A DNA stretch of 64,000 nucleotides from Pectobacterium wasabiae CFBP 3304 (GTDB taxonomy: Bacteria > Pseudomonadota > Gammaproteobacteria > Enterobacterales > Enterobacteriaceae). The translations under genes and the position numbers were made by a program. The notes beneath the pieces were generated by a model. It saw nothing but the letters and a program-made list of their open reading frames with translations, ran no database searches and was not told the origin of the DNA. Below are positions 1 to 64,000 of this stretch, one piece after another (the first letter of the stretch is position 1; every line of letters starts with the position of its first letter). Where the stretch lies: contig NZ_CP015750.1 of assembly GCF_001742185.1 (NCBI RefSeq), positions 4,836,001-4,900,000 on the forward strand, in the 5' to 3' direction.

Positions 1-312
1 TTCCGCTTCATGTGCCTGAATCATACGTTATTAAGTTATATCTCAACGCTCGGCGCACACCGTGGAAAAATTACATCATCGGAAACGCTACAATGTCTGG
101 ATGATGCCGTGTGTCATGTTGATGACGCGCTACACTGCCGCGAAGAGGAAAGTTTACGTATCAATCAGGGATTGGAAACTATAGCCACCAGCATTCAATC
201 CCTTTCACTCGAATCAGACAGTAAAGAGTCATTAGTGATTCAGCAAATCGGCTTGCTGATCGGCCTCTTACCCGAACTCGTACAGCTAAAAAATGACATG
301 ATTGCACAGTAA
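1..312 (+). CDS. yccS: FUSC-family inner membrane protein YccS, C-terminal end (partial)
   Basis: The reading frame is open from the first base and ends at a stop near 312, so this is the 3' end of a gene that begins outside the window. The roughly 103 visible residues are helical and soluble (CLDDAVCHVDDALHC, then LVIQQIGLLIGLLPELVQL). The name rests mainly on synteny: in enterobacteria yccS lies next to tfoX/sxy, sulA and ompA, which is the order seen here. YccS proteins are multi-pass membrane proteins of the fusaric-acid/aromatic-acid exporter superfamily with a soluble C-terminal region. The gene converges on tfoX, with only 16 bases between the two stops. Confidence 0.7.
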   Translation, partial: FRFMCLNHTLLSYISTLGAHRGKITSSETLQCLDDAVCHVDDALHCREEESLRINQGLETIATSIQSLSLESDSKESLVIQQIGLLIGLLPELVQLKNDMIAQ

Positions 313-328
313 AACAGAGGGGAAACTC

Positions 329-955
329 TTAGTGTTTTGGCCCTTTGGAAACCGCATTATTCTTATACCACTCCAAAAGTTCATTACGAACGCTGTGGGG
401 GAGTGCTGCCTGATGCGTGCCACAAATTGCGCCAGCCAGCGCCAATAGCACGTTAACGCTTAGATTAGCGCGAACCTTTCGCAACTCAAGATAGCTATCT
501 TTTGCGCCATAATGCTGTAATTCATCGATATTTTTTATGCCCGCTTTCCACAGCAAACGCTCAATATCGTGATTAAGATTCGGAAGATCCTTTAACCGCC
601 CGCTCGAATTTTTGACTATTTGATCATACTGCGCCCCCATCAACGCCAGTCGGGCAAAAGCCAATAACTGCACCGGTTCTTGCCATAGTACTTCATCGAC
701 AAGGAAGTAGTTCAGCGGTAGCGGCATACCGCGTTTGGTATAAATCAGGTGCGGCATATCACGCTGCTGAAAATATTTTTCATCTTTTTTACTGGCGCGA
801 AGATAAAGTTCCCCCTCAGACACCAGCCCAAAAATCGTTTTATTTGCCGCGATACTGTAGCCGCCAAATTGGGAACGCGAAGTGATGTCCCCTAAAGATG
901 AAAAAGAATGCTGAGATTGCAAAATCCTTTTTTTGCATGATTGCTTCATTGCCAT
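329..955 (-). CDS. tfoX: Competence regulator TfoX/Sxy
   Basis: A 208-residue protein with the two-domain TfoX layout: the N-terminal domain (about residues 10-100, SLGDITSRSQFGGYSIAANK and the GELYLRA block) and the C-terminal helix-hairpin domain (about 115-195, LKDLPNLN, GIKNIDELQHYGAK). Sxy works with CRP at CRP-S sites to switch on DNA-uptake genes. The ATG at 955 has an AAGGA ribosome site five bases upstream; a second ATG two codons later is possible. It is divergent from sulA and convergent with yccS, the standard enterobacterial order. Confidence 0.93.
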   Translation of the reverse strand: MAMKQSCKKRILQSQHSFSSLGDITSRSQFGGYSIAANKTIFGLVSEGELYLRASKKDEKYFQQRDMPHLIYTKRGMPLPLNYFLVDEVLWQEPVQLLAFARLALMGAQYDQIVKNSSGRLKDLPNLNHDIERLLWKAGIKNIDELQHYGAKDSYLELRKVRANLSVNVLLALAGAICGTHQAALPHSVRNELLEWYKNNAVSKGPKH

Positions 956-1130
956 AATCCTTAGTATTGAAATGATCTCTTCCTGAACAGTTAAAATATT
1001 TGTAGCAGGAACAAATAATTAACCACACCTCCGAGGGGGCTTCAAACAGTAAATGTGTTTACTATCTCTTGCATAAAGAATATGCGAAGCGCTTTCAAAA
1101 AATCAGGTTGATTTTCACGCACACAGCAGT

Positions 1131-1150
1131 TACTGTACATCCATACAGTA
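1131..1150 (+). promoter_or_regulatory. LexA operator (SOS box) of sulA
   Basis: TACTGTACATCCATACAGTA matches the LexA consensus CTGT-N8-ACAG exactly in both half-sites (1133-1136 and 1145-1148). It lies 22 bases before the sulA start codon, as expected for a tightly repressed SOS gene. Confidence 0.93.
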
Positions 1151-1171
1151 ACACTATGGGTGGAACTCATT

Positions 1172-1678
1172 ATGCGTACGCAATCAATCAGCTCTCACAA
1201 CGTCCAGTCATCATCGTTTTCTACCAATCAACACACAGTAAAACCTTCGGTTGCCACGGGCGGTATTATCAGCGAAGTCGTGTACAACGCCGATCAGCCC
1301 ATAGTCACACACCTGTTACTACCACTCTTACAACAGCTAGGCGCACAGTCTCGCTGGCTACTATGGCTTTCTCCTCAGCAAAAATTGAGTCGCCCTTGGG
1401 TACAGCAATCTGGATTGCCGCTGGATAAAATAGTGCAACTCAACCATATCAACCCCTTGTTTACCGTTGATGCCATGGAGAGAGCGCTACTGACAGGAAA
1501 TTACAGTGCCGTTTTGTGTTGGTTGCCGCACGAATTGACGGAAGAAGAGAAAGTTCGGTTACAGGGCGCCGCACAGGCAGGAAATACATACGGCTTTATT
1601 ATGCGCCCAGAAAATGCCAGCGGGGACGCCTATAGACTGTTTCCCAGCCTTAAAATTCATTCGACATTGTATCATTAA
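1172..1678 (+). CDS. sulA: SOS-induced cell division inhibitor SulA
   Basis: A 168-residue protein that sequesters FtsZ and delays division during DNA damage. The conserved core is visible: [50 protein letters not shown], and the C-terminal KIHSTLYH tail that Lon recognises in the E. coli protein. The ATG at 1172 gives nearly the E. coli length (169) and has GGTGG upstream; an in-frame GTG at 1160 is less likely. A perfect LexA box precedes it and ompA follows on the same strand. Confidence 0.95.
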
Positions 1679-1844
1679 GTAAATTAAGATTTTTCTCAGC
1701 TCAATTACGTTATATGTCCAGTAGATCGCCGCGAAGCGGTATTCTGCGGGCTTTTTGACTATATTTAATACATCCCCAAGGGATAAGATCTGTCAAAACC
1801 ATCTACTATTTGTTAGCAAGTGTGTATGATTCGTGCGTTTTTCC

Positions 1845-1860
1845 TATGACGCAAGTCACA
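1845..1860 (+). promoter_or_regulatory. Candidate CRP site upstream of ompA
   Basis: TATGACGCAAGTCACA matches nine of the ten specific positions of TGTGA-N6-TCACA. Its centre lies roughly 48 bases upstream of the ompA start expected from the conserved TAGACTTTA element at 1889, a position from which CRP can act. Regulation by CRP is known for E. coli ompA; here it is inferred from the site alone. Confidence 0.5.
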
Positions 1861-1866
1861 TCATAC

Positions 1867-1894
1867 TTGTAACTTTCTCATCACGTTGTAGACT
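1867..1894 (+). promoter_or_regulatory. ompA promoter
   Basis: The element TTGTAGACTTTA (1886-1897) is the same as in the E. coli ompA promoter, with TAGACT at 1889-1894 as the -10 and TTGTAA at 1867-1872 as a -35 (16-base spacer). Transcription would begin near 1900 and give an untranslated leader of about 140 bases. The leader holds a small hairpin (GTCAGTTGACTGAC). The ribosome site region GATAATGAGGCG directly before the ATG is where the small RNA MicA pairs in E. coli. Confidence 0.6.
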
Positions 1895-2040
1895 TTAACT
1901 CGCTGGAGTTGCTCTTTTATAACGTCAGTTGACTGACAGTAAGTCATAAATAAGGGCAAAGTCTCCAACCAAAGGATTTTAACCAAAGGTTTATTAGCCC
2001 TCCAGGTTAATTGCCGATTTGGATGATAATGAGGCGTAAA

Positions 2041-3126
2041 ATGAAAAAAACAGCTATCGCAGTTGCAGTGGCACTGGCTAGCTTCGCGACTATCGCGCAG
2101 GCAGCTCCTAAAGACAATACCTGGTACACCGGTGGTAAACTGGGCGTGTCTCAATTCCACGATACTGGTTTCTACGGCAATGGTTACACTGGTGTCAACA
2201 ACAACCCAATCAAAAGCAAGTTAGGCGCTGGTGCGTTTGTTGGTTACCAAGCCAACCCGTACTTGGGCTTTGAACTGGGCTATGATTGGTTGGGCCGCAT
2301 GAAATATGCAGGTTCTCCTTCTAACGCCGCAGACAGTGCTAGCTTCAAGGCACAAGGCATCCAACTGGCTACTAAACTGAGCTACCCAGTGATGCCAGAT
2401 CTGGACGTTTATACCCGTCTGGGCGGTTTGGTATGGCGCGCTGACAGCCACGCTGACAGAAGCGGCACTCATCTCAACAACGATGACACTGGCGTTTCTC
2501 CGCTGGCTGCTGTGGGTATTGAGTACGCTATCGACAAAAACTGGGCTACCCGTGTTGACTACCAGTGGGTAAGCAACATTGGTGACGCTGGTACCGTTGG
2601 TGCCCGTCCAGACAACCTGCTGATGAGCGTTGGCCTGTCTTACCGTTTCGGCCAAGATGACCGTGTTGCACCCGTTGTTGCTCCGGCTCCAACCCCAGCA
2701 CCCGCTCCAGTTGTTGAAACCAAGCGTTTCACCCTGAAATCTGACGTTCTGTTCAACTTCAACAAAGCAACGCTGAAAGCAGAAGGCCAGCAATCACTGG
2801 ATCAACTGTACACTCAACTGAGCTCTCTGGATCCGAAAGACGGTTCTGTTGTTGTTCTGGGCTTCACTGACCGTTTAGGTTCAGAGCAATACAACCAAGC
2901 TCTGTCTGAAAAACGTGCACAGAGCGTAGTGGATTACCTGGTTTCTAAAGGTATCCCTGCGAATAAAGTCTCTGCTCGTGGCTTGGGTAAATCTCAACCA
3001 GTTACCGGTTCTACCTGTGACAACGTGAAACCTCGTGCTGCGCTGATTGACTGCCTGGCACCGGATCGTCGCGTAGAGATCGAAGTTAAAGGCATCAAAG
3101 ATGTTGTAACTCAGCCTCAGGCTTAA
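2041..3126 (+). CDS. ompA: Outer membrane porin OmpA
   Basis: A 361-residue outer-membrane protein. A signal peptide ([21 protein letters not shown]) is followed by mature APKDNTW. The eight-stranded beta-barrel spans about residues 22-200, then a Pro/Ala hinge ([13 protein letters not shown]) and the periplasmic peptidoglycan-binding domain (about 226-350) with [28 protein letters not shown] and two cysteines. It gives envelope stability by linking outer membrane to peptidoglycan. The ATG at 2041 is chosen for the signal peptide and the preceding GAGG. A strong terminator follows. It is a single-gene unit between sulA and the divergent matP. Confidence 0.97.
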
Positions 3127-3135
3127 GTTATTAAT

Positions 3136-3166
3136 AAAAAAAACCTCGCTCCGGCGAGGTTTTTTT
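3136..3166 (+). terminator. Rho-independent terminator of ompA
   Basis: Stem CCTCGC/GCGAGG around loop TCCG, flanked by an A-run on the left and seven T on the right, starting 9 bases after the ompA stop. The symmetric A/T flanks could also serve matP from the other side. Confidence 0.93.
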
Positions 3167-3270
3167 ATGAAGGTCATCCTTGTCCATCATACTGCGGGCC
3201 GTTGCTACGCAACGTTGAAAAATGCTCCCTGCGTTTTTTTATGCCTGTTTCTTTGCCAGATAGATGCCGC

Positions 3271-3729
3271 TCACTTTTCGTCTTTGTTCAGAATGGCTTT
3301 AAGATCCTGCTTGAGCAGCGACATCTGGCTGGCATATTTCTCTTTATGCTCGGCATCTTCAATTAACTGTACAATCGTTTCTGACAAGGTCACCCCACGC
3401 CTCTGAGCGAGAGCCGCAAGGCGCTGCCAGACTAAATATTCTAAATCGATTGATTTCTTGCGCGTATGTTGGTGCTCCGCATTAAAATGGCGTTTACGCC
3501 GTGCGCGGATCGTCTGCTTCATCCGATTTTCTAAGGTGGGATTCATACATTGCGCAATCCACTCCAACACTTTCACTGGCTGGTTTTCCATTTTCAGCAA
3601 TGCCTGCACAGCATCATCCGCCGCACTTTGCTCCAGAAAACGCGTAACCGCTTCTCCCTCGCGATGCTTTTTCACCAGATATTTCCATTTCCACCCGCAC
3701 TCAAGATTTTCTAGTTGTTGATATTTCAT
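3271..3729 (-). CDS. matP: Macrodomain Ter protein MatP
   Basis: A 152-residue DNA-binding protein that organises the replication-terminus macrodomain by binding matS sites and links it to ZapB at the division septum. The family sequence is unmistakable: start [26 protein letters not shown], the central [44 protein letters not shown] segment that carries the ribbon-helix-helix, and the C-terminal coiled coil ([19 protein letters not shown]). Its place between ompA and lonH is the usual one. No consensus matS site was found by eye in this window. Confidence 0.95.
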
Positions 3730-3908
3730 ATTAAATTCTTCAGTGACCGCGTAACGTTACTTTCAGCATAACAGTTTTCCCTGATTTTGGCCGCTTTCTG
3801 GCAGTCCTCTCGCTGTTTTTAAGATGATTAGCCAAACATGATCCAACTTCAACGTGTGAAAGATGACGGAGAGATGACTCTCCTTATGCGTAGTCCGCAT
3901 TATTCTTG

Positions 3909-3914
3909 TATAAT
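3909..3914 (+). promoter_or_regulatory. Candidate -10 element of lonH
   Basis: A perfect TATAAT preceded by TTG (extended-looking) lies 34 bases before the proposed TTG start of lonH. No good -35 hexamer is present at 17 bases. If used, the transcript would have a leader of roughly 25 bases, which rules out the more upstream in-frame TTG at 3906. Confidence 0.4.
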
Positions 3915-3947
3915 CACGCTTTTCCTTTAGACGATTACATTGATACT

Positions 3948-5675
3948 TTGACCAGTAACCGACTCTCATGGCAGCATTTACTGCCTAATAATACGCCTTA
4001 TCAAACGCTATTCACTCAGGCAGCTCAGCTTGCTCCTGCTGAATTCTCCGCTATTCAGTCGCGTCTGGCAGATAGCCTGACGCTCTTTTGCCACCCTCGT
4101 TCCCCTTCCCGCTTTATGCTGTTGAAAGCGCAAGAGAACGATGAATACATGGCATTGATCGCCCGGGCGCTGAGCGCCATCAGGCCAGACTCCGGGGCGA
4201 TACATGGCAGTAAATACATCATTGAGGATCGTTATATCCGGGTCGAACCCGCCACACAGCCTGCGGATAATTTTGCCGCACAGCAATCCTGTGGCTATCA
4301 GGAATGGATCGAACCCGAACAACTCTTCGGCTGTCTGCGCAATTTCCACGATGAAATCACGCTGCATCCTGGACTGATTCATCAAGTTAATGGCGGCACG
4401 TTGATCCTGTCAGCCAGAGCATTGCTGGCCCAGCCTTTAATGTGGCTGCGTCTAAAGCAGGTTATGGCTGAGGGGCTCTATCGCTGGCAATCGCCAGACG
4501 AGCGCAAACCACTTCCCGTTGATGTGCCTCCGATCCCACTTGATATTCGTCTGATTATTCTCGGTGACCGGGAAAGTCTGGCGGATATTCATGATATGGA
4601 GCCAGAATTAGGCGAGCACGCAATTTACGGTGAGTTCGAAGCACAACTACAGTTGATTGAGACAGATGACATGGCGCGCTGGTGTACTTACATCAATGCG
4701 TTATGCAACGAAAATCAACTGCCGCTGCTGGATGCAGATGCCTGGCCGGCATTCGTGAACAGTGCAGTGCGTTACAGTGGCGATCAGGGCAATTTGCCAT
4801 TATGCCCGCGCTGGCTAATCAGCCAGTTAAAATATGCGTCTCTGTACGCCAGAGATGGTCAGATTACAGAGCAGGCACTGGTCGATGCTATTGCCGCACG
4901 CCAATGGCGTGAGGGCTACCTGCGTGAACGTATGCAGGATGAAATAGAACTTGGCCAGATTTTGATCGAAACAGAAGGCGAAGTTGTCGGCCAGATTAAC
5001 GGGCTCTCCGTATTGGAATTCCCCGGCTACCCCATTGCCTTTGGCGAACCGACACGTATCACCTGTGTCGTTCACGCCGGCGACGGTGAGTTCACTGATG
5101 TCGAACGCAAAGCCGAACTTGCTGGCAATTTACACGCTAAAGGCATGATGATCATGCAGGCGTTCCTGATTACCGAACTGGAACTTGATCAACAACTTCC
5201 TTTCTCAGCATCCATAGTCTTTGAGCAATCGTACAGCGAAGTTGATGGTGACAGTGCCTCACTGGCAGAGCTGTGTGCTCTGATCAGCGCCCTATCTTTA
5301 CAACCAATCAATCAGCAGTTCGCCGTTACCGGTTCCGTCGATCAATTTGGTCATGTGCAACCAATTGGTGGCGTGAATGAGAAAATAGAAGGGTTCTTTG
5401 AGGTTTGCCAGCGTCGTGGATTAACGGGAACTCAAGGCGTGATTTTACCTGCGGCTAACCTACGCCATCTCTGTTTACAGGAGGATGTGGTTGAGGCGGT
5501 ACGCGAAGGGAAATTCCATTTGTTCCCCGTAGAAACTGCACCGGAAGCGGTGACATTACTGACCAATTTAGCCTATGACGATGAGCAGCAGCCAAGTCTG
5601 TTAGCGGCGATCCGTGAGCGAATTGGACAACTTTTACCGCAGGAACGTAGACGTTTTCCTTGGTTTTTCCGTTAA
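3948..5675 (+). CDS. ycbZ: Lon-like protease LonH (YcbZ)
   Basis: A protein of about 575 residues with a C-terminal Lon-type protease domain (last ~200 residues). The catalytic serine sits in EVDGDSASLAELCAL and the lysine in GGVNEKIEGFFEVCQ. The N-terminal part lacks a complete Walker A/B ATPase, as in other LonH/YcbZ proteins. It is a putative ATP-independent Lon paralogue of unclear substrate. The start is uncertain: the frame is open back to a TTG at 3906, but that overlaps a TATAAT box. The TTG at 3948 lines up with the E. coli start region (SNRLSWQHLLP), yet it has no clear ribosome site. Confidence 0.88.
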   Translation: MTSNRLSWQHLLPNNTPYQTLFTQAAQLAPAEFSAIQSRLADSLTLFCHPRSPSRFMLLKAQENDEYMALIARALSAIRPDSGAIHGSKYIIEDRYIRVEPATQPADNFAAQQSCGYQEWIEPEQLFGCLRNFHDEITLHPGLIHQVNGGTLILSARALLAQPLMWLRLKQVMAEGLYRWQSPDERKPLPVDVPPIPLDIRLIILGDRESLADIHDMEPELGEHAIYGEFEAQLQLIETDDMARWCTYINALCNENQLPLLDADAWPAFVNSAVRYSGDQGNLPLCPRWLISQLKYASLYARDGQITEQALVDAIAARQWREGYLRERMQDEIELGQILIETEGEVVGQINGLSVLEFPGYPIAFGEPTRITCVVHAGDGEFTDVERKAELAGNLHAKGMMIMQAFLITELELDQQLPFSASIVFEQSYSEVDGDSASLAELCALISALSLQPINQQFAVTGSVDQFGHVQPIGGVNEKIEGFFEVCQRRGLTGTQGVILPAANLRHLCLQEDVVEAVREGKFHLFPVETAPEAVTLLTNLAYDDEQQPSLLAAIRERIGQLLPQERRRFPWFFR

Positions 5676-5678
5676 ACC

Positions 5679-5695
5679 AACTGGTTCAACCAGAC
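5679..5695 (+). promoter_or_regulatory. Candidate FadR operator of fabA
   Basis: AACTGGTTCAACCAGAC contains the perfect palindrome CTGGTTCAACCAG and resembles the 17-mer FadR site (ANCTGGTCNGACNNGTT). FadR activates fabA in E. coli from a site upstream of the FabR operator; the same order is seen here. Confidence 0.6.
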
Positions 5696-5710
5696 GCAAC
5701 AGACTTGCCC

Positions 5711-5728
5711 AGCGTACAGGTGTACGCT
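5711..5728 (+). promoter_or_regulatory. FabR operator of fabA
   Basis: AGCGTACAGGTGTACGCT is a palindrome with perfect 8-base arms around GG and matches the known FabR recognition pattern. It lies 39 bases upstream of the fabA ATG. FabR represses unsaturated fatty acid synthesis in enterobacteria. Confidence 0.85.
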
Positions 5729-5766
5729 AACCTGCGTGCTTCATTAAAACAAGGCTTACAGAGACC

Positions 5767-6285
5767 ATGGTAGATAAACGCGAATCCTATACAAAAGAAG
5801 ACCTCCTTGCCTCCAGTCGTGGTGAACTGTTCGGTCCGCAAGGCCCCCAGTTGCCCGCCCCTAACATGCTAATGATGGACCGTGTCGTTAAAATGACGGA
5901 AGACGGCGGTAAATATGGCAAAGGCTATGTGGAAGCCGAATTGGATATCACGCCTGACCTGTGGTTCTTCGGTTGCCATTTCATCGGCGATCCGGTCATG
6001 CCAGGCTGCCTCGGTCTGGATGCTATGTGGCAACTGGTCGGCTTCTATCTGGGCTGGTTGGGTGGCGAAGGCAAAGGCCGCGCACTTGGCGTAGGTGAAG
6101 TTAAATTCACAGGACAAGTTCTGCCAACAGCGAAAAAAGTCACTTACCGCATTCACTTCAAACGCGTAATTAATCGCCGTTTAGTGATGGGAATTGCTGA
6201 TGGCGAAGTGCTGGTTGATGGTCAGCAGATTTATACCGCTGACGAACTGAAAGTCGGTCTGTTTAAAGATACTAGTTCTTTCTAA
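5767..6285 (+). CDS. fabA: 3-hydroxydecanoyl-[ACP] dehydratase/isomerase FabA
   Basis: A 172-residue enzyme that dehydrates 3-hydroxyacyl-ACP and isomerises trans-2- to cis-3-decenoyl-ACP, the branch point to unsaturated fatty acids. The hot-dog fold active-site segment [22 protein letters not shown] carries the catalytic His71 and Asp85 (counting Met1). Length and ends ([13 protein letters not shown] to LFKDTSSF) are those of the family. FadR- and FabR-like operators lie just upstream, and a strong hairpin follows the stop. The gene follows lonH on the same strand. Confidence 0.97.
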
Positions 6286-6295
6286 GCGTCAGATA

Positions 6296-6329
6296 ATATC
6301 GCGGGCGAAAAACTTTTCGCCCGCGATAT
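6296..6329. terminator. Bidirectional hairpin between fabA and yebE
   Basis: A perfect 14-base GC-rich stem (ATATCGCGGGCGAA and its complement) with a short A/T loop lies 11 bases after fabA and before the end of convergent yebE. There is no long T-run, but stem strength and position support termination in both directions. Confidence 0.75.
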
Positions 6330-6377
6330 CTCGTTCATATCTCCGATTGCATCCAAGCGTAACCTAAAGCACTCGAC

Positions 6378-7040
6378 TTAGCATGATGGATTTTTAAGTT
6401 CGCTGGTAATCGACTGCCGCACGTCTTGTGGTATCTTCAACTCGGTTGCTAACGCATCCAGATAGCTTTTCTCCATGAAGTGATCGATATCAATGACCGC
6501 ACAACTCAGGAAGTAGATCTCAAGCGCCTCTTCTTCATTCTTCACATCTTTCGCCAGCAAAATCGGGTCGAGCGGGTGTTCTATGGCTTCCTGTACCCAG
6601 CGATGCGCCTCGCTGCCTAATTGCAGTTGCTGAATATTCTCATCAATGCGCTGTTTCTCAGTGGCATCAATGTGTCCATCGCTCTTAGCAGCAAAAACCA
6701 GAGCCTGAATCAAACGTCGGGCACGAATATTATCAGTCGAGAATTGGGTACCAAACTGTGGATCGTCCTGATGCGTGTCACGAACACGTTTCTTATACTG
6801 GTTCCATAGCACCACACCCGCTGCTGCACTGCCACCAATGATCAGGGCATTTTTACCCAATGAACCTATGATTTTCCGAGTGGATTTATTTGACAATAAG
6901 ACACCAGCCAAACCGCCCAGCGCGGCGGGCTTCAGCAGGTCGCCCAAATTACCGTTTTTCCCCCCTTGATGATGATTCCCCTGCTTGCTACCGGAGTTCA
7001 ATAAGCCCTGAATCTGCTGCAGCCAATTATTCATTCTCAT
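6378..7040 (-). CDS. yebE: DUF533 inner membrane protein YebE
   Basis: A 220-residue protein. The N-terminus is Gly/Asn/Gln-rich (SGSKQGNHHQGGKNGN), followed by a glycine-rich hydrophobic stretch (about 35-82, GGLAGVLLSNKS, ALIIGGSAAAGVVLWNQY) and a C-terminal TerB-like helical domain (about 105-215, LIQALVFAAKSDGHIDATEKQRID, EALEIYFLSCAVIDIDHFMEKSYLDALA). It closely resembles E. coli YebE, whose function is unknown; induction by envelope stress has been reported for that gene. It replaces rmf as the fabA neighbour. Confidence 0.9.
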   Translation of the reverse strand: MRMNNWLQQIQGLLNSGSKQGNHHQGGKNGNLGDLLKPAALGGLAGVLLSNKSTRKIIGSLGKNALIIGGSAAAGVVLWNQYKKRVRDTHQDDPQFGTQFSTDNIRARRLIQALVFAAKSDGHIDATEKQRIDENIQQLQLGSEAHRWVQEAIEHPLDPILLAKDVKNEEEALEIYFLSCAVIDIDHFMEKSYLDALATELKIPQDVRQSITSELKNPSC

Positions 7041-7130
7041 TCCTCAAGGAAAAGTGATATCGCGGATGGTGTTATCACTCATAGTAATGGTGCGGAAGGC
7101 GTTTGTTTGTCAGATTGAGTATAACAATGA

Positions 7131-7325
7131 AAAGTATGGAGCGCGTTTCTACGCCGCAGCACGATGAGACAGTCCGGCGTTGGTACGTTGATCATTCCGG
7201 TTGTCTTTACGTTGTTATGGCTCTCCGTTTTCGGCAACCGTGCGCTTTATCTGGCGATCAACGGCAATAGGGAAGCGCCGAGCAATACACTCACCTTCTC
7301 TGGCACAGGCCCCCATCGCCTATAA
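7131..7325 (+). pseudogene. Decayed remnant of a BCCT (betaine/choline/carnitine) transporter
   Basis: A stop-free stretch without a ribosome site reads FLRRSTMRQSGVGTLIIPVV followed by FTLLWLSVFGNRALYLAI, which resembles the segment of BCCT transporters with the RGRTIREF-x-GVL, FLW-x-SVFGN-x-A pattern. It then runs into unrelated residues and a stop (TAA at 7323). Nothing before or after in any frame continues the family, so this looks like a fragment of a lost gene. The call rests on recognition of one motif only. The rest of the 450-base gap between yebE and the isomerase gene shows no gene. Confidence 0.45.
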
Positions 7326-7457
7326 GGCTGAAATAAATGGCTGTTTTTCAAATAGTTAATACAGCATAATTTGTTTTTCCTTCATCGTATTTTTCCCAAA
7401 TTTATGGGCTGTGCCGCATTCTTTGCTTCCACGATTTGCGCTTTATTTTTGAAACGG

Positions 7458-7493
7458 TATACTGCACACATCAAATTGAAATACAGTTTTAAA
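7458..7493 (+). promoter_or_regulatory. KdgR-like operator and promoter of the rpiB-like gene
   Basis: TATACT (7458-7463) is a good -10 with a weak TTTGCG -35 seventeen bases upstream. Downstream, TTGAAATACAGTTTTAA (7476-7492) fits the pectin-regulon operator pattern TGAAAY-R-NN-R-TTTYA. KdgR at this position would block transcription until 2-keto-3-deoxygluconate accumulates. Confidence 0.65.
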
Positions 7494-7527
7494 AAATGTA
7501 TTTGTCCGCCACAGAAAAGGAACGAAC

Positions 7528-8166
7528 ATGAAAATTGCACTGATTAACGAGAACAGCCAGGCTGCCAAAAACGCCATCATCGCCGAGTCTCTGACCAAAG
7601 CGGTTGCACCATTGGGTCACACTGTACACAACTACGGCCAATATGCCGTTGAAGATGCAGCGCAACTGACTTACATCCAGAACGGTATTCTGGCAGCTAT
7701 CCTGCTGAACTCTGGCGCGGCTGATTTCGTTGTGACCGGTTGCGGTACTGGCCAAGGCGCAATGCTGGCTTGTAACTCCTTCCCTGGCGTAATCTGCGGT
7801 CTGGTTGTTGACCCATCTGATGCTTACCTGTTCTCCCAGATCAACAACGGTAATGCAGTATCTCTTCCTTACGCTAAAGGCTTTGGCTGGGGCGCTGAAC
7901 TGAACCTGGAAAATCTGTTTACCCAACTGTTCAAAGAAGAAGGCGGCAGAGGCTATCCGAGCGATCGCGTTGCTCCTCAACAGCGTAACAAGAAAATTTT
8001 GGATGCCGTAAAAGCTGTGACCTACAACGATCTGATCACCATCCTGAAAGGTCTTGATCAGGATCTGGTTAAAGGTGCCATTGCAGGTCCTAAATTCCAA
8101 GAATACTTCTTCGCTAACAGCAAAGACGAAGCATTGACCAGCTTTATCAAAACACTGCTGGCGTAA
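7528..8166 (+). CDS. RpiB/LacA/LacB-family sugar-phosphate isomerase
   Basis: A 212-residue protein. The N-terminal two thirds is the RpiB/LacAB fold (MKIALINENSQAAKN, GHTVHNYG, SGAADFVVTGCGTGQGAMLACNSFPGV, INNGNAVSLP), with the Cys-Gly-Thr-Gly active-site loop of the family. The last ~70 residues (NKKILDAVKAVTYNDLITILKGLD onward) are an extra helical extension not found in short RpiB proteins. The upstream KdgR-type operator suggests a role in pectin or hexuronate use. As I recall, a KdgR-regulated isomerase of this type has been named spiX in soft-rot bacteria. Substrate unknown. The start has an AAAGGAAC ribosome site. Confidence 0.85.
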   Translation: MKIALINENSQAAKNAIIAESLTKAVAPLGHTVHNYGQYAVEDAAQLTYIQNGILAAILLNSGAADFVVTGCGTGQGAMLACNSFPGVICGLVVDPSDAYLFSQINNGNAVSLPYAKGFGWGAELNLENLFTQLFKEEGGRGYPSDRVAPQQRNKKILDAVKAVTYNDLITILKGLDQDLVKGAIAGPKFQEYFFANSKDEALTSFIKTLLA

Positions 8167-8182
8167 TCGTCCAATCGCTGAC

Positions 8183-8218
8183 AAAAAACCACAGACCATA
8201 AAGGGCTGTGGTTTTTTT
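8183..8218 (+). terminator. Terminator of the rpiB-like gene
   Basis: Stem CCACAG/CTGTGG flanked by AAAAAA and TTTTTTT, 17 bases after the stop: a textbook intrinsic terminator. Confidence 0.93.
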
Positions 8219-8324
8219 ATGCCAATTCCTCACTCATTTTGCCTGTATTTTGACAGTGCCGTTACACGGACTATCAGTTACCGTTCAATGCTTAGCCAGA
8301 CGCACCGATAGCGCTAAATACTGC

Positions 8325-8353
8325 TTGACCGAAGCTGAGTGACTCCCTATAGT
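8325..8353 (+). promoter_or_regulatory. Sigma-70 promoter of tRNA-Ser
   Basis: TTGACC (8325-8330), a 17-base spacer and TATAGT (8348-8353), followed by the GC-rich discriminator AGCGCCCC typical of stringently controlled stable-RNA promoters. Confidence 0.8.
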
Positions 8354-8384
8354 AGCGCCCCGTTGCCCCTTGTAGGCAACCCCC

Positions 8385-8474
8385 GGTGAGGTGTCCGAGA
8401 GGCTGAAGGAGCACGCCTGGAAAGTGTGTATACGTGAAAACGTATCAAGGGTTCGAATCCCTTCCTCACCGCCA
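8385..8474 (+). tRNA. tRNA-Ser (anticodon GGA)
   Basis: A 90-base class II tRNA. Acceptor GGTGAGG pairs with CCTCACC and is followed by discriminator G and an encoded CCA. The anticodon loop reads CTGGAAA (GGA), there is a long variable arm (TATACGTGAAAACGTATC), and the T-loop GGTTCGAATCC is intact. It reads UCC/UCU codons. Its 3' end served as the attachment site of the relic island that follows. Confidence 0.97.
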
Positions 8475-8476
8475 TA
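8461..8476 (+). repeat. attL: 3' end of tRNA-Ser
   Basis: CTTCCTCACCGCCATA recurs exactly at 10409-10424. The pair brackets about 1.95 kb and is the direct repeat left by site-specific integration into the tRNA gene. Confidence 0.8.
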
Positions 8477-8540
8477 CAATTAACAAAATCAATAAATTAT
8501 CTATTATATTTGGTTTTGTCCTGCATAAAGTAATGCATAA

Positions 8541-8566
8541 AAGTTCGCTCCGGCGGACTTTTTTAC
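8541..8566 (+). terminator. Terminator downstream of tRNA-Ser
   Basis: AAGTTCGC/GCGGACTT stem (one G-T pair) with loop TCCG followed by TTTTTT. It is the first intrinsic terminator after the tRNA and lies within the island. Confidence 0.85.
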
Positions 8567-8929
8567 TTTTTGGGATCCAACATTCCTTTCATGAGGCTGA
8601 TGTTTTCCTGCACCAACTTCCCAACAGACAGATAAAGAAAAGCTCAGGGTATGGCTATAACCCTCTTCCTTCATTAGGTTTGACAACATCACTGTCTGGC
8701 GAATACTCCGCTCCTCGGTATGGGATGATTGACTACAATTCCCCACAGGAGACCTTAGGGACGGTTTTTCAGGAAAAAGTAAGCTTCTCCCCCTCACCTG
8801 TAGACACGGGCATAACCTTTAGATACATACGTAAGAGCTTTCCAGAATTATCACGAGAGTGATGATAATATTTACCCGTTATTTGTTCATTTGGTTAATT
8901 TATTAACTTTACTGAGACAGGAGTCAGCA

Positions 8930-9241
8930 ATGATAGTAAGAACATGGCATGGCTGTGTGCCATTGCAGCATGCAGAAGGTTTTGCAACTCATCTTCAATT
9001 AACCGGTGTCAAACATTCGCAAGGCATAACAGGTAATCAGGGCGCTTTTGTTAAGCGAGTCACTCAGGGGAACTGGGAACATTTTTTCCTTGCGACTTAT
9101 TGGACTGACATTGATGCAATTAAGGCTTTTGCTGGTGAAGATTATCATATCGCCGTAACCTACCCTGAAGATGATAAATTTTGCCTTTTATCTGATCCTT
9201 ATGTTTTTCAACATGAAGTTCAGGCTATACAGTCGTTGTAA
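8930..9241 (+). CDS. Antibiotic biosynthesis monooxygenase (ABM) domain protein
   Basis: A 103-residue single-domain protein beginning MIVRTWHGCVPLQHAEGFATHL. The dimeric alpha/beta-barrel ABM pattern is visible through QGITGNQGAFVKRV, HFFLATYWTDIDAIKAFAGED and YPEDDKFCL. Members include small heme-degrading or quinone-forming monooxygenases and many of unknown role. The ATG at 8930 is preceded by ACAGGAG at good spacing; an in-frame TTG at 8891 is rejected. It lies in the tRNA island, 320 bases before a Fur-boxed gene. No heme ligand can be assigned with confidence. Confidence 0.8.
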   Translation: MIVRTWHGCVPLQHAEGFATHLQLTGVKHSQGITGNQGAFVKRVTQGNWEHFFLATYWTDIDAIKAFAGEDYHIAVTYPEDDKFCLLSDPYVFQHEVQAIQSL

Positions 9242-9479
9242 ATTTAGTGATAAGCCACATAGGAAAAAATAACATCGCCTGATGCGGCAATGGTCGGCTG
9301 ATGTTCTGGACGCTAATAGCAACAATATGGTTAGGCCGTTTGAGTTTGCACAGAAGGGATAAAATTAAGCTAAGGTCATGGATGACTGATACCATCAAGG
9401 TGATAATAACTGTTAGAACATAAAAGCAGTAAAAACATCAGACCACTCAAAGCACCTATCGTAAGTTATTATTGATTTT

Positions 9480-9498
9480 GATAATGAAACTCATTATC
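9480..9498 (+). promoter_or_regulatory. Fur box upstream of the orphan Flp pilin
   Basis: GATAATGAAACTCATTATC matches the 19-base Fur consensus GATAATGATAATCATTATC at 17 positions. Outer arms GATTTT (9474-9479) and AAAATC (9502-9507) extend the symmetry. It lies 65 bases upstream of the pilin ATG. Iron control is inferred. Confidence 0.75.
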
Positions 9499-9563
9499 AT
9501 GAAAATCAAAGATTATAAGATAAAAACACCTACACACCTTCAATCAGGCAAGGAGTTGCTGTT

Positions 9564-9785
9564 ATGGAATTGAAACTTCGTTCATTTTTAAGTAACGAGA
9601 GTGGCGCTACTGCAATTGAATACGGCATTTTGGCAGCGTTGATAGCTACAGCAATGAGTTTTATCTTTGGTGATAGTGGTATTTTTATTAATGCGCTTAA
9701 TGAGAAATTTGATGATACTCATCAAATTATCAGGTCATGTGGAAAAGATAAACCGAGTGTTTCCTGCTTCGCAGTCGAAAAGTGA
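9564..9785 (+). CDS. Orphan Flp/Fap-type (type IVb) pilin
   Basis: A 73-residue protein with the Flp pilin signature ESGATAIEYGILAALIATAMSFIFG: a short charged leader ending in Gly (residue 14), then a hydrophobic helix with Glu at +5, as cleaved by TadV-type prepilin peptidases. The C-terminal tail carries two cysteines (SCGKDKPSVSCF), which is unusual for Flp. No tad/rcp/cpa assembly genes are in the window, so it would rely on a cluster elsewhere. AAGGAG ribosome site at good spacing; Fur box upstream. Inside the tRNA-Ser relic island. Confidence 0.82.
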   Translation: MELKLRSFLSNESGATAIEYGILAALIATAMSFIFGDSGIFINALNEKFDDTHQIIRSCGKDKPSVSCFAVEK

Positions 9786-9984
9786 GCTGAATGATAATAT
9801 CACGGATGAATGAATTTATAATGGCATTCTCCGTGATATACGATTAATTAGCATTCCATTCAATAACGGTGACTTATTTCACACAACTAATTCCTAATAT
9901 TTCCATAGATTGGCAGATAAATTTCAGAATCATTTGTGATTAAACCATAAAATTTTAAATTCATCCTTTGTATAATTAACCACT

Positions 9985-10194
9985 CTAATTCCTTAGAGTT
10001 AGTCGATTTTTCTCTAATACCCAAACGGCCAGTCCTATCATCAAAAAAAACAATGGATATTTATCATCGGATATCCCCCCTAATGATGGTAAAATATTTT
10101 CGAAATTATAATTTCTTCCTTCACAGGATTTTTTTAAAAAAATAAAAATGTCACTATCCGCATGAAGAGTCACATAGGGCCGAGAATTGACCAT
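9985..10194 (-). CDS. Hypothetical small protein (doubtful)
   Basis: A 69-residue frame with one hydrophobic segment near its C-terminus (YPLFFLMIGLAVWVLEKNRL). I do not recognise the family. It overlaps the 3' end of the integrase remnant in another frame, and the ATG lacks a strong ribosome site. It may be random or a fragment of a lost island gene. Confidence 0.25.
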   Translation of the reverse strand: MVNSRPYVTLHADSDIFIFLKKSCEGRNYNFENILPSLGGISDDKYPLFFLMIGLAVWVLEKNRLTLRN

Positions 10195-10206
10195 AATACC
10201 CGCTTT

Positions 10207-10405
10207 ATCTGGGGGATTACCCGGACACGGCTGGCTGCTTCATTTTTGGTGAGCCAAATGGGTTCCAGTATCGCTAAAAGATCGGTTTTTGTTATTTCGC
10301 TAACGGCTTTTTGAGCGATGAACGGATAAGCATAGGTTTCCAGTGTTGAACGCCACTGTGCAATGTATTTTTTGTTCTTTAACTCACTGGCTTTGATTGC
10401 CAAAA
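10207..10405 (-). pseudogene. Truncated P4-type tyrosine integrase
   Basis: The translation reads AIKASELKNKKYIAQWRSTL, ETYAYPFIAQKAVSEI, TKTDLLAILEPIWLTKNEAASRVR, the core-binding (SAM-like) domain of P4-family integrases. The N-terminal arm-binding domain and the whole catalytic domain (R-H-R-Y) are absent. Similarity stops abruptly after RVR, where the family continues with GRIE...VLDWA. The fragment abuts the right copy of the attachment repeat. It is the remnant of the enzyme that inserted the island at tRNA-Ser. Confidence 0.8.
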
Positions 10406-10408
10406 CAT

Positions 10409-10424
10409 CTTCCTCACCGCCATA
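10409..10424 (+). repeat. attR: second copy of the tRNA-Ser 3' end
   Basis: CTTCCTCACCGCCATA is identical to 8461-8476. It is followed at 10434 by a hairpin that would terminate the tRNA in an island-free chromosome. Confidence 0.75.
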
Positions 10425-10433
10425 AAAGAAAAC

Positions 10434-10464
10434 GCCCCTGACTTGCGTCAAGGGCATTTCCTTT
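10434..10464 (+). terminator. Displaced tRNA-Ser terminator, also near the phoH end
   Basis: GCCCCTGA/TCAAGGGC stem (one mismatch) with loop CTTGCG, then ATTTCCTTTT. It lies just right of attR and converges with the 3' end of phoH. Confidence 0.55.
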
Positions 10465-10508
10465 TATGGCGATAGCACAGGAACATTCATTCCCATGCCA
10501 CACCGACA

Positions 10509-11297
10509 TCAGCCATAGGCATGGAGCGTGCGTTGACACAGCGCCGAGCGCACGCAGTCCTCTTTACCGAAAGAGACCACGCCAATCATGTCATCCTCAA
10601 CAAAACGCTCCAGTGCGTCTCGCAGGCCGGATTTAACGCCAGCAGGCAAGTCGCACTGCGTCACATCGCCATTAACGATAACCGTGACATTCTCGCCTAA
10701 ACGCGTCAGGAACATTTTCATTTGGTTCACCGTCACGTTTTGCGCTTCGTCCAAAATCACAACCGCATTTTCAAACGTCCGTCCACGCATATAGGCAAAA
10801 GGCGCAATTTCGACTTTGCCGATTTCCGGTCGTAAACAATACTGCATAAAGGACGATCCAAGCCGCCGCAAGAGTATGTCGTAAACTGGGCGGAAATAAG
10901 GCGCAAACTTCTCCGAAATATCTCCAGGTAAAAAACCAAGATCCTCGTCAGCCTGTAATACTGGCCGCGTGACAATAATGCGCTCAACCTCTTTATGGAT
11001 TAGTGCCTCCGCCGCTTTCGCAGCGCTCAGATACGTTTTACCGCAGCCAGCTTCGCCTGTGGCAAAAATCAACTGTTTGTTTTCTATCGCAGACAAGTAA
11101 TGTTCCTGGGCCGCGGTACGAGCTTGAATAACGGAATTATCACGATTCTCACGCGCCATTCCGATTGCTTCAATCCCACCCATCTGTACCAGAGAAGTGA
11201 CCGATTCTTCCTCACGCTGACGATGGCTACGCGAATCACGGCGGATAACACGTTTTGCTTCACGCCGAGCTTTGATCACTGCTTTTTGTCTTCCCAT
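10509..11297 (-). CDS. phoH: PhoH-like ATPase
   Basis: A 262-residue P-loop protein of the phosphate-starvation PhoH family. The Walker A motif is GEAGCGKTYLSAAKAAE, Walker B VVILDEAQN, and the sensor region ENVTVIVNGDVTQCDLP. A basic N-terminus (KAVIKARREAKRVIRRDSRSHRQ) precedes the ATPase core. The cellular role is unclear; it may act in RNA metabolism. Length and N-terminus fit PhoH rather than YbeZ. No clear Pho box is seen in the 720 bases upstream. Confidence 0.9.
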   Translation of the reverse strand: MGRQKAVIKARREAKRVIRRDSRSHRQREEESVTSLVQMGGIEAIGMARENRDNSVIQARTAAQEHYLSAIENKQLIFATGEAGCGKTYLSAAKAAEALIHKEVERIIVTRPVLQADEDLGFLPGDISEKFAPYFRPVYDILLRRLGSSFMQYCLRPEIGKVEIAPFAYMRGRTFENAVVILDEAQNVTVNQMKMFLTRLGENVTVIVNGDVTQCDLPAGVKSGLRDALERFVEDDMIGVVSFGKEDCVRSALCQRTLHAYG

Positions 11298-11570
11298 AGT
11301 GGCACCTTACAGTTTGTTTCACTTACCGCACTGCCCTGCAGCGCGTGACGTTTAACTCACTAACGAGGTTAGGCTTCCTTATTAAGCCGATGGTGAACAG
11401 AGAATACACATGACCTACCCACGAATAGAATGAAAGACGAGCCGAGCATTCATGGATAGAAGAAGAAAATAAACGGGGAGTTTGGGCAAAAAGAGAGTGG
11501 CGCAATATTAAAAATAAGTGGGAGGAACATCCCTCGCATCGGCGAGTCAGAAGGATAGACTTTTGGCATC

Positions 11571-11582
11571 GACTATATAGTC
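11571..11582. other. Palindrome GACTATATAGTC
   Basis: A perfect 12-base palindrome flanked by TTTTGG on the left and CCAAAA on the right (also inverted, with a 4-base asymmetry). It lies in the gene-free region upstream of phoH and may be an operator. No regulator is assigned. Confidence 0.3.
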
Positions 11583-11769
11583 CCAAAAAGGACATTACCA
11601 TTCGCGTTCCTCACTGTGACAACAACTATTCCACTGAATAATGATTGCTCGCATCGTAGAACTACTGCTAACCAGTATCTAAAAATTAGTGCCGAATGAT
11701 TTCAGTAGTATGACAGTGCAATAGTTTTCCCCTGCAATGCAAGCATTTTTTACACTATCATAACATTTA

Positions 11770-11966
11770 CGTATATAGCCGTCATATTTCAAGTGGCATG
11801 TACGTTGGCCGCAACTCGACACGCCTCCTCGTCTCGTTGGAGTCGCTACACGCTGCGCTCAAATCGGCCTACTGCAAATTTGTCAGTCACCCGAATCACC
11901 TACCTGGGTAAGCTCATCGGGATGAAATGAGAGACACCCTGAAAGTCAAACTATTTAGGGTATAGT
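11770..11966. repeat. Degenerate dispersed intergenic repeat
   Basis: The stretch starts GTATATAGCCGTCATATTTC, continues AAGTGGCATGTACGTTGGCC, passes through CACCTACCTGGGTAAGCTCA TCGGGAT, and ends near CTATTTAGGGTATAG. It resembles the abundant palindromic intergenic element of Pectobacterium, Serratia and Yersinia genomes whose ends are imperfect inverted repeats. It is the only recognisable content of the phoH-fliZ gap (11298-12018). Recognition is from memory; no second copy is in the window. Confidence 0.5.
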
Positions 11967-12018
11967 CAGTATCTTGCAGTTTGGCGATGTCAGCCTGAAA
12001 GCAGACACGCTATAGGCG

Positions 12019-12534
12019 TTAGAAATGCCGCTGCCAGTTCAGATATTGATCGTATTTTCGCAACGCACTGCGATAAATATTTTGCTCGATATCAGGAAGG
12101 TAATCACACACCCGCTGCTGTACCCCATCACGGTGCCCGGAAAAGGTTTCTGTAGGATAATTATTTGCGACCAGTAGCTCATCCAACCGCCGAAGACGAA
12201 TGACATATTCACGCATCGTGCTATGACGAACTTCAGTTTGTTCGATAAGATATTGTGTGAAAGCTTTTATATCGAAATAGCTAGCATTGGTATTGCATAA
12301 TATTTCGCTACAAAAGCGGCAAAGTGGGATTAATTCCTGTTGCAAGCTAGACCATATTTCGTCATCGATAAGCCTGTCGATGCTGCCAATCGATTTTTTA
12401 TTGATAAGCTGGTTACGAAATACCAGTGAAACACGATCAAGCGTTTTATCACACTGGGAACAGTTGGTCTGTCTATGTTTGAAGTCTTTCAGATAACGGC
12501 TTAGGAGCTGTTTCTTCCGAATTGATGAGTGCAT
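12019..12534 (-). CDS. fliZ: Flagellar regulator FliZ
   Basis: A 171-residue relative of E. coli FliZ: LLSRYLKDFKHRQTNCSQCDKTLDRVSLVFRNQLINK, CRFCSEI, YFDIKAFTQYLIEQTEVRHSTMREYVIRLRRLDELL. The second half resembles the SAM-like domain of tyrosine recombinases but lacks a catalytic domain. In E. coli FliZ antagonises sigma-S promoters and supports class 2 flagellar expression. ATG at 12534 is preferred over TTG at 12552; its ribosome site (GGA) is weak. It follows fliA on the same strand after 195 bases that contain a long hairpin. fliY, the third gene of the E. coli operon, is absent. Confidence 0.9.
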   Translation of the reverse strand: MHSSIRKKQLLSRYLKDFKHRQTNCSQCDKTLDRVSLVFRNQLINKKSIGSIDRLIDDEIWSSLQQELIPLCRFCSEILCNTNASYFDIKAFTQYLIEQTEVRHSTMREYVIRLRRLDELLVANNYPTETFSGHRDGVQQRVCDYLPDIEQNIYRSALRKYDQYLNWQRHF

Positions 12535-12581
12535 GAATCCATTCCATGACAATACATAATCTCAACGTGAAGCAATGGCAT

Positions 12582-12616
12582 TTTTCATTACGCCAGAGAA
12601 TCTGGTGTAATGAAAA
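12582..12616 (-). other. Long hairpin between fliA and fliZ
   Basis: TTTTCATTACGCCAGA and TCTGGTGTAATGAAAA form a 16-base stem with one mismatch (a G-T or A-C pair, depending on strand) and a 3-base loop. In the fliA-to-fliZ transcript no T-run follows, so it is more likely a processing or stability element, or a partial terminator, than a full stop. Confidence 0.6.
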
Positions 12617-12729
12617 CAGGTAGTATTCGTCATTCAAATACTGATTTATCAATATTCAAAAATTACCATGATCCCGTAGCTTCAGTGACTGAAGATATAT
12701 GTTGATAACAATATTCCTACGCGGCGCAA

Positions 12730-13452
12730 TTAAACATCATTCATTAATTTCACGCGCAGGCGCTTTATCGCCTGACTGTGCAACTGACTGACCCTCGACT
12801 CTCCGACTTCAAGAACGGCACCGATCTCTTTCAGGTTCAACTCTTCCTGATAGTAGAGCGTCAACACCAACTTCTCACGCTCTGGCAGGCTTTCAATGGC
12901 ATCCATCACACGATGGCGCAAATTGCCTTCCATCAGTTGGTGCAATGGATTCGCATCTTCATTGCCTTCCAGTAACGCTTCTGCGCTATCACCGTGTTCT
13001 TCACGCCATTCATCGTAAGAGAAAAGTTGGGTATTGTTCGTATCCAGCAATATCTGACGATAATCCTCAAGCGTGATATTCAGAGTCTGCGCAACCTCTT
13101 GCTCCGTTGGAGTACGACCGAGTTGCTGTTCAGCCTGTTGCATTGCTTGTGCCACTTCCCGCGCATTACGCCGAACGCTGCGTGGAGCCCAATCACGACT
13201 GCGTAATTCATCCAGCATTGAGCCACGAATTCGTTGAACCGCATAGGTAGTAAATGCCGTACCTTGCAACGAATCATAGCGTTCGACTGCACTGAGCAAG
13301 CCAATACCGCCAGCCTGTAGCAGATCGTCAAGTTCAACGCTCGCGGGGAGACGAACCTGTAAACGCAAGGCTTCATGGCGCACTAATGGAACATAGCGCT
13401 TCCAAAGGGAATTTTTATCCATTGTGCCTTCGGCGGTATACAAATCGCTCAC
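12730..13452 (-). CDS. fliA: Flagellar sigma factor FliA (sigma-28)
   Basis: A 240-residue RNA polymerase sigma factor. Region 2 (about 18-90: WKRYVPLVRHEALRLQ, LDDLLQAGGIGLLSAVERYD, FTTYAVQRIRGSMLDELR), region 3 (about 95-150) and region 4 (about 180-235: LPEREKLVLTLYYQEELNLKEIGAVL, ESRVSQLHSQAIKRLR) are all complete. It directs class 3 flagellar transcription and is held inactive by FlgM (encoded at 42.5 kb) until the hook is finished. The start is GTG, as in E. coli. fliZ follows. Confidence 0.97.
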   Translation of the reverse strand: MSDLYTAEGTMDKNSLWKRYVPLVRHEALRLQVRLPASVELDDLLQAGGIGLLSAVERYDSLQGTAFTTYAVQRIRGSMLDELRSRDWAPRSVRRNAREVAQAMQQAEQQLGRTPTEQEVAQTLNITLEDYRQILLDTNNTQLFSYDEWREEHGDSAEALLEGNEDANPLHQLMEGNLRHRVMDAIESLPEREKLVLTLYYQEELNLKEIGAVLEVGESRVSQLHSQAIKRLRVKLMNDV

Positions 13453-13609
13453 AGTGACAAATACCTACGATGATAGTGTTATCGACACTATTATGCTTTT
13501 AGGTAGGGTAGCCAATCGCCTGAATAGGGGCGTAAAAGGAGGGTTATTTGGGATATGTGCTGATAGATATGGAAAAGAAGAACTGCCCGCTCAACGCAGG
13601 CAGTCAGTA

Positions 13610-15304
13610 TTACGGCAGAAGCAATGCAGTTTTGTGCAGTATTTTTAGTAGCTTATTGAGTATTTCACCCGCTATTGCATCCAAATTACGTTGCCCTTTA
13701 AGGTAAATACCGTCAGTGTTTGGCACCCATCCCTGATACAGCGCATCACGTAATAAGGTACGTAATTCCATCGTTGAGCGACTGCCATCCAAATTAGGTA
13801 ATAAGAAGCGCTCAGCATCATTCAAGGCTAGATTAACGGTTTCATGCCAGAGGTTATGAATTTTGATACCGAGACCTTGCTCATGCCGCTTTGCAACCAG
13901 ATAAGCCAGAGAGGCTACCAATTTCGGCTTAGCCAAAGCCGCTGTTTTATCATAATGATCGTATGGCCCGGTATCTAATGTATACCGTAGTTGATTAAGA
14001 CGAAACAGCAACTGCAACGAAGTCAAGACAACCTTCCGCATGTCAATATCATCACCGCTGTGCAGTATCTCTTTTACTTTTATAGTTAATATGTCGATAT
14101 CTAGTGTAGCAGGCCACACCTCCGTCAGTGACTGAATCACAGCCAGAATCGTTTTGTCGCCAGTGAAAAATTCACTATTGTTGTGGCTCACTAAACGACG
14201 CATACCTTCCGGTGTGTTTTCCGTCAGCGGTACTTCTTCAAAGTATCCTGCCCAACGAAGACTCCCCAACAGCTCAAGGTCAGGGCTTATTCGCACCTGT
14301 TTTGCTCGCTCTTGATGGACCACAATACTTTTGCGGAAGTTCCGCCCTACAGCGAAATCCAGATATTGTTGGCACAATACGCGAGGTTGCCCTATTGCGA
14401 CCAAACTATGATGTAGTTGGACATGCGGCCCATAAGTCACCGCTAATTCAGTGTAGGGCTCAGCATCTCCCACATGTTCTAACCCATTTTGCTGTAGCAA
14501 ATCAGCAAATTCGAGCAGATAGCAGGGAGCGTTGAATGTTTCAAGGTATTCGTGAGTAATATAATGATCAGACTGTGCGCTGAGATGGTTAACAACACCG
14601 ATTAACGCTGTTGACATAGGATTGTTGCTATCGATCCCTTTAGATAGCAAATTTAATACTGCCTTGGCACTGCTTAAACGAATCTCATCATCCTGCAACC
14701 CATGACTATGCAATAACATGGCATCACGAATAATATCTCCCGCCTTCCATCCTGGATAGGTATTGTAACTGACATAAGCGACGCCGTTAGGGGACAAATT
14801 TTCGCGCATAACGCGCAACATTCCACTACGCACTTCCGGTGGAATCCAACTAAATACACCATGGGCGATGATATAATCAAACTCACCAAATTCAGGGGTA
14901 ATATCAGTCAGGCTCATAGTATGCAAATGTAAATTATTTATCCCAAGTGCAGTAACTAGTTCCTGCCCTTGCTCGATCTGCATCACTGATAGATCAACAC
15001 CAACCACATATGCCTGCGGATACGCCAGTGCAAACGGCAGCAGGTTTCCTCCACCAGCACACCCTAATTCAAGCACTCTTGCCTGAGCCAGCGGAACACT
15101 CTCCAACCCAAAAAGCTGAGCAGCGGCGCGCAGGTGACCGGGAGAAGAGAAAGAAAAGGCGCTCGACTCATAAACCTTGCGGTCATAGGATTGTGCAATC
15201 GCTTGGTTTTGCAGTTCTACACTATCAGAAGTAAGCTCCACGGAGCTATCCGCTTGTGATATTACATTGCCAGACGGGTCTATTGAAGAATTTGGGATAT
15301 TCAA
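13610..15304 (-). CDS. SAM-dependent protein methyltransferase with regulatory domain, probable flagellin methylase
   Basis: A 564-residue multidomain protein. The class I methyltransferase domain spans about residues 45-200: motif I VLELGCAGGGNLLPFA, VVGVDLSVMQIEQGQ, and YIIAHGVFSWIPPEVRSGML. A methyltransferase-regulatory domain follows (about 220-320, SDHYITHEYLETFNAPCYLLEFADLLQQNGL), then a winged-helix-like C-terminal region. This order resembles the protein-lysine methyltransferases that modify rickettsial OmpB. Start is TTG with AGGAG five bases upstream. It lies between fliA and fliC, where Salmonella has the unrelated flagellin lysine methylase fliB, so flagellin is the likely substrate (inference). 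Confidence 0.75.
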   Translation of the reverse strand: MNIPNSSIDPSGNVISQADSSVELTSDSVELQNQAIAQSYDRKVYESSAFSFSSPGHLRAAAQLFGLESVPLAQARVLELGCAGGGNLLPFALAYPQAYVVGVDLSVMQIEQGQELVTALGINNLHLHTMSLTDITPEFGEFDYIIAHGVFSWIPPEVRSGMLRVMRENLSPNGVAYVSYNTYPGWKAGDIIRDAMLLHSHGLQDDEIRLSSAKAVLNLLSKGIDSNNPMSTALIGVVNHLSAQSDHYITHEYLETFNAPCYLLEFADLLQQNGLEHVGDAEPYTELAVTYGPHVQLHHSLVAIGQPRVLCQQYLDFAVGRNFRKSIVVHQERAKQVRISPDLELLGSLRWAGYFEEVPLTENTPEGMRRLVSHNNSEFFTGDKTILAVIQSLTEVWPATLDIDILTIKVKEILHSGDDIDMRKVVLTSLQLLFRLNQLRYTLDTGPYDHYDKTAALAKPKLVASLAYLVAKRHEQGLGIKIHNLWHETVNLALNDAERFLLPNLDGSRSTMELRTLLRDALYQGWVPNTDGIYLKGQRNLDAIAGEILNKLLKILHKTALLLP

Positions 15305-15580
15305 ATGCGCTCCTGTCGAACAGAGGGTGACGGCAAATTGACACTATACTGCATTTTACGATTATCAAATCACCAAATAATCATGCCAGGTAGGTTCTTT
15401 TCTTTACGTAAAAACATGCCTTCATCATATCAGGCGTCTTTAACTATACTCAATAATGGACACCAAAGGCCTTAAAAAGGAGTGTTTATCAGCCCTGTAA
15501 GATAAAACCTAGAAACGATAAAGCGAAGCAAAATCTATTGATGATCACGCCCACACAATGCTTTTTTAAGTTAGCAATAA

Positions 15581-15612
15581 ATAATCCCCGAATACGAATA
15601 TTCGGGGATTAT
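15581..15612 (-). terminator. Terminator of fliC
   Basis: A perfect 14-base stem (ATAATCCCCGAATA and its complement) with a 4-base loop, 74 bases beyond the fliC stop, followed on the minus strand by TTATTG. It separates fliC from the methyltransferase gene. Confidence 0.85.
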
Positions 15613-15685
15613 ATTATTTACAGGACGAAACAAATAAATACTCTACTTACTTCACCCTGAATTGCTCACTACATTAATCAGAGGA

Positions 15686-16954
15686 TTAACGCAGCAGAGA
15701 CAGGACGGTCTGTGGAACCTGGTTAGCCTGTGCCAACACAGAAGTACCTGCTTGTTGCAGGATCTGGTTTTTGCTCATGTTAGACACTTCAGTCGCAATA
15801 TCCGCATCCTGGATACGGCTACGAGCGTTAGTCAGGTTATTTACCGTATTGTTCAGGTTAGTTACTGTGGATTCAAAACGGTTTTGAATCGCACCCAAAT
15901 CACTACGTAATGAGTCAACTTTTGACAGTGCAGCATCCAGCGCTTTTAACGGATCTACAGTTTTAGCTGCTGCATATGTAGCGGTAGGTGTTGCACCGCC
16001 TACTGCTACCGTTGTAGCACCACCAGCCAAGTCTGCTGATTGATAGTTTTTACCTTGGTAAGAAACATATCCAGTAGTGCCATCACCGCCTAATTTCACC
16101 AGAGCATCATTCAAGGTAACAGTCGTTGCTCCACCGCCTAATGTATTATCTGTAACAGTAGTGGTACTTTTCACAACGTCTACAGCGCCAGCAGTAACCT
16201 TAGCGGCATACACATCGTTACCTACTTTCAGAGCATATTGAGCAGTACCGGCACCGTTGGCATCTAATACGTTATGAAGAGTAACATCCTTAGCTGTAAG
16301 CGCTTTATCGCCAGTCAGACCAAGTCCAGTGTTAAGTGAAGCTAGTGCATCAGTAAAATCAGGGGCTGTAGGTGCAGCTGTGCCATCACCAAGTTGAGTG
16401 ACTGAATTACTTAATTTAGGAGAACTTGCAGATACAGAGAATCCACCCAAACCTAATGTTGAGCTGGTAATTTCCTGAAGATTGATAGTGATAGTTTCGT
16501 TATCGTTAGCACCAACCTGGATTTTCAACCCTTGGTCGCTAGCCAATACTTTCACGCCGTTGAACTGCGTTTGTGAAGATACACGGTCAATTTCATCTAA
16601 ACGCTGTTGGATTTCACCTTGAACTGAATCCAAGTCAACATCTTGGTTAGAACCGTTAGCGGCCTGCACTGCCAGTTCACGGATACGCTGCAAGTTGTTG
16701 TTGATTTCGTTCAACGCGCCTTCAGTAGTCTGTGCAACAGAGATACCATCGTTAGCATTACGTGCAGCCTGAGTCAGGCCTTTGATGTTAGCGGTGAAAC
16801 GGTTAGCGATAGCCTGACCCGCAGCATCGTCTTTAGCACTGTTGATACGGAAGCCAGAAGACAGACGCTCGATAGCTGTACCCAGTGCAGACTGAGATTT
16901 ATTCAGGTTGTTTTGAGCCGTCAGAGACAGGCTGTTAGTATTGATAACTGCCAT
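15686..16954 (-). CDS. fliC: Flagellin FliC
   Basis: A 422-residue filament subunit. The conserved D0/D1 ends are clear: MAVINTNSLSLTAQNNLNKS, GFRINSAKDDAAGQAIANRF, TANIKGLTQAARNANDGISV at the N-terminus, and SRIQDADIATEVSNMSKNQILQQAGTSVLAQANQVPQTVLSLL at the C-terminus. The middle (about 190-340) is a short Ala/Thr/Gly-rich D2 region with several surface-type lysines. The ATG at 16954 has AAGGAA upstream; an upstream in-frame extension is not used. Secreted by the flagellar type III system with FliS as chaperone. A sigma-28 promoter lies 90 bases upstream. Confidence 0.97.
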   Translation of the reverse strand: MAVINTNSLSLTAQNNLNKSQSALGTAIERLSSGFRINSAKDDAAGQAIANRFTANIKGLTQAARNANDGISVAQTTEGALNEINNNLQRIRELAVQAANGSNQDVDLDSVQGEIQQRLDEIDRVSSQTQFNGVKVLASDQGLKIQVGANDNETITINLQEITSSTLGLGGFSVSASSPKLSNSVTQLGDGTAAPTAPDFTDALASLNTGLGLTGDKALTAKDVTLHNVLDANGAGTAQYALKVGNDVYAAKVTAGAVDVVKSTTTVTDNTLGGGATTVTLNDALVKLGGDGTTGYVSYQGKNYQSADLAGGATTVAVGGATPTATYAAAKTVDPLKALDAALSKVDSLRSDLGAIQNRFESTVTNLNNTVNNLTNARSRIQDADIATEVSNMSKNQILQQAGTSVLAQANQVPQTVLSLLR

Positions 16955-17043
16955 AATTATATTCCTTATTATGCATTTAAGTCGATTTCGGGTCGGTTTA
17001 AAGTTCGGGCTATTGCCCACGGCTTTTATCACCGTCCTAACCT

Positions 17044-17070
17044 GTATCGGCGTGCTTGAAAGAAGCTTTA
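17044..17070 (-). promoter_or_regulatory. Sigma-28 promoter of fliC
   Basis: Read on the minus strand: TAAAGCTT (17063-17070), an 11-base spacer, GCCGATAC (17044-17051). Near-perfect FliA consensus (TAAAGTTT-N11-GCCGATAA). Leader about 83 bases. Confidence 0.93.
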
Positions 17071-17161
17071 ATTATTTTTAGAAATTTCTTCGTAGAATGA
17101 AACCATGCGGCAAAGTAAAAATATTGCGTTCTTCATGAGAATCGTATTGCCCCAGTAATAC

Positions 17162-17188
17162 TAAACTTTCTACTACGGCTGCCGATAT
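17162..17188 (+). promoter_or_regulatory. Sigma-28 promoter of fliDST
   Basis: TAAACTTT (17162-17169), an 11-base spacer, GCCGATAT (17181-17188), 38 bases before the fliD ATG and divergent from the fliC promoter. Confidence 0.93.
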
Positions 17189-17226
17189 ACAGTTAATGAC
17201 GTCTGGACCCCATCAAAGGAATTATT

Positions 17227-18666
17227 ATGGCTAATATCAGCTTTACAGGCTCCACCAGCGGTTTTACTGCTGTTCTGGATCAGTTGACCGCATTCGAACA
17301 GTCACGCATCACCCCGGTTAACAACCAGAAAAAAACCTACCAAAGCCGTGATACGGCTTTCGATACGCTGAAAACCGCGCTGACCAAGCTGGAATCTGCT
17401 AACGAAGCCTTGGCCAAAGCAAATAGCATTAATAAAACGTCAATAACAAGTGGCGAAAGCAAAGCGTTTACCGCAACCACGTCCAGCAGTGCTTCTTCTG
17501 GCTCGTACAGCGTTGAAGTGGAAAATCTGGCAACAGCACACTCTTTACTTTCATCCGAATTTTCCAGCAGCAAAGACCCGCTTGGTACAGCCACTGACGG
17601 CGGCACACGCACCCTCACTATCAGCCAACCAGGTCAAGAAAAACCGTTGGAAATTCAACTGACGGACAAACAGACCTCATTAGAGGGCATCCGTGATGCG
17701 ATCAACAAAACAAACGGTAGCGTAAGCGCTAGCATTATCAAAGCCGATGACAACACCTATTATTTAGCGCTTACTGCAAAAGATACGGGGACTCAAGCCA
17801 AAATGACCGTTAGTGTCACTGGTGATGCCCTATTAAATAGTAAACTGAACTATACCCCAGACGACGGTGCCGGCTCTGGCGCAATGAAACAGCAAACTGC
17901 TGCTGAAAATGCCGTGGTTAAATTAAATGGCATTACTATTACTCGCCAGAGTAATACCGTCACCGATGCCGTTGACGGCGTATCATTGACCCTAAAAGCT
18001 GAGAGTGTACCCGGTACAGCAGAAAAACTGACTGTTTCCACCGATACCGCTCCGATGAAGAAAGCGGTTCAAGAGTGGGTCGATGCCTATAATTCACTGC
18101 AGACGACTATTGGCAATGTGACACATTTTACAGCTACGGATCCTAATACCGCTACGCCAGACAGTAGCAATGGTGTGCTACTTGGCAACAGTACGGTACG
18201 TGGTATTCAGACCGCGTTGAAAACGCAAATCTCTAGCGCACAAAGCGGAATGAGTATCAGCACGCTAAATGAAATGGGTATTAAGCAAAACCCTAAAGAT
18301 GGTAAGTTAGAAATTGATGCAAACAAATTGCAAACCGCACTGGCCGAAAAATCAAGCAGCGTAACAGAGTTTTTCGTCGGCGATGGTAAAAAAACCGGGT
18401 TTGCGACTCAAGTTAATACCTACCTAGATGGCGTCTTAGACACAAGTACGGGCGACAAAAAAGGCGCAATTCAAATCGCCAAAGACGGTATCGCCGATAC
18501 ATTAAAGACGATAGAAAAAACGAGAGTTCGCACCCAACTGAGTATTGATGACACCATCGCTCGCTACAAGAAACAGTTCAGCCAACTAGATAAGCTGGTT
18601 TCAGACATGAATAGCACAGGCGACTTCTTAACCAAGCAATTTGCCGCATTAACTAAAAGTCAATAA
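17227..18666 (+). CDS. fliD: Filament cap protein FliD
   Basis: A 479-residue flagellar cap (HAP2) that folds incoming flagellin at the filament tip. N-terminal FliD_N region (about 10-110, LDQLTAFEQSRITPVNNQKKTYQSRDTAFDTLKTAL) and C-terminal FliD_C region (about 240-475, AVQEWVDAYNSLQTTIG, LNEMGIKQNPKDGKLEIDANKL, SIDDTIARYKKQFSQLDKLVSDMNSTGDFLTKQFA) are both present. It opens the fliDST operon, opposite fliC. GGA ribosome site just before the ATG. Confidence 0.96.
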   Translation: MANISFTGSTSGFTAVLDQLTAFEQSRITPVNNQKKTYQSRDTAFDTLKTALTKLESANEALAKANSINKTSITSGESKAFTATTSSSASSGSYSVEVENLATAHSLLSSEFSSSKDPLGTATDGGTRTLTISQPGQEKPLEIQLTDKQTSLEGIRDAINKTNGSVSASIIKADDNTYYLALTAKDTGTQAKMTVSVTGDALLNSKLNYTPDDGAGSGAMKQQTAAENAVVKLNGITITRQSNTVTDAVDGVSLTLKAESVPGTAEKLTVSTDTAPMKKAVQEWVDAYNSLQTTIGNVTHFTATDPNTATPDSSNGVLLGNSTVRGIQTALKTQISSAQSGMSISTLNEMGIKQNPKDGKLEIDANKLQTALAEKSSSVTEFFVGDGKKTGFATQVNTYLDGVLDTSTGDKKGAIQIAKDGIADTLKTIEKTRVRTQLSIDDTIARYKKQFSQLDKLVSDMNSTGDFLTKQFAALTKSQ

Positions 18667-18680
18667 AAAGGGGGCTCGCG

Positions 18681-19088
18681 ATGTATAGCAGAACCGGCAC
18701 GCAAGCCTATGCCCAGGTTGGTGTAGAAAGTGCGGTAATGAGTGCAGACCCACACCAACTTATTGTTATGCTGTTTGATGGCGCAAAAAGTTCGATGGTG
18801 CGTGCCCGTATTTTACTGGAACAAGGTGACATTCCAGGTAAAGGGGCAGCCTTATCAAAAGCTATCAATATCATTAGCAATGGCCTAAAAGTTGGGCTAG
18901 ATATGGAGAAGGGCGGCGAATTGTCGGAAAATTTGTCAGCGCTGTATGACTATATGACGCAACGCCTGATAATCGCTAACCTTCACAATGATGTGAAGGT
19001 AATAGAGGAAGTTGAAACTTTACTGGAAAACATTGCCAGCGCCTGGCGTCAAATAGGCCCTCATTATCAGCCGCCTCAGGAAAAATAG
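18681..19088 (+). CDS. fliS: Flagellin export chaperone FliS
   Basis: A 135-residue helical chaperone that binds the C-terminal D0 region of flagellin and prevents premature polymerisation. Family features: YAQVGVESAVMSADPHQLIVMLFDGAKSSMVRA, KGAALSKAINIISNGLKVGLDMEKGGELSENLSALYDYMTQRL. Fourteen bases after fliD with a GGGGG ribosome site; followed at once by fliT. Confidence 0.96.
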   Translation: MYSRTGTQAYAQVGVESAVMSADPHQLIVMLFDGAKSSMVRARILLEQGDIPGKGAALSKAINIISNGLKVGLDMEKGGELSENLSALYDYMTQRLIIANLHNDVKVIEEVETLLENIASAWRQIGPHYQPPQEK

Positions 19089-19089
19089 C

Positions 19090-19425
19090 ATGAGCAGTCT
19101 CCATCAACTTTTTAAAGATTATCAGCAACTGCAAACACTAAGCCGTAAAATTCTTGCATTAGCATCAGGTGGTCAATGGGATGAATTGGTTGATCAGGAG
19201 ATTGTTTACGTTCAATTGGTTGAAAATCTAACTAAAAGACCGCTCCCAACCGATCTTGACAGTGTTATGCAACTGCATTTTCGCCGAATTTTACGTGAAA
19301 TTCTTGAGAATGAATCTCAAATCAAGGAACTGTTACGTAAAAGAATGGATGACCTCAGTTTGCTAATGAAAAACTCGCTTGCACAGCAAAACATTAATAC
19401 TGCCTATGGTGAATTTTCCGAGTAA
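19090..19425 (+). CDS. fliT: Flagellar chaperone and FlhDC inhibitor FliT
   Basis: A 111-residue helical protein (LFKDYQQLQTLSRKILALASGGQWDELVDQEIVYVQLVENL, LREILENESQIKELLRKRMDDLSLLM). By family it is the chaperone for FliD and also inhibits FlhD4C2 when FliD has been exported. Last gene of the operon, one base after the fliS stop; a palindromic terminator follows. Confidence 0.93.
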   Translation: MSSLHQLFKDYQQLQTLSRKILALASGGQWDELVDQEIVYVQLVENLTKRPLPTDLDSVMQLHFRRILREILENESQIKELLRKRMDDLSLLMKNSLAQQNINTAYGEFSE

Positions 19426-19462
19426 CAGCGCCTACCGAGCGATTTAAGTAATCGATAATAAT

Positions 19463-19490
19463 ATAAATGCCTGCATGTGCAGGCATTTAT
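19463..19490. terminator. Bidirectional terminator between fliT and fliE
   Basis: A perfect palindrome: ATAAATGCCTGCA and its complement around TG. The T/A-rich outer arms supply a T-run on either strand, fitting the two convergent genes. Confidence 0.88.
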
Positions 19491-19522
19491 ATTGATAATG
19501 CTTTTTTCGGTAGTGAATCATC

Positions 19523-19837
19523 TTACACAGACATGTTCATCACTTCCTGGTACGCAGACACCAGTTTATTACGCACCTGAATACCCATCTGCATTGAAAT
19601 AGATGACTTTTGCAAATCCACCATCACATCATTCAATGCGACACCCGGCACGCCCATGGTGAATTTTTCGCCTTGCGCGCGAGCTACCTGTTGCGTATCG
19701 CTAATCTTATTAATCGCCGCTTTCAACTCACTGGCAAAACCAGGTTCTACCGACGGCCTAGCTATTGGCGTACCCGAGGCTTGTAGAGCTTTAACCTGCA
19801 TTTGTTGTAAAACGCCATCAATACCTTGAATCGACAT
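19523..19837 (-). CDS. fliE: Hook-basal body adaptor FliE
   Basis: A 104-residue protein ([20 protein letters not shown] to [26 protein letters not shown]) that joins the MS ring to the proximal rod. The ATG at 19837 has GAGGT upstream and matches the family N-terminus; an upstream in-frame extension is not used. Single-gene unit divergent from fliF, a class 2 arrangement. Confidence 0.95.
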
Positions 19838-20095
19838 ATTACCTCGCTGAACCCTACTAATTAGGCTTTTTATATACATTTATGACAGCGATACCCTACC
19901 ATACCCCACTTAGTCTAAATGAGGTAATTAGCGTGAAAAATGCCACCTTATCGACCCATCGATTTTTCTTTTACGGAAAATAATGACATGCCGGTAAACC
20001 TAGGCGAAATATTTATTGATTGCGCAATCAGGGAGTTCTGTTTTGTCACGTCACAACGTTAAGTATATCGTTCAACAACCAAGCAGAGATAGAGT

Positions 20096-21808
20096 ATGAA
20101 CGCCTCATTAACCGGCTCCGCTACCGGTAAAAATAGCTTTGGCGAAATACTCAACCGGTTACGCGCCAATCCGAAAATTCCGCTCTTGATCGCAGCCGCT
20201 GCGACAATTGCCATTGTCGTCGCGTTGACTCTATGGGCTAAGGGCCCTGATTATCGGGTTCTTTATAGCAATATAAATGACCGTGATGGCGGTGCGATTG
20301 TCAGCGAATTAACAAAGCTGAATATCCCTTATCGCTTTGCGGAGAATGGCGGAGCTATCATGATTCCCGCCGCGAATGTCTATGAGACCCGTCTGCGGCT
20401 TGCCCAGTTAGGGCTGCCAAAAGGCGGCGCAGTTGGCTTTGAATTGCTTGATAAGGAAAAGTTTGGCATCAGCCAATTCAGCGAGCAGATTAATTACCAA
20501 CGTGCGCTGGAAGGTGAGCTATCCAGAACGATAGAAACACTCGGTCCCGTGCAAAATGCACGAGTTCACCTTGCCATACCTAAGCCGTCACTGTTCGTGC
20601 GTGAGCAAAAATCGCCCTCCTCTTCTGTCACCCTGACATTACAACCAGGCCGAGCATTAGACGAAGGGCAGATAAATTCTATCGTTTACATGGTCTCTAG
20701 CAGCGTTGCTGGCCTCCCGCCGGATAACGTCACTGTCGTCGATCAAACCGGACGCCTGTTAACTCAGGCAGGTGGCAGCGGCCGCGACATGAATGCGGCA
20801 CAGCTTAAATATAGCAATGAAGTCGAGGCAATGTACCAGCGCCGGATAGAATCCATTATTGCGCCAATGGTCGGTATGGGGAACGTGCATGCTCAGGTCA
20901 CTGCGCAAATCGATTTTTCCGCTCGTGAACAAACCGACGAGCAGTATCAACCCAATCAGCCACCGGATAAAGCAGCGGTTCGTTCTCAACAAACCAGCCA
21001 GAGCGAGCAGAAAGGAGGCCCGAACGTAGGAGGGGTTCCTGGTGCATTGACCAATCAGCCCGCACCAGCGCCGACAGCCCCTATCGCGACGCCGCCAAAC
21101 AATGCAAACAATCAGGCTGGTACTGCTGGCCAGCAAAACCAGAACAATGCGGGCGGCACACAAGCAAATGCTAATGCCGTTATTCAGACATCAAATGTTC
21201 GTAATGATGCAACAACAAATTATGAAGTCGACAAAACGATCCTGCATACCAAACACAGCACTGGTGGTGTAAAACGCTTGTCTGCAGCCGTTATCGTTAA
21301 TTATCAACCTCCTGGTGAGGATGGCAAACCTGTAGCCCTGACGGAAGAGCAGATCAAACAGATTGAAACGGTCGCGCGTGAAGCGATGGGCTTCTCGACT
21401 GAACGTGGTGATACCTTAAATGTTGTTAACACGCCATTTATGGACAGTACCGAAGGCTCTAGTGAACTCCCCTTCTGGCAAAAACAGGCATTTTTCGATC
21501 TCCTGATGGAAGCCGGGCGTTGGCTACTTGTTCTGATTGTTGCCTGGATCTTGTGGCGTAAGTTGGTTCGTCCACAGTTGCGGAAAAAAGAACTGCAACA
21601 AGAAGCGGCACTGGCTGCAGCCAGCCTGAATAAAGGCAATGATGATGATGTTGTTGTTAACCTCAGTACCTCTGAAATTGAACAACAACGAAAATCTCAG
21701 CAACGCGTCAGTGCAGAAATGCAAAGTAACCGCATACGTGAACTGGCGGAGAACGACCCACGCGTTGTCGCTCTGGTGATTCGTCAATGGATGAGTACTG
21801 AACTATGA
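20096..21808 (+). CDS. fliF: MS-ring protein FliF
   Basis: A 570-residue membrane protein that builds the MS ring and houses the export gate. TM1 at about 27-48 ([20 protein letters not shown]), ring-building motifs ([51 protein letters not shown]), a Pro/Gln/Asn-rich linker (about 290-360), TM2 at about 465-485 ([12 protein letters not shown]), and the C-terminal FliG-binding tail ([19 protein letters not shown]). First gene of fliFGHIJK; its stop overlaps the fliG start by 4 bases. Confidence 0.97.
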
Positions 21809-22797
21809 CCCTGACAGGAACAGAAAAAAGCGCCATCTTATTGATGACTATTGGCGAAGATCGTGCCGCCGAAGTGTTTACCCATCTTTCAGCCAAAGAG
21901 GTACAGCACCTCAGTTTGGCAATGGCCAATATGCGCCAGGTATCACACCAACAGTTGGTAGAGATACTTAAGGAATTTGAGGCTGATGCTGAGCAATACG
22001 CGGCGTTAAGTGTGAATGCTGGTGACTATCTTCGTTCAGTGCTTGTCAAAGCCCTCGGTGAAGAACGAGCCTCTAGCCTGCTGGAAGATATTCTTGAAAG
22101 CCGCGACACCTCAAGTGGAATGGAAACACTCAACTTTATGGAACCGCAAATTGCCGCGGACCTTATTCGCGACGAACATCCACAGATCATCGCCACAATT
22201 TTGGTGCATCTGAAGCGGGCGCAAGCTGCCGATATCCTAGCCCTGTTTGACGAACGCCTGCGACATGACGTCATGCTGCGTATCGCCACCTTCGGTGGTG
22301 TCCAGCCTTCCGCACTGGCAGAGTTGACAGACGTTCTGAATGGCTTGTTGGATGGTCAAAACCTTAAACGCAGCAAGATGGGTGGTGTTCGTACTGCGGC
22401 CGAGATTATCAACCTGATGAAAACCCAGCAGGAAGAAGCGGTTATCGACGCAGTACGTGAATTCGATGGTGAACTCGCGCAGAAAATCATCGACGAAATG
22501 TTCCTGTTCGAAAATCTGGTGGAAGTGGACGATCGCAGCATTCAGCGTCTTCTACAAGAAGTCGAGTCCGAATCTCTGCTGCTGGCACTGAAGGGCGCCG
22601 AAGAGCCTTTGCGCGAAAAATTCTTGCGCAATATGTCTCAGCGTGCAGCGGAAATTCTTCGCGACGACCTCACGACTCGCGGTCCTGTACGTATGTCGCA
22701 GGTCGAAAACGAACAGAAAGCGATACTGCTTATCGTTCGTCGACTGGCAGACAGCGGCGAGATGATTATCGGTGGCGGCGAGGATGCTTATGTCTAA
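21805..22797 (+). CDS. fliG: Motor switch protein FliG
   Basis: A 330-residue C-ring protein that interacts with MotA to generate torque. N domain ([22 protein letters not shown]), middle domain with the EHPQ motif ([14 protein letters not shown]), and the C-terminal domain with the charged torque helix ([44 protein letters not shown]). ATG overlaps the fliF stop (ATGA), indicating translational coupling; its end overlaps fliH. Confidence 0.97.
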
Positions 22798-23512
22798 CGC
22801 CCCTAAAAACCTGGCCTGGCAACCTTGGCAGCTTAACGATCTGGCTGAGCCAGCGTCAAAGTCCGCCCCAACCTATCAGGTAAATGATGAGCCCGATGTG
22901 CCTGAAATGGAGCATTTCAGTGAAGAGAACATCCTCTTTTCCGCAGAGAATGAGATGGAGTCTCTGCGCGAAAGCACAATGCAACAGGCCAGAGAAACAG
23001 GCTTTGCACAAGGCCATCAACAAGGGTATGACGCAGGTTATCAGGAAGGTTTAGCTAAAGGGCAACAGCAGGGTTTGCAAAATGCTTTACAGCAACAGCA
23101 ACCGATCATTGAACAGATGCAAAATATGGTCACTGAATTCCAACAGACGCTGGATACACTTGACAGTGTGATCCCTGCTCGCCTGATGCAACTCGCACTG
23201 ACTGCAGCCAAACAGATTTTGGGACAACCTCCTGTATGTGATGGTAATGCCCTGCTTGGCCAAATACAGCAATTGATCCAACAAGAACCTATGTTTTCAG
23301 GTAAGACACAATTACGCGTTCATCCTTCAGATTTAGAACGCGTTGAACAATATTTGGGCCCAACACTTAGCTTACATGGCTGGAGATTGCTGGCTGATGG
23401 TCAACTCCACCCTGGAGGCTGTAAGGTCAGTGCAGAAGAAGGCGATCTGGATGCCAGCCTAGCGACACGTTGGCATGAACTTTGCCGTTTGGCTGCACCG
23501 GGAGAGCTATGA
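22790..23512 (+). CDS. fliH: Export ATPase regulator FliH
   Basis: A 240-residue protein that binds and restrains the FliI ATPase and docks it at the C ring. N-terminal Trp-containing segment ([11 protein letters not shown]), glycine-repeat coiled region ([28 protein letters not shown], about 70-100) and C-terminal FliI-binding domain. The ATG at 22790 has GAGG six bases upstream and overlaps fliG by 8 bases; ATG at 22784 is an alternative. Confidence 0.93.
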
Positions 23513-24882
23513 TGACTTCGCGCCTTGGACGCTGGCTCTCTTCTCTCGATTCATTTGAGAAGCGTATTGATGACACACCATCGGTGCGTCGTTACGGCCG
23601 CTTAACCCGGGCAACAGGTTTGGTGTTGGAAGCAACAGGGTTGCATATGCCATTGGGCGCAACCTGCCTTATTGAACGGCAGAACGGTTCCCAGGTTGAA
23701 GAAATCGAAAGTGAGGTTGTCGGTTTCAACGGACAAAAACTCTTTCTCATGCCGCTTGAGGAAGTTGAAGGCATTACTCCTGGGGCTCGTGTTTACGCTC
23801 GTGTTGGCCAAGACAGTAGTAGCCAAGGAAAGCAATTGCCCTTAGGCCCTGAATTACTGGGGCGAGTGCTGGATGGTAGCGCGAAACCGCTGGATGGTTT
23901 ACCCGCACCAGATACAGGCTACCGCGCACCGTTGATTACACCACCATTCAACCCATTACAGAGAACACCAATCGAAAGTGTTCTGGATGTAGGAGTTCGA
24001 GCCATTAATGCCTTGCTCACTGTGGGTCGAGGACAGCGAATGGGCTTGTTTGCTGGTTCGGGGGTAGGTAAAAGTGTGTTATTGGGTATGATGGCACGCT
24101 ATACTCAGGCTGACGTCATTGTCGTTGGCCTTATCGGCGAACGTGGCCGGGAAGTAAAAGATTTTATCGAGAACATCCTTGGCACAGAAGGACGAGCGCG
24201 TTCTGTCGTTATTGCCGCCCCAGCGGATGTTTCTCCATTGTTGAGAATGCAGGGGGCAGCCTATGCCACACGTATTGCTGAAGATTTTCGCGATCGCGGG
24301 CATCACGTTCTGCTAATCATGGACTCGCTCACGCGTTATGCCATGGCACAGCGTGAAATTGCATTAGCTATTGGCGAACCACCGGCAACCAAGGGTTATC
24401 CGCCTTCTGTGTTCGCAAAATTACCCGCGCTGGTAGAGCGTGCGGGTAATGGTATTCACGGAGGTGGTTCAGTCACCGCCTTCTATACTGTTCTGACGGA
24501 AGGTGACGATCAGCAGGATCCTATCGCCGACTCTGCTCGGGCTATCTTGGACGGGCATATCGTGTTGTCCCGCCAGTTGGCTGAGTCTGGTCATTATCCA
24601 GCTATTGATATTGAAGCATCAATTAGCCGTGCGATGACAGCACTGATTGATGAAGGCCACTATGCTTCTGTAAGACAGTTTAAACAGTTATTATCCAGCT
24701 ACCAACGTAACCGTGATTTAGTCAGCGTTGGGGCCTACGCTGCAGGCAGTGACCCTATGCTTGACAAGGCGATTCGGCTCTATCCTCACTTGGAAGCCTT
24801 CTTGCAGCAAGGAATGTTTGAACAAAGTAACTATGATGAATCCTGCCAGGCATTGCACACTATTTTCCCTCGTAACGAGTAG
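23512..24882 (+). CDS. fliI: Flagellum-specific ATPase FliI
   Basis: A 456-residue hexameric ATPase of the flagellar type III secretion system, related to F1 beta. Walker [16 protein letters not shown], Walker B region [21 protein letters not shown], and [25 protein letters not shown] are intact. ATG at 23512 matches the E. coli N-terminus ([15 protein letters not shown]) and gives better ribosome-site spacing than the adjacent ATG at 23509, which overlaps the fliH stop. Part of fliFGHIJK. Confidence 0.96.
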
Positions 24883-24890
24883 GAGAGCAG

Positions 24891-25337
24891 ATGAAAACCC
24901 AGTCACCGCTGGTTACACTACGCGAACTGGCGCAGAAAGACGTTGAGAAAGCGGCAGGCCAGTTAGGTCAGGTGCGTCAAGCACATCAACAAGCCGAACA
25001 GCAGCTCAATATGCTGTTAAACTATCTGGATGACTATCGTCAAAAATTGAACTCGACGATGTCCGCAGGTATGGCGAATAATAGTTGGCAAAATTATCAG
25101 CAGTTCATCCGAACGTTGGACGGTGCAATTGAGCAACACAGACAACAACTCTCGCAGTGGACATCACGTTTAGATTTAGCGATGAAGAGTTGGCAAGAAA
25201 AACAGCAGCGATTGAACGCTTTTGAAAAATTGCAAGATCGTGAACTGACAAAACAGCTTGCTAAAGAAAATAAAATAGAACAAAAACAAATGGATGAATT
25301 TGCCCAACGGGCCTCACAGAGGAAAACAGAATCATGA
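24891..25337 (+). CDS. fliJ: Flagellar export chaperone/stalk protein FliJ
   Basis: A 148-residue, almost entirely coiled-coil protein (LVTLRELAQKDVEKAAGQLGQVRQAHQQAEQQLNMLL, KSWQEKQQRLNAFEKLQDREL). It is the central stalk of the FliI ring and couples it to FlhA. AGGAGAG ribosome site after the fliI stop; its end overlaps the fliK start by 4 bases. Confidence 0.94.
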   Translation: MKTQSPLVTLRELAQKDVEKAAGQLGQVRQAHQQAEQQLNMLLNYLDDYRQKLNSTMSAGMANNSWQNYQQFIRTLDGAIEQHRQQLSQWTSRLDLAMKSWQEKQQRLNAFEKLQDRELTKQLAKENKIEQKQMDEFAQRASQRKTES

Positions 25338-26626
25338 ATCTGTCCGCGTTACCTATAGCTACCACTGCCAGTGATACGAGCAGCTCTTCTATTTCTTTGC
25401 TGACACAAGGTGGACTGCCAAAAGATTTTGTTGATCTGTTGAGAGCACGTATATCACAAGTAGCCGATACATCGAGTACAAAGACGCTCGATAAAGTGGA
25501 CGAAGATGTTCTGCTAAGCGCTTTAGGGAAAGATAATGCTTCTCTCAGCCGCGATGACTTAAATGCCCTACTTTCTTCATTTAGTTCTCTGACTGGTGCA
25601 AGCGTTACGGCGGGTAAGCAAAATCCAGAAATTGCAGAGCAGGCAAAATTGAAAGGTCTGGATAAAAAAGACAGCGACAATACTGCAGACGATGCAACTA
25701 CAATGCAGGCACTACTCGCTATGTTGCAAACAGCACCACTGCCGACGGCGCAAACTACCACCGATAGTATCTCAGCGACTGCCGTTAATACGACAGGTCT
25801 GAATATTCCGGGACTCATTGAGGCGAAACGCCAGAGTGGATCTCCCGCATCTGCTGTACCAAGCAGTACGAGTGAAAGCGCTAAAAGCACACTGGCAAAA
25901 CTGTTCGGCACAGCAATGATGCCGGATAACGGTGCTGATGTACCACGCGATCTGCAGCATGTCACCAAGCAAACCTCATCGACTGCGAACGAGTCTGCGG
26001 ATGATATTGCAAAATTTTCTCTGGCAACACCGCATTCCCTTGCTGGCGATCGCAATGCGCTTGAGTCTGTCAACGGGGCGTCTCAAACAACATCACCAGT
26101 AGTTCAGGCTATGCACATTCAACCGGCAACAGTGGGAAGCACCGGCTCAGCACCTCAAGCAACAAGCGCACAACTGAACGCGCCGTTTGGCTCACCACAG
26201 TGGCAAGACGCGTTGGGCCAACAGATTGTTATGTTTAGCCGCAATGGTCAGCAGACGGCAGAATTGCGTTTGAATCCACAAGAATTGGGCGCTCTGCACA
26301 TCAGTCTAAAAATCGACGATAACCAGGCCCAAATTCATTTGGTCTCTGCAAACAGCCAGGTTCGTTCAGCGCTGGAAGCTGCGCTACCACACTTACGTAA
26401 TGCGATGGCTGAAAGCGGCATTAACCTTGGGCAGAGCAGCGTCGGCAGTGATTCATCAGCCTGGCAGCAGCAAATGGCTAGTAATAACAATGATGGTAAT
26501 AACCATGGTTCGTCTTACCAGCAACAATTTGATCACTCGCCAGAAAGTACGAATGAATCATTAAACGTTCCAGAACAGCTAAAAGCAATGGCATCATCAG
26601 TCAACGGCGTTGATATCTTTGCTTGA
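25334..26626 (+). CDS. fliK: Hook-length control protein FliK
   Basis: A 430-residue exported ruler. The long N-terminal region (1-290) is Ser/Thr/Ala-rich and poorly conserved. The C-terminal switch domain (about 295-380) is recognisable: WQDALGQQIVMFSRNGQQTAELRLNPQELGALHISLKIDDNQAQIHLVSANSQVRSALEAALPHLRNAMAESGINLGQ. It flips FlhB specificity from hook to filament export. Overlaps fliJ by ATGA and ends the operon; an inverted repeat lies downstream. Confidence 0.95.
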   Translation: MNLSALPIATTASDTSSSSISLLTQGGLPKDFVDLLRARISQVADTSSTKTLDKVDEDVLLSALGKDNASLSRDDLNALLSSFSSLTGASVTAGKQNPEIAEQAKLKGLDKKDSDNTADDATTMQALLAMLQTAPLPTAQTTTDSISATAVNTTGLNIPGLIEAKRQSGSPASAVPSSTSESAKSTLAKLFGTAMMPDNGADVPRDLQHVTKQTSSTANESADDIAKFSLATPHSLAGDRNALESVNGASQTTSPVVQAMHIQPATVGSTGSAPQATSAQLNAPFGSPQWQDALGQQIVMFSRNGQQTAELRLNPQELGALHISLKIDDNQAQIHLVSANSQVRSALEAALPHLRNAMAESGINLGQSSVGSDSSAWQQQMASNNNDGNNHGSSYQQQFDHSPESTNESLNVPEQLKAMASSVNGVDIFA

Positions 26627-26660
26627 AAGTGAAGTAAACGAATAAGTTAGCACGGTTTTC

Positions 26661-26698
26661 CCTGCCTATTCTCTGTATTGAAGATTGCAATAGGCAGG
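26661..26698 (+). terminator. Inverted repeat between fliK and fliL
   Basis: CCTGCCTATT (26661-26670) pairs perfectly with AATAGGCAGG (26689-26698) across an 18-base loop. No T-run follows, so it may be a weak terminator or attenuator separating fliFGHIJK from fliLMNOPQR. Confidence 0.5.
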
Positions 26699-26775
26699 AT
26701 AATCATCGACATTACGCATTTATTTATTGTTAATTTCATCCTGCAATAAATATCGATAAGTAACGGGAACTATCT

Positions 26776-27261
26776 TTGGCTATGTCTGATATGCAAGTTC
26801 GACCAGGACGTAAACGGTCTGTTTGGCTAATACTACTGATTATCGTTGCCCTCGCTTCGACTGCTGCTGCGGGCACCGCTTGGTGGCTATTAAGTCAGAA
26901 AAATGCGGCAACGGCTGAGCAGGAAGCACCGCCACCGCCAGAGCCTGTTTTCATGCCACTGGATACTTTTACCGTTAATCTCGTCAATGCAGATAATGAT
27001 CCTGACCGTGTGTTATATGTTGGATTCACACTACGTTTGCCAGATGAAGCAACGCGCACGCGGTTTACGAACTACCTGCCTGAAGTTCGCAGCAGACTGT
27101 TATTATTACTTTCTCGTCAGGACGCTATCGCGCTTGCCAATGAGCAAGGCAAACAGAAGCTGATAGAGCAAATTAAGCAAGTGCTAAGCCCGCCATTAGT
27201 TCCTGGTCAACCTAACCAGGTCGTTACTGATGTTCTGTTCACGGCCTTTATACTGCGGTAA
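26776..27261 (+). CDS. fliL: Basal body-associated protein FliL
   Basis: A 161-residue single-pass membrane protein: cytoplasmic basic N-terminus (RPGRKRS), TM at about 16-38 ([22 protein letters not shown]), periplasmic domain ([52 protein letters not shown]). It supports stator function. Start is ambiguous: TTG at 26776 has GGGA at good spacing, while ATG at 26782 is two codons later. First gene of fliLMNOPQR. Confidence 0.93.
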
Positions 27262-27266
27262 CCATT

Positions 27267-28280
27267 ATGGGCGATAGCATTCTTTCACAAGCAGAAATTG
27301 ATGCACTATTAAATGGCGACAGCGGCAATAGTGACGCTGACGCAAGTGCTTCATCAAAAACGGATGGGGATGTCAAACCCTATGATCCGAATACTCAACG
27401 GCGCGTTATCCGTGAGCGTTTACAAGCATTAGAAATCATTAATGAACGTTTCGCACGCCAGTTCCGCATGGCGCTGTTTAACCTGTTGCGCCGTAGCCCG
27501 GATATTACTGTGGGTGGGATCAAGATCCAGCCTTATCACGAGTTTGCCAGGAACCTTCCGGTCCCAACAAACCTGAACTTGATTCACTTAAAGCCACTAC
27601 GTGGCACCGCGCTATTCGTATTTTCGCCAAGTTTGGTGTTTATCGCCGTAGATAACCTCTTCGGCGGTGATGGCCGTTTTCCGACTAAGGTCGAAGGTCG
27701 CGAGTTTACTCATACTGAGCAGCGCGTGGTCAAGCGAATGTTACGCTTGGCTCTTGAGGCCTATGGTGAAGCTTGGAATGCGATTTACAAACTTGATATC
27801 GAATACGTGCGTTCAGAAATGCAGGTCAAGTTTACCAATATTACAACGTCTCCTAATGATATTGTCGTAACTACACCGTTTCATGTTGAAATCGGTTCAT
27901 TAACTGGCGAATTTAATATCTGTATTCCTTTTTCAATGATTGAGCCGCTGCGCGAACTACTCGCAAATCCGCCATTGGAAAATTCACGTCAGGAAGATCA
28001 GAGCTGGCGAGATACCTTAGCTAAACAGGTACAACATTCCGAACTGGAATTAGTCGCAAATTTTGTTGATATCCCGCTGAGGCTGTCCAAGATTCTTAAG
28101 TTACAACCCGGCGATGTGTTACCGATCGACAAACCTGAAAAAATCGTTGCCCATGTTGACGGCGTGCCAGTACTGACCAGCCAATATGGTACATTGAACG
28201 GGCAATATGCTCTACGTGTTGAACATTTGATTAACCCTATATTGAATTCTCTGGATAACGAGGAACAGCCCCATGAGTGA
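27267..28280 (+). CDS. fliM: Motor switch protein FliM
   Basis: A 337-residue C-ring protein. The N-terminal CheY-P-binding peptide (ILSQAEIDALLNGD) is followed by the middle domain (GGIKIQPYHEFARNLPVPTNLNLIHLKPLRGTALF, LEAYGEAWNAIYKLDIEYVRSE) and a SpoA-like C-terminal domain (LSKILKLQPGDVLPIDKPEKIVAHVDGVPVLTSQYG). CheY-P binding switches rotation to clockwise. Overlaps fliN by 8 bases. Confidence 0.97.
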   Translation: MGDSILSQAEIDALLNGDSGNSDADASASSKTDGDVKPYDPNTQRRVIRERLQALEIINERFARQFRMALFNLLRRSPDITVGGIKIQPYHEFARNLPVPTNLNLIHLKPLRGTALFVFSPSLVFIAVDNLFGGDGRFPTKVEGREFTHTEQRVVKRMLRLALEAYGEAWNAIYKLDIEYVRSEMQVKFTNITTSPNDIVVTTPFHVEIGSLTGEFNICIPFSMIEPLRELLANPPLENSRQEDQSWRDTLAKQVQHSELELVANFVDIPLRLSKILKLQPGDVLPIDKPEKIVAHVDGVPVLTSQYGTLNGQYALRVEHLINPILNSLDNEEQPHE

Positions 28281-28686
28281 CACCAAGAAACCGTCCGACG
28301 ACAAGGAATCAGTGGACGATCTGTGGGCTGATGCATTTAACGAGCAGCAGGCTGCAGAAAAACCGGCCGCGACAACGGAAGGGATTTTTAAATCGCTAGA
28401 CGGTCATGACCCGCTGGGTGCTCTACAAGATATCGATCTGATATTGGACATCCCGGTCAAACTCACTGTAGAACTCGGCAGGACCAAAATGACAATAAAA
28501 GAACTCCTGCGTCTGACCCAGGGCTCTGTTGTTGCGCTTGATGGCTTAGCGGGTGAACCACTGGATATCCTGATCAACGGCTATTTGATCGCTCAGGGTG
28601 AAGTCGTCGTCGTCTCTGACAAGTATGGTGTCCGTATTACCGATATCATGACACCTTCCGAACGTATGCGCCGCCTGAGTCGTTAA
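28273..28686 (+). CDS. fliN: Motor switch protein FliN
   Basis: A 137-residue C-ring protein. Acidic variable N-terminus, then the SpoA domain (about 50-135: DIDLILDIPVKLTVELGRTKMTIKELLRLTQGSVVALDGLAGEPLDILINGYLIAQGEVVVV). It completes the switch ring with FliM and docks FliH. Stop overlaps the fliO start by one base. Confidence 0.97.
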   Translation: MSDTKKPSDDKESVDDLWADAFNEQQAAEKPAATTEGIFKSLDGHDPLGALQDIDLILDIPVKLTVELGRTKMTIKELLRLTQGSVVALDGLAGEPLDILINGYLIAQGEVVVVSDKYGVRITDIMTPSERMRRLSR

Positions 28687-29108
28687 TGGTAACAGCTTCG
28701 GTATCATCTCCTACTTCGGTAGCAAGCCAGCAGTCGACTCTTGCTACCGAACCACCACTTACTGGCAGCATGCTACTGACACAGGTTGGTAGCGTGCTGG
28801 CCGGCATTTTATTATTTATTTTATTGATTGCCTGGCTTGCCCGTAAACTCGGTTTTGTGCCGCAAGCCAAGCAAAACAAGTTGCTAAAAGTCGTATCCAG
28901 TTGCCCTATCGGGCAACGTGAGCGTGTCGTTATTGTCGAAGTTGATAATACCTGGCTGGTGTTAGGTGTTACAGCTCAACAAATCACACCACTGCATACA
29001 CTCCCAGTACAACCAATCAATGACAGTTCATCCGCTGGCGATAGCACGCCGGTAGATTTCAACCAACTGTTAAAGAAAATTTTAAAGCGTCCGGAAAAAT
29101 CGGAATGA
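28686..29108 (+). CDS. fliO: Flagellar export-gate assembly factor FliO
   Basis: A 140-residue protein with a short Ser/Thr-rich N-terminus, one membrane helix (about 31-52, [23 protein letters not shown]) and a cytoplasmic domain ([42 protein letters not shown]). It stabilises FliP during assembly of the FliPQR gate. Both ends overlap its neighbours (1 and 4 bases). Confidence 0.92.
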
Positions 29109-29881
29109 GTGCTTTGCCTAAATATTTTCGTATCACTACTTTGCTTCGTGCATTGCGCTACAGTTTAGCCATCAGTTTATTATTCATGGCGCCATCGGTA
29201 TGGGCACAACTTCCTGGAATTGTGACTCAACCATTACCTAATGGCGGGCAAAGTTGGACGCTACCAGTACAGACGTTGGTTTTCCTCACGTCATTAACGT
29301 TTATTCCTGCCGCATTACTGATGATGACCAGTTTCACCCGAATCATCATCGTACTAAGTTTGTTACGTAATGCTTTGGGGACACCCACCGCGCCACCAAA
29401 CCAAGTGTTGCTAGGATTGACGTTGTTCCTGACATTTTTTGTCATGTCGCCAGTATTAAACCGCGTTTATGACGAAGCCTACCTTCCATTCAGCCAGGAT
29501 CAAATCAGTATGGAAGTCGCCATTGAACGCGGCGCGGAACCAGTGCGTGAGTTCATGCTGCGGCAAACGCGGGAAACCGATCTAGCACTGTTTACCAGAC
29601 TGGCAGAAATTCCAGAGATTCAGGGGCCTGAAGCAGTACCTATGCGCGTACTTCTCCCTGCATTTGTAACAAGTGAGCTAAAAACAGCTTTCCAAATTGG
29701 TTTTACTGTCTTTATTCCTTTTCTTATCATCGACCTCGTTGTTGCCAGTGTACTGATGGCTCTGGGGATGATGATGGTTCCTCCGGCAACTATTTCTTTA
29801 CCTTTTAAACTCATGCTTTTCGTATTAGTCGATGGTTGGCAACTGCTACTCGGTTCATTAGCACAAAGTTTTTATAGTTAG
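29105..29881 (+). CDS. fliP: Flagellar export-gate protein FliP
   Basis: A 258-residue inner-membrane protein with a cleavable signal sequence ([15 protein letters not shown]) followed by four membrane helices. Family signatures: [65 protein letters not shown] and [50 protein letters not shown]. Forms the FliPQR gate pore in the MS ring. Confidence 0.97.
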
Positions 29882-29892
29882 GGGATGCGACT

Positions 29893-30162
29893 ATGACACC
29901 AGAATCGGTGATGGCACTGGGTTATGAAGCAATGAAAGTCGCATTGGCACTAGCGGCACCTCCCCTGCTAGCAGCGCTGCTCAGCGGGCTGACGATTAGC
30001 CTTTTGCAGGCAGCCACCCAAATAAACGAAATGACATTATCGTTTATCCCTAAAATCCTAACCGTATTCTTCACCTTAGTGATCGCAGGGCCTTGGATGT
30101 TAAACCTCATGCTGGACTATATGCGTACGCTATTCGGCCAGTTACCTAATATTATTGGGTAA
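29893..30162 (+). CDS. fliQ: Flagellar export-gate protein FliQ
   Basis: An 89-residue protein with two membrane helices ([54 protein letters not shown]). Subunit of the FliPQR gate. GGGG ribosome site between fliP and fliQ; three bases before fliR. Confidence 0.96.
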
Positions 30163-30164
30163 AC

Positions 30165-30950
30165 ATGCTGACGTTTAACAGTTGGGACATGGCGAATTGG
30201 GTTAGCCAGTTTTTCTGGCCTTTTGTCCGAATTCTCGCACTGATCAGTACCGCACCAGTTTTTAACGAAAGAGCGATCGGTAACCGAGTGAAGATAGGCT
30301 TGGGAGTACTGATTACCCTGCTCGTTGCACCCTATTTACCTCTAAATACAACACCTATTTTTTCTGTCGCAGGCGTGTGGCTGCTAATACAGCAAATTCT
30401 CATCGGGATAACACTCGGCTTGTCAATGCAGTTGGCATTTGCCGCTATTCGCCATGCGGGTGAACTCATTGGTCTACAGATGGGACTTGCCTTTGCGACT
30501 TTTTTTGATCCGACTGGCGGCCCAAATATGCCAGTAATAGCGCGTTTCCTGAATATCCTCGCCATATTACTGTTTTTAACCTTTGATGGGCACCTCTGGT
30601 TGATCTCGCTATTGGCAGATAGCTTCCATACTCTGCCCATCAGTACCACTCCAATTAATAGCCATGCATTCCTCGCGCTTGCGCGTGCCGGCGGATTGAT
30701 TTTTATTAACGGATTGATGCTGGCGCTGCCCATCATAACCCTGTTGCTGACTATCAACCTGGCGTTAGGCATGCTCAACCGTATGGCACCTCAACTTTCA
30801 ATATTTGTTGTTGGCTTCCCAATTACCCTCACTGTCGGAATCATGACATTAGGTTTATTACTCCCGCTAATCCCACCATTCGCAGAACATTTATTCAGTG
30901 AGGTATTTGATTTACTCGCTGATATTCTTAGCCAATTATCAAGTTCCTAA
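30165..30950 (+). CDS. fliR: Flagellar export-gate protein FliR
   Basis: A 261-residue protein with about six membrane helices ([82 protein letters not shown]). Completes the FliPQR export gate and ends the fliL operon. No clear intrinsic terminator follows; the 405-base gap to flgL holds only the flgKL terminator. Confidence 0.96.
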
Positions 30951-31243
30951 CAGCAAGGCGAGTTCAACAAATAACTACTCATCGAGCATGAACTTGAAAT
31001 AGAGATTGATGGTCACAAAACCATTCCACTCGACGCTACCTTGTAACATCAATGACATACCTACCGTTTCGCATATCAATTCTGATACGGCCCTTTATTA
31101 CATTTGATTTATTACGATCGTCGTTTTCATCGTCACATGATGAATGGTATGCCAGATCTTAGTCGATGGGGTGAGGAATAAATACATACGAACAGTCTAT
31201 GTATAAAAGGGAATATAGAGAATAACTCAGAGTGATAGGAAAT

Positions 31244-31289
31244 AAAAAACGGCATGTCACCATTCAGTATAATGAAAGAGTAACATGCC
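31244..31289 (-). terminator. Terminator of flgKL
   Basis: On the minus strand, GGCATGT and ACATGCC pair across a 25-base loop that itself can form a small hairpin. The structure is followed by GTTTTTTATT. It lies 67 bases beyond the flgL stop. Confidence 0.75.
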
Positions 31290-31355
31290 TAAAAAATACG
31301 CCCGGTTTAAGCGTATCCAAATTTGAATGCACAGAATATCACTCAGCTTCACCCA

Positions 31356-32312
31356 TTAACGGTTCGTCTGAAACAATGACATGCCCTGCATACTCTGAAA
31401 CGCGGTATAAGACGCCTGCAAAGAATCCCGTTGCATCATATAAGATGAAATTGCTTCGACCCAATTGGTATCCTGCAACGCTGACAACGTTGATCGGTTA
31501 GCCACATCACGATCTTTACCGATGAAATCTAGATTATCGATCTCGTTAAGTTGGATACCCAACTCCGAGCGGACAGCAGAAAAATTATTTATAGCATTGT
31601 TTAAACCACGATTGGCCGTTGCCAATTTTGCCTCAACATCAGCTTTTGTTGCATCATCGGCACCGGCAAGCGGTGTTTCGAGTGCTTTAATTGCGATATC
31701 CAGCGTTTCAAATAAATCAGACTGAATACTACCATCTGGCTCTTTTTTCGCATCGCCAGTTGCACCATTGAACACCGCAGAACCAATATGGCTAACATTC
31801 ATATCTCGGGCCGCATCTACGCGCTGTGAGATAGCCTGGTTTCCACCTACATATTTAACGCCAGTTGCATCTTCAGTAAAGGGAACCTTATCAGTCTGAT
31901 AACCAGCAAAGATATAATTACCATTACCATCGGTACTGTTCGCCAAATTCAACAATTCAGCCTTCATTCCGCGCAGCGCAATCGCATTTGATTTTCGATC
32001 ATCGTCGCTCCTGATACCGCCACCGTTAATAACTTCCGTCAATGCGCTGGTAATGGTAGTAATACTTTTATCCAAGATTGAATCTTCTAATGACATACTT
32101 TGCTTAGCAAAAGTTCTCGCCAACGTGTATTGTCCATTCTCTGACTGAGCCTGACCAAGCATAATCACATTCGCTGCGGCTATTGGATCATCCGATGGGT
32201 TCACGACACGTTTACCGGTTGACAACTGCTCACCCGTTTTTTGCCATGTAGCCAGACCATTGGTAACGCCTTGCATATTTTGCTGGTATATCATGCTGGT
32301 ACTTAAGCGCAT
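31356..32312 (-). CDS. flgL: Hook-filament junction protein FlgL (HAP3)
   Basis: A 318-residue flagellin-like junction protein. N-terminus MRLSTSMIYQQNMQGVTNGLATWQKTGEQLSTGKRVVNPSDDPIAAANVIML and C-terminus DVANRSTLSALQDTNWVEAISSYMMQRDSLQASYTAFQSMQGMSLFQ are the conserved D0/D1 coils. It joins FlgK to flagellin. Downstream of flgK by 34 bases under the same sigma-28 promoter. Confidence 0.96.
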   Translation of the reverse strand: MRLSTSMIYQQNMQGVTNGLATWQKTGEQLSTGKRVVNPSDDPIAAANVIMLGQAQSENGQYTLARTFAKQSMSLEDSILDKSITTITSALTEVINGGGIRSDDDRKSNAIALRGMKAELLNLANSTDGNGNYIFAGYQTDKVPFTEDATGVKYVGGNQAISQRVDAARDMNVSHIGSAVFNGATGDAKKEPDGSIQSDLFETLDIAIKALETPLAGADDATKADVEAKLATANRGLNNAINNFSAVRSELGIQLNEIDNLDFIGKDRDVANRSTLSALQDTNWVEAISSYMMQRDSLQASYTAFQSMQGMSLFQTNR

Positions 32313-32346
32313 GGTATCAATTCCTCTTTATCAAATGGTCAGTAGA

Positions 32347-34017
32347 TTAGCCACGAGCCGCTAAAAGCGCATCAAATATGGATTGTGCTGTTTTGATGAC
32401 CTGAGCATTTGCCATGTAGTATTGCTGATAACGCATCAGATCGCCGTATTCTTCATCCAGATTTACACCAGATACAGACTGCTGTTCTGCCGTTAGTTGC
32501 TTAACAACGTTTTGCTGCGATATGTTATTTATCTTCAGCGTGCTGGTCTGGTTGCCAATCGAGCCTGCTAGCCCTGCATATGCGCCGGAAATACTAGCTT
32601 TATTACCTACAATTTTTTCATTTTGCAACGCAAGTAACGCTTTGGCATTGGTGTTATCACTCACACCACCAAAAGGAATGGAATTACCATCTGCATCAAA
32701 AGCAGCGGCTGCCGCGATTTTATTAGAATCGGAAATAGCCACTTTCATATCAATAATGACATCATTTACTGGCTTAAGTAGGAAACTGTCATTCGTTGCG
32801 GGAGTCCCCGTCATGACCATCTTGATGCCATCAAAATTCAGGCTGTTATCAGAAGTATCGACCGTTGCTGTAAATTTCGAGTTGTCAGACAAACGGGTAA
32901 CCTGCCAGTTACTACCATCATACTTAACCGTATAATTCGTTGCCTGCACGTCTTTGGTATCAGTATAAGATGGCGTTAGTACCGCATTGCCACCATTTTT
33001 TGAATCATTCAGAACAACAGATTTTCCAAATGAGAAGAAATCACCACCTTTGACACCATCACGGTCATAACCTTCCTGATGTTGAGCATTAAACGCATCA
33101 GCAAATGCCAGTGCTAACTGCCCTAACTGATTACGAGTCCCATCAAGCGTCTCCGAACGGAAAGAGATCAATCCACCTAATGAACCGCCAGTTAATGAGC
33201 CCTCATTCAACGTAACGACATCATCTGTTTGGTCTTTATAACCAATCGTAAGACGGGTCGGATCGTTGCTCGAACTTATTGCAACCAATTGATTGCTAGT
33301 TCCAGCCTGAACCAGACTCGTGCCATTCTTCAATGCAACGTTATAAACCGTTCCATCCTGAACAACGACATCAACACCCACTAATTTATTCAGTTGGTTG
33401 ACCAAAACATCGCGCTGATCAAGCAAATCATTAGGCATGGTGCCACTATTTGCTCCCATTAGCTTCGTGATTTCGTTATTTAACGATGCGATCTGATCGG
33501 TATACGTATTAATCTGGCCAACAGTGCTTTGAATTTGTGTATTCAGACCACTATCCATGTCGCGCAAATATTTATCCGTGACTTTAAATTGGTTTACCAG
33601 CCCTTCGGCTTTACCCAGTACAGTTTGGCGAGTAGCGGAATCGCCCGAATTGCTGGTGAGGTTTTGCAGGTTCGAAAAGAAGCCCTGTATCGTTGATGAA
33701 AGGCTGGTGGTACTACTGGCCAGCAGATTATCAATCTTAGATATCTGCTCGTAGTAGGTAGAAACTGAACTACTTGTCGTTTGCGCAGAGCGCAACTGGT
33801 TGCTGATAAACTCATTATATTGGCGATCAACGCTAACAACATTAACACCGTTGCCTATATATCCAGCCGATGTGCTGCTACTAATCGCTTGTTCAATTAT
33901 CGTATTTTGCCGACTATATCCAATAACAGCCTGGTTACTAATGTTGTTACTCACGGTGCTCAGCGCAACCTGGGCACCTTTTAAGCCGCTCATCGCGGTG
34001 TTGATTAAATTGGACAT
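32347..34017 (-). CDS. flgK: Hook-filament junction protein FlgK (HAP1)
   Basis: A 556-residue protein. N-terminal rod-type motif (LINTAMSGLKGAQVALSTVSNNISNQAVIGYSRQ) and C-terminal coil (SGVNLDEEYGDLMRYQQYYMANAQVIKTAQSIFDALLAAR) bracket a long variable middle. Exported with FlgN. A sigma-28 promoter sits about 90 bases upstream, so flgKL can be made late, apart from the flgB-J operon. Confidence 0.97.
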   Translation of the reverse strand: MSNLINTAMSGLKGAQVALSTVSNNISNQAVIGYSRQNTIIEQAISSSTSAGYIGNGVNVVSVDRQYNEFISNQLRSAQTTSSSVSTYYEQISKIDNLLASSTTSLSSTIQGFFSNLQNLTSNSGDSATRQTVLGKAEGLVNQFKVTDKYLRDMDSGLNTQIQSTVGQINTYTDQIASLNNEITKLMGANSGTMPNDLLDQRDVLVNQLNKLVGVDVVVQDGTVYNVALKNGTSLVQAGTSNQLVAISSSNDPTRLTIGYKDQTDDVVTLNEGSLTGGSLGGLISFRSETLDGTRNQLGQLALAFADAFNAQHQEGYDRDGVKGGDFFSFGKSVVLNDSKNGGNAVLTPSYTDTKDVQATNYTVKYDGSNWQVTRLSDNSKFTATVDTSDNSLNFDGIKMVMTGTPATNDSFLLKPVNDVIIDMKVAISDSNKIAAAAAFDADGNSIPFGGVSDNTNAKALLALQNEKIVGNKASISGAYAGLAGSIGNQTSTLKINNISQQNVVKQLTAEQQSVSGVNLDEEYGDLMRYQQYYMANAQVIKTAQSIFDALLAARG

Positions 34018-34106
34018 AGGGTGTTGTTCCTTTTACACAGGCTCTCTCGCCTTGCGCAGTTAACTAAATGCTGAAAGCAGCAAATCTGCTACATAAGTTA
34101 ATTACT

Positions 34107-34133
34107 TTATCGGTCAGGAAGCACAAATCTTGA
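34107..34133 (-). promoter_or_regulatory. Sigma-28 promoter of flgKL
   Basis: Minus strand: TCAAGATT (34126-34133), 11-base spacer, ACCGATAA (34107-34114). Six and seven of eight consensus positions match. It lies in the flgJ-flgK gap. Confidence 0.85.
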
Positions 34134-34142
34134 ATAAAAAAA

Positions 34143-35105
34143 TCAAAATAGCCGACTCAAATCATGAGTGTAGGCTTTAGCTACTTTCTCACCTGAACTC
34201 TTCATTTGCTGAATCATACTAACCAGTTTCTGAGCATATTGCGGATCTGTTGCATAGCCCGCTTTTTGCAACGCATGAGCGGCTTGCTCAGCCGTTCCTG
34301 CGCTCATCACTGCAGAATAGCGTGGGTTGTTAGTCAGTAATTTCACATAGTCGCCAATGGCTTCAATATAGGAATCGTAAACTCTGAAGCTGGCTTTTAC
34401 TTTTTTGGCCACGCCTTGCTCGTACTCTGTTGTGGTTATCTCCGTTGTTGGCCCATTCCAACTACCGCCCGCCTTAATGCCGAACAAATTGTGGCTTGGC
34501 CGCCCATCTTCAGTAGGAATTTCACGTTGCCCCCAGCCAGATTCAAGCGCAGCCTGGGCGATGATAAGGTGATGAGGTATACCACTATGCTGGCTGGCAA
34601 TCTGGGCGGGCAAGGCAATCTGCGATACAAAATTGCTATTAGATAATGGTAACGCTGAACCGGCACTTGGCAATTTAGGAAGCGCTTTGCGAACCATCTG
34701 CTCCATTGCCATGGTTGGCATACTTTTGAGCACATCACCATCAAATGTTAATGGAACCGAGGGAACAGTAGCTTTAGCTGCCGTAACATCAGTGGATTGT
34801 CGGCTCAACTGTTCAACCATGACATCTGCGAGCCCAAGCCCCTTGCCCTTAGTCGAAATCTCTTGAGCAATTTGTTGATCATACATTGAGGTATACAGAC
34901 GCGTCTGATCGCTGCTGAAGAGCCCGTCCTGCGGAATAGCAGAACGCATGCTTTTCATCATCAATTGGACAAACACGCCTTCCATCTGTTGCGCAACCGC
35001 CCTGATGCCCTCTTTACTTTGAGGATTACCTGAAACTTCACGCTTCAACGTATTCAGGGACTGCGCATCATAGGCAGCATTATTCAGCGTCTGCATATCA
35101 CTCAT
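34143..35105 (-). CDS. flgJ: Rod-cap peptidoglycan hydrolase FlgJ
   Basis: A 320-residue periplasmic protein. N-terminal rod-capping domain (about 20-110: SKEGIRAVAQQMEGVFVQLMMKSMRSAIPQDGLFSSDQTRLYTSMYDQQIAQ) and C-terminal glucosaminidase domain (about 155-310: HHLIIAQAALESGWGQREI with the catalytic Glu, HNLFGIKAGGSW, AIGDYVKLLTNNPRY). It opens the murein for the rod. ATG at 35105 overlaps the flgI stop by one base. Confidence 0.96.
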   Translation of the reverse strand: MSDMQTLNNAAYDAQSLNTLKREVSGNPQSKEGIRAVAQQMEGVFVQLMMKSMRSAIPQDGLFSSDQTRLYTSMYDQQIAQEISTKGKGLGLADVMVEQLSRQSTDVTAAKATVPSVPLTFDGDVLKSMPTMAMEQMVRKALPKLPSAGSALPLSNSNFVSQIALPAQIASQHSGIPHHLIIAQAALESGWGQREIPTEDGRPSHNLFGIKAGGSWNGPTTEITTTEYEQGVAKKVKASFRVYDSYIEAIGDYVKLLTNNPRYSAVMSAGTAEQAAHALQKAGYATDPQYAQKLVSMIQQMKSSGEKVAKAYTHDLSRLF

Positions 35106-36214
35106 CAGATAATTTCCAGTTTGGCACGCAAACAACCAGCGCTTTGCATCGCCTGCAGAATAGACATCAGCTCCATCGGCGTCGCGCCCAGAGAATTCAA
35201 TGCACGCACGACGTTGTTGAGGTTGGCGCTGGAGTTAACTCGCTGTAACGCACCGCCCGCTTGCTGAACAGAGATCTCTGTTTGCGGGGTCACAACCGTC
35301 TGACCGCCGCCAAATGGGGTATTAGGCTGACTGACATTAGCCTGCTGGTTAATCGTCACAGAGAGGTTACCCTGAGCGATAGCGCAGCTATCTAGTGTTA
35401 CATCACGATTCATTACGACAGAACCGGTACGAGAATTGATCACGACCTTGGCATCCTGAATACCGACGTTGACCTCAATATTCTGGACATCGGCCAAAAA
35501 GCGAACCTGAGAACTATTGCCATGTGGAGCGAGGACCTGAATAGTGCGAGAGTCCAGCGGAGACGCTGTACCGCCATATCCAGAGCGATTGATCGCATCA
35601 CTCACTTTCTGCGCCATTGAGAAATCGTCATTTTTCAGTTGCAGCATAATCGTATTTGACGCGCCAAATGTACTGGGCAACTCTCGTTCAATAACAGCAC
35701 CGTTGCTGATTCGTCCACCGGCTAACTGGTTAACCTGAACACTGCTTCCGCCAGCGGAAGCCCCAGCACCGCCAACCAAAACGTTCCCCTGAGCCAAGGC
35801 GTATACTTGATTATCTACCCCTTTTAATGGGGTCATTAACAGCGTCCCGCCCCGCAGGCTCTTCGCATTACCGAGTGAAGATACAACGACATCAATATTC
35901 TGGCCTGATCTACCGAAAGCAGGGAGTTCCGCCGTTACCATCACCGCAGCAACGTTTTTCAATTGCATGTTGGTGCCGGCAGGCACAGTAATCCCCAACT
36001 GAGAGAGCATATTCGTTAAGCTTTGCGTGGTAAACGGTGTCTGCATGGTCTGGTCACCGGAACCATCCAACCCGACAACTAAACCGTAACCAATCAACGC
36101 ATTACCGCGTACTCCCTGGATATTAACCAGATCGCGAATTCTCTCTGCCGACGCTGGAGAAATATTCAGCACCAGTAACGTCAGCAGTACTGTGAAAAAT
36201 GATGCAATCCGCAT
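35105..36214 (-). CDS. flgI: P-ring protein FlgI
   Basis: A 369-residue periplasmic protein with a signal peptide ([23 protein letters not shown]) and mature [33 protein letters not shown]. It builds the P ring in the peptidoglycan. The ATG at 36214 is chosen because it starts the signal peptide and has GAGG upstream; the longer open frame is not used. Confidence 0.96.
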
Positions 36215-36230
36215 GGCAGGCCTCTTAAAC

Positions 36231-36944
36231 TTAGAACGGAGAAACATTGAGGAAAAACCGCTGCAACCAGCCCATGTTTTGCGCCTCGTTGATATAGCCA
36301 TTACCGACATATTCAATACGCGCATCCGCAACCTGGGTTGATGGTACAGAGTTGTTACCGCTAATCGTTCTCGGATTTACTACCCCAGAGAAACGGATAA
36401 ACTCAGTCCCCTGATTAATCGCAATTTGCTTTTCGCCAACGACATGTAGGTTGCCATTAGCAAGTACTTGACCGACCGTGACCGTAATCGTACCGCTAAA
36501 CGTGTTATTCGCATTGGCACCACCTTTCCCTGAAAAATCGTTCGTCCCAGTAGCATCCAGCGATGCACGGTTATTACCTAGCGGCCCTTCGAGATAACGT
36601 GGCGTTGTCGCCACACCAAATGTTGATGCCCCATTACGGGCAGCATTCGCTGATGAGCTTTTACTGGCGCTAACATTTTCCTGCAATACGATCGTCAATG
36701 TGTCGCCAATATTGCGTGGGCGACGATCTTCAAACATCGGTTGGTAACCATAATTCATCGGCTGCACGGTCTGGAAAATAGAGCCATTAGGACCGGCTAA
36801 TACTGGCGATCCCGGCTGAGCCGTCGTAGGCCCAGTGACAACTTTATCATGCGGAATATAGGCGCAACCGTTAAGTGCTAACATCGCGATCAATGCCAAC
36901 AGACGGGGTCGGCGGAGTGGTTTGATAACCGACTTTGCATTCAT
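36231..36944 (-). CDS. flgH: L-ring lipoprotein FlgH
   Basis: A 237-residue outer-membrane lipoprotein; lipobox LALNGC puts the lipidated cysteine at residue 27. The conserved body includes [105 protein letters not shown]. Start ATG at 36944; a GTG two codons upstream is possible. Part of flgBCDEFGHIJ. Confidence 0.95.
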
Positions 36945-37126
36945 TATCACTGCGGATATCGCCTTAAATTAATCTATTTCACATATTCACGGGGTAAATC
37001 AAAACCATATTTACCCCATTCACTGGGCTGCTTATGATCTTCATTACCCCGTTAAACACTGTCTATGTTGCCAACACCAAGCATCAGAGCAGCCGCTCTC
37101 ATGACTGAAATTAGCGGGTTACGACA

Positions 37127-37909
37127 TTACAGTTGAGTCAATTTCTGCAACATCTGGTCAGAAGAAGAAATCGCTTTACTGTTGATTTCGTAGGCACGCT
37201 GAGTTTGTATCATCGATACCAGCTCTTCAGCCACGTTGACATTGGAGGTTTCAACATATTTCTGAAACAGTAAACCCGCGCCATTCAAACCCGGGTTTGA
37301 TTCATTCGGCGCACCTGAACTCGCAGTTTCCAGATACAGGTTTTCGCCCATACTCTCAAGACCGCTATCGTTAATAAAGGTCGTCAGCGTCAACTGGCCA
37401 ATCTGATTTGTTGCCGCCTGTCCTTGCAATTTTACGCTGACAATACCGTCACGGCCAATATTCAGTTCAGTCGCATTCGCTGGAACGGTAATGGCAGGCT
37501 GAACCTGATAACCACTGGACGTCACTAACTGGCCGTTACCATCAAGCTGGAAGGCACCGTCACGCGTATAAGCAGTTGTACCGTCAGGCAACTGAACCTG
37601 AAAGAATCCCTGACCTTTAATAGCAACGTCCTTCGAGTTACCCGTCTCGGAAAACGTTCCTTGAGTATGGATACGCTCCGTTGACACAGGACGAACCCCG
37701 GTCCCTAATTGCAAACCGGACGGTAGCATGGTTTGCTCTGAAGACTGAGCTCCGGGCTGACGAATAGTTTGATACATCAAGTCTTCAAATACCGCACGCT
37801 GGCGTTTGAAACCGTTGGTACTGACGTTTGCCAAGTTATTGGAAATAACGTCCATATTGGTTTGCTGAGCATTCAAACCGGTTTTGGCAATCCACAAAGA
37901 ACGGATCAT
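37127..37909 (-). CDS. flgG: Distal rod protein FlgG
   Basis: A 260-residue rod subunit. N-terminal motif [44 protein letters not shown] and C-terminal [36 protein letters not shown] are the flagellar rod signatures. It forms the drive-shaft part that passes the P and L rings. A 182-base gap separates it from flgH; no terminator is obvious there. Confidence 0.97.
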
Positions 37910-37936
37910 TTATTCACTCCTGTGCGCACTCGGCGC

Positions 37937-38692
37937 TTAACCCATTGCTAATATCTGATTAGCGCGTTGTGCATTATCGTCGACGCTGCTAATGACTTTC
38001 ATCTGCATTTCAAAGCGACGAGCATTAGCAATCATATCGACCATAGTATCGACCGTGTTCACATTACTGCCTTCAATCACACCCGGCATAATACGCACGG
38101 TAGGATCGTTTTGCAGCACATTACCACGTTGTTGCTGAGCCTGTTGCGTCAAGCGAAATAGCCCATCATCAGACCGCTCAACTTCTTGTCCGGTAGCCTT
38201 GACGAGCTTCAGACGACCTAACTGGGCAATGGTATTCGGCGGATCACCGGCATTAAGAGCAGAAATCGTACCATCAGGAGAAATACTGATCTGAGCCTGC
38301 GGGGGAATATCAATCGGCCCACCGTCGCCCATCACCACACGCCCTTGGATAGTCAACTGCCCATCAGCACTGATCTCCATATTACCATTACGGGTGTACG
38401 CCTCACCGCCATTAGCCGTTTGCACTGCCAGCCAACTCTCTTTCGGTAAAGCAACATCCATTGCACGACCAGTATAATTCATCACGCCTTCAGTCATATC
38501 AGCGCCAGGCGTTGAAGCGACAACCAACGTTCGGGTGGGCAGTGTCAACCCATTTACCGGTACAGCGCGCAATGCGGAAAGCTGTGCCCGGAAACCCGGC
38601 GTTGAGGCGTTCGCCAAGTTGTTCGCAGTAATCGCCTGCTTTTCCAATGACTGACTCGCGCCACCCATTGCCGTATAAATCGCGTGATCCAT
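37937..38692 (-). CDS. flgF: Proximal rod protein FlgF
   Basis: A 251-residue rod subunit: AIYTAMGGASQSLEKQAITANNLANASTPGFRAQ at the N-terminus, EGSNVNTVDTMVDMIANARRFEMQMKVISSVDDNAQRANQIL at the C-terminus. Same operon, between flgE and flgG. Confidence 0.96.
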   Translation of the reverse strand: MDHAIYTAMGGASQSLEKQAITANNLANASTPGFRAQLSALRAVPVNGLTLPTRTLVVASTPGADMTEGVMNYTGRAMDVALPKESWLAVQTANGGEAYTRNGNMEISADGQLTIQGRVVMGDGGPIDIPPQAQISISPDGTISALNAGDPPNTIAQLGRLKLVKATGQEVERSDDGLFRLTQQAQQQRGNVLQNDPTVRIMPGVIEGSNVNTVDTMVDMIANARRFEMQMKVISSVDDNAQRANQILAMG

Positions 38693-38713
38693 GCAATGTC
38701 CCCGTTAGGATAA

Positions 38714-39916
38714 TTAACGCAGGCTAACCAGCGTTTGCAGAATGGAATCCTGTGTTTTGATGGTCTGCGCGTTCGACTGGTAATTACGCTGCGCCACAAT
38801 CATATTGACCAGTTCTTTACTTAGGTCAACGTTCGAACTTTCGGTGGATTTGCCGATCAGCTTACCTAAACTGCCCGTGCCCGCAAGACCAACAACAGCC
38901 TGACCAGAACTTGCCGTTTCAGACCACGCGTTATCACCTTCAGGTGACAAACCTTCTGGGTTGGCAAAACTAGCAAGAAGAATCTGCCCTAGAGCTTGCT
39001 TCTGGCCGTTGCTGTAGCTGCCCTCGATTATACCATTGTCGTTAATAGCAAAACCCGTTAGCGACCCTGGAGCAAAACCATTCTGAATTGGGCTTTTGTA
39101 GCTATATTCTGTGTTTTGTTGCACGCTACCAGTCAGATCGAGAGCAAAGTTGTTCGTTGCAGCCCCATTTGTGCCAACAATCTGGATCGTAAAAGGCGTA
39201 TGCCCTGTTAACGCGCCATTCGCAGAAAAATTCAGCGTCCCTGCGGGTTGGTACGTGGCAGGAGTGATTGAGTCATCCTTGGCGTAAGTACTCCATGTAT
39301 TGTTCGCCGTTTTAACAAAATACAGGGTGAAGTTGTGCACGTTACCCTGACTGTCATAGGTTGTTAGCGCTGTCTTGCTGTTATAAGTGCCTTCGGCACC
39401 AGGCGTTGTGGCCCAAGAGCCTGTTGGAACGGCGTCAGAAGATTTCAGGTTAGCTTTCAAGGTAGCTGCTGTTGTCGCACGCGACAGCATATCGCCATCA
39501 GGAACAGTCAACGGTACGGGATCGGCACCCGTTTGAACAACGGGCGGCGTACCCGCAACTGGGTAGCCCGTCAACTGCATGCCTTGTGCGTTGACGATAT
39601 TACGGCCGTTCAGCATAAACTGACCATTACGGCTGTAATAAGTAGAACCATTGGTGTCTTGCAGACGGTAAAAACCACCGCCGCTAATCGCGATGTCTAG
39701 ATCCCGCGAGGACGACGTCACAGTACCATTACCGAAATCCTGCAATACCGATGCGACTTTCACACCCATACCGACTTTAGAACCGGCAAACATATCGGCA
39801 AATGTGACAGTCCCGGATTTAAATCCCACTGTTGCTGAGTTAGCGATGTTATTACCGATAACATCCAGGTTATTAGATGCAGCGTTTAAACCACTGACCG
39901 CCTGAGAAAAACCCAT
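38714..39916 (-). CDS. flgE: Hook protein FlgE
   Basis: A 400-residue hook subunit. N-terminus GFSQAVSGLNAASNNLDVIGNNIANSATVGFKSGTVTFADMF, central FlgE D2 domain (KTALTTYDSQGNVHNFTLYFVKTANNTW) and C-terminus NVDLSKELVNMIVAQRNYQSNAQTIKTQDSILQTLVSL. Forms the universal joint, polymerised under the FlgD cap to a length set by FliK. Confidence 0.97.
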   Translation of the reverse strand: MGFSQAVSGLNAASNNLDVIGNNIANSATVGFKSGTVTFADMFAGSKVGMGVKVASVLQDFGNGTVTSSSRDLDIAISGGGFYRLQDTNGSTYYSRNGQFMLNGRNIVNAQGMQLTGYPVAGTPPVVQTGADPVPLTVPDGDMLSRATTAATLKANLKSSDAVPTGSWATTPGAEGTYNSKTALTTYDSQGNVHNFTLYFVKTANNTWSTYAKDDSITPATYQPAGTLNFSANGALTGHTPFTIQIVGTNGAATNNFALDLTGSVQQNTEYSYKSPIQNGFAPGSLTGFAINDNGIIEGSYSNGQKQALGQILLASFANPEGLSPEGDNAWSETASSGQAVVGLAGTGSLGKLIGKSTESSNVDLSKELVNMIVAQRNYQSNAQTIKTQDSILQTLVSLR

Positions 39917-39991
39917 GTCGCTCTCCAGATAAATTGATTAAATCGTATTCCAGATAGTGAGTCTCACTGGAATACTATGAAATTTATACCG

Positions 39992-40666
39992 TTACAGAAT
40001 CTGTCTGACATCATCCATGGTGGCTCTGCCGCGCAGACCTAAATCCAGCAATGCACCGCTATCACCGCGAACAACACTATTTACAACCGCATAGCTCAAT
40101 GGCTGGACAACCTGCTGCGCCCCACCAGTGCTGGCAGCAACTGTGAAGGTATAAGCGCCATCAGGTGCAACCGAACCATCAGAAAGTTTACTATCCCAGT
40201 TGAATGAGTGAACTCCAGCAGAAAGCGTCCCCAATTCGACAGTACGAACAGCTTTGCCTGTCGCATCATTGATGGTGACGGTGACAGCTTCAGCCGCTTT
40301 TTCCAGCTCAACACCAAAAGGAGTACTCGTTTCCTTACCAACAAGGATTTCTTTTCCTGGAACCATAACGCTGCGACCAATCAGCGTTGTTGCTTGCGTG
40401 GATTGGTTATTATTGATCTGACCGGAGATAGAACCCAGAGTGGTGTTCAACTTTTCAATACCGCTGACCGTATTGAGCTGAGCAAGTTGGCTTACCAGTT
40501 GATCGTTACTCATCGGATTCGTCGGGTCTTGATTCTTCAACTGAGCAACAAGAAGCGTCAAAAACTGATTTTGAAGATCGGCGCTGCTATTCTTCTCTAT
40601 CGCCGTTGTCGACGATGTACTCTGTGTTCTAGCTGCTGAGGAAGTATCATTAGTTGTTATAGACAT
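39992..40666 (-). CDS. flgD: Hook cap protein FlgD
   Basis: A 224-residue scaffolding protein. N-terminal FlgD domain (SSADLQNQFLTLLVAQLKNQDPTNPMSNDQLVSQLAQLNTVSGIEKLN), then a Tudor/FnIII-like C-terminal part (FNWDSKLSDGSVAPDGAYTFTVAAS). It caps the growing hook and is discarded when FlgK arrives. Confidence 0.96.
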   Translation of the reverse strand: MSITTNDTSSAARTQSTSSTTAIEKNSSADLQNQFLTLLVAQLKNQDPTNPMSNDQLVSQLAQLNTVSGIEKLNTTLGSISGQINNNQSTQATTLIGRSVMVPGKEILVGKETSTPFGVELEKAAEAVTVTINDATGKAVRTVELGTLSAGVHSFNWDSKLSDGSVAPDGAYTFTVAASTGGAQQVVQPLSYAVVNSVVRGDSGALLDLGLRGRATMDDVRQIL

Positions 40667-40681
40667 TATTTCGTCTCCCGA

Positions 40682-41086
40682 TTATTGCCCGATCGTTAAC
40701 GTCTTCATCATCATCGACTTTGTCGTATTCAAAACTTCGACGTTTGCCTGATAACTACGCGATGCAGAAATGGTGTTCACCATTTCTGCTACTGGGTCAA
40801 CATTCGGCATGCGAACGTATCCCTGTCCATCAGCCAGTGGGTTGCCCGGTTCGTAAACCAGACGCGCAGGCGATGGATCTTCGATAACATTAGCAACGCG
40901 CACACCGCCAGTTGACTGCCCAGGAGCTGCATTCACTTCGAATACAACCTGTTTGGCACGATAAGGCTCACCATCTGGGCCCGTTACACTGTCTGCGTTA
41001 GCCAGATTACTGGCGCTCACATTCAGACGCTGAGATTGCGCAGAGAGCGCTGAGCCTGAAATCTCGAATATATTTAATAACGACAT
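40682..41086 (-). CDS. flgC: Proximal rod protein FlgC
   Basis: A 134-residue rod subunit ([47 protein letters not shown]-terminus [33 protein letters not shown]). Second gene of the flgB operon. Confidence 0.96.
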
Positions 41087-41114
41087 GAATCTTTACCTTC
41101 TCATCGCGCTACGA

Positions 41115-41531
41115 TCATGAGCCTGACTGCAAGACCGACATCATGCCTCTAATCTGCCCGCCCAGAACGGTCAGACTGGTTTGATATTTCAGGCTGTTAT
41201 CGGCAAAATTAGTGCGTTCCCGGTCCATATCGACCGTATTACCATCTAATGCAGGCTGATCCGGTACGCGATAGAGCAAATCAAGCTCTGGCGGCTGAAA
41301 ATTCTGTGCCGGTATATGCCGTACAGATGTGGTTTTCAGCGCGATACCCGTACCGTTCACCCGCCCTTGCTCCATCGTTTTACTGAGCTGGCTGGCAAAA
41401 TCAATATCCCTGGCCTGATAGCCAGGCGTATCCGCATTAGCAATATTCGCGGCCAGAATTTCCTGCCGCTGGGCACGCAAGTTCAACGCTTCCTGCTGAA
41501 ACCGCAATGAGGCGTTTAATTTATCAAGCAT
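41115..41531 (-). CDS. flgB: Proximal rod protein FlgB
   Basis: A 138-residue rod subunit ([46 protein letters not shown]-terminus [30 protein letters not shown]). First gene of the class 2 flgBCDEFGHIJ operon, divergent from flgA across 164 bases where FlhDC would bind; no FlhDC box could be fixed by eye. Confidence 0.96.
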
Positions 41532-41695
41532 GCTCCCTCCGCAAGTTAGAATTTGGAGTGGGTAGGATAATTCTCATTATGGCTATACCATCGAACGAAT
41601 AGGCACCAAATGCAGTGCTATTTATTGCCTTAACCTTACACTGACATCGTTACACTTATGCTCGACATAATCAGAATCAGGAGAGCTGAACTGGA

Positions 41696-42364
41696 ATGAA
41701 AACAATACATTATTATCTCTGCCTGGTGCCGTCCTGTTTTTTCATCTTGTGCGCCCCTATCAATGCGAACGACCTTCCAGCACAGATCAATCAATTTTTC
41801 GCCTCACGCTTTCAGGGAAGCACGAATACCGTTAACGTTGTGATAAAATCGCCAGAATCGCAATGGCCACAGTGCGAAGCGCCCCAAATCACGCAGCCCG
41901 GGAATACGAGAGCGTGGGGGAATGTTAGCCTGTCTGTACGTTGTGAGCAGCAGCGCCGTTTCATTCAAACCGAGGTTCAGGTAACAGGGAACTATGTCAC
42001 CAGCTCACGGCCTATAAATCGTGGGACAACACTGACAGAAAAAGACATTAGTTTGACGAAAGGCAGGCTCGATTTATTACCGTTGCGCCCTATACTGACG
42101 TTACAAGGTGCACAGGGCGCAGTCCTTTTACGCGATCTCACACCTGGTCAGGTTATTACTTCCGCCATGATCAGACGCGCCTGGGTCGTAAAGGCAGGTC
42201 AGCCTGTGCAAATTATCGCCCAAGGTGACGGCTTCACGATTAATGGCGAAGGGAAAGCAATGAACAACGCAGCAGCCGGACAGGCCGTCAGAGTCAGAAC
42301 GGCAAATGGACAAATAATCAGCGGAATTACGAACGAAGATGGGATTATTCTGATCTCACAGTAA
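41696..42364 (+). CDS. flgA: P-ring assembly chaperone FlgA
   Basis: A 222-residue periplasmic protein with a signal peptide (about 1-24, FILCAPINA) and a C-terminal SAF-type domain (about 100-220: NYVTSSRPINRGTTLTEKDISLTKGRLDLLP, VVKAGQPVQIIAQGDGFTINGEGKAMNNAAAGQAVRVRTANGQIISGI). It assists FlgI polymerisation. Divergent from flgB and upstream of flgMN. Confidence 0.95.
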   Translation: MKTIHYYLCLVPSCFFILCAPINANDLPAQINQFFASRFQGSTNTVNVVIKSPESQWPQCEAPQITQPGNTRAWGNVSLSVRCEQQRRFIQTEVQVTGNYVTSSRPINRGTTLTEKDISLTKGRLDLLPLRPILTLQGAQGAVLLRDLTPGQVITSAMIRRAWVVKAGQPVQIIAQGDGFTINGEGKAMNNAAAGQAVRVRTANGQIISGITNEDGIILISQ

Positions 42365-42369
42365 TTAAT

Positions 42370-42396
42370 TAAAGATTTTCTCATGTTTGCCGATGA
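42370..42396 (+). promoter_or_regulatory. Sigma-28 promoter of flgMN
   Basis: TAAAGATT (42370-42377), 11-base spacer, GCCGATGA (42389-42396), starting six bases after the flgA stop. It lets FliA drive its own anti-sigma factor, as in E. coli and Salmonella. Confidence 0.9.
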
Positions 42397-42505
42397 TAAC
42401 TACAGAGTCATTACTGACGACGTTTTAAAATTGAACACCGATGTGACAAACATTTCGTAACACGTTGGTGATTAACTATTTATCCTCAAATCAGAGGGAT
42501 GTATT

Positions 42506-42802
42506 ATGAGTATTGATCGCACACAATCACTGAAGCCGGTCAGTCAAATTCAGCAACGAGAATCTGGCGATATTGCTAAAACCAAACACAAACCGGCTGA
42601 AACTCAGTCTGAAGTCAGCGCAACACAGGTAAAACTGAGCGATGCGCAGGCAAAATTGATGCAGCCAGGTACTCAGGATATAGATATGGCCCGCGTTGAA
42701 ACCCTAAAACAGGCAATTCGTGATGGCTCACTGAAAATTGATGCAGGAAAAATTGCGGATGCGTTACTTAAAGAAACGCAGGATTTTTTAGCAGGTAATT
42801 AA
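42506..42802 (+). CDS. flgM: Anti-sigma-28 factor FlgM
   Basis: A 98-residue protein. Disordered N-terminal half (MSIDRTQSLKPVSQIQQRES, important for export) and C-terminal sigma-binding helices (VKLSDAQAKLMQPGTQDIDMARVETLKQAIRDGSLKIDAGKIADALLKETQDFL). It binds FliA until exported through the finished hook-basal body. Confidence 0.96.
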   Translation: MSIDRTQSLKPVSQIQQRESGDIAKTKHKPAETQSEVSATQVKLSDAQAKLMQPGTQDIDMARVETLKQAIRDGSLKIDAGKIADALLKETQDFLAGN

Positions 42803-42807
42803 CACGT

Positions 42808-43245
42808 ATGGAAAATCTACAATCGATCCTAGAACAACTGCTGAATAACCTGCATGACCTTGATACTGTTATGTCTGAAGAGCAAACGCTGCTTTGCGCA
42901 GGCCATATTAATAATATTGCTTTGCAACAGGTGACAGAGAATAAGACATCTTTGCTGGCAACGATGCAATACTTGGAAAATCGACGTCACGAAACTGAGT
43001 CTATTCTCAAACTGCAGGCACCTTATGATGGTATCGTTCAACTATCAGCCTACTGGCAGCAAGTGCAAGAACTCACCAGACGCTTAAACGATCAGAACAA
43101 GCATAATGGCCTTCTGCTTAGCCGACATATTGCGTATACGAACGAAGCGATTGATATACTGAAACCCCGCCATGGTCAGGGGCTGTATGGCCCTGATGGT
43201 CAGTCGAAAGGCGTAACCGTTGGTGGCAGAAAAATCACGTTCTAA
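42808..43245 (+). CDS. flgN: FlgK/FlgL export chaperone FlgN
   Basis: A 145-residue helical chaperone (LQSILEQLLNNLHDLDTVMSEEQTLL, VTENKTSLLATMQYLENRR, GLLLSRHIAYTNEAIDILKPRHGQGLYGPDGQSK). Binds the C-termini of FlgK and FlgL. Five bases after flgM; a hairpin follows. Confidence 0.94.
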   Translation: MENLQSILEQLLNNLHDLDTVMSEEQTLLCAGHINNIALQQVTENKTSLLATMQYLENRRHETESILKLQAPYDGIVQLSAYWQQVQELTRRLNDQNKHNGLLLSRHIAYTNEAIDILKPRHGQGLYGPDGQSKGVTVGGRKITF

Positions 43246-43246
43246 A

Positions 43247-43270
43247 AGTCTCTGCCATTTAGCAGAGACT
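43247..43270. terminator. Hairpin between flgN and flhE
   Basis: AGTCTCTGC/GCAGAGACT with a six-base loop immediately after the flgN stop, between convergent genes. The T-run is poor. Confidence 0.6.
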
Positions 43271-43320
43271 CCTCGCCGTTCAAAATAGCCAACTGTTTCA
43301 AATTCTTACTCAATTAAAAA

Positions 43321-43743
43321 TCATTTATAGTTTACAGCAATATCGATTGTACGGACGATAAACGTATGATTAAGACGCCCACTTCCCTCAATGTAGTATA
43401 CAAAACGAAACTCATTATTAGCCGCTAACCCATCAAATGCTTGAGTTTGTCCATCACCACTTCCGTTTAAGTCAACACAACGCTGCGGCGATTGTGAACA
43501 AAGTTTAACAACCAATCCAGTAGGTATCACTGAATCAATCGCATATCGCCAATATATTGTCGTAATAGTCTCGTCCGGCTTAAGCTCTATGCTAGGAGCA
43601 AAAGCCGACGTCGTAATCATTTCACCACGGTAATCAAGTTTTATTCCAGGCTGACTCCCGTTCCAACTACCCGGTGTTGCAATAGCAGAAAGCGGAAGAG
43701 CTAGCACTATTGTTGCGACTAGATAACCTATCACCTTTCTCAT
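43321..43743 (-). CDS. flhE: Periplasmic flagellar protein FlhE
   Basis: A 140-residue periplasmic protein with signal peptide MRKVIGYLVATIVLALPLSAIA and mature TPGSWNGSQPGIKLDYRGEMITTSAFAPS. By family it helps prevent proton leak or premature secretion through the flagellar export system and is found only in enterobacterial-type flagella. ATG overlaps the flhA stop by one base; last gene of flhBAE. Confidence 0.93.
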   Translation of the reverse strand: MRKVIGYLVATIVLALPLSAIATPGSWNGSQPGIKLDYRGEMITTSAFAPSIELKPDETITTIYWRYAIDSVIPTGLVVKLCSQSPQRCVDLNGSGDGQTQAFDGLAANNEFRFVYYIEGSGRLNHTFIVRTIDIAVNYK

Positions 43744-45824
43744 TATTGAGCTTCCCCGATGACCGATGTCATCCGAATTTGGCGATGATCGCTGATTTCC
43801 AAATTAGAAAGTACAGCCATGTTTGGCAGACTACGATGCAGGAATCGGGCAAGTAAAGCTCGTAAGGCATGGTTCACAAGCAGAACAGGTGGAGCACCCA
43901 ACATTTCCTGCCGCTGTAGTGCTTGCTTCGCCTGTTCAAGCAGTCGGTCCGCAAGCCCCGGTTCAAGGCCACCGCCCCCCTGAAGGGCCTGTAGAAGAAG
44001 GCGTTCCAGCGAACCCTCCAGACCGATAACCTGAAGTTCGCTGTCTCCTGGGAACCACTGTTGAGTGATAGCACGTCCCAGAGCAACCCTCACCACCGTG
44101 GTGAGTTCATAAGGGTCTGGTTGCACGGGCGCATGCTCAGCCAACGTTTCCATAATAGTACGCATATCTCTGATAGAAACCTTCTCGCTGAGCAGGTTTT
44201 GCAAAACTTTGTGCAAGGTGGTTAACGTCACAACGCCTGGGATGAAGTCTTCTGTCAACTTTGGCATTTCTTGAGCAACACGCTCCATCAATTGTTGGGC
44301 TTCTTGTCGGCCAAACAATTCACTAGCATGTAGTGCAATTAAGTGATTCAAATGTGTTGCAATCACTGTACTTGCCTCTACTACAGTGAACCCCTGAACT
44401 TGAGCCTGGTCTTTCAGCGCATTATCAATCCAGACCGCTGGTAACCCAAATGCTGGATCTTGTGTAGCCTCTCCAGACAAGGAACCAACCGCATTCCCTG
44501 GATTAATAGCCATCCAACGGCCGGGATGAGCCTCACCGCTCCCTACTTCAACACCCTTCATTAATATGCGGTAACTGGCAGGCTGAAGCTCCAGGTTATC
44601 CCGGATATGAACCACTGGCGGCAAGTATCCCATTTCCTGAGCAAATTTCTTCCTGATACTACGGATTCGGCCCAATAGTTCGCCATCTTGCTGCGCGTCA
44701 ACCATGGGGATCAATCGGTAACCTACTTCCATGCCCAATGGATCTTCAAGCTGCACATCAGACCAACTGGCTTCAATAACCTGGTGCTTCTCCATTGATG
44801 CCGGTATAGACTGCGCCGCGGGCTCTTTTGTCTGTTCACCACGCATCCACCAAGCAAGCCCCAGCAAAGACGCAGTAAATAACAGAAAGACAAAATTAGG
44901 CATTCCGGGAACCAACCCAATAAGCCCAATCACTGCCGCACTCAGCACCATAACCCGCGGATTATTGAAGAGTTGAGTGACCATCTGTTGACCGACATCC
45001 TGATCGGTACTCACGCGAGTAACAATAACACCCGCAGCGGTAGAAATAATCAGAGCAGGGATCTGAGCAACCAGGCCATCACCAATAGTAAGCAGCGTAT
45101 AGCTTTCCGCCGCCTGCCCTACAGCCATTCCGTGCTGCACGACGCCGACGATCAATCCACCGACAATGTTGATGACCATGATAATCAGTCCAGCGACAGC
45201 ATCGCCACGCACAAACTTACTGGCACCATCCATTGAACCATAAAAATCTGACTCCTGAGTTACCTCAGAGCGACGTTTTTTCGCCTCTTCTTCACCAATT
45301 ATCCCAGCATTAAGATCGGCATCGATCGCCATCTGTTTGCCTGGCATGCCATCCAACACAAAGCGGGCACCAACTTCAGCGATACGCCCGGCACCTTTGG
45401 TGATAACCATGAAGTTGATTAAGACAAGAATGATAAAGACCACAATACCAATAGCGAAATTCCCGCCTACAAGGAAGTGTCCAAATGCTTCGACAACTTT
45501 CCCTGCTGCTGCAGTCCCCGTATGCCCCTCCAATAAAATGATACGTGTAGAGGCGACGTTGAGTGACAAGCGAAGTAGCGTAGAAAACAGCAGGATCGTA
45601 GGGAACGCAGCAAACTCCAGCGTCCGTTGTGTAAACATCGCAACCAGCAATACCATGATTGATAGTGCGATGTTAAAGGTAAATAGCAGATCCAGAATGA
45701 ATGGCGGCAGCGGCAATACCATCATGGAAAGTATCAGCAGGATCAGTATAGGTCCGGCTAATATTTGCCATTGGGTACCTTTCATATTACTCGGTAAACG
45801 AAGAAAAGCGGCCAAATTAGCCAT
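43743..45824 (-). CDS. flhA: Flagellar export-gate protein FlhA
   Basis: A 693-residue protein. Eight membrane helices in the first ~330 residues with the FHIPEP signature (RIAEVGARFVLDGMPGKQMAIDADLNAG), then the cytoplasmic domain that forms the nonameric docking ring for chaperone-substrate complexes and FliJ. The ATG at 45824 (MANLAAFLRLP) is chosen over the longer frame by similarity; it overlaps the flhB 3' end by 8 bases. Confidence 0.97.
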   Translation of the reverse strand: MANLAAFLRLPSNMKGTQWQILAGPILILLILSMMVLPLPPFILDLLFTFNIALSIMVLLVAMFTQRTLEFAAFPTILLFSTLLRLSLNVASTRIILLEGHTGTAAAGKVVEAFGHFLVGGNFAIGIVVFIILVLINFMVITKGAGRIAEVGARFVLDGMPGKQMAIDADLNAGIIGEEEAKKRRSEVTQESDFYGSMDGASKFVRGDAVAGLIIMVINIVGGLIVGVVQHGMAVGQAAESYTLLTIGDGLVAQIPALIISTAAGVIVTRVSTDQDVGQQMVTQLFNNPRVMVLSAAVIGLIGLVPGMPNFVFLLFTASLLGLAWWMRGEQTKEPAAQSIPASMEKHQVIEASWSDVQLEDPLGMEVGYRLIPMVDAQQDGELLGRIRSIRKKFAQEMGYLPPVVHIRDNLELQPASYRILMKGVEVGSGEAHPGRWMAINPGNAVGSLSGEATQDPAFGLPAVWIDNALKDQAQVQGFTVVEASTVIATHLNHLIALHASELFGRQEAQQLMERVAQEMPKLTEDFIPGVVTLTTLHKVLQNLLSEKVSIRDMRTIMETLAEHAPVQPDPYELTTVVRVALGRAITQQWFPGDSELQVIGLEGSLERLLLQALQGGGGLEPGLADRLLEQAKQALQRQEMLGAPPVLLVNHALRALLARFLHRSLPNMAVLSNLEISDHRQIRMTSVIGEAQ

Positions 45825-46968
45825 CAGTAGTATTCTCTTTAGCAAAATCCAGTGCATCAGGCACTGGCAGATGTTTCGGTTTTCTAGGAATTAATCCACC
45901 TTCCCGCTTCCAGCGTTTCAGTTGATAAACCCAAGCTAAGACTTCTGCAACAGCAGCATACAACGCAGCAGGTATGTGCTCTCCGACCTCTGAATGACGA
46001 AATAGCGCTCGCGCCAACGGCGGCGCTTCTAAAATAGGAACGCGATGATCGATCCCCAGTTCACGAATACGCAAAGCGATTTCACCAGCCCCTTTGGCCA
46101 ACACTTTAGGCGCATTCATTTTTTTATCATCATATCGCAATGCTACCGCATAATGTGTTGGGTTAGTGACTATCACATCAGCCTTAGGAACATCAGCCAT
46201 CATTCTACGTTGGGCCATTGCTCTTTGCTGCTGACGAATGCGCCCTTTGACGTGAGGGTCACCCTCGCTCTGTTTATGCTCGTCACGAATTTCCTGCTTC
46301 GTCATTCGTAATTTTTTGATATGGCTCCAAATTTGCCAGAACACATCAAACGCAACCATGGGAATGAGGCCCATAATGATGAGAAAGCCACACATTACGG
46401 CCAATTCTAACGCATCACCTAGGGCCGCAATCGGCGCTTCGGACACCAAATGCAATATTTTCGGCCAATTATGGATCAGGAACAAGGTACTAATGATCCC
46501 GACCATAGCTGATTTCAGTATCGCCTTGAAAAGTTCAGCCAGTGATTGGGCAGAAAATAAACGCTTTAACCCGGAAATAGGATCGAGTTTTTTGAAATCA
46601 ACTTTTAATGACTTCGTGCTAAATAATATCCCACCCAGCAGCATCGGAGCAGACAACGCCACCAACACCGACCCAAGCATAATTGGTATCAACGCGGATG
46701 CCGCCTGATGTATCAATGAACCTACATGCCGTAGCATTTGGGTATCATCACCAATCATCGCGTAATCAAAATTTAATGACTGTGCGACAATTATGGCCAA
46801 TCGGCCAGCCATAGCATCGCCACCCATCCACAAGATAGCCAAGCCTACGACCATCATCAGAACAGAGGTCAACTCTCGAGAGCGTGGAACCTGGCCTTCT
46901 TCTCGTGCCTTTTCCTCCTTTTGGGGAGTGGGGGCCTCTGTTTTTTCCAGATCGCTATCTTCAGCCAC
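45817..46968 (-). CDS. flhB: Export specificity switch FlhB
   Basis: A 383-residue protein. Charged N-terminus (DLEKTEAPTPQKEEKAREEGQVPRSREL), four membrane helices, and a cytoplasmic domain with the autocleavage motif NPTH (VIVTNPTHYAVALRYDDKKMNAPKVLAKG). Cleavage between Asn and Pro lets FliK switch export to filament proteins. First gene of flhBAE, 245 bases after cheZ; hairpins lie in that gap. Confidence 0.97.
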   Translation of the reverse strand: MAEDSDLEKTEAPTPQKEEKAREEGQVPRSRELTSVLMMVVGLAILWMGGDAMAGRLAIIVAQSLNFDYAMIGDDTQMLRHVGSLIHQAASALIPIMLGSVLVALSAPMLLGGILFSTKSLKVDFKKLDPISGLKRLFSAQSLAELFKAILKSAMVGIISTLFLIHNWPKILHLVSEAPIAALGDALELAVMCGFLIIMGLIPMVAFDVFWQIWSHIKKLRMTKQEIRDEHKQSEGDPHVKGRIRQQQRAMAQRRMMADVPKADVIVTNPTHYAVALRYDDKKMNAPKVLAKGAGEIALRIRELGIDHRVPILEAPPLARALFRHSEVGEHIPAALYAAVAEVLAWVYQLKRWKREGGLIPRKPKHLPVPDALDFAKENTTDG

Positions 46969-47118
46969 TATGGCGTTCCTGTTACAACTTTTGGGATAGG
47001 AGTTTGCTGCTTAGCATGACAAATATGGGAAAAATTTATGGCTGGAACAACGAGAAAAACTAACGCTTCTTTAACGAATAGTAAGAATGAAAGGAAAAGA
47101 GGAAAATCGAATTTAGCT

Positions 47119-47146
47119 ATTTATGGCCATAAATCTGGCCATAAAT
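47119..47146 (-). terminator. Inverted repeat between cheZ and flhB
   Basis: ATTTATGGCC and GGCCATAAAT form a perfect 10-base stem with an 8-base loop; on the minus strand the following bases are AGCTAAATTCGATTTTCC. A second, AT-only stem followed by T5 (near 47172-47197) lies closer to the cheZ stop. Together they may limit read-through from the che operon into flhB. Confidence 0.5.
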
Positions 47147-47212
47147 AACCGGAGCAGAGGCACTCTAACCTTCTAAAAAAGAAAATGATTCCTTTTCTTA
47201 AAGCAAAGCTCA

Positions 47213-47857
47213 TTAGAACCCGAGACTATCCAGAAGGTCATCAACCTGATCTTGGTTGGCTACAATACCTGCTGCACCTTTGTCCAACTGTGGCCCATTC
47301 AGAAGACCATCATTCGCACGCTTAGGTGCATCTGGTTTTTCTGGGATATTTTCCAGCAACACCATCAGCAATTGTTTTTCGATCTCCTGAACAACATCCA
47401 TCATACGCTTGATTACCTGACCGGTAAGGTCCTGGAAATCCTGCGCCATCATAATTTCCAACAATTGGGCGTTGGTAAACGAGGTATGCTGTGGTACATC
47501 TTCAAGATAGCTACGCGTATCTGTTACCAATTCTCGTGCATCAGCCAGTTCGATTGGATTTTCAAACCATTCATCCCAACGAACCTTCAGAGATTTAGCA
47601 TCAGCTTCTAATTGGTTCTGACGCGGCTGTGCAGCCTCTACGCAGTTCAGAGCTCGCTCCGCTGCTTGCGCAGTCATCTGGACAACATAGTCAAGACGAT
47701 CGCGGGCATCAGGAATAGCCTCTGCGGCTTCTGCTATTGCATTATCCAGACCCAGTTCTTTCAAACTGTCGCGCAGCATACGAGTTAATTGGCCGATACG
47801 CGAAATGATCTCGGTAGCTGAAGCTGTGTCGTTCACAGACGGCATATGTGGCGTCAT
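47213..47857 (-). CDS. cheZ: CheY-P phosphatase CheZ
   Basis: A 214-residue, largely helical protein with the long four-helix-bundle hairpin and the catalytic segment [21 protein letters not shown] (conserved Asp and Gln). The C-terminal CheY-binding peptide is present ([12 protein letters not shown]). Terminates the signal by dephosphorylating CheY. Last gene of mcp-cheRBYZ. Confidence 0.96.
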
Positions 47858-47866
47858 AAGATCCCC

Positions 47867-48280
<414 letters not shown>

Positions 48281-48294
48281 TCACCGAGAGCTGC

Positions 48295-49347
48295 TTATAT
48301 ACGTAATGCCTGTCCGGCAGAGATTTGTGCCAACATACGCTGGCTCACCTGGTGCAAATCCACCACTTCATCAACGCCACCCATAGCAATCGCTTCACGT
48401 GGCATCCCAAAAACCACACAACTTGCTTCATTTTGGGCCAGAGTATAAGCGCCGGCCTGATGGAGTTCCAACATGCCGGCTGCCCCATCATTCCCCATCC
48501 CAGTAAGGATTACCCCTACGGCATTTCGCCCGGCGTATTGTGCAACCGAACGGAATAACACATCAACTGATGGACGATGCCGATTAACTGGAGGCCCATC
48601 ATTTAAACGTACTTGATAGTTTGCCCCACTACGAGCCAGTTCAAGGTGGCGAGCTCCAGGAGCAATATATGCATGCCCAGGAAGCACACGTTCCCCATCT
48701 TCTGCTTCTTTCACCGTAATCTGGCATAGCTTGTTCAAGCGCTCAGCGAATGACTTCGTAAAGCCAGGTGGCATGTGCTGTGTAATCAATAGCGCAGGAC
48801 TTGTTGGCGGCAGGGGCTGTAATACATGTCGTATTGCTTCCGTCCCCCCTGTGGATGCACCAATCGCGATCAGCTTCTCACTACTGAGCAGCGGCATATG
48901 CTGAATAATTTTTGTCGGCTCTGCTGCGGTGCTACGTTGCGGCAAACGCGCTTTCGCAGCCATACGAATTTTTTCCGCAATCAGTTCGCTGTATGCCAAC
49001 ATCCCTTCGCGGATACCCAGTTGCGGCTTGGTGACAAAATCAATAGCGCCAAGTTCCAGCGCGCGAAGCGTAATTTCTGAACCCTTTCCCGTCAGCGACG
49101 ACACCATTACAACAGGCATCGGACGCAGACGCATAAGTTTTTCAAGAAAATCCAGCCCATCCATACGCGGCATTTCAACATCCAGTGTTAATACCTGAGG
49201 ATTGAATTTTTTAATCAAATCACGAGCAACTAATGGATCTGGTGCGGTCGCGACAACTTCCATATCGGGATGGCTATTAATTATTTCAGTCATGATCTGG
49301 CGCATCAGGGCAGAATCATCAACACATAATACTCTTATTTTGCTCAT
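48295..49347 (-). CDS. cheB: Receptor methylesterase CheB
   Basis: A 350-residue protein: receiver domain (phosphorylated Asp56 in [14 protein letters not shown]) and C-terminal methylesterase with catalytic Ser165 ([10 protein letters not shown]), His191 (ITQHMPPGF) and Asp287 ([12 protein letters not shown]). Removes receptor methyl groups and deamidates glutamines during adaptation. ATG overlaps the cheR stop. Confidence 0.97.
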
Positions 49348-50219
49348 TATCTTTCCTTAGCCAGTCCATATACAGTTTGCCCACGCAAATAGAATTCTCG
49401 ACTAATCTGGCTGAAATTCTCTGAATGCCCAGCAAATAACAACCCACCCGGTTTAAGCATCGGGACAAATCGACGGAGAATACGCTCTTGGGTTTCTTTA
49501 TCGAAATAAATCATTACATTGCGACAAAAAATAGCATCGAATGGTGCAGGGACGGACCAATCAGGAGCGAGTAGATTGAGTTGCTGGAAATGCACCATAG
49601 ACGCAAGTTCCGGGCGGGCTCGAACTAAACCGCTATGCGGCCCGGTGCCGCGTAAAAAAAACTTCTGTAGCTGCTGTGGAGAAAGAGAGCGCAACTCCTC
49701 CTGACGGTAGATGCCAGCGGTTGCCTTTTCTAACACTTGAGTATCAATATCACTGGCCCACACCTGACATCCGCTCGCTTTATTACCTAAGACCTCAGCA
49801 AGTGTCATCGCCAATGAATAAGGTTCTTCCCCTGTGGAAGCGGCGGTACTCCAGATGGTATAGCCATTTGGACGTTTTCTGGCATGTTCTGCCAATATAG
49901 GAAAATGGTGAGCTTCGCGAAAAAACGCCGTCAGATTAGTCGTTAATGCATTAACAAAGGCTTGCCATTCCGCACTGTTAGGATCCGACTCCAAGAGCGC
50001 TAAATATTGGCCAAAATCATTGATTCCAAGTAAACGGAGACGTCTAACCAAACGGTTATAAACCATTTCGCGTTTGTGATCGGCCAAGACAATTCCAGCG
50101 CGCTGATATATTAATTGGCTGATCCGTCGGAAATGAGTATCCGACAGAGGCAACCGATCAACCATCTGTGTCAGAATAGAGGCAGATTCGGGGCGATTTT
50201 GCGATGGTGTGCTTTTCAT
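49347..50219 (-). CDS. cheR: Receptor methyltransferase CheR
   Basis: A 290-residue SAM-dependent glutamate methyltransferase. N-terminal helical domain ([40 protein letters not shown]) and catalytic domain ([65 protein letters not shown]). Tethers to the NWETF pentapeptide present on both receptors in this window. A 491-base gap separates it from the receptor gene. Confidence 0.97.
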
Positions 50220-50710
50220 ATCAAACCGCTCGAATAGTGTTTTTTGCTATGGTGTTTTTCAATCTGAACTTTCCTTTACAGCTAACGCAGGTTTTTATTG
50301 TCATTCGTCAATTGCTCATCGCATTGCGATTAAAACTGACACTGTATTGGTAATACACACCACAAGTTCTGAAAGCAGAACGCGTAGTATGTCTGTTCTA
50401 CCAAAGCCACATGCTGTCGGGTGGCGTTGTCCCTTTCATCACAGCCGTGCTACCTGCTTGCTTTGCTCTCTGGCTTTAATACCAAAGTCAACCTCACCCC
50501 ATCATATCCATAACATAAGTTACAGATTGAACAATACCATGAATTACTCTGCTTCAAAGCACCAAGTGCTATATCACCGTGAATCCAAAATATGCGCAGA
50601 TAAATTACGACAAGTAAACAATCACCCAGCCACCAACATATAAGCAACTGGGGGATTAGTAGCGGTATTCCTATATTTTAGACTTACTTATAGCCTACAC
50701 CAAAGTTTTA
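50220..50710. other. Gene-free interval inside the che operon
   Basis: No family-like protein is readable in any frame here, although the flanking receptor and cheR genes are on the same strand. In E. coli a further receptor gene (tap) lies between tar and cheR. No terminator, FliA promoter or clear remnant is seen by eye. A few A/T-rich and inverted segments (GTATTGGTAATAC near 50344) are present. Confidence 0.5.
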
Positions 50711-52396
50711 TCAGAACGTCTCCCAGTTATCAGTTGAGGAACCGTCTTTCGCTTTCTGCCCACCCTTCACTGATGGGGCCAACAATGCAGGCTTTTGACC
50801 CGTTGTCGCTGGTGTCGCTCTTCTAAACGAACCCGTATCTTCGGACAAGCGGAACACAGCGACAGCCTGGTTCAACACTTTAACTTGTTCTTCCAAAGCA
50901 ACTGCTGCTGCTGCAGACTCTTCAACCAAGGAAGCGTTCTGTTGCGTTACGCGATCCATTTCAGTAACAGCCTGACCAACCTGATCGATGCCTTTACTTT
51001 GCTCATCAGAAGCCGAGGCAATCTCACCCATGATATCTGTTACACGAGTGACTGCACTGACGATTTCACCCATCGTCTCGCCAGCACTTTCAACCAGTAC
51101 AGAACCTTCATCGACTCGGCCGACAGAATCGTCAATCAGACTTTTAATTTCTTTCGCAGCCTGAGCACTACGCTGTGCTAAATTGCGAACTTCCCCTGCA
51201 ACAACCGCAAACCCGCGACCCTGCTCCCCTGCTCTGGCAGCTTCAACCGCCGCATTCAGCGCAAGGATGTTGGTTTGGAAAGCAATACCATCAATTACAC
51301 TAGTAATATCGGCAATTTTTTGCGAACTTCCAGCAATATTGTGCATGGTTTTGACAACATTATCGACAACCTTGCCGCCCTTCTGCGCCGTCTCCGACGC
51401 ATTTAGTGCCAACTGGCTGGCTTGACGGGCATTTTCCGCATTCTGTTTCACCGTTGCCGTCAGTTGTTCCATGCTGGCAGCCGTTTCTTCTAATGAGGCA
51501 GCTTGCTGTTCAGTACGTGAGGAAAGATCGTTATTCCCGGCACTAATTTCTGTCGCGCCAGTGTAGATAGCATCAGCACCTTGTCGGACTGCACTCACCG
51601 TTGAAACAAACTCACTTTGCATATGGCGAATACTATCAGCGAGAATCCCCATTTCATTGCTGCTATGAAAATTGGTTGTTTTTGTCAAATCACCTTTCGC
51701 AATATGACGAATATGTTCAACAATATTATTTAGCGGCCTAATCAATAGTTGCTGAATACCAATCCAGGAAATCAGGGCTAACGCAAAAACCAACACGATA
51801 ATGAAGCCAAGTATCCAAAGCGCCGAATCATAAGCTTCATCATTTTTAGCTATGCCAGCCTGATAAAGCTTGTCGCTTTCGGCTTTATAGGTGTAATACG
51901 CTTTTTCAAAGTTGTCCTGAAAACGCTGTGTCGGCTGATCAATAAATTTCTTAAATTCTCCCGCATTCAAAAACTGAATTAACTCAATCAACGCACCATT
52001 CAGGGCCACATAATTCTCTTTTACATCCCGAGTAACACTTTCACTCTGACGCGCATCCTGCGGCACTTTCTCATATCGTGAGAAAAAATCGTTTGCTACA
52101 GACAGTTGCTTCTGAGCAGAAGCTAAAAGTTCTTTACCCCCGACCCCAGCGCCCGTACCGCTGGCATCAAGGGCAAAACGTGTTCCCGCGCGGTTAAGTG
52201 TATTGCGCGTCTGTAATAAATATGACCATGCTGAATCCAGCTCAGAACGCTTCTGGTTAATAACCTGAGTTGAACTGAAGATATCCTTATCATTTTTTAA
52301 TGCACTAAAAAATAAACCACCAGAAATAAGCTGAAGGGCTCCAAACAACACCAACACAAGCATCAAACCTGTGACAACTTTCATACGGTTAAACAT
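50711..52396 (-). CDS. Methyl-accepting chemotaxis protein (Tar/Tsr type)
   Basis: A 561-residue transmembrane receptor. TM1 (about 5-32), a periplasmic four-helix bundle with the Tar/Tsr-like segment [18 protein letters not shown]2 (about 190-212), HAMP (about 213-265) and a long signalling hairpin whose tip [41 protein letters not shown] is invariant. Methylation helices ([36 protein letters not shown]) and the C-terminal NWETF tether for CheR/CheB are present. Ligand unknown, perhaps amino acids. ATG at 52396 has AAAAGG upstream; the longer frame is not used. Has its own sigma-28 promoter. Confidence 0.95.
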
Positions 52397-52428
52397 ACAA
52401 CGCCTTTTGAGTAAAGCAACCACCGGTA

Positions 52429-52455
52429 GTATCGGCATTATTCTGGATATCTTTA
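52429..52455 (-). promoter_or_regulatory. Sigma-28 promoter of mcp-cheRBYZ
   Basis: Minus strand: TAAAGATA (52448-52455), 11-base spacer, GCCGATAC (52429-52436), just upstream of the receptor ATG. It can drive receptor and adaptation genes apart from motAB-cheAW. Confidence 0.92.
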
Positions 52456-52531
52456 CGAATTTCTGAACTGACAAGGATATGGCTAAGGAAGGTTTTCGGG
52501 GCTACTCTCGTAGCCCCTGAAGGCCGATAGA

Positions 52532-53038
52532 TTAGGCTTTCAATACACTATCAACCAGCGCCATTTCTTCGCTGCTCAACAGTTTTTCGATATCAACCAA
52601 AATCAGCATTCTCTCACCCAGAGAACCCAAACCAGTCAGGTACTCTGTTGACAGGGTTACGGCAAACTCTGGTGCTGGTCGAATTTGATCCGCTGTCAAT
52701 GACAATACATCAGACACACCATCTACAACGATGCCGACAACACGCTGACCAAGGTTCAGAACAATGACAACCGTGTTGTCATCGTATTCAACATCTTGCT
52801 TGGCAAATTTAATACGCAAGTCAACGATCGGAACAATAACACCACGTAGATTGGTCACACCTTTAATGAAAGAAGGCGTGTTGGCGATACGCGTTACCTG
52901 GTCATAACCGCGAATTTCTTGTACTTTTAAAATATCAACGCCGTACTCTTCGTCACCCAGCGTAAAAATCAGGAATTCCTGTCCTACGGTTTCGCCAGTT
53001 AATTTGGTGACGCTTGCAAGTCCAGTCATGTTTTCCAC
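52532..53038 (-). CDS. cheW: Chemotaxis adaptor CheW
   Basis: A 168-residue adaptor of two SH3-like subdomains ([69 protein letters not shown]). It links receptors to CheA. Follows cheA by 22 bases in the motAB-cheAW operon. Confidence 0.97.
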
Positions 53039-53060
53039 CCTTTATTAACGATCTGTTTTA

Positions 53061-55064
53061 TTAAGCAGCAGTTTCAACCACACGCTTTTCACGATTAAGC
53101 GCTTGTAACGCCGAAACATCCACAATCAGCGCAACGCTACCATCACCAAGAATGGTAGCGGCTGAAACGCCTGGTACCTTGCGATAATTACTTTCCAAGT
53201 TTTTGACGACAACCTGATGTTGCCCAATCAACTGATCGACCAACAAGGCATAACGTCGCCCCGCACTCTGCAAAATAACAACTATACCCTGGGTAGCATC
53301 CGTTTTAGCGCCATCCACATCAAAGATGTGGAATAGTTCAACGAGAGGTAAATATTCACCACGGACTTGTAGTACGCGCTCACCACCAGCTAACGGGTAC
53401 AGGTCTTCCGACTGAGGTTGCAAAGATTCCATCACAGCGTTAAGCGGCAGAATAAAGACCTCGTTGTTAACTTTAACGGACATGCCATCAAGGATGGCCA
53501 ACGTTAATGGCAACAAAATTCTTATCGTTGTGCCTTTTCCAGCCTGGAAGTGGATTTCAACATGTCCGCCCATTTCCTGGATATTTCGCTTAACGACGTC
53601 CATGCCGACACCACGACCAGAAACGTCCGTAACCTTCTCAGCAGTCGAGAAACCAGGGGCAAAAATCAGCATCCCCACATCTTCATCAGACATTGCATCG
53701 CTCACTGCTAACCCTTGAGACAAGGCTTTAGCAAGAATTCTTTCGCGATTTAGCCCAGCCCCATCGTCGATAACCTCAATGCAGATGTTACCGCCCTGAT
53801 GTTCCGCAGAAAGCGTCAGATTACCCACAGCATGCTTACCTGCAGCAACGCGTTTATCTGGAGACTCAATACCGTGATCGAGGCTGTTACGCACCAAGTG
53901 TGTCAGAGGATCGATAATACGTTCGATCAAACTCTTATCCAACTCAGTCGAACTCCCCATCAGCGTTAGCTCGACCTGCTTATCCAATTTGGCAGCCAAA
54001 TCACGCACCAAACGAGGGAAACGGCTAAATACATACTCCATTGGCATCATACGGATGGACATAACCGACTCTTGCAGATCGCGAGCGTTACGTTCCAACT
54101 GCCCCATACTGTTGAGCAGATCGCCGTGCGCCACAGGGTCGAGCTCGCTTGAACGCTGTGCCAGCATAGATTGCGTAATCACTAACTCACCAACGAGGTT
54201 GATAAGTTGGTCAACCTTCTCAACCGCTACACGAATACTGGTATCACCGGTTTTTGCTTTATTTTTTCCATTTTCCGGAGCAGATTGCGGTTTTGCTACA
54301 ACGGGTGCAGGCGCTGCTGTGACTAGCGCGACTGGCGCTTCAACAGCAGCCGATATTTCCACGACTTCAGCGGCAACGGGTTGGCTGGCTACGGCAGGCT
54401 TGAAGCTGATTTGCTCGGGTTCAAGAACAAAGCACAACACAGCGCTAATATCGTCTTCACTTTCAGACGTAACTAATGTCACTTCCACGCTAGTGTCAGT
54501 CTGGTGAGGATCTTTAACGGTCCCCAGATTGCCAAGTTCTTCCAGCATCTGAGGTATTTCCTGAGATTTCAGGCCGGTTAATGCGATACGCATTTCACCT
54601 TTACCTACATCATTAGATGTTGGGCTAACAGAGTGCAGTGCGGCATCAGGCTGAGTCGTGTCGCCATCGGCTTTAGACTCCAGAGCGAGCTGGCGCAGGG
54701 CCTGACAGATATACTCAAAGCTTTCAGCATTGGGTTCCTGTGCGGTTTTATAAGCGTCCAACTGATCCTGCATGATGTCTTTTGTTTCCAGAAACAGGTT
54801 GATGATATCAGTGCTAAGACGCATTTCGCCGCGTCTTGCCCCATCGAGTAGATTCTCTAAAAGGTGCGTAGTTTCCTGCAATACCTTAAAACCGAATGTG
54901 CCAGCGCCCCCTTTGATGGAGTGAGCGGCTCGGAAAATTGCATTCAATTGTTCGGTATCAGGCTCTGAAGGATCCAACAACAATAAGTGTTGTTCCATAT
55001 CTGCCAGTAATTCATCTGCTTCATCAAAGAAAGTTTGATAGAAAGCACTCATGTCCATGCTCAC
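53061..55064 (-). CDS. cheA: Chemotaxis histidine kinase CheA
   Basis: A 667-residue kinase with the P1-P5 order: P1 with phosphorylated His48 (FRAAHSIKGGAGTFGF), P2 CheY/CheB-binding region (about 160-230), P3 dimerisation helices (VEKVDQLINLVGELVITQSMLAQRSSELD), P4 ATP-binding (HLVRNSLDHGIESPDKR, IDDGAGLNRERIL, DVSGRGVGMDVVKRNIQEMGGHVEI) and P5 CheW-like (about 510-665). Met98, the start of the E. coli short form, is conserved. Between motB and cheW. Confidence 0.98.
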   Translation of the reverse strand: MSMDMSAFYQTFFDEADELLADMEQHLLLLDPSEPDTEQLNAIFRAAHSIKGGAGTFGFKVLQETTHLLENLLDGARRGEMRLSTDIINLFLETKDIMQDQLDAYKTAQEPNAESFEYICQALRQLALESKADGDTTQPDAALHSVSPTSNDVGKGEMRIALTGLKSQEIPQMLEELGNLGTVKDPHQTDTSVEVTLVTSESEDDISAVLCFVLEPEQISFKPAVASQPVAAEVVEISAAVEAPVALVTAAPAPVVAKPQSAPENGKNKAKTGDTSIRVAVEKVDQLINLVGELVITQSMLAQRSSELDPVAHGDLLNSMGQLERNARDLQESVMSIRMMPMEYVFSRFPRLVRDLAAKLDKQVELTLMGSSTELDKSLIERIIDPLTHLVRNSLDHGIESPDKRVAAGKHAVGNLTLSAEHQGGNICIEVIDDGAGLNRERILAKALSQGLAVSDAMSDEDVGMLIFAPGFSTAEKVTDVSGRGVGMDVVKRNIQEMGGHVEIHFQAGKGTTIRILLPLTLAILDGMSVKVNNEVFILPLNAVMESLQPQSEDLYPLAGGERVLQVRGEYLPLVELFHIFDVDGAKTDATQGIVVILQSAGRRYALLVDQLIGQHQVVVKNLESNYRKVPGVSAATILGDGSVALIVDVSALQALNREKRVVETAA

Positions 55065-55091
55065 GTGGTCACCTCAGCTGTGAATCGCGGC

Positions 55092-56144
55092 TTATTGAGA
55101 AGGCGTCGCCTGGCTATCCGGCGCAGCAGGCAACGCAGTAGTTGGCTGTTGGCGCTCTGGAGCAGGAACTCCATTTGTTGGTTGCGGCAATGCTTCGCCA
55201 CTTCCACTCGTATTGTTATCATTATTTTCGGCAGTCGGCGTGGTAGGTTTAGGCTTATCCAACCCCATATTTTGTAAATTTTCTGCTTTGTCTATATTTA
55301 CAGCAGTGCTTTCTGCATTTTCTTCTTCAATATCTTTCTGAGCTTGTTTGCTCAATACCAGAAGACTGATGCGTCGATTAATCGCATCATTCCCACTTGT
55401 CGCCTGTTTGAGGCTCATTGTCGCAGCCATACCCACAACGCGCAAAACTTTTCCATCAGACAAACCACCAAAAGTAAGCTCCCGGCGTGATGCATTGGCA
55501 CGATCTGCAGATAACTCCCAGTTACTATAGCCGCGCTCCCCTGTCGTATACTGAACATCATCGGTATGACCTGAAATGCTCAGTTTATTGGGAAAATCAT
55601 TCAGAATAGGCGCTATCGCACGCAGGATATCCCGCATATAAGGCTCAACCTGCGCGCTCCCGGTTTTAAACATTGGACGGTTTTGGCTATCAATGATTTG
55701 GATACGCAACCCTTCCTCAATCATTTCAATCAGCAAATGTGGACGGAGTGCGCGTAATCGGGGATCTGCCTCAATTAACTGATCCAAGCGCTCACGCAAT
55801 TTATTGAGTCGAGCCTCATCCAGTTTCTTTTCTACGTTATCCGTTTTGATGGTCTTTTTCACTTCACCATCTTGTTGAGTTGGATCATTTCCCCCACCAG
55901 GAATCGGGCTGGAACTATCGCTTGATTTAGAGCCAGAAGTTAATGCAACTTTTAGTGGGGTACGAAAATACTCCGCGATTTGAGCCAACTGCATAGGCGT
56001 AGAAATTGCGATAAGCCACATAACCAAAAACAACGCCATCATTGCTGTCATAAAGTCAGCGTAGGCAATCTTCCAAGAGCCACCATGGTGCCCCCCATGC
56101 CCAGATTTGCGCTTTTTGCGAATAATGGGATGCTGATGTTTCAT
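55092..56144 (-). CDS. motB: Stator protein MotB
   Basis: A 350-residue membrane protein. Basic N-terminus, a single membrane helix with the proton-carrying aspartate (Asp30 in [17 protein letters not shown]), plug region, and an OmpA-like peptidoglycan-binding domain (about 150-270: [42 protein letters not shown]). The tail is Asn/Pro/Thr-rich. Overlaps motA by 4 bases. Confidence 0.97.
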
Positions 56145-57028
56145 GCGTTACTATCCGACGCTTGCTGGGTCGGCGATTTTACACGACGAATATGCTCTTC
56201 CAATTCCGTGAAAGAAGGGCGCTCCGTTGAGTACAGCGTTTTACGCCCAAATTCGACCGCAATTTGCGGGGCATAACCATTAAGGCTCGACAGCAAAGTA
56301 ACTTTAACGCACTGTAATACTTTGATTTTTTCTGCATTTTTCTGGCGTAGTAAGGCTGCTAATGGAGAGACAAAACCATAAGCGAGGAGGATACCAAGAA
56401 AAGTTCCCACCATAGCATGTGCAATCATCATCCCTAACTCAGCAGCAGGCCGATCAACATAGGCTAATGAGTGAACAACGCCCATAACGGCAGCGACAAT
56501 ACCAAACGCCGGGAGGCCGTCCCCCATCATCGTCAAACTGCTCGCAGGGATTTCACTTTCGTGTTCAATCGTTTCGATCTCTTCGTCCATCAACGTTTCA
56601 ATCTCAAACGCATTCATATTACCACTGACCATCAAACGCAAATAATCGGTGATAAACTCAACAATGTTACTGTCAGAAAGGATATTCGGATAACTTGAGA
56701 AGATTTCGCTCTCACGAGGATTATCAATATCAAACTCTAGCGAAAGCATCCCTTGCTGGCGAGACTTAGCCATCACTCGAAAGAGTAAGGCCATGAGATC
56801 CATATACAGTGCTTTGTTGTATTTAGAACCTTTAAATAAAAGAGGTAACGCACGTACTGTTGCTTTTATCGCCTTTCCATTATTACCGACAATGAAAGCA
56901 CCTAGCGCTGCGCCACCGATGATCAGTAGCTCCGAAGGCTGATAAAGAGCCCCCAAAGCCCCACCGACCATGAGATAACCGCCGAGTATCGAGGCCACAA
57001 TTACGATATAACCCAATATAACCAGCAC
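56141..57028 (-). CDS. motA: Stator protein MotA
   Basis: A 295-residue proton-channel subunit with four membrane helices (first: [50 protein letters not shown]) and a large cytoplasmic loop with the charged motor-contact region ([18 protein letters not shown] and neighbours). The start is GTG. A sigma-28 promoter lies inside flhC and a hairpin in the leader. Confidence 0.97.
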
Positions 57029-57106
57029 AAGAAATCCTTATATAAAAAAGGTGGCGGAAGGTGAGATAAAACTGCGGAACCGTAGCCAAGACGTTCCTGA
57101 GGAAGA

Positions 57107-57143
57107 AATCTATCACTGCTTTCACAACCAACAGTGATAGATT
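57107..57143 (-). other. Leader hairpin upstream of motA
   Basis: AATCTATCACTG (57107-57118) and CAGTGATAGATT (57132-57143) form a perfect 12-base stem with a 13-base loop. On the minus strand it is followed by TCTTCCTC after TTT, and by 79 bases before motA. It lies downstream of the sigma-28 start, so it is part of the motA leader as well as of any flhDC read-through RNA. Confidence 0.7.
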
Positions 57144-57162
57144 CACAAATCGCGCTACAGGC

Positions 57163-57741
57163 TCAGACTGCGTGTTTTACCTGTTCATCCAGCAGTTGAG
57201 GTATTATATCGGCAAGGTTTTGCGAAAGTTTACGCCTTTTTACCGCTCTAGAAGGTGGTTGGCACAAACTACAAACAAAACTGTTTTTAGGTTGATGGGC
57301 GTGAGTAATAAACATCCCTTTACAGCAATTGCATGACGACAGTTGCAGCATACCGCTGTCAACAAACCGAACTAATGTCCAAGCCCGAGTCAATGCCAAC
57401 AGTGGAGAATCGCTCTGCGGAGCACACTGTTCTAGGTACAATCGATAAGATTTAATAACTGCTTCAACACCGCTGCACTGCCCATTCTTGATTAAAAAAC
57501 TGTACGCGTTGTAAAACATTGATGAATGAATATTCTGTTCCCAGGTCATAAACCAATCCGTTGAAAAAGGTAACATTCCCTTTGGTGGCGGACTTCCTCT
57601 AAGTTCTTTATACAGTTTGATCAAACGCCCGCGGCTTAACTGAGTCTCACTTTCTAACATCTGTAAACGAGCACCGAGCGAAATGAGCTCCATCGCCAAC
57701 TGGATATCTTTCGCTTCCTGAACAATACTTTTCTCCGCCAT
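57163..57741 (-). CDS. flhC: Flagellar master regulator FlhC
   Basis: A 192-residue subunit of the FlhD4C2 activator. The zinc site is intact: Cys137, Cys140, Cys157 and Cys160 ([21 protein letters not shown]). N-terminal DNA-binding and FlhD-contact region ([46 protein letters not shown]) is conserved. Three bases after flhD. The motA promoter is embedded in its 3' end. Confidence 0.97.
57206..57232 (-). promoter_or_regulatory. Sigma-28 promoter of motAB-cheAW, inside flhC
   Basis: Minus strand: TAAACTTT (57225-57232), 11-base spacer, GCCGATAT (57206-57213). Same quality as the fliD promoter. Transcription would start near 57198, within the last codons of flhC, giving a leader of about 170 bases. 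Confidence 0.93.
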
Positions 57742-57744
57742 TAC

Positions 57745-58095
57745 TTATGCCCTTTTCTTAGGCAGGTTTTCTTCTTTCGAAGTTAACTGTTGTAATAAGT
57801 GGCTCGACAACAAAATCCCAGTATGAATTTGCTGTAAATCATCCACACGTGATTCCTGAGTCAAGATTTTGATTGTATTGTGATCGTTAAAACGGAAATG
57901 GCATATTAGTTGGTTAGTTTCTGCCAACTTCACCATCTGCGGCAGAGTCAGTTGCATCAAGATATCTGCCATTTCGTCATTGATTCCCAGACGAAACATC
58001 GCAGAAGCTTTTTCATCATTAATTAAGCGTTGCGCCAGTAACAAATAAGACAGATTAATGTCATAAATGTGTTTGAGTAATTCAGAGGTACCCAT
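57745..58095 (-). CDS. flhD: Flagellar master regulator FlhD
   Basis: A 116-residue subunit of the FlhD4C2 complex ([78 protein letters not shown]). The ATG at 58095 gives the E. coli length and has GGGA upstream; the ATG three codons earlier (58104) is an alternative. It is preceded by a 270-base leader and a promoter/CRP/RcsAB layout like that of E. coli. Confidence 0.96.
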
Positions 58096-58346
58096 ATTTC
58101 CCATCCCGACAGGCTATGTTTAAAACATAAGTTAGGTGATAGACCATATCGCCCAGTTCGAAAATCACTCTCCATTGATGGCATAAAAAACTATCGGTGC
58201 CAGATACTGCAAGTTACTACTTCATCATTTCTTATTTGGGCAATCACGACTTGCCAACTTCAGTCAACTTTAACGCATCACGCGGAGAATTCGTCCATCC
58301 GTTGCTTTCCAAGTCCTTCGCTGAAGACTCGCTCCGACCAAAAGCA

Positions 58347-58360
58347 TAGGATTAATCCTA
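58347..58360 (-). promoter_or_regulatory. RcsAB-type box in the flhDC leader
   Basis: TAGGATTAATCCTA is a perfect 14-base palindrome and fits the RcsAB pattern (E. coli flhDC: TAGGAAAAATCTTA). It lies at about +5 to +18 from the predicted start, the same place as in E. coli, so Rcs signalling would repress motility. Confidence 0.8.
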
Positions 58361-58370
58361 AAGCAGCGCA

Positions 58371-58400
58371 ACTGTACCGCCTAATCCGTAGCACACACAA
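58371..58400 (-). promoter_or_regulatory. flhDC promoter
   Basis: Minus strand: TTGTGT (58395-58400), 18-base spacer, TACAGT (58371-58376), followed by TGCG and TTTAGGA, closely parallel to the E. coli flhDC promoter. The predicted start near 58364 leaves about 270 bases of untranslated leader, the region bound by CsrA and small RNAs in E. coli. Confidence 0.8.
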
Positions 58401-58428
58401 CGCGACCGAAGGAAAATTTTAGCAATTA

Positions 58429-58444
58429 TGTGATCAACATCACA
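58429..58444 (-). promoter_or_regulatory. CRP site of flhDC
   Basis: TGTGATCAACATCACA matches TGTGA-N6-TCACA at every specific position. Its centre is about 72 bases upstream of the predicted start, as at E. coli flhDC (-71.5). The rest of the gap up to 58861 is AT-rich with no gene. Confidence 0.92.
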
Positions 58445-58861
58445 AAAATGAAAGCACTATGAGTCAACCCGTATCTGATCAGGTCACTTTTATGCATATT
58501 TTTGCACCAAAAACGCGCACTAAACGTCACAAAAAAAAGCATTGAAAATAATAAAAAAGAAACAATTTGGCTGCTATATAAATGATAGATATACAAAAAA
58601 CCCGCTATACCCAACATACGTACCGTTATGTAAGTCTATACCTTTCATGAGAAACTTACACTTTTTCCCCGAAAAACTCTTAACGATATGTTTTGATGCA
58701 AAATTCACCTATTTTTCGCCAAAATGTAGTTACAACGATGACAAAGCATATGAATATTAAAAACAAAAAAACGATCTAATCAATTGATATTAAATGAAAT
58801 AATAAACTATCAGGGCCGATTGTAAAAGCTGCGGTATGGCGTTATACAAATCATTTCCCGA

Positions 58862-59788
58862 TCACATTTTTGTAACCCGGTTAACCAGCCAAATGCCTGA
58901 ACACACTAAGACAAGTGCAAAGATATATTTCCACTCCAGGATGCTTTCATTGAGAAACAACGCTGACAACAGAGTACCAGATACCGGAATGAGAAAGTTA
59001 AATGGCGCAACCATACCGACCCGATTATATTTCAGCAATTGGCTCCATAATGAAAAAGCGATTGAAGAGAGTAAAATAAGGTAACCTAGCATCAGCACAG
59101 CTTTCCAATCGGGTATGACGAGCGATCCACCGCTACCATATCCTGACACGATTAAAATAACTCCGCCAATCGCTAATTGATAACCCGTCATAATAGTTGG
59201 ATCCATCGTTTGTGATATCCGCTTGCCATATATGGTCGATGCCGATAAAATAAACGCAGCAATAACAACGAATCCATCACCTAGCAGCGTAAAACCGATG
59301 CTCATTTCATTACTGCTAATATTAACGGCCATTACACCAGCGAAACCTAATATACAGCCAATTAGCTTATTGCCGTTTAATTTGTCATTCTGGTATAAAT
59401 AATGAGCAAGTAGTACACTGAAGAAAGTACTGGTTGCATTCATTATTGAACCTTTAACGCCGGTGGTATAAGCCAGACCTATATAGAAAAAAACATACTG
59501 CAATGATGTTTGAAACGTCCCCAAGATTGTCAGTTGGGCTAACTGCTTACGTTGAAAGCGCCCAATAGACCGACCACTTAACACCGCAAGCACCAACAGT
59601 AACAGTCCCGCAAGCGCGAAACGGTAGCCTGCAAAAACAAGTTTCCCTGGAATATCATTATCCGCAATATGAAACAGCTCATAGCCATTTTTAATGGCCG
59701 GATAAGCACTCCCCCATAGTAAACAACATAATGTGGCGATAAAAAAAACAATTTTTTTATCAGAAAAAAAATGCTTCCGCTTTTCCAA
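58862..59788 (-). CDS. EamA-family drug/metabolite transporter
   Basis: A 308-residue inner-membrane protein with ten predicted helices in two EamA repeats (first: FFIATLCCLLWGSAYPAIKNGY to GVKGSIMNATSTFFSVLLAHYL, GNKLIGCILGFAGVMAVNI; second: GDGFVVIAAFILSASTIYGKRIS to LIPVSGTLLSALFLNESILEWKYIFALVLVCSGIWLVNR). Substrate unknown. Start is TTG with GGAGGG seven bases upstream. Same strand as flhDC but 750 bases away, so probably not cotranscribed. Confidence 0.88.
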   Translation of the reverse strand: MEKRKHFFSDKKIVFFIATLCCLLWGSAYPAIKNGYELFHIADNDIPGKLVFAGYRFALAGLLLLVLAVLSGRSIGRFQRKQLAQLTILGTFQTSLQYVFFYIGLAYTTGVKGSIMNATSTFFSVLLAHYLYQNDKLNGNKLIGCILGFAGVMAVNISSNEMSIGFTLLGDGFVVIAAFILSASTIYGKRISQTMDPTIMTGYQLAIGGVILIVSGYGSGGSLVIPDWKAVLMLGYLILLSSIAFSLWSQLLKYNRVGMVAPFNFLIPVSGTLLSALFLNESILEWKYIFALVLVCSGIWLVNRVTKM

Positions 59789-59960
59789 GAAAAATCCCTC
59801 CGAAGATAAAGCCTACATAATAGCGTTGAACCCTAGACAAATAAAGTTAGAAGGTCAGTCGTCCTTTATTTTTCATTATCAATTTGTATGATTTCACACC
59901 ACGAAATTTTATTTTCTTTTTAAAGCATTAAAAACGTGATCGAGATCGCATTGAATTTGA

Positions 59961-59987
59961 TTAAGGTTTCTCAATATATGCCGATTA
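59961..59987 (+). promoter_or_regulatory. Sigma-28 promoter of the orphan chemoreceptor
   Basis: TTAAGGTT (59961-59968), 11-base spacer, GCCGATTA (59980-59987). Six and seven of eight positions match. Leader about 115 bases. The remaining 59789-60106 interval is AT-rich without a gene. Confidence 0.8.
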
Positions 59988-60106
59988 TCTTTTACATTGG
60001 TTGTTTAGCTAATGGATTATCATTAATGTAGACACTAAAACCTAAACGCCAACAGCACGGCTACTGGCACGCTAAATCATAATTTCCTGAAAATGAGCGA
60101 ATAAAT

Positions 60107-61819
60107 ATGAAAATAACCTCAAGGTCTGAGCAACATGTCGAGGCTGGCATGCTGAGCAATTTACGGCTAGTTCCCTTATTCGTCATTATTTTGGGTGGTA
60201 TCATGCTGTTATTTGCAGCATCTATCGGCGCATCCAGCTACTTTTTACAGAGCAGTAACCAGTCATTAAATGACGTCACACAAGAAATCGATACCCGAAT
60301 GGGGATCTCAAACAGCTCCAACCACCTTCGCACCGCTCGGCTGTTGTTAATTCAAGCCGCTGCGGCAGCGCGTATCGGTGACTCTCAGGTATTCAATGAC
60401 AACCTGACACAGGCTCAACAGCGTCTAGAACAGTCAAAAAAAGCATTCCTTGTCTACGAACAGCGCCCAGTTAAAACGCCTCAGGACATGGCTCTGGACG
60501 AAGATTTACGCAAATCCTATGATGCGTATGTCAATCAAGGCCTTATGTTGATGTTCACGGCAGCAAAACAAGGGCTATTTGAAGAAGTCATCACCCTTGA
60601 ATCCGAAGAAACACGGATTTTAGATTTGGCCTATAACAAATATCTACTCGAAGCTGTCGCCTATCGCACGCAAAGAGCTAAAGAATTAAACGAAACCGCA
60701 CATAAAAACGCGCTACTCGGATATTCGTTGATGGGAGGCAGTTTCGCTCTGGCCACCATTTTAACACTTCTGACATTCTTCCTTCTGAGAGGTGTCCTCA
60801 TCAAACCAATGAACCAACTGGTTATGAGAATTCAACGCATTGCGCAGGGCGATCTGACTCAAGTGTCGGACCGTTATGGCAAGAATGAAATCGGTACGCT
60901 AGCCAGTAACGTTCACCAAATGCAATCTTCGTTGGTCACAACCGTCACTACCGTTCGGGAAAGCGCAGACTCTATTTACCAAGGTTCGACGGAGATTTCA
61001 TCCGGTAACACAGACCTTTCCTCACGTACCGAACAGCAAGCGGCGGCGCTTGAACAGACCGCGGCAAGCATGGAACAACTAACCGCAACCGTGAAACAAA
61101 ACTCAGAAAATGCGCACCATGCAAGCCAACTCGCAGCGAACGCCTCAGGGAAAGCCAAGCAAGGTGGAGAGATTGTTGCAAACGTGGTCAATACAATGAA
61201 CAACATTTCGGGTAGCTCAAAGAAAATATCTGAAATTACCAGCGTCATTAACAGCATTGCTTTTCAAACGAATATTCTTGCGCTGAATGCAGCGGTTGAA
61301 GCAGCCAGAGCGGGCGAACAAGGTCGTGGTTTCGCCGTCGTCGCCAGTGAAGTTCGCAGCCTCGCACAACGTAGTGCGCAAGCAGCAAAAGAGATAGAAA
61401 CGCTGATTTCCGAATCAGTCAATCTGGTTAATAGCGGCTCTGTTTTGGTTGATAACGCGGGTCAAACAATGAAAGAGATCGTCGATGCCGTCACTAATGT
61501 CACCGACATCATGGGTGAAATTGCATCAGCATCTGACGAACAAAGCCGGGGGATAACCCAGGTCGGCCAAGCGATATCTGAAATGGATAGCGTGACACAG
61601 CAGAACGCTGCGCTCGTTCAGGAAGCCAGTGCCGCAGCGGCATCGCTAGAAGAGCAAGCGGCATTGCTAACCCGTGCAGTTGCAACATTTAAGTTATCTA
61701 GCCATTTATCAAGTGCCCCATCTCCCGCGCGGCCAAACGCTCTGGCCACGAAGGGCCGTTCATCACTAGCCCTTCCCCGTCAAACCAATACGGAAAACGG
61801 TAACTGGGAAACGTTCTAA
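60107..61819 (+). CDS. Methyl-accepting chemotaxis protein (orphan, NWETF-tailed)
   Basis: A 570-residue receptor: TM1 (about 20-42, [24 protein letters not shown]), periplasmic four-helix-bundle domain (about 43-205), TM2 (about 206-228), HAMP, and a signalling hairpin with the invariant tip ([41 protein letters not shown]). The C-terminus NWETF gives CheR/CheB access. The cytoplasmic part is close to the che-operon receptor, while the sensor domain has diverged, so another ligand is likely. Own sigma-28 promoter. Confidence 0.95.
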
Positions 61820-61840
61820 TTCTGCCTACTAGAATAACGG

Positions 61841-61868
61841 CGGGCATTGTTCACTCGGACAGTGCCCG
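61841..61868. terminator. Hairpin between the orphan receptor and dsrB
   Basis: CGGGCATTGT/ACAGTGCCCG stem (one G-T pair) with loop TCACTCGG, between convergent genes. No strong T-run. Confidence 0.6.
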
Positions 61869-61887
61869 TAGGTTGGTATATTCCCTG

Positions 61888-62091
61888 TTACTCTTTTTCC
61901 AGCAATGTTGTTGGCTCAACAAACGTACCATCCTTACTGTCAACCTCATTGAAAAACCAGATACCAGCAGGGTAATCGTTTAATGCAACTAAATACATTA
62001 TCCCTTCCTGAAACGTTTCCACAGCCAGAACTACCCCTTCCCTACGAGCCTTCCCATCGGTTTTAACAGTAACCAGATCATTAACTTTCAT
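61888..62091 (-). CDS. dsrB: Small protein DsrB
   Basis: A 67-residue protein ([59 protein letters not shown]) closely like E. coli DsrB (62 residues), an SH3-like fold of unknown function whose gene in E. coli sits next to rcsA and fliR and is sigma-S dependent. Here it is on the other side of the cluster and rcsA is not in the window. Confidence 0.92.
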
Positions 62092-62283
62092 AAATTTATC
62101 TCAAAATAGCTTCTAACATCAAAAGAACGGCATTATCATTTACACTGACGGAAATAACAGTACCTATATGAAATGATTAGTTTTATTTATTTTTAGCAAC
62201 AACATGCTAACCCTCTCTGTCATTAAAAAAATTGATCATTTCTACCTTAGTACACCCGACATATTCGCAAAAGAGATGAAAAA

Positions 62284-63696
62284 TTGAACGAACTACGGAA
62301 CGTGGATGAACAGAGAGATAACGGTGAGCAGGACTACAATCAAGTCGTAACATCAGAATGGATGCAACTGATAACCACAACCTCACAAAAATCTTTTAAC
62401 CTCCTGCAAACTCTCGCCGCACAAAAAGCATCCGACTTCGCTGACAAGTTCTACTCCTACATGCTTAAAGATCAGGAGGCTTCTCTTTTTCTTTCAAGCC
62501 AGCAAGTCCATGATCGACTTCATGGGTCTATGAGCAAATGGATAGTAGACATTCTAACCAATACTGGGAACCACCTAACAGATTTGATCAACTATCAAAG
62601 GAAAATTGGTCAGATTCATGCGCGTATTGGCATTCCTGTCGATCTGGTTGAACGTGGAGCCCGACGCCTAAAATGGCAACTCTATGAAGACATTGCGCAA
62701 GTGGCAGATGATAAAGCGCTATGTTTTGATGCTATGCGTTACGCCTCTATTTCCATGGATATTGCCATAGAAATAATGAATAAAACATATTCACAATCGC
62801 ACGATCTGGCGGCCAAAAACGAAGAGTCCTATCGGTTATTTTCTATTCTGGAAAATGCCAGCATGGAGAGAGAGCGACAGAATGCATCACTGCTCAATTG
62901 GGAAAATGCTTTTATTTTTAGCGTTGCTACCGGTACACCCCTTTCCAGTATCCAGGATCTGAGTGATTCGGAATTCGGTCTGTGGTTTAACCATAAAGGA
63001 AAATCTAGTTTCAGTAACATTCAGGGAATACGGACTATCGCTACAATCATAACCGAAACTGATGACTACATTCGCAACTACAGCAATACCCCACTACTAA
63101 CACAGCAAGATTACGCCCCACTGCTTAAAGCCGTCAGAAGCAAAATTTATAAAATAAATATGCTGTTGGGATCGCTATTTGACGAAGTCCAAAAACTGGA
63201 AAGTGGTAAGGATACACTAACCCTCTTACTAAATCGCCGCTTCCTGCCCACCATTCTTCGACATGAAATATCGCTGACAATGCATTCAAATACGCCACTC
63301 AGCATCGCCATGATTGATATTGACCACTTTAAATCCGTCAATGACACCTATGGTCATACCGCTGGCGATAACATTTTAAAGCGGATTGCGGAAATTCTGT
63401 ATGAGAACACAAGGAACAGCGATTATGTTTTCCGTTATGGAGGAGAAGAATTCATGATCGTGCTCATAGAAACACCCAAAGTCGCCGCCCACACCATCAT
63501 CGAACGATTGAGAAAGAAAATTCAGGATCACACGATTCATCTCCAAAACGGAGAAAGCGTGACAATGACCATAAGTGCAGGCATCGCCGTGTATAGTGGC
63601 CATCCAGATTATGAATGTCTGATAAAGGCAGCAGACGATGCGCTTTATCAAGCCAAGGCAAACGGCAGAAACAGAATCGAATACGCGCAGGAATAG
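62284..63696 (+). CDS. Globin-coupled sensor diguanylate cyclase (DosC-like)
   Basis: A 470-residue protein. Sensor globin (about 20-175) with proximal His112 (YQRKIGQIHARIGIP) and candidate distal Tyr57 (FADKFYSYM), a helical middle domain (about 180-300), and a GGDEF domain (about 305-468): DTLTLLLNRRFLP, IDIDHFKSVNDTYGHTAGD, active-site GGEEF at 386-390, and an inhibitory RxxD site (Arg377-Asp380) five residues before it. It should make c-di-GMP in response to oxygen bound at heme. Start is TTG at 62284 with AAGAG eight bases upstream; an overlapping ATG is out of frame by one base. Confidence 0.92.
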   Translation: MNELRNVDEQRDNGEQDYNQVVTSEWMQLITTTSQKSFNLLQTLAAQKASDFADKFYSYMLKDQEASLFLSSQQVHDRLHGSMSKWIVDILTNTGNHLTDLINYQRKIGQIHARIGIPVDLVERGARRLKWQLYEDIAQVADDKALCFDAMRYASISMDIAIEIMNKTYSQSHDLAAKNEESYRLFSILENASMERERQNASLLNWENAFIFSVATGTPLSSIQDLSDSEFGLWFNHKGKSSFSNIQGIRTIATIITETDDYIRNYSNTPLLTQQDYAPLLKAVRSKIYKINMLLGSLFDEVQKLESGKDTLTLLLNRRFLPTILRHEISLTMHSNTPLSIAMIDIDHFKSVNDTYGHTAGDNILKRIAEILYENTRNSDYVFRYGGEEFMIVLIETPKVAAHTIIERLRKKIQDHTIHLQNGESVTMTISAGIAVYSGHPDYECLIKAADDALYQAKANGRNRIEYAQE

Positions 63697-63960
63697 CTAT
63701 TCTGGCTTATTGCAAATCTGCGTTTCAAGCCACGCCTGAAAAAGAATAGTGAGCCATTCGTTATCGTAGGTTTGCATCATTCCCCTTGCCAAACAGAAAA
63801 ATTTGCCTGCATTGAACAAATTCACAGCATAAAAATGATAAAGCAACGATTTTACTAACCAACCCGCCAGAAATTTGATACATATTCAATAAATAAGCAT
63901 GATCGTCGACAATGCGTCATGCAGTAAATTTTTTATAATTTAATCTTATTTTACGCAGGA
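63697..63960. other. Intergenic region, no gene seen
   Basis: AT-rich interval after the diguanylate cyclase. No reading frame, clear terminator or promoter could be supported by eye. Confidence 0.5.
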
Positions 63961-63972
63961 GAGGAACAAGCA

Positions 63973-64000
63973 TTGCAGCGACAGCAGGTTTCATCGTCAC
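63973..64000 (+). CDS. Possible start of a further gene (partial)
   Basis: A strong purine-rich ribosome site (AGGAGAGGAA, 63957-63966) is followed at good spacing by TTG CAG CGA CAG CAG GTT TCA, open to the window edge. Too short to identify. Confidence 0.3.

Follow-up and report, generated by a model that had tools for sequence, protein, structure and literature searches.

The gene at 13610..15304 on the minus strand of the window (the whole stretch of 64,000 nucleotides of Pectobacterium wasabiae DNA that was analysed) encodes an intact class I AdoMet-dependent methyltransferase with the family membership and fold of PKMT1 and PKMT2, the lysine methyltransferases of OmpB. We consider it likely that this enzyme belongs to a largely flagellin-dedicated branch of PKMT-fold lysine methyltransferases and most probably methylates several lysines of the flagellin encoded next to it, FliC. 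The flagellum is the most likely target because the family methylates lysines of surface proteins and because close relatives of the enzyme are nearly always found beside flagellin genes, and flagellin-lysine methylation, as a predicted function, is thus well supported by context. ORF coordinates and Pfam matches confirm that, as the first-pass annotation had claimed, a 564-residue methyltransferase lies between fliA and fliC. The minus strand carries fliZ (12019..12552; TIGR03823, 1.1e-89), fliA (12730..13452; sigma-28, with sigma-70 regions 2, 3, and 4, named from position and family), the methyltransferase gene, and fliC (15686..16954, with its ATG at 16954), which encodes the 422-residue flagellin proposed as substrate. 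Beyond these lie fliD (17227..18666, plus strand, divergent from fliC), fliS, fliT, fliE, fliF, fliG, and fliI-type genes. According to the ORF list of the window, the methyltransferase is the sole gene between fliA and fliC, and one further ORF of at least 80 aa lies wholly within that interval (107 aa, opposite strand). The GC content of the gene is 45.4%, as against 50–51% for fliA, fliF, fliG, and fliI, and is also 46% in fliC and fliD. A phage integrase fragment at 10170-10457, consisting of the central domain alone and located beside a phoH-type gene, is perhaps the remnant of a mobile element.

Translation of the gene starts from a TTG at 15304, and its leader (15305..15350, minus strand) shows, by eye, an AGGAG 5 nt ahead of the TTG and a TATAGT-like box. 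Since an in-frame ATG in the sister genome directly abuts the AGGAG and the TTG there stands at normal spacing (by eye), TTG is the probable start in both genomes. The gene is probably its own transcription unit. A terminator-like hairpin of 14 pairs, called on both strands, lies 3' of fliC (15581..15612, minus strand), where it probably marks the boundary between fliC and the methyltransferase gene, and another (13581..13605, minus strand) lies directly 3' of the methyltransferase gene, ahead of fliA; in total, 8 terminator-like sites were found in 13400-17300 versus 2.9 expected. Good sigma-28 boxes were detected upstream of fliC (TAAA-N15-GCCGATAC) and fliD (TAAA-N15-GCCGATAT), and the same scan found none ahead of the methyltransferase gene. 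Given that result and the flanking hairpins, the gene does not plainly belong to the late flagellar regulon. A scan for sigma-70-type promoters gave 8 sites compared to 8.3 in shuffled sequence, and hence no excess.

The PKMT-like architecture proposed in the first-pass annotation was borne out by domains, profile, and predicted fold alike. Pfam matches on the 564-residue protein were all above cut-offs, namely Methyltransf_25 (3.1e-14), MethyTransf_Reg (PF10119, 2.7e-21), and PKMT_2nd (PF21782, 1.6e-8), placing the AdoMet-binding domain within about residues 72–184, the regulatory domain at residues 246–330, and a C-terminal winged helix at residues 481–561. Among the NCBIfam models listed, the protein passes no cut-off, and the FliB model NF038110 is absent from its matches. 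The best PDB matches by phmmer were PKMT1 (1.5e-68) and PKMT2 (3.3e-60), and a profile built from 47 homologues matched PKMT1 (5dnk) with an E-value of 2.1e-149 across profile positions 12–531 of 533. An AlphaFold2 model (pLDDT 91.8) returned chains of PKMT1 and PKMT2 as the top 8 Foldseek matches, with 525–537 alignment columns, TM-scores of 0.77–0.79 / 0.83–0.86, and identities of 24–29% in the fold alignment; the next match after these chains was Rv2067c, a histone H3K79 lysine methyltransferase of M. tuberculosis. In its own genome, the protein is the sole match at an E-value of 1e-10, and two further weak, partial matches appear at 0.01.

Residues of the active site have been kept. D102 and H146 contact AdoMet in RpPKMT1 (PMC11784438), and their equivalents here, read by eye from the phmmer alignment (in which the PDB chain is offset by one residue), are Asp104 and His148, both kept in all 47 aligned standalone homologues. 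PF10119 was found in 47/47 and PF21782 in 38/47 members of the same alignment. For the two RpPKMT1 positions that affect the Km for OmpB, Leu103 is kept as Leu105 and Ile130 is replaced by Leu132 (by eye). At 30 positions the 47 standalone homologues show no variation, and the window copy keeps all of these, partly by construction, as it is itself one of the 47. Compared to the 84%-identical copy of the sister species, dN/dS was 0.14, demonstrating purifying selection.

The enzyme thus resembles PKMT1 (R. prowazekii, 5dnk) and PKMT2 (R. typhi, 5doo) in its full-length profile, fold, AdoMet residues, regulatory region, and winged-helix C-terminus, and differs from them in the Leu132 substitution, in its location in a flagellar locus, and in its expected substrate, flagellin. 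KmtA of Acinetobacter sp. Tol 5 belongs to the same outer-membrane PKMT family, and methylation of multiple lysines of a surface fiber is proposed for both enzymes; as far as the published description of KmtA allows comparison, its substrate is the adhesin AtaA, whereas that expected here is flagellin (PMC11784438). In Salmonella, the same genomic slot holds FliB, with the same proposed product (PMC8598068). FliB, however, is described as an iron-sulfur enzyme with a CX4CX3CC motif (PMC8598068), which the window protein lacks, having three isolated cysteines (by eye); NF038110 also has no match in its genome, in agreement with the earlier view that the two enzymes are unrelated. In the mechanism that we infer, from substrate, residue, and number of methyl groups to timing and effect on the filament, the enzyme would act in the cytoplasm before export, moving methyl groups from AdoMet to several FliC lysines, mainly those of the variable domain, which is exposed at the surface and has 8 Lys and no Arg. 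Transfer would be direct, in the pocket of the AdoMet domain, with Asp104 and His148 holding AdoMet, and the middle and winged-helix domains may help to grip the substrate. The filament would thereby carry methyl-lysines, as it does in Salmonella through the unrelated FliB, and would become more hydrophobic. No mass spectrum of a flagellin from this clade was found in the literature examined.

The proposed link to flagellin gained support from another class, in which the fliC neighborhood is conserved. A scan of one genome per species detected 384 relatives among pattern matches, and the best 80 of the 384 were kept. These 80 include 22 standalone relatives with 43–60% identity, all from records named as members of Alcaligenaceae (among them Pusillimonas, Parapusillimonas, Alcaligenes, Eoetvoesiella, Verticiella, Bordetella trematum, and Achromobacter), and a fliC-like ORF was present in the loci of 21 of these 22. 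The exception lies 2 kb from fliA, and a second copy in the same genome is near fliC. In five Achromobacter loci (L080–L084), fliC is flanked by the standalone enzyme on one side and by a long PKMT-bearing protein on the other. We further surveyed 268 genomes from the family of Pusillimonas sp. TS35 (Alcaligenaceae-type), detecting an enzyme match in 70 and flagellin in at least 167. For standalone copies with at least 41% identity (40 copies in 39 genomes), a listed fliC was no more than 10 kb away in at least 38 cases and no more than 1 kb away in at least 34, distances being based on listed fliC places, so that misses may be over-counted; one of the two misses has no listed fliC on its contig and the other is a second copy at 22.9 kb. 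Among standalone copies below 41% identity, at least 1/9 was within 10 kb of a listed fliC, and 7/9 lay on contigs with no listed fliC. Fusions, the term used here for proteins whose open frame exceeds 1000 aa, lay no more than 10 kb from a listed fliC in at least 30/31 cases and no more than 1 kb from it in at least 21/31, and of the 7 short fragments set apart in the survey, at least 3 were within 10 kb.

A class-wide sample yielded matches in 35/369 genomes, including our own, and none of the 29 class-wide loci examined (of 39 places listed, own included) had a flagellin-like ORF in the 1.5-kb flanks, as judged by similarity to the ends of the window flagellin, a test by which distant flagellins may be missed. 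A Lysobacter locus gave a weak flagellin-like match (E 7e-6) in an ORF with no Pfam match. In a sample of the order, 15/394 genomes had a match, and the only other standalone copy found beside flagellins encodes a 546-residue PKMT (L046:9780-11417) in another family of the order (genome G048), located between a FleQ-type regulator and four flagellins (11988-19649). The homologue in genome G056 adjoins a purL-type gene, with no flagellin labelled in the 20 kb examined.

Within a single genus, the slot between fliA and fliC holds a standalone PKMT, FliB, or glycosylation-type islands. Among 25 same-genus genomes (own included), the standalone copy occurs in 2, the window genome and its sister (84% identical), and FliB in 1 (L029:2639-3757). 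A longer protein with a matching N-terminus (ORF of 1141–1166 aa) is present in 9/25 genomes, where it adjoins fliC in 9/9 loci and forms part of a glycosylation-type island occupying this slot; a DegT-type aminotransferase and a hexapeptide-type transferase are among its neighbors in one such island. The window's own slot contains no glycosyltransferase. Replacement of FliB, as the first-pass annotation had put it, is probably not the history of the locus, given that FliB was found in 1/25 same-genus genomes and PKMT-bearing long proteins in 9, for which reason the PKMT is better termed a FliB analogue. Four same-genus genomes also encode a second, longer flagellin-like protein (483–634 aa) on the fliA side of the slot (L025:1771-3222, L029:1054-2535, L030:16769-18268, and L038:16608-18509), the middle of which has 5–15 Arg versus 6–9 Lys; the protein at L038 may be of a different kind. 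In one further genome (L032:1-20000), the slot and fliD appear fragmented into numerous short ORFs, a pattern suggestive of a decaying flagellar locus.

That a methyltransferase exists at this slot is already known. De Maayer and Cowan (2016) described a distinct AdoMet methyltransferase, smtA, on island FMI2 of six P. wasabiae strains (PMC4875605). The description of an AdoMet methyltransferase alone between fliC and fliA, with no glycosylation genes, fits the window (PMC4875605), and by this match SmtA is very probably the product of the window gene or of its orthologue. The same work describes the slot and reports 296 strains with FliB islands, and the terms PKMT, Alcaligenaceae, and Bordetella are absent from its main text (PMC4875605). 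Methyl-lysines have been reported on flagellins of Shewanella and Aeromonas (PMC3765264, PMC9290775), where a putative methyltransferase from Shewanella (Sun et al. 2013) is cited. The flagellin methylation mentioned in the account of the outer-membrane PKMT family and of KmtA/AtaA is that of Salmonella (PMC11784438). No report of a PKMT acting on flagellin was found in titles and abstract openings of the open-licence literature, nor was a characterized flagellin lysine methylase other than FliB in the portion of that literature examined. What seems new here is the PKMT identity, the fliC linkage across two classes (Beta- and Gammaproteobacteria in the NCBI sense), and the erosion of the catalytic site in the fusions.

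Long PKMT-bearing proteins combine the methyltransferase module with a family-41 glycosyltransferase (GT41), found in 9/9 of those scanned, as PKMT-TPR-GT41 proteins of 1133–1173 aa. These comprise 5 of the 9 same-genus proteins (L024, L019, L033, L041, and L050), each with methyltransferase, MethyTransf_Reg, TPR, and Glyco_transf_41 domains, and 4/4 from Alcaligenaceae (L080, L084, L109, and L143); examples beside or near fliC are L024:9010-12444, L080:9268-12666, and L143:9875-13393. The N-terminal module of the fusions is homologous to the window enzyme (31–45% identity over 280 positions), and 18 fusion N-termini retain a core consisting of Asp104 (17/18), Pro184 (18/18), Gly185 (18/18), and Arg324 (18/18). 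Several positions that never vary among the 47 standalone enzymes are largely lost, namely Gly86 (0/18), Trp153 (0/18), Trp186 (1/18), His251 (1/18), Gln109 (1/18), and His148 (10/18), as is Asn181 (46/47 standalone, 1/18 fusions). As the lost invariant residues belong to the active-site region, the standalone enzymes and the fusions probably differ in chemistry, and the fusion module may have been retained for binding or assembly and not for lysine methylation. GT41 flagellin glycosyltransferases of the published islands (PMC4875605) likewise share the homologous N-terminal module with the window enzyme, and differ from it by the TPR and GT41 regions and by the loss of several positions in the catalytic region; in enterobacterial glycosylation islands, methyltransferase domains are reported for nearly all GT41 enzymes (De Maayer and Cowan, PMC4875605).

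Such fusions bear on two other readings of the window enzyme. Its target on flagellin could be something other than the lysine side chain itself, such as a sugar or another residue, which would fit the glycosylation islands, many with methyltransferases, that fill the slot in relatives (PMC4875605) and the PKMT-like module fused to GT41 there. We regard this as quite unlikely, since the window's own slot has no glycosyltransferase, its genome has no family-41 match, and it is the glycosylation-linked fusions that have lost Gly86, Trp153, and Trp186, residues invariant in the standalone enzymes. The erosion of the fusions also suggests that the module can persist without an intact active site, so that the window protein might be a docking or export-control protein of flagellin that has lost methylation; the 30 standalone-invariant positions kept in this copy, even if partly by construction, and its low dN/dS argue against this reading, which we consider highly improbable.

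Divergence of the locus points to a history shared by enzyme and flagellin. Between the window and the sister species, dS was 0.64 for the PKMT and 0.57 for fliC, compared to 0.15 for both fliA and fliD, so the PKMT and fliC share a history unlike that of their flanks. A tree of 110 homologous domains, reduced to 62 rows by removal of those at least 80% identical (the window and sister copies being kept) and built with a quick method that gives no bootstrap, grouped these two with copies from Parapusillimonas and Alcaligenes (SH-aLRT 98), a betaproteobacterial affinity. One branch with support of 100 splits 24 rows from 38, of which 37 are not at fliC and the remaining one is the G048 copy. 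The 24-row side holds the window, 10 standalone enzymes at fliC, 9 fusions (Pectobacterium-type, Alcaligenaceae, and others of the family), and 4 rows labelled elsewhere, such that 20/24 rows are at fliC or are fusions by label, the window included. Of the 4 labelled elsewhere, one is the copy near fliA described above, one is a fusion ending at the edge of its locus (L061), and two (L111 and L141) are true exceptions, not at fliC; the first two owe their label to an error of the labelling rule. Two fliC-linked Achromobacter rows (L077 and L080) fall outside an inner set with the other 22 (support 99). The G048 copy lies on a long branch far from the window clade and is perhaps the product of an independent recruitment.

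Judged from these relationships, the enzyme most likely reached the Pectobacterium-type lineage by transfer from Alcaligenaceae. Co-transfer of the flagellin variable domain from Alcaligenaceae was considered and dropped, as similarity searches gave no clear donor: the nearest matches to the window variable region were the sister species (37%) and then three Alcaligenaceae-type flagellins (E 9e-13 to 2e-10), all from genomes with no listed enzyme match.

The slot has been termed an integration hot spot by De Maayer and Cowan (PMC4875605), and the window enzyme could accordingly be a broad surface-protein lysine methyltransferase resembling the rickettsial PKMTs, with an adhesin or outer-membrane protein as its main substrate, for which the fliA-fliC interval is merely a favored insertion spot for foreign DNA. 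The known substrates of the family, OmpB and AtaA, and the further outer-membrane proteins modified by rickettsial enzymes (PMC11784438) are of this sort. A Dyella homologue (L088:9986-11533) also lies about 1.3 kb from a 2885-residue ORF (12862-21516) whose YadA head and stalk repeats mark it as of trimeric autotransporter type, the substrate class of KmtA. A hot spot, however, leaves unexplained the fliC linkage of at least 38/40 copies in another class, the divergence shared by PKMT and fliC, and the occurrence, beside fliC, of this module fused to a glycosyltransferase, and we therefore consider this alternative unlikely compared to a flagellin-directed enzyme.

Lysine content of the flagellins was analysed separately, and lysine-dense flagellin was dropped as a signature of PKMT, as it did not differ significantly from genomes with no match, and is counted as no support. 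In the window FliC, the variable region, taken to start at residue 176 and to stop 95 residues short of the C-terminus, is 152 aa long and contains 8 Lys and no Arg; its counterpart in the sister genome is 161 aa long and contains 7 Lys and a single Arg. Same-genus fusion genomes, of which 8/9 were measured, encode flagellins of 275–290 aa whose variable regions are 5–20 aa long with 0–1 lysine; in the ninth (G016), a 298-aa flagellin frame is visible, and an overlapping ORF kept the flagellin out of the measured set. The test covered 126 flagellins from 130 loci, the other 4 (G544, G429 second contig, G651, and G509) being skipped as their conserved C-terminal end was missing; G636 and G655 (2/102 planned regions) were left out, G649 had no listed fliC, and variable regions under 60 aa were excluded. 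Median lysine density of the variable region was 5.1% for standalone and 4.5% for standalone-plus-fusion genomes versus 4.4% for no-match genomes (p 0.057, not significant), and Lys/(Lys+Arg) did not differ from no-match genomes (p 0.87). Flagellins linked to PKMT had a higher lysine density than those of fusion-only genomes (p 0.003, uncorrected). Their higher lysine count compared to no-match genomes (p 2e-8) goes with longer domains. A phylogenetic comparison provided 5 supported independent pairs on the tree, too few for significance. In all 36 readable PKMT-linked flagellins, the variable region contains 5 or more lysines, and flagellins with no enzyme also carry lysines (0–20).

If flagellin is indeed methylated by this enzyme, a second, unrelated enzyme family would carry out the modification, making flagellin methylation convergent, and the substrates of outer-membrane PKMTs would extend from OmpB and AtaA to the flagellum. 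The gene is directly testable in the window and in 39 genomes of the Alcaligenaceae-type survey. In the fusions, what was once an enzyme module may have come to serve in substrate recognition. It is possible, although we put this forward only tentatively, that a flagellin-dedicated PKMT branch of Beta- and Gammaproteobacteria moves with fliC as a flagellin-plus-writer cassette, and that the fusion module has lost methyl transfer and recognizes flagellin for the glycosyltransferase. Were this true, one ancestral flagellin-binding fold would underlie two flagellar decorations at one locus.
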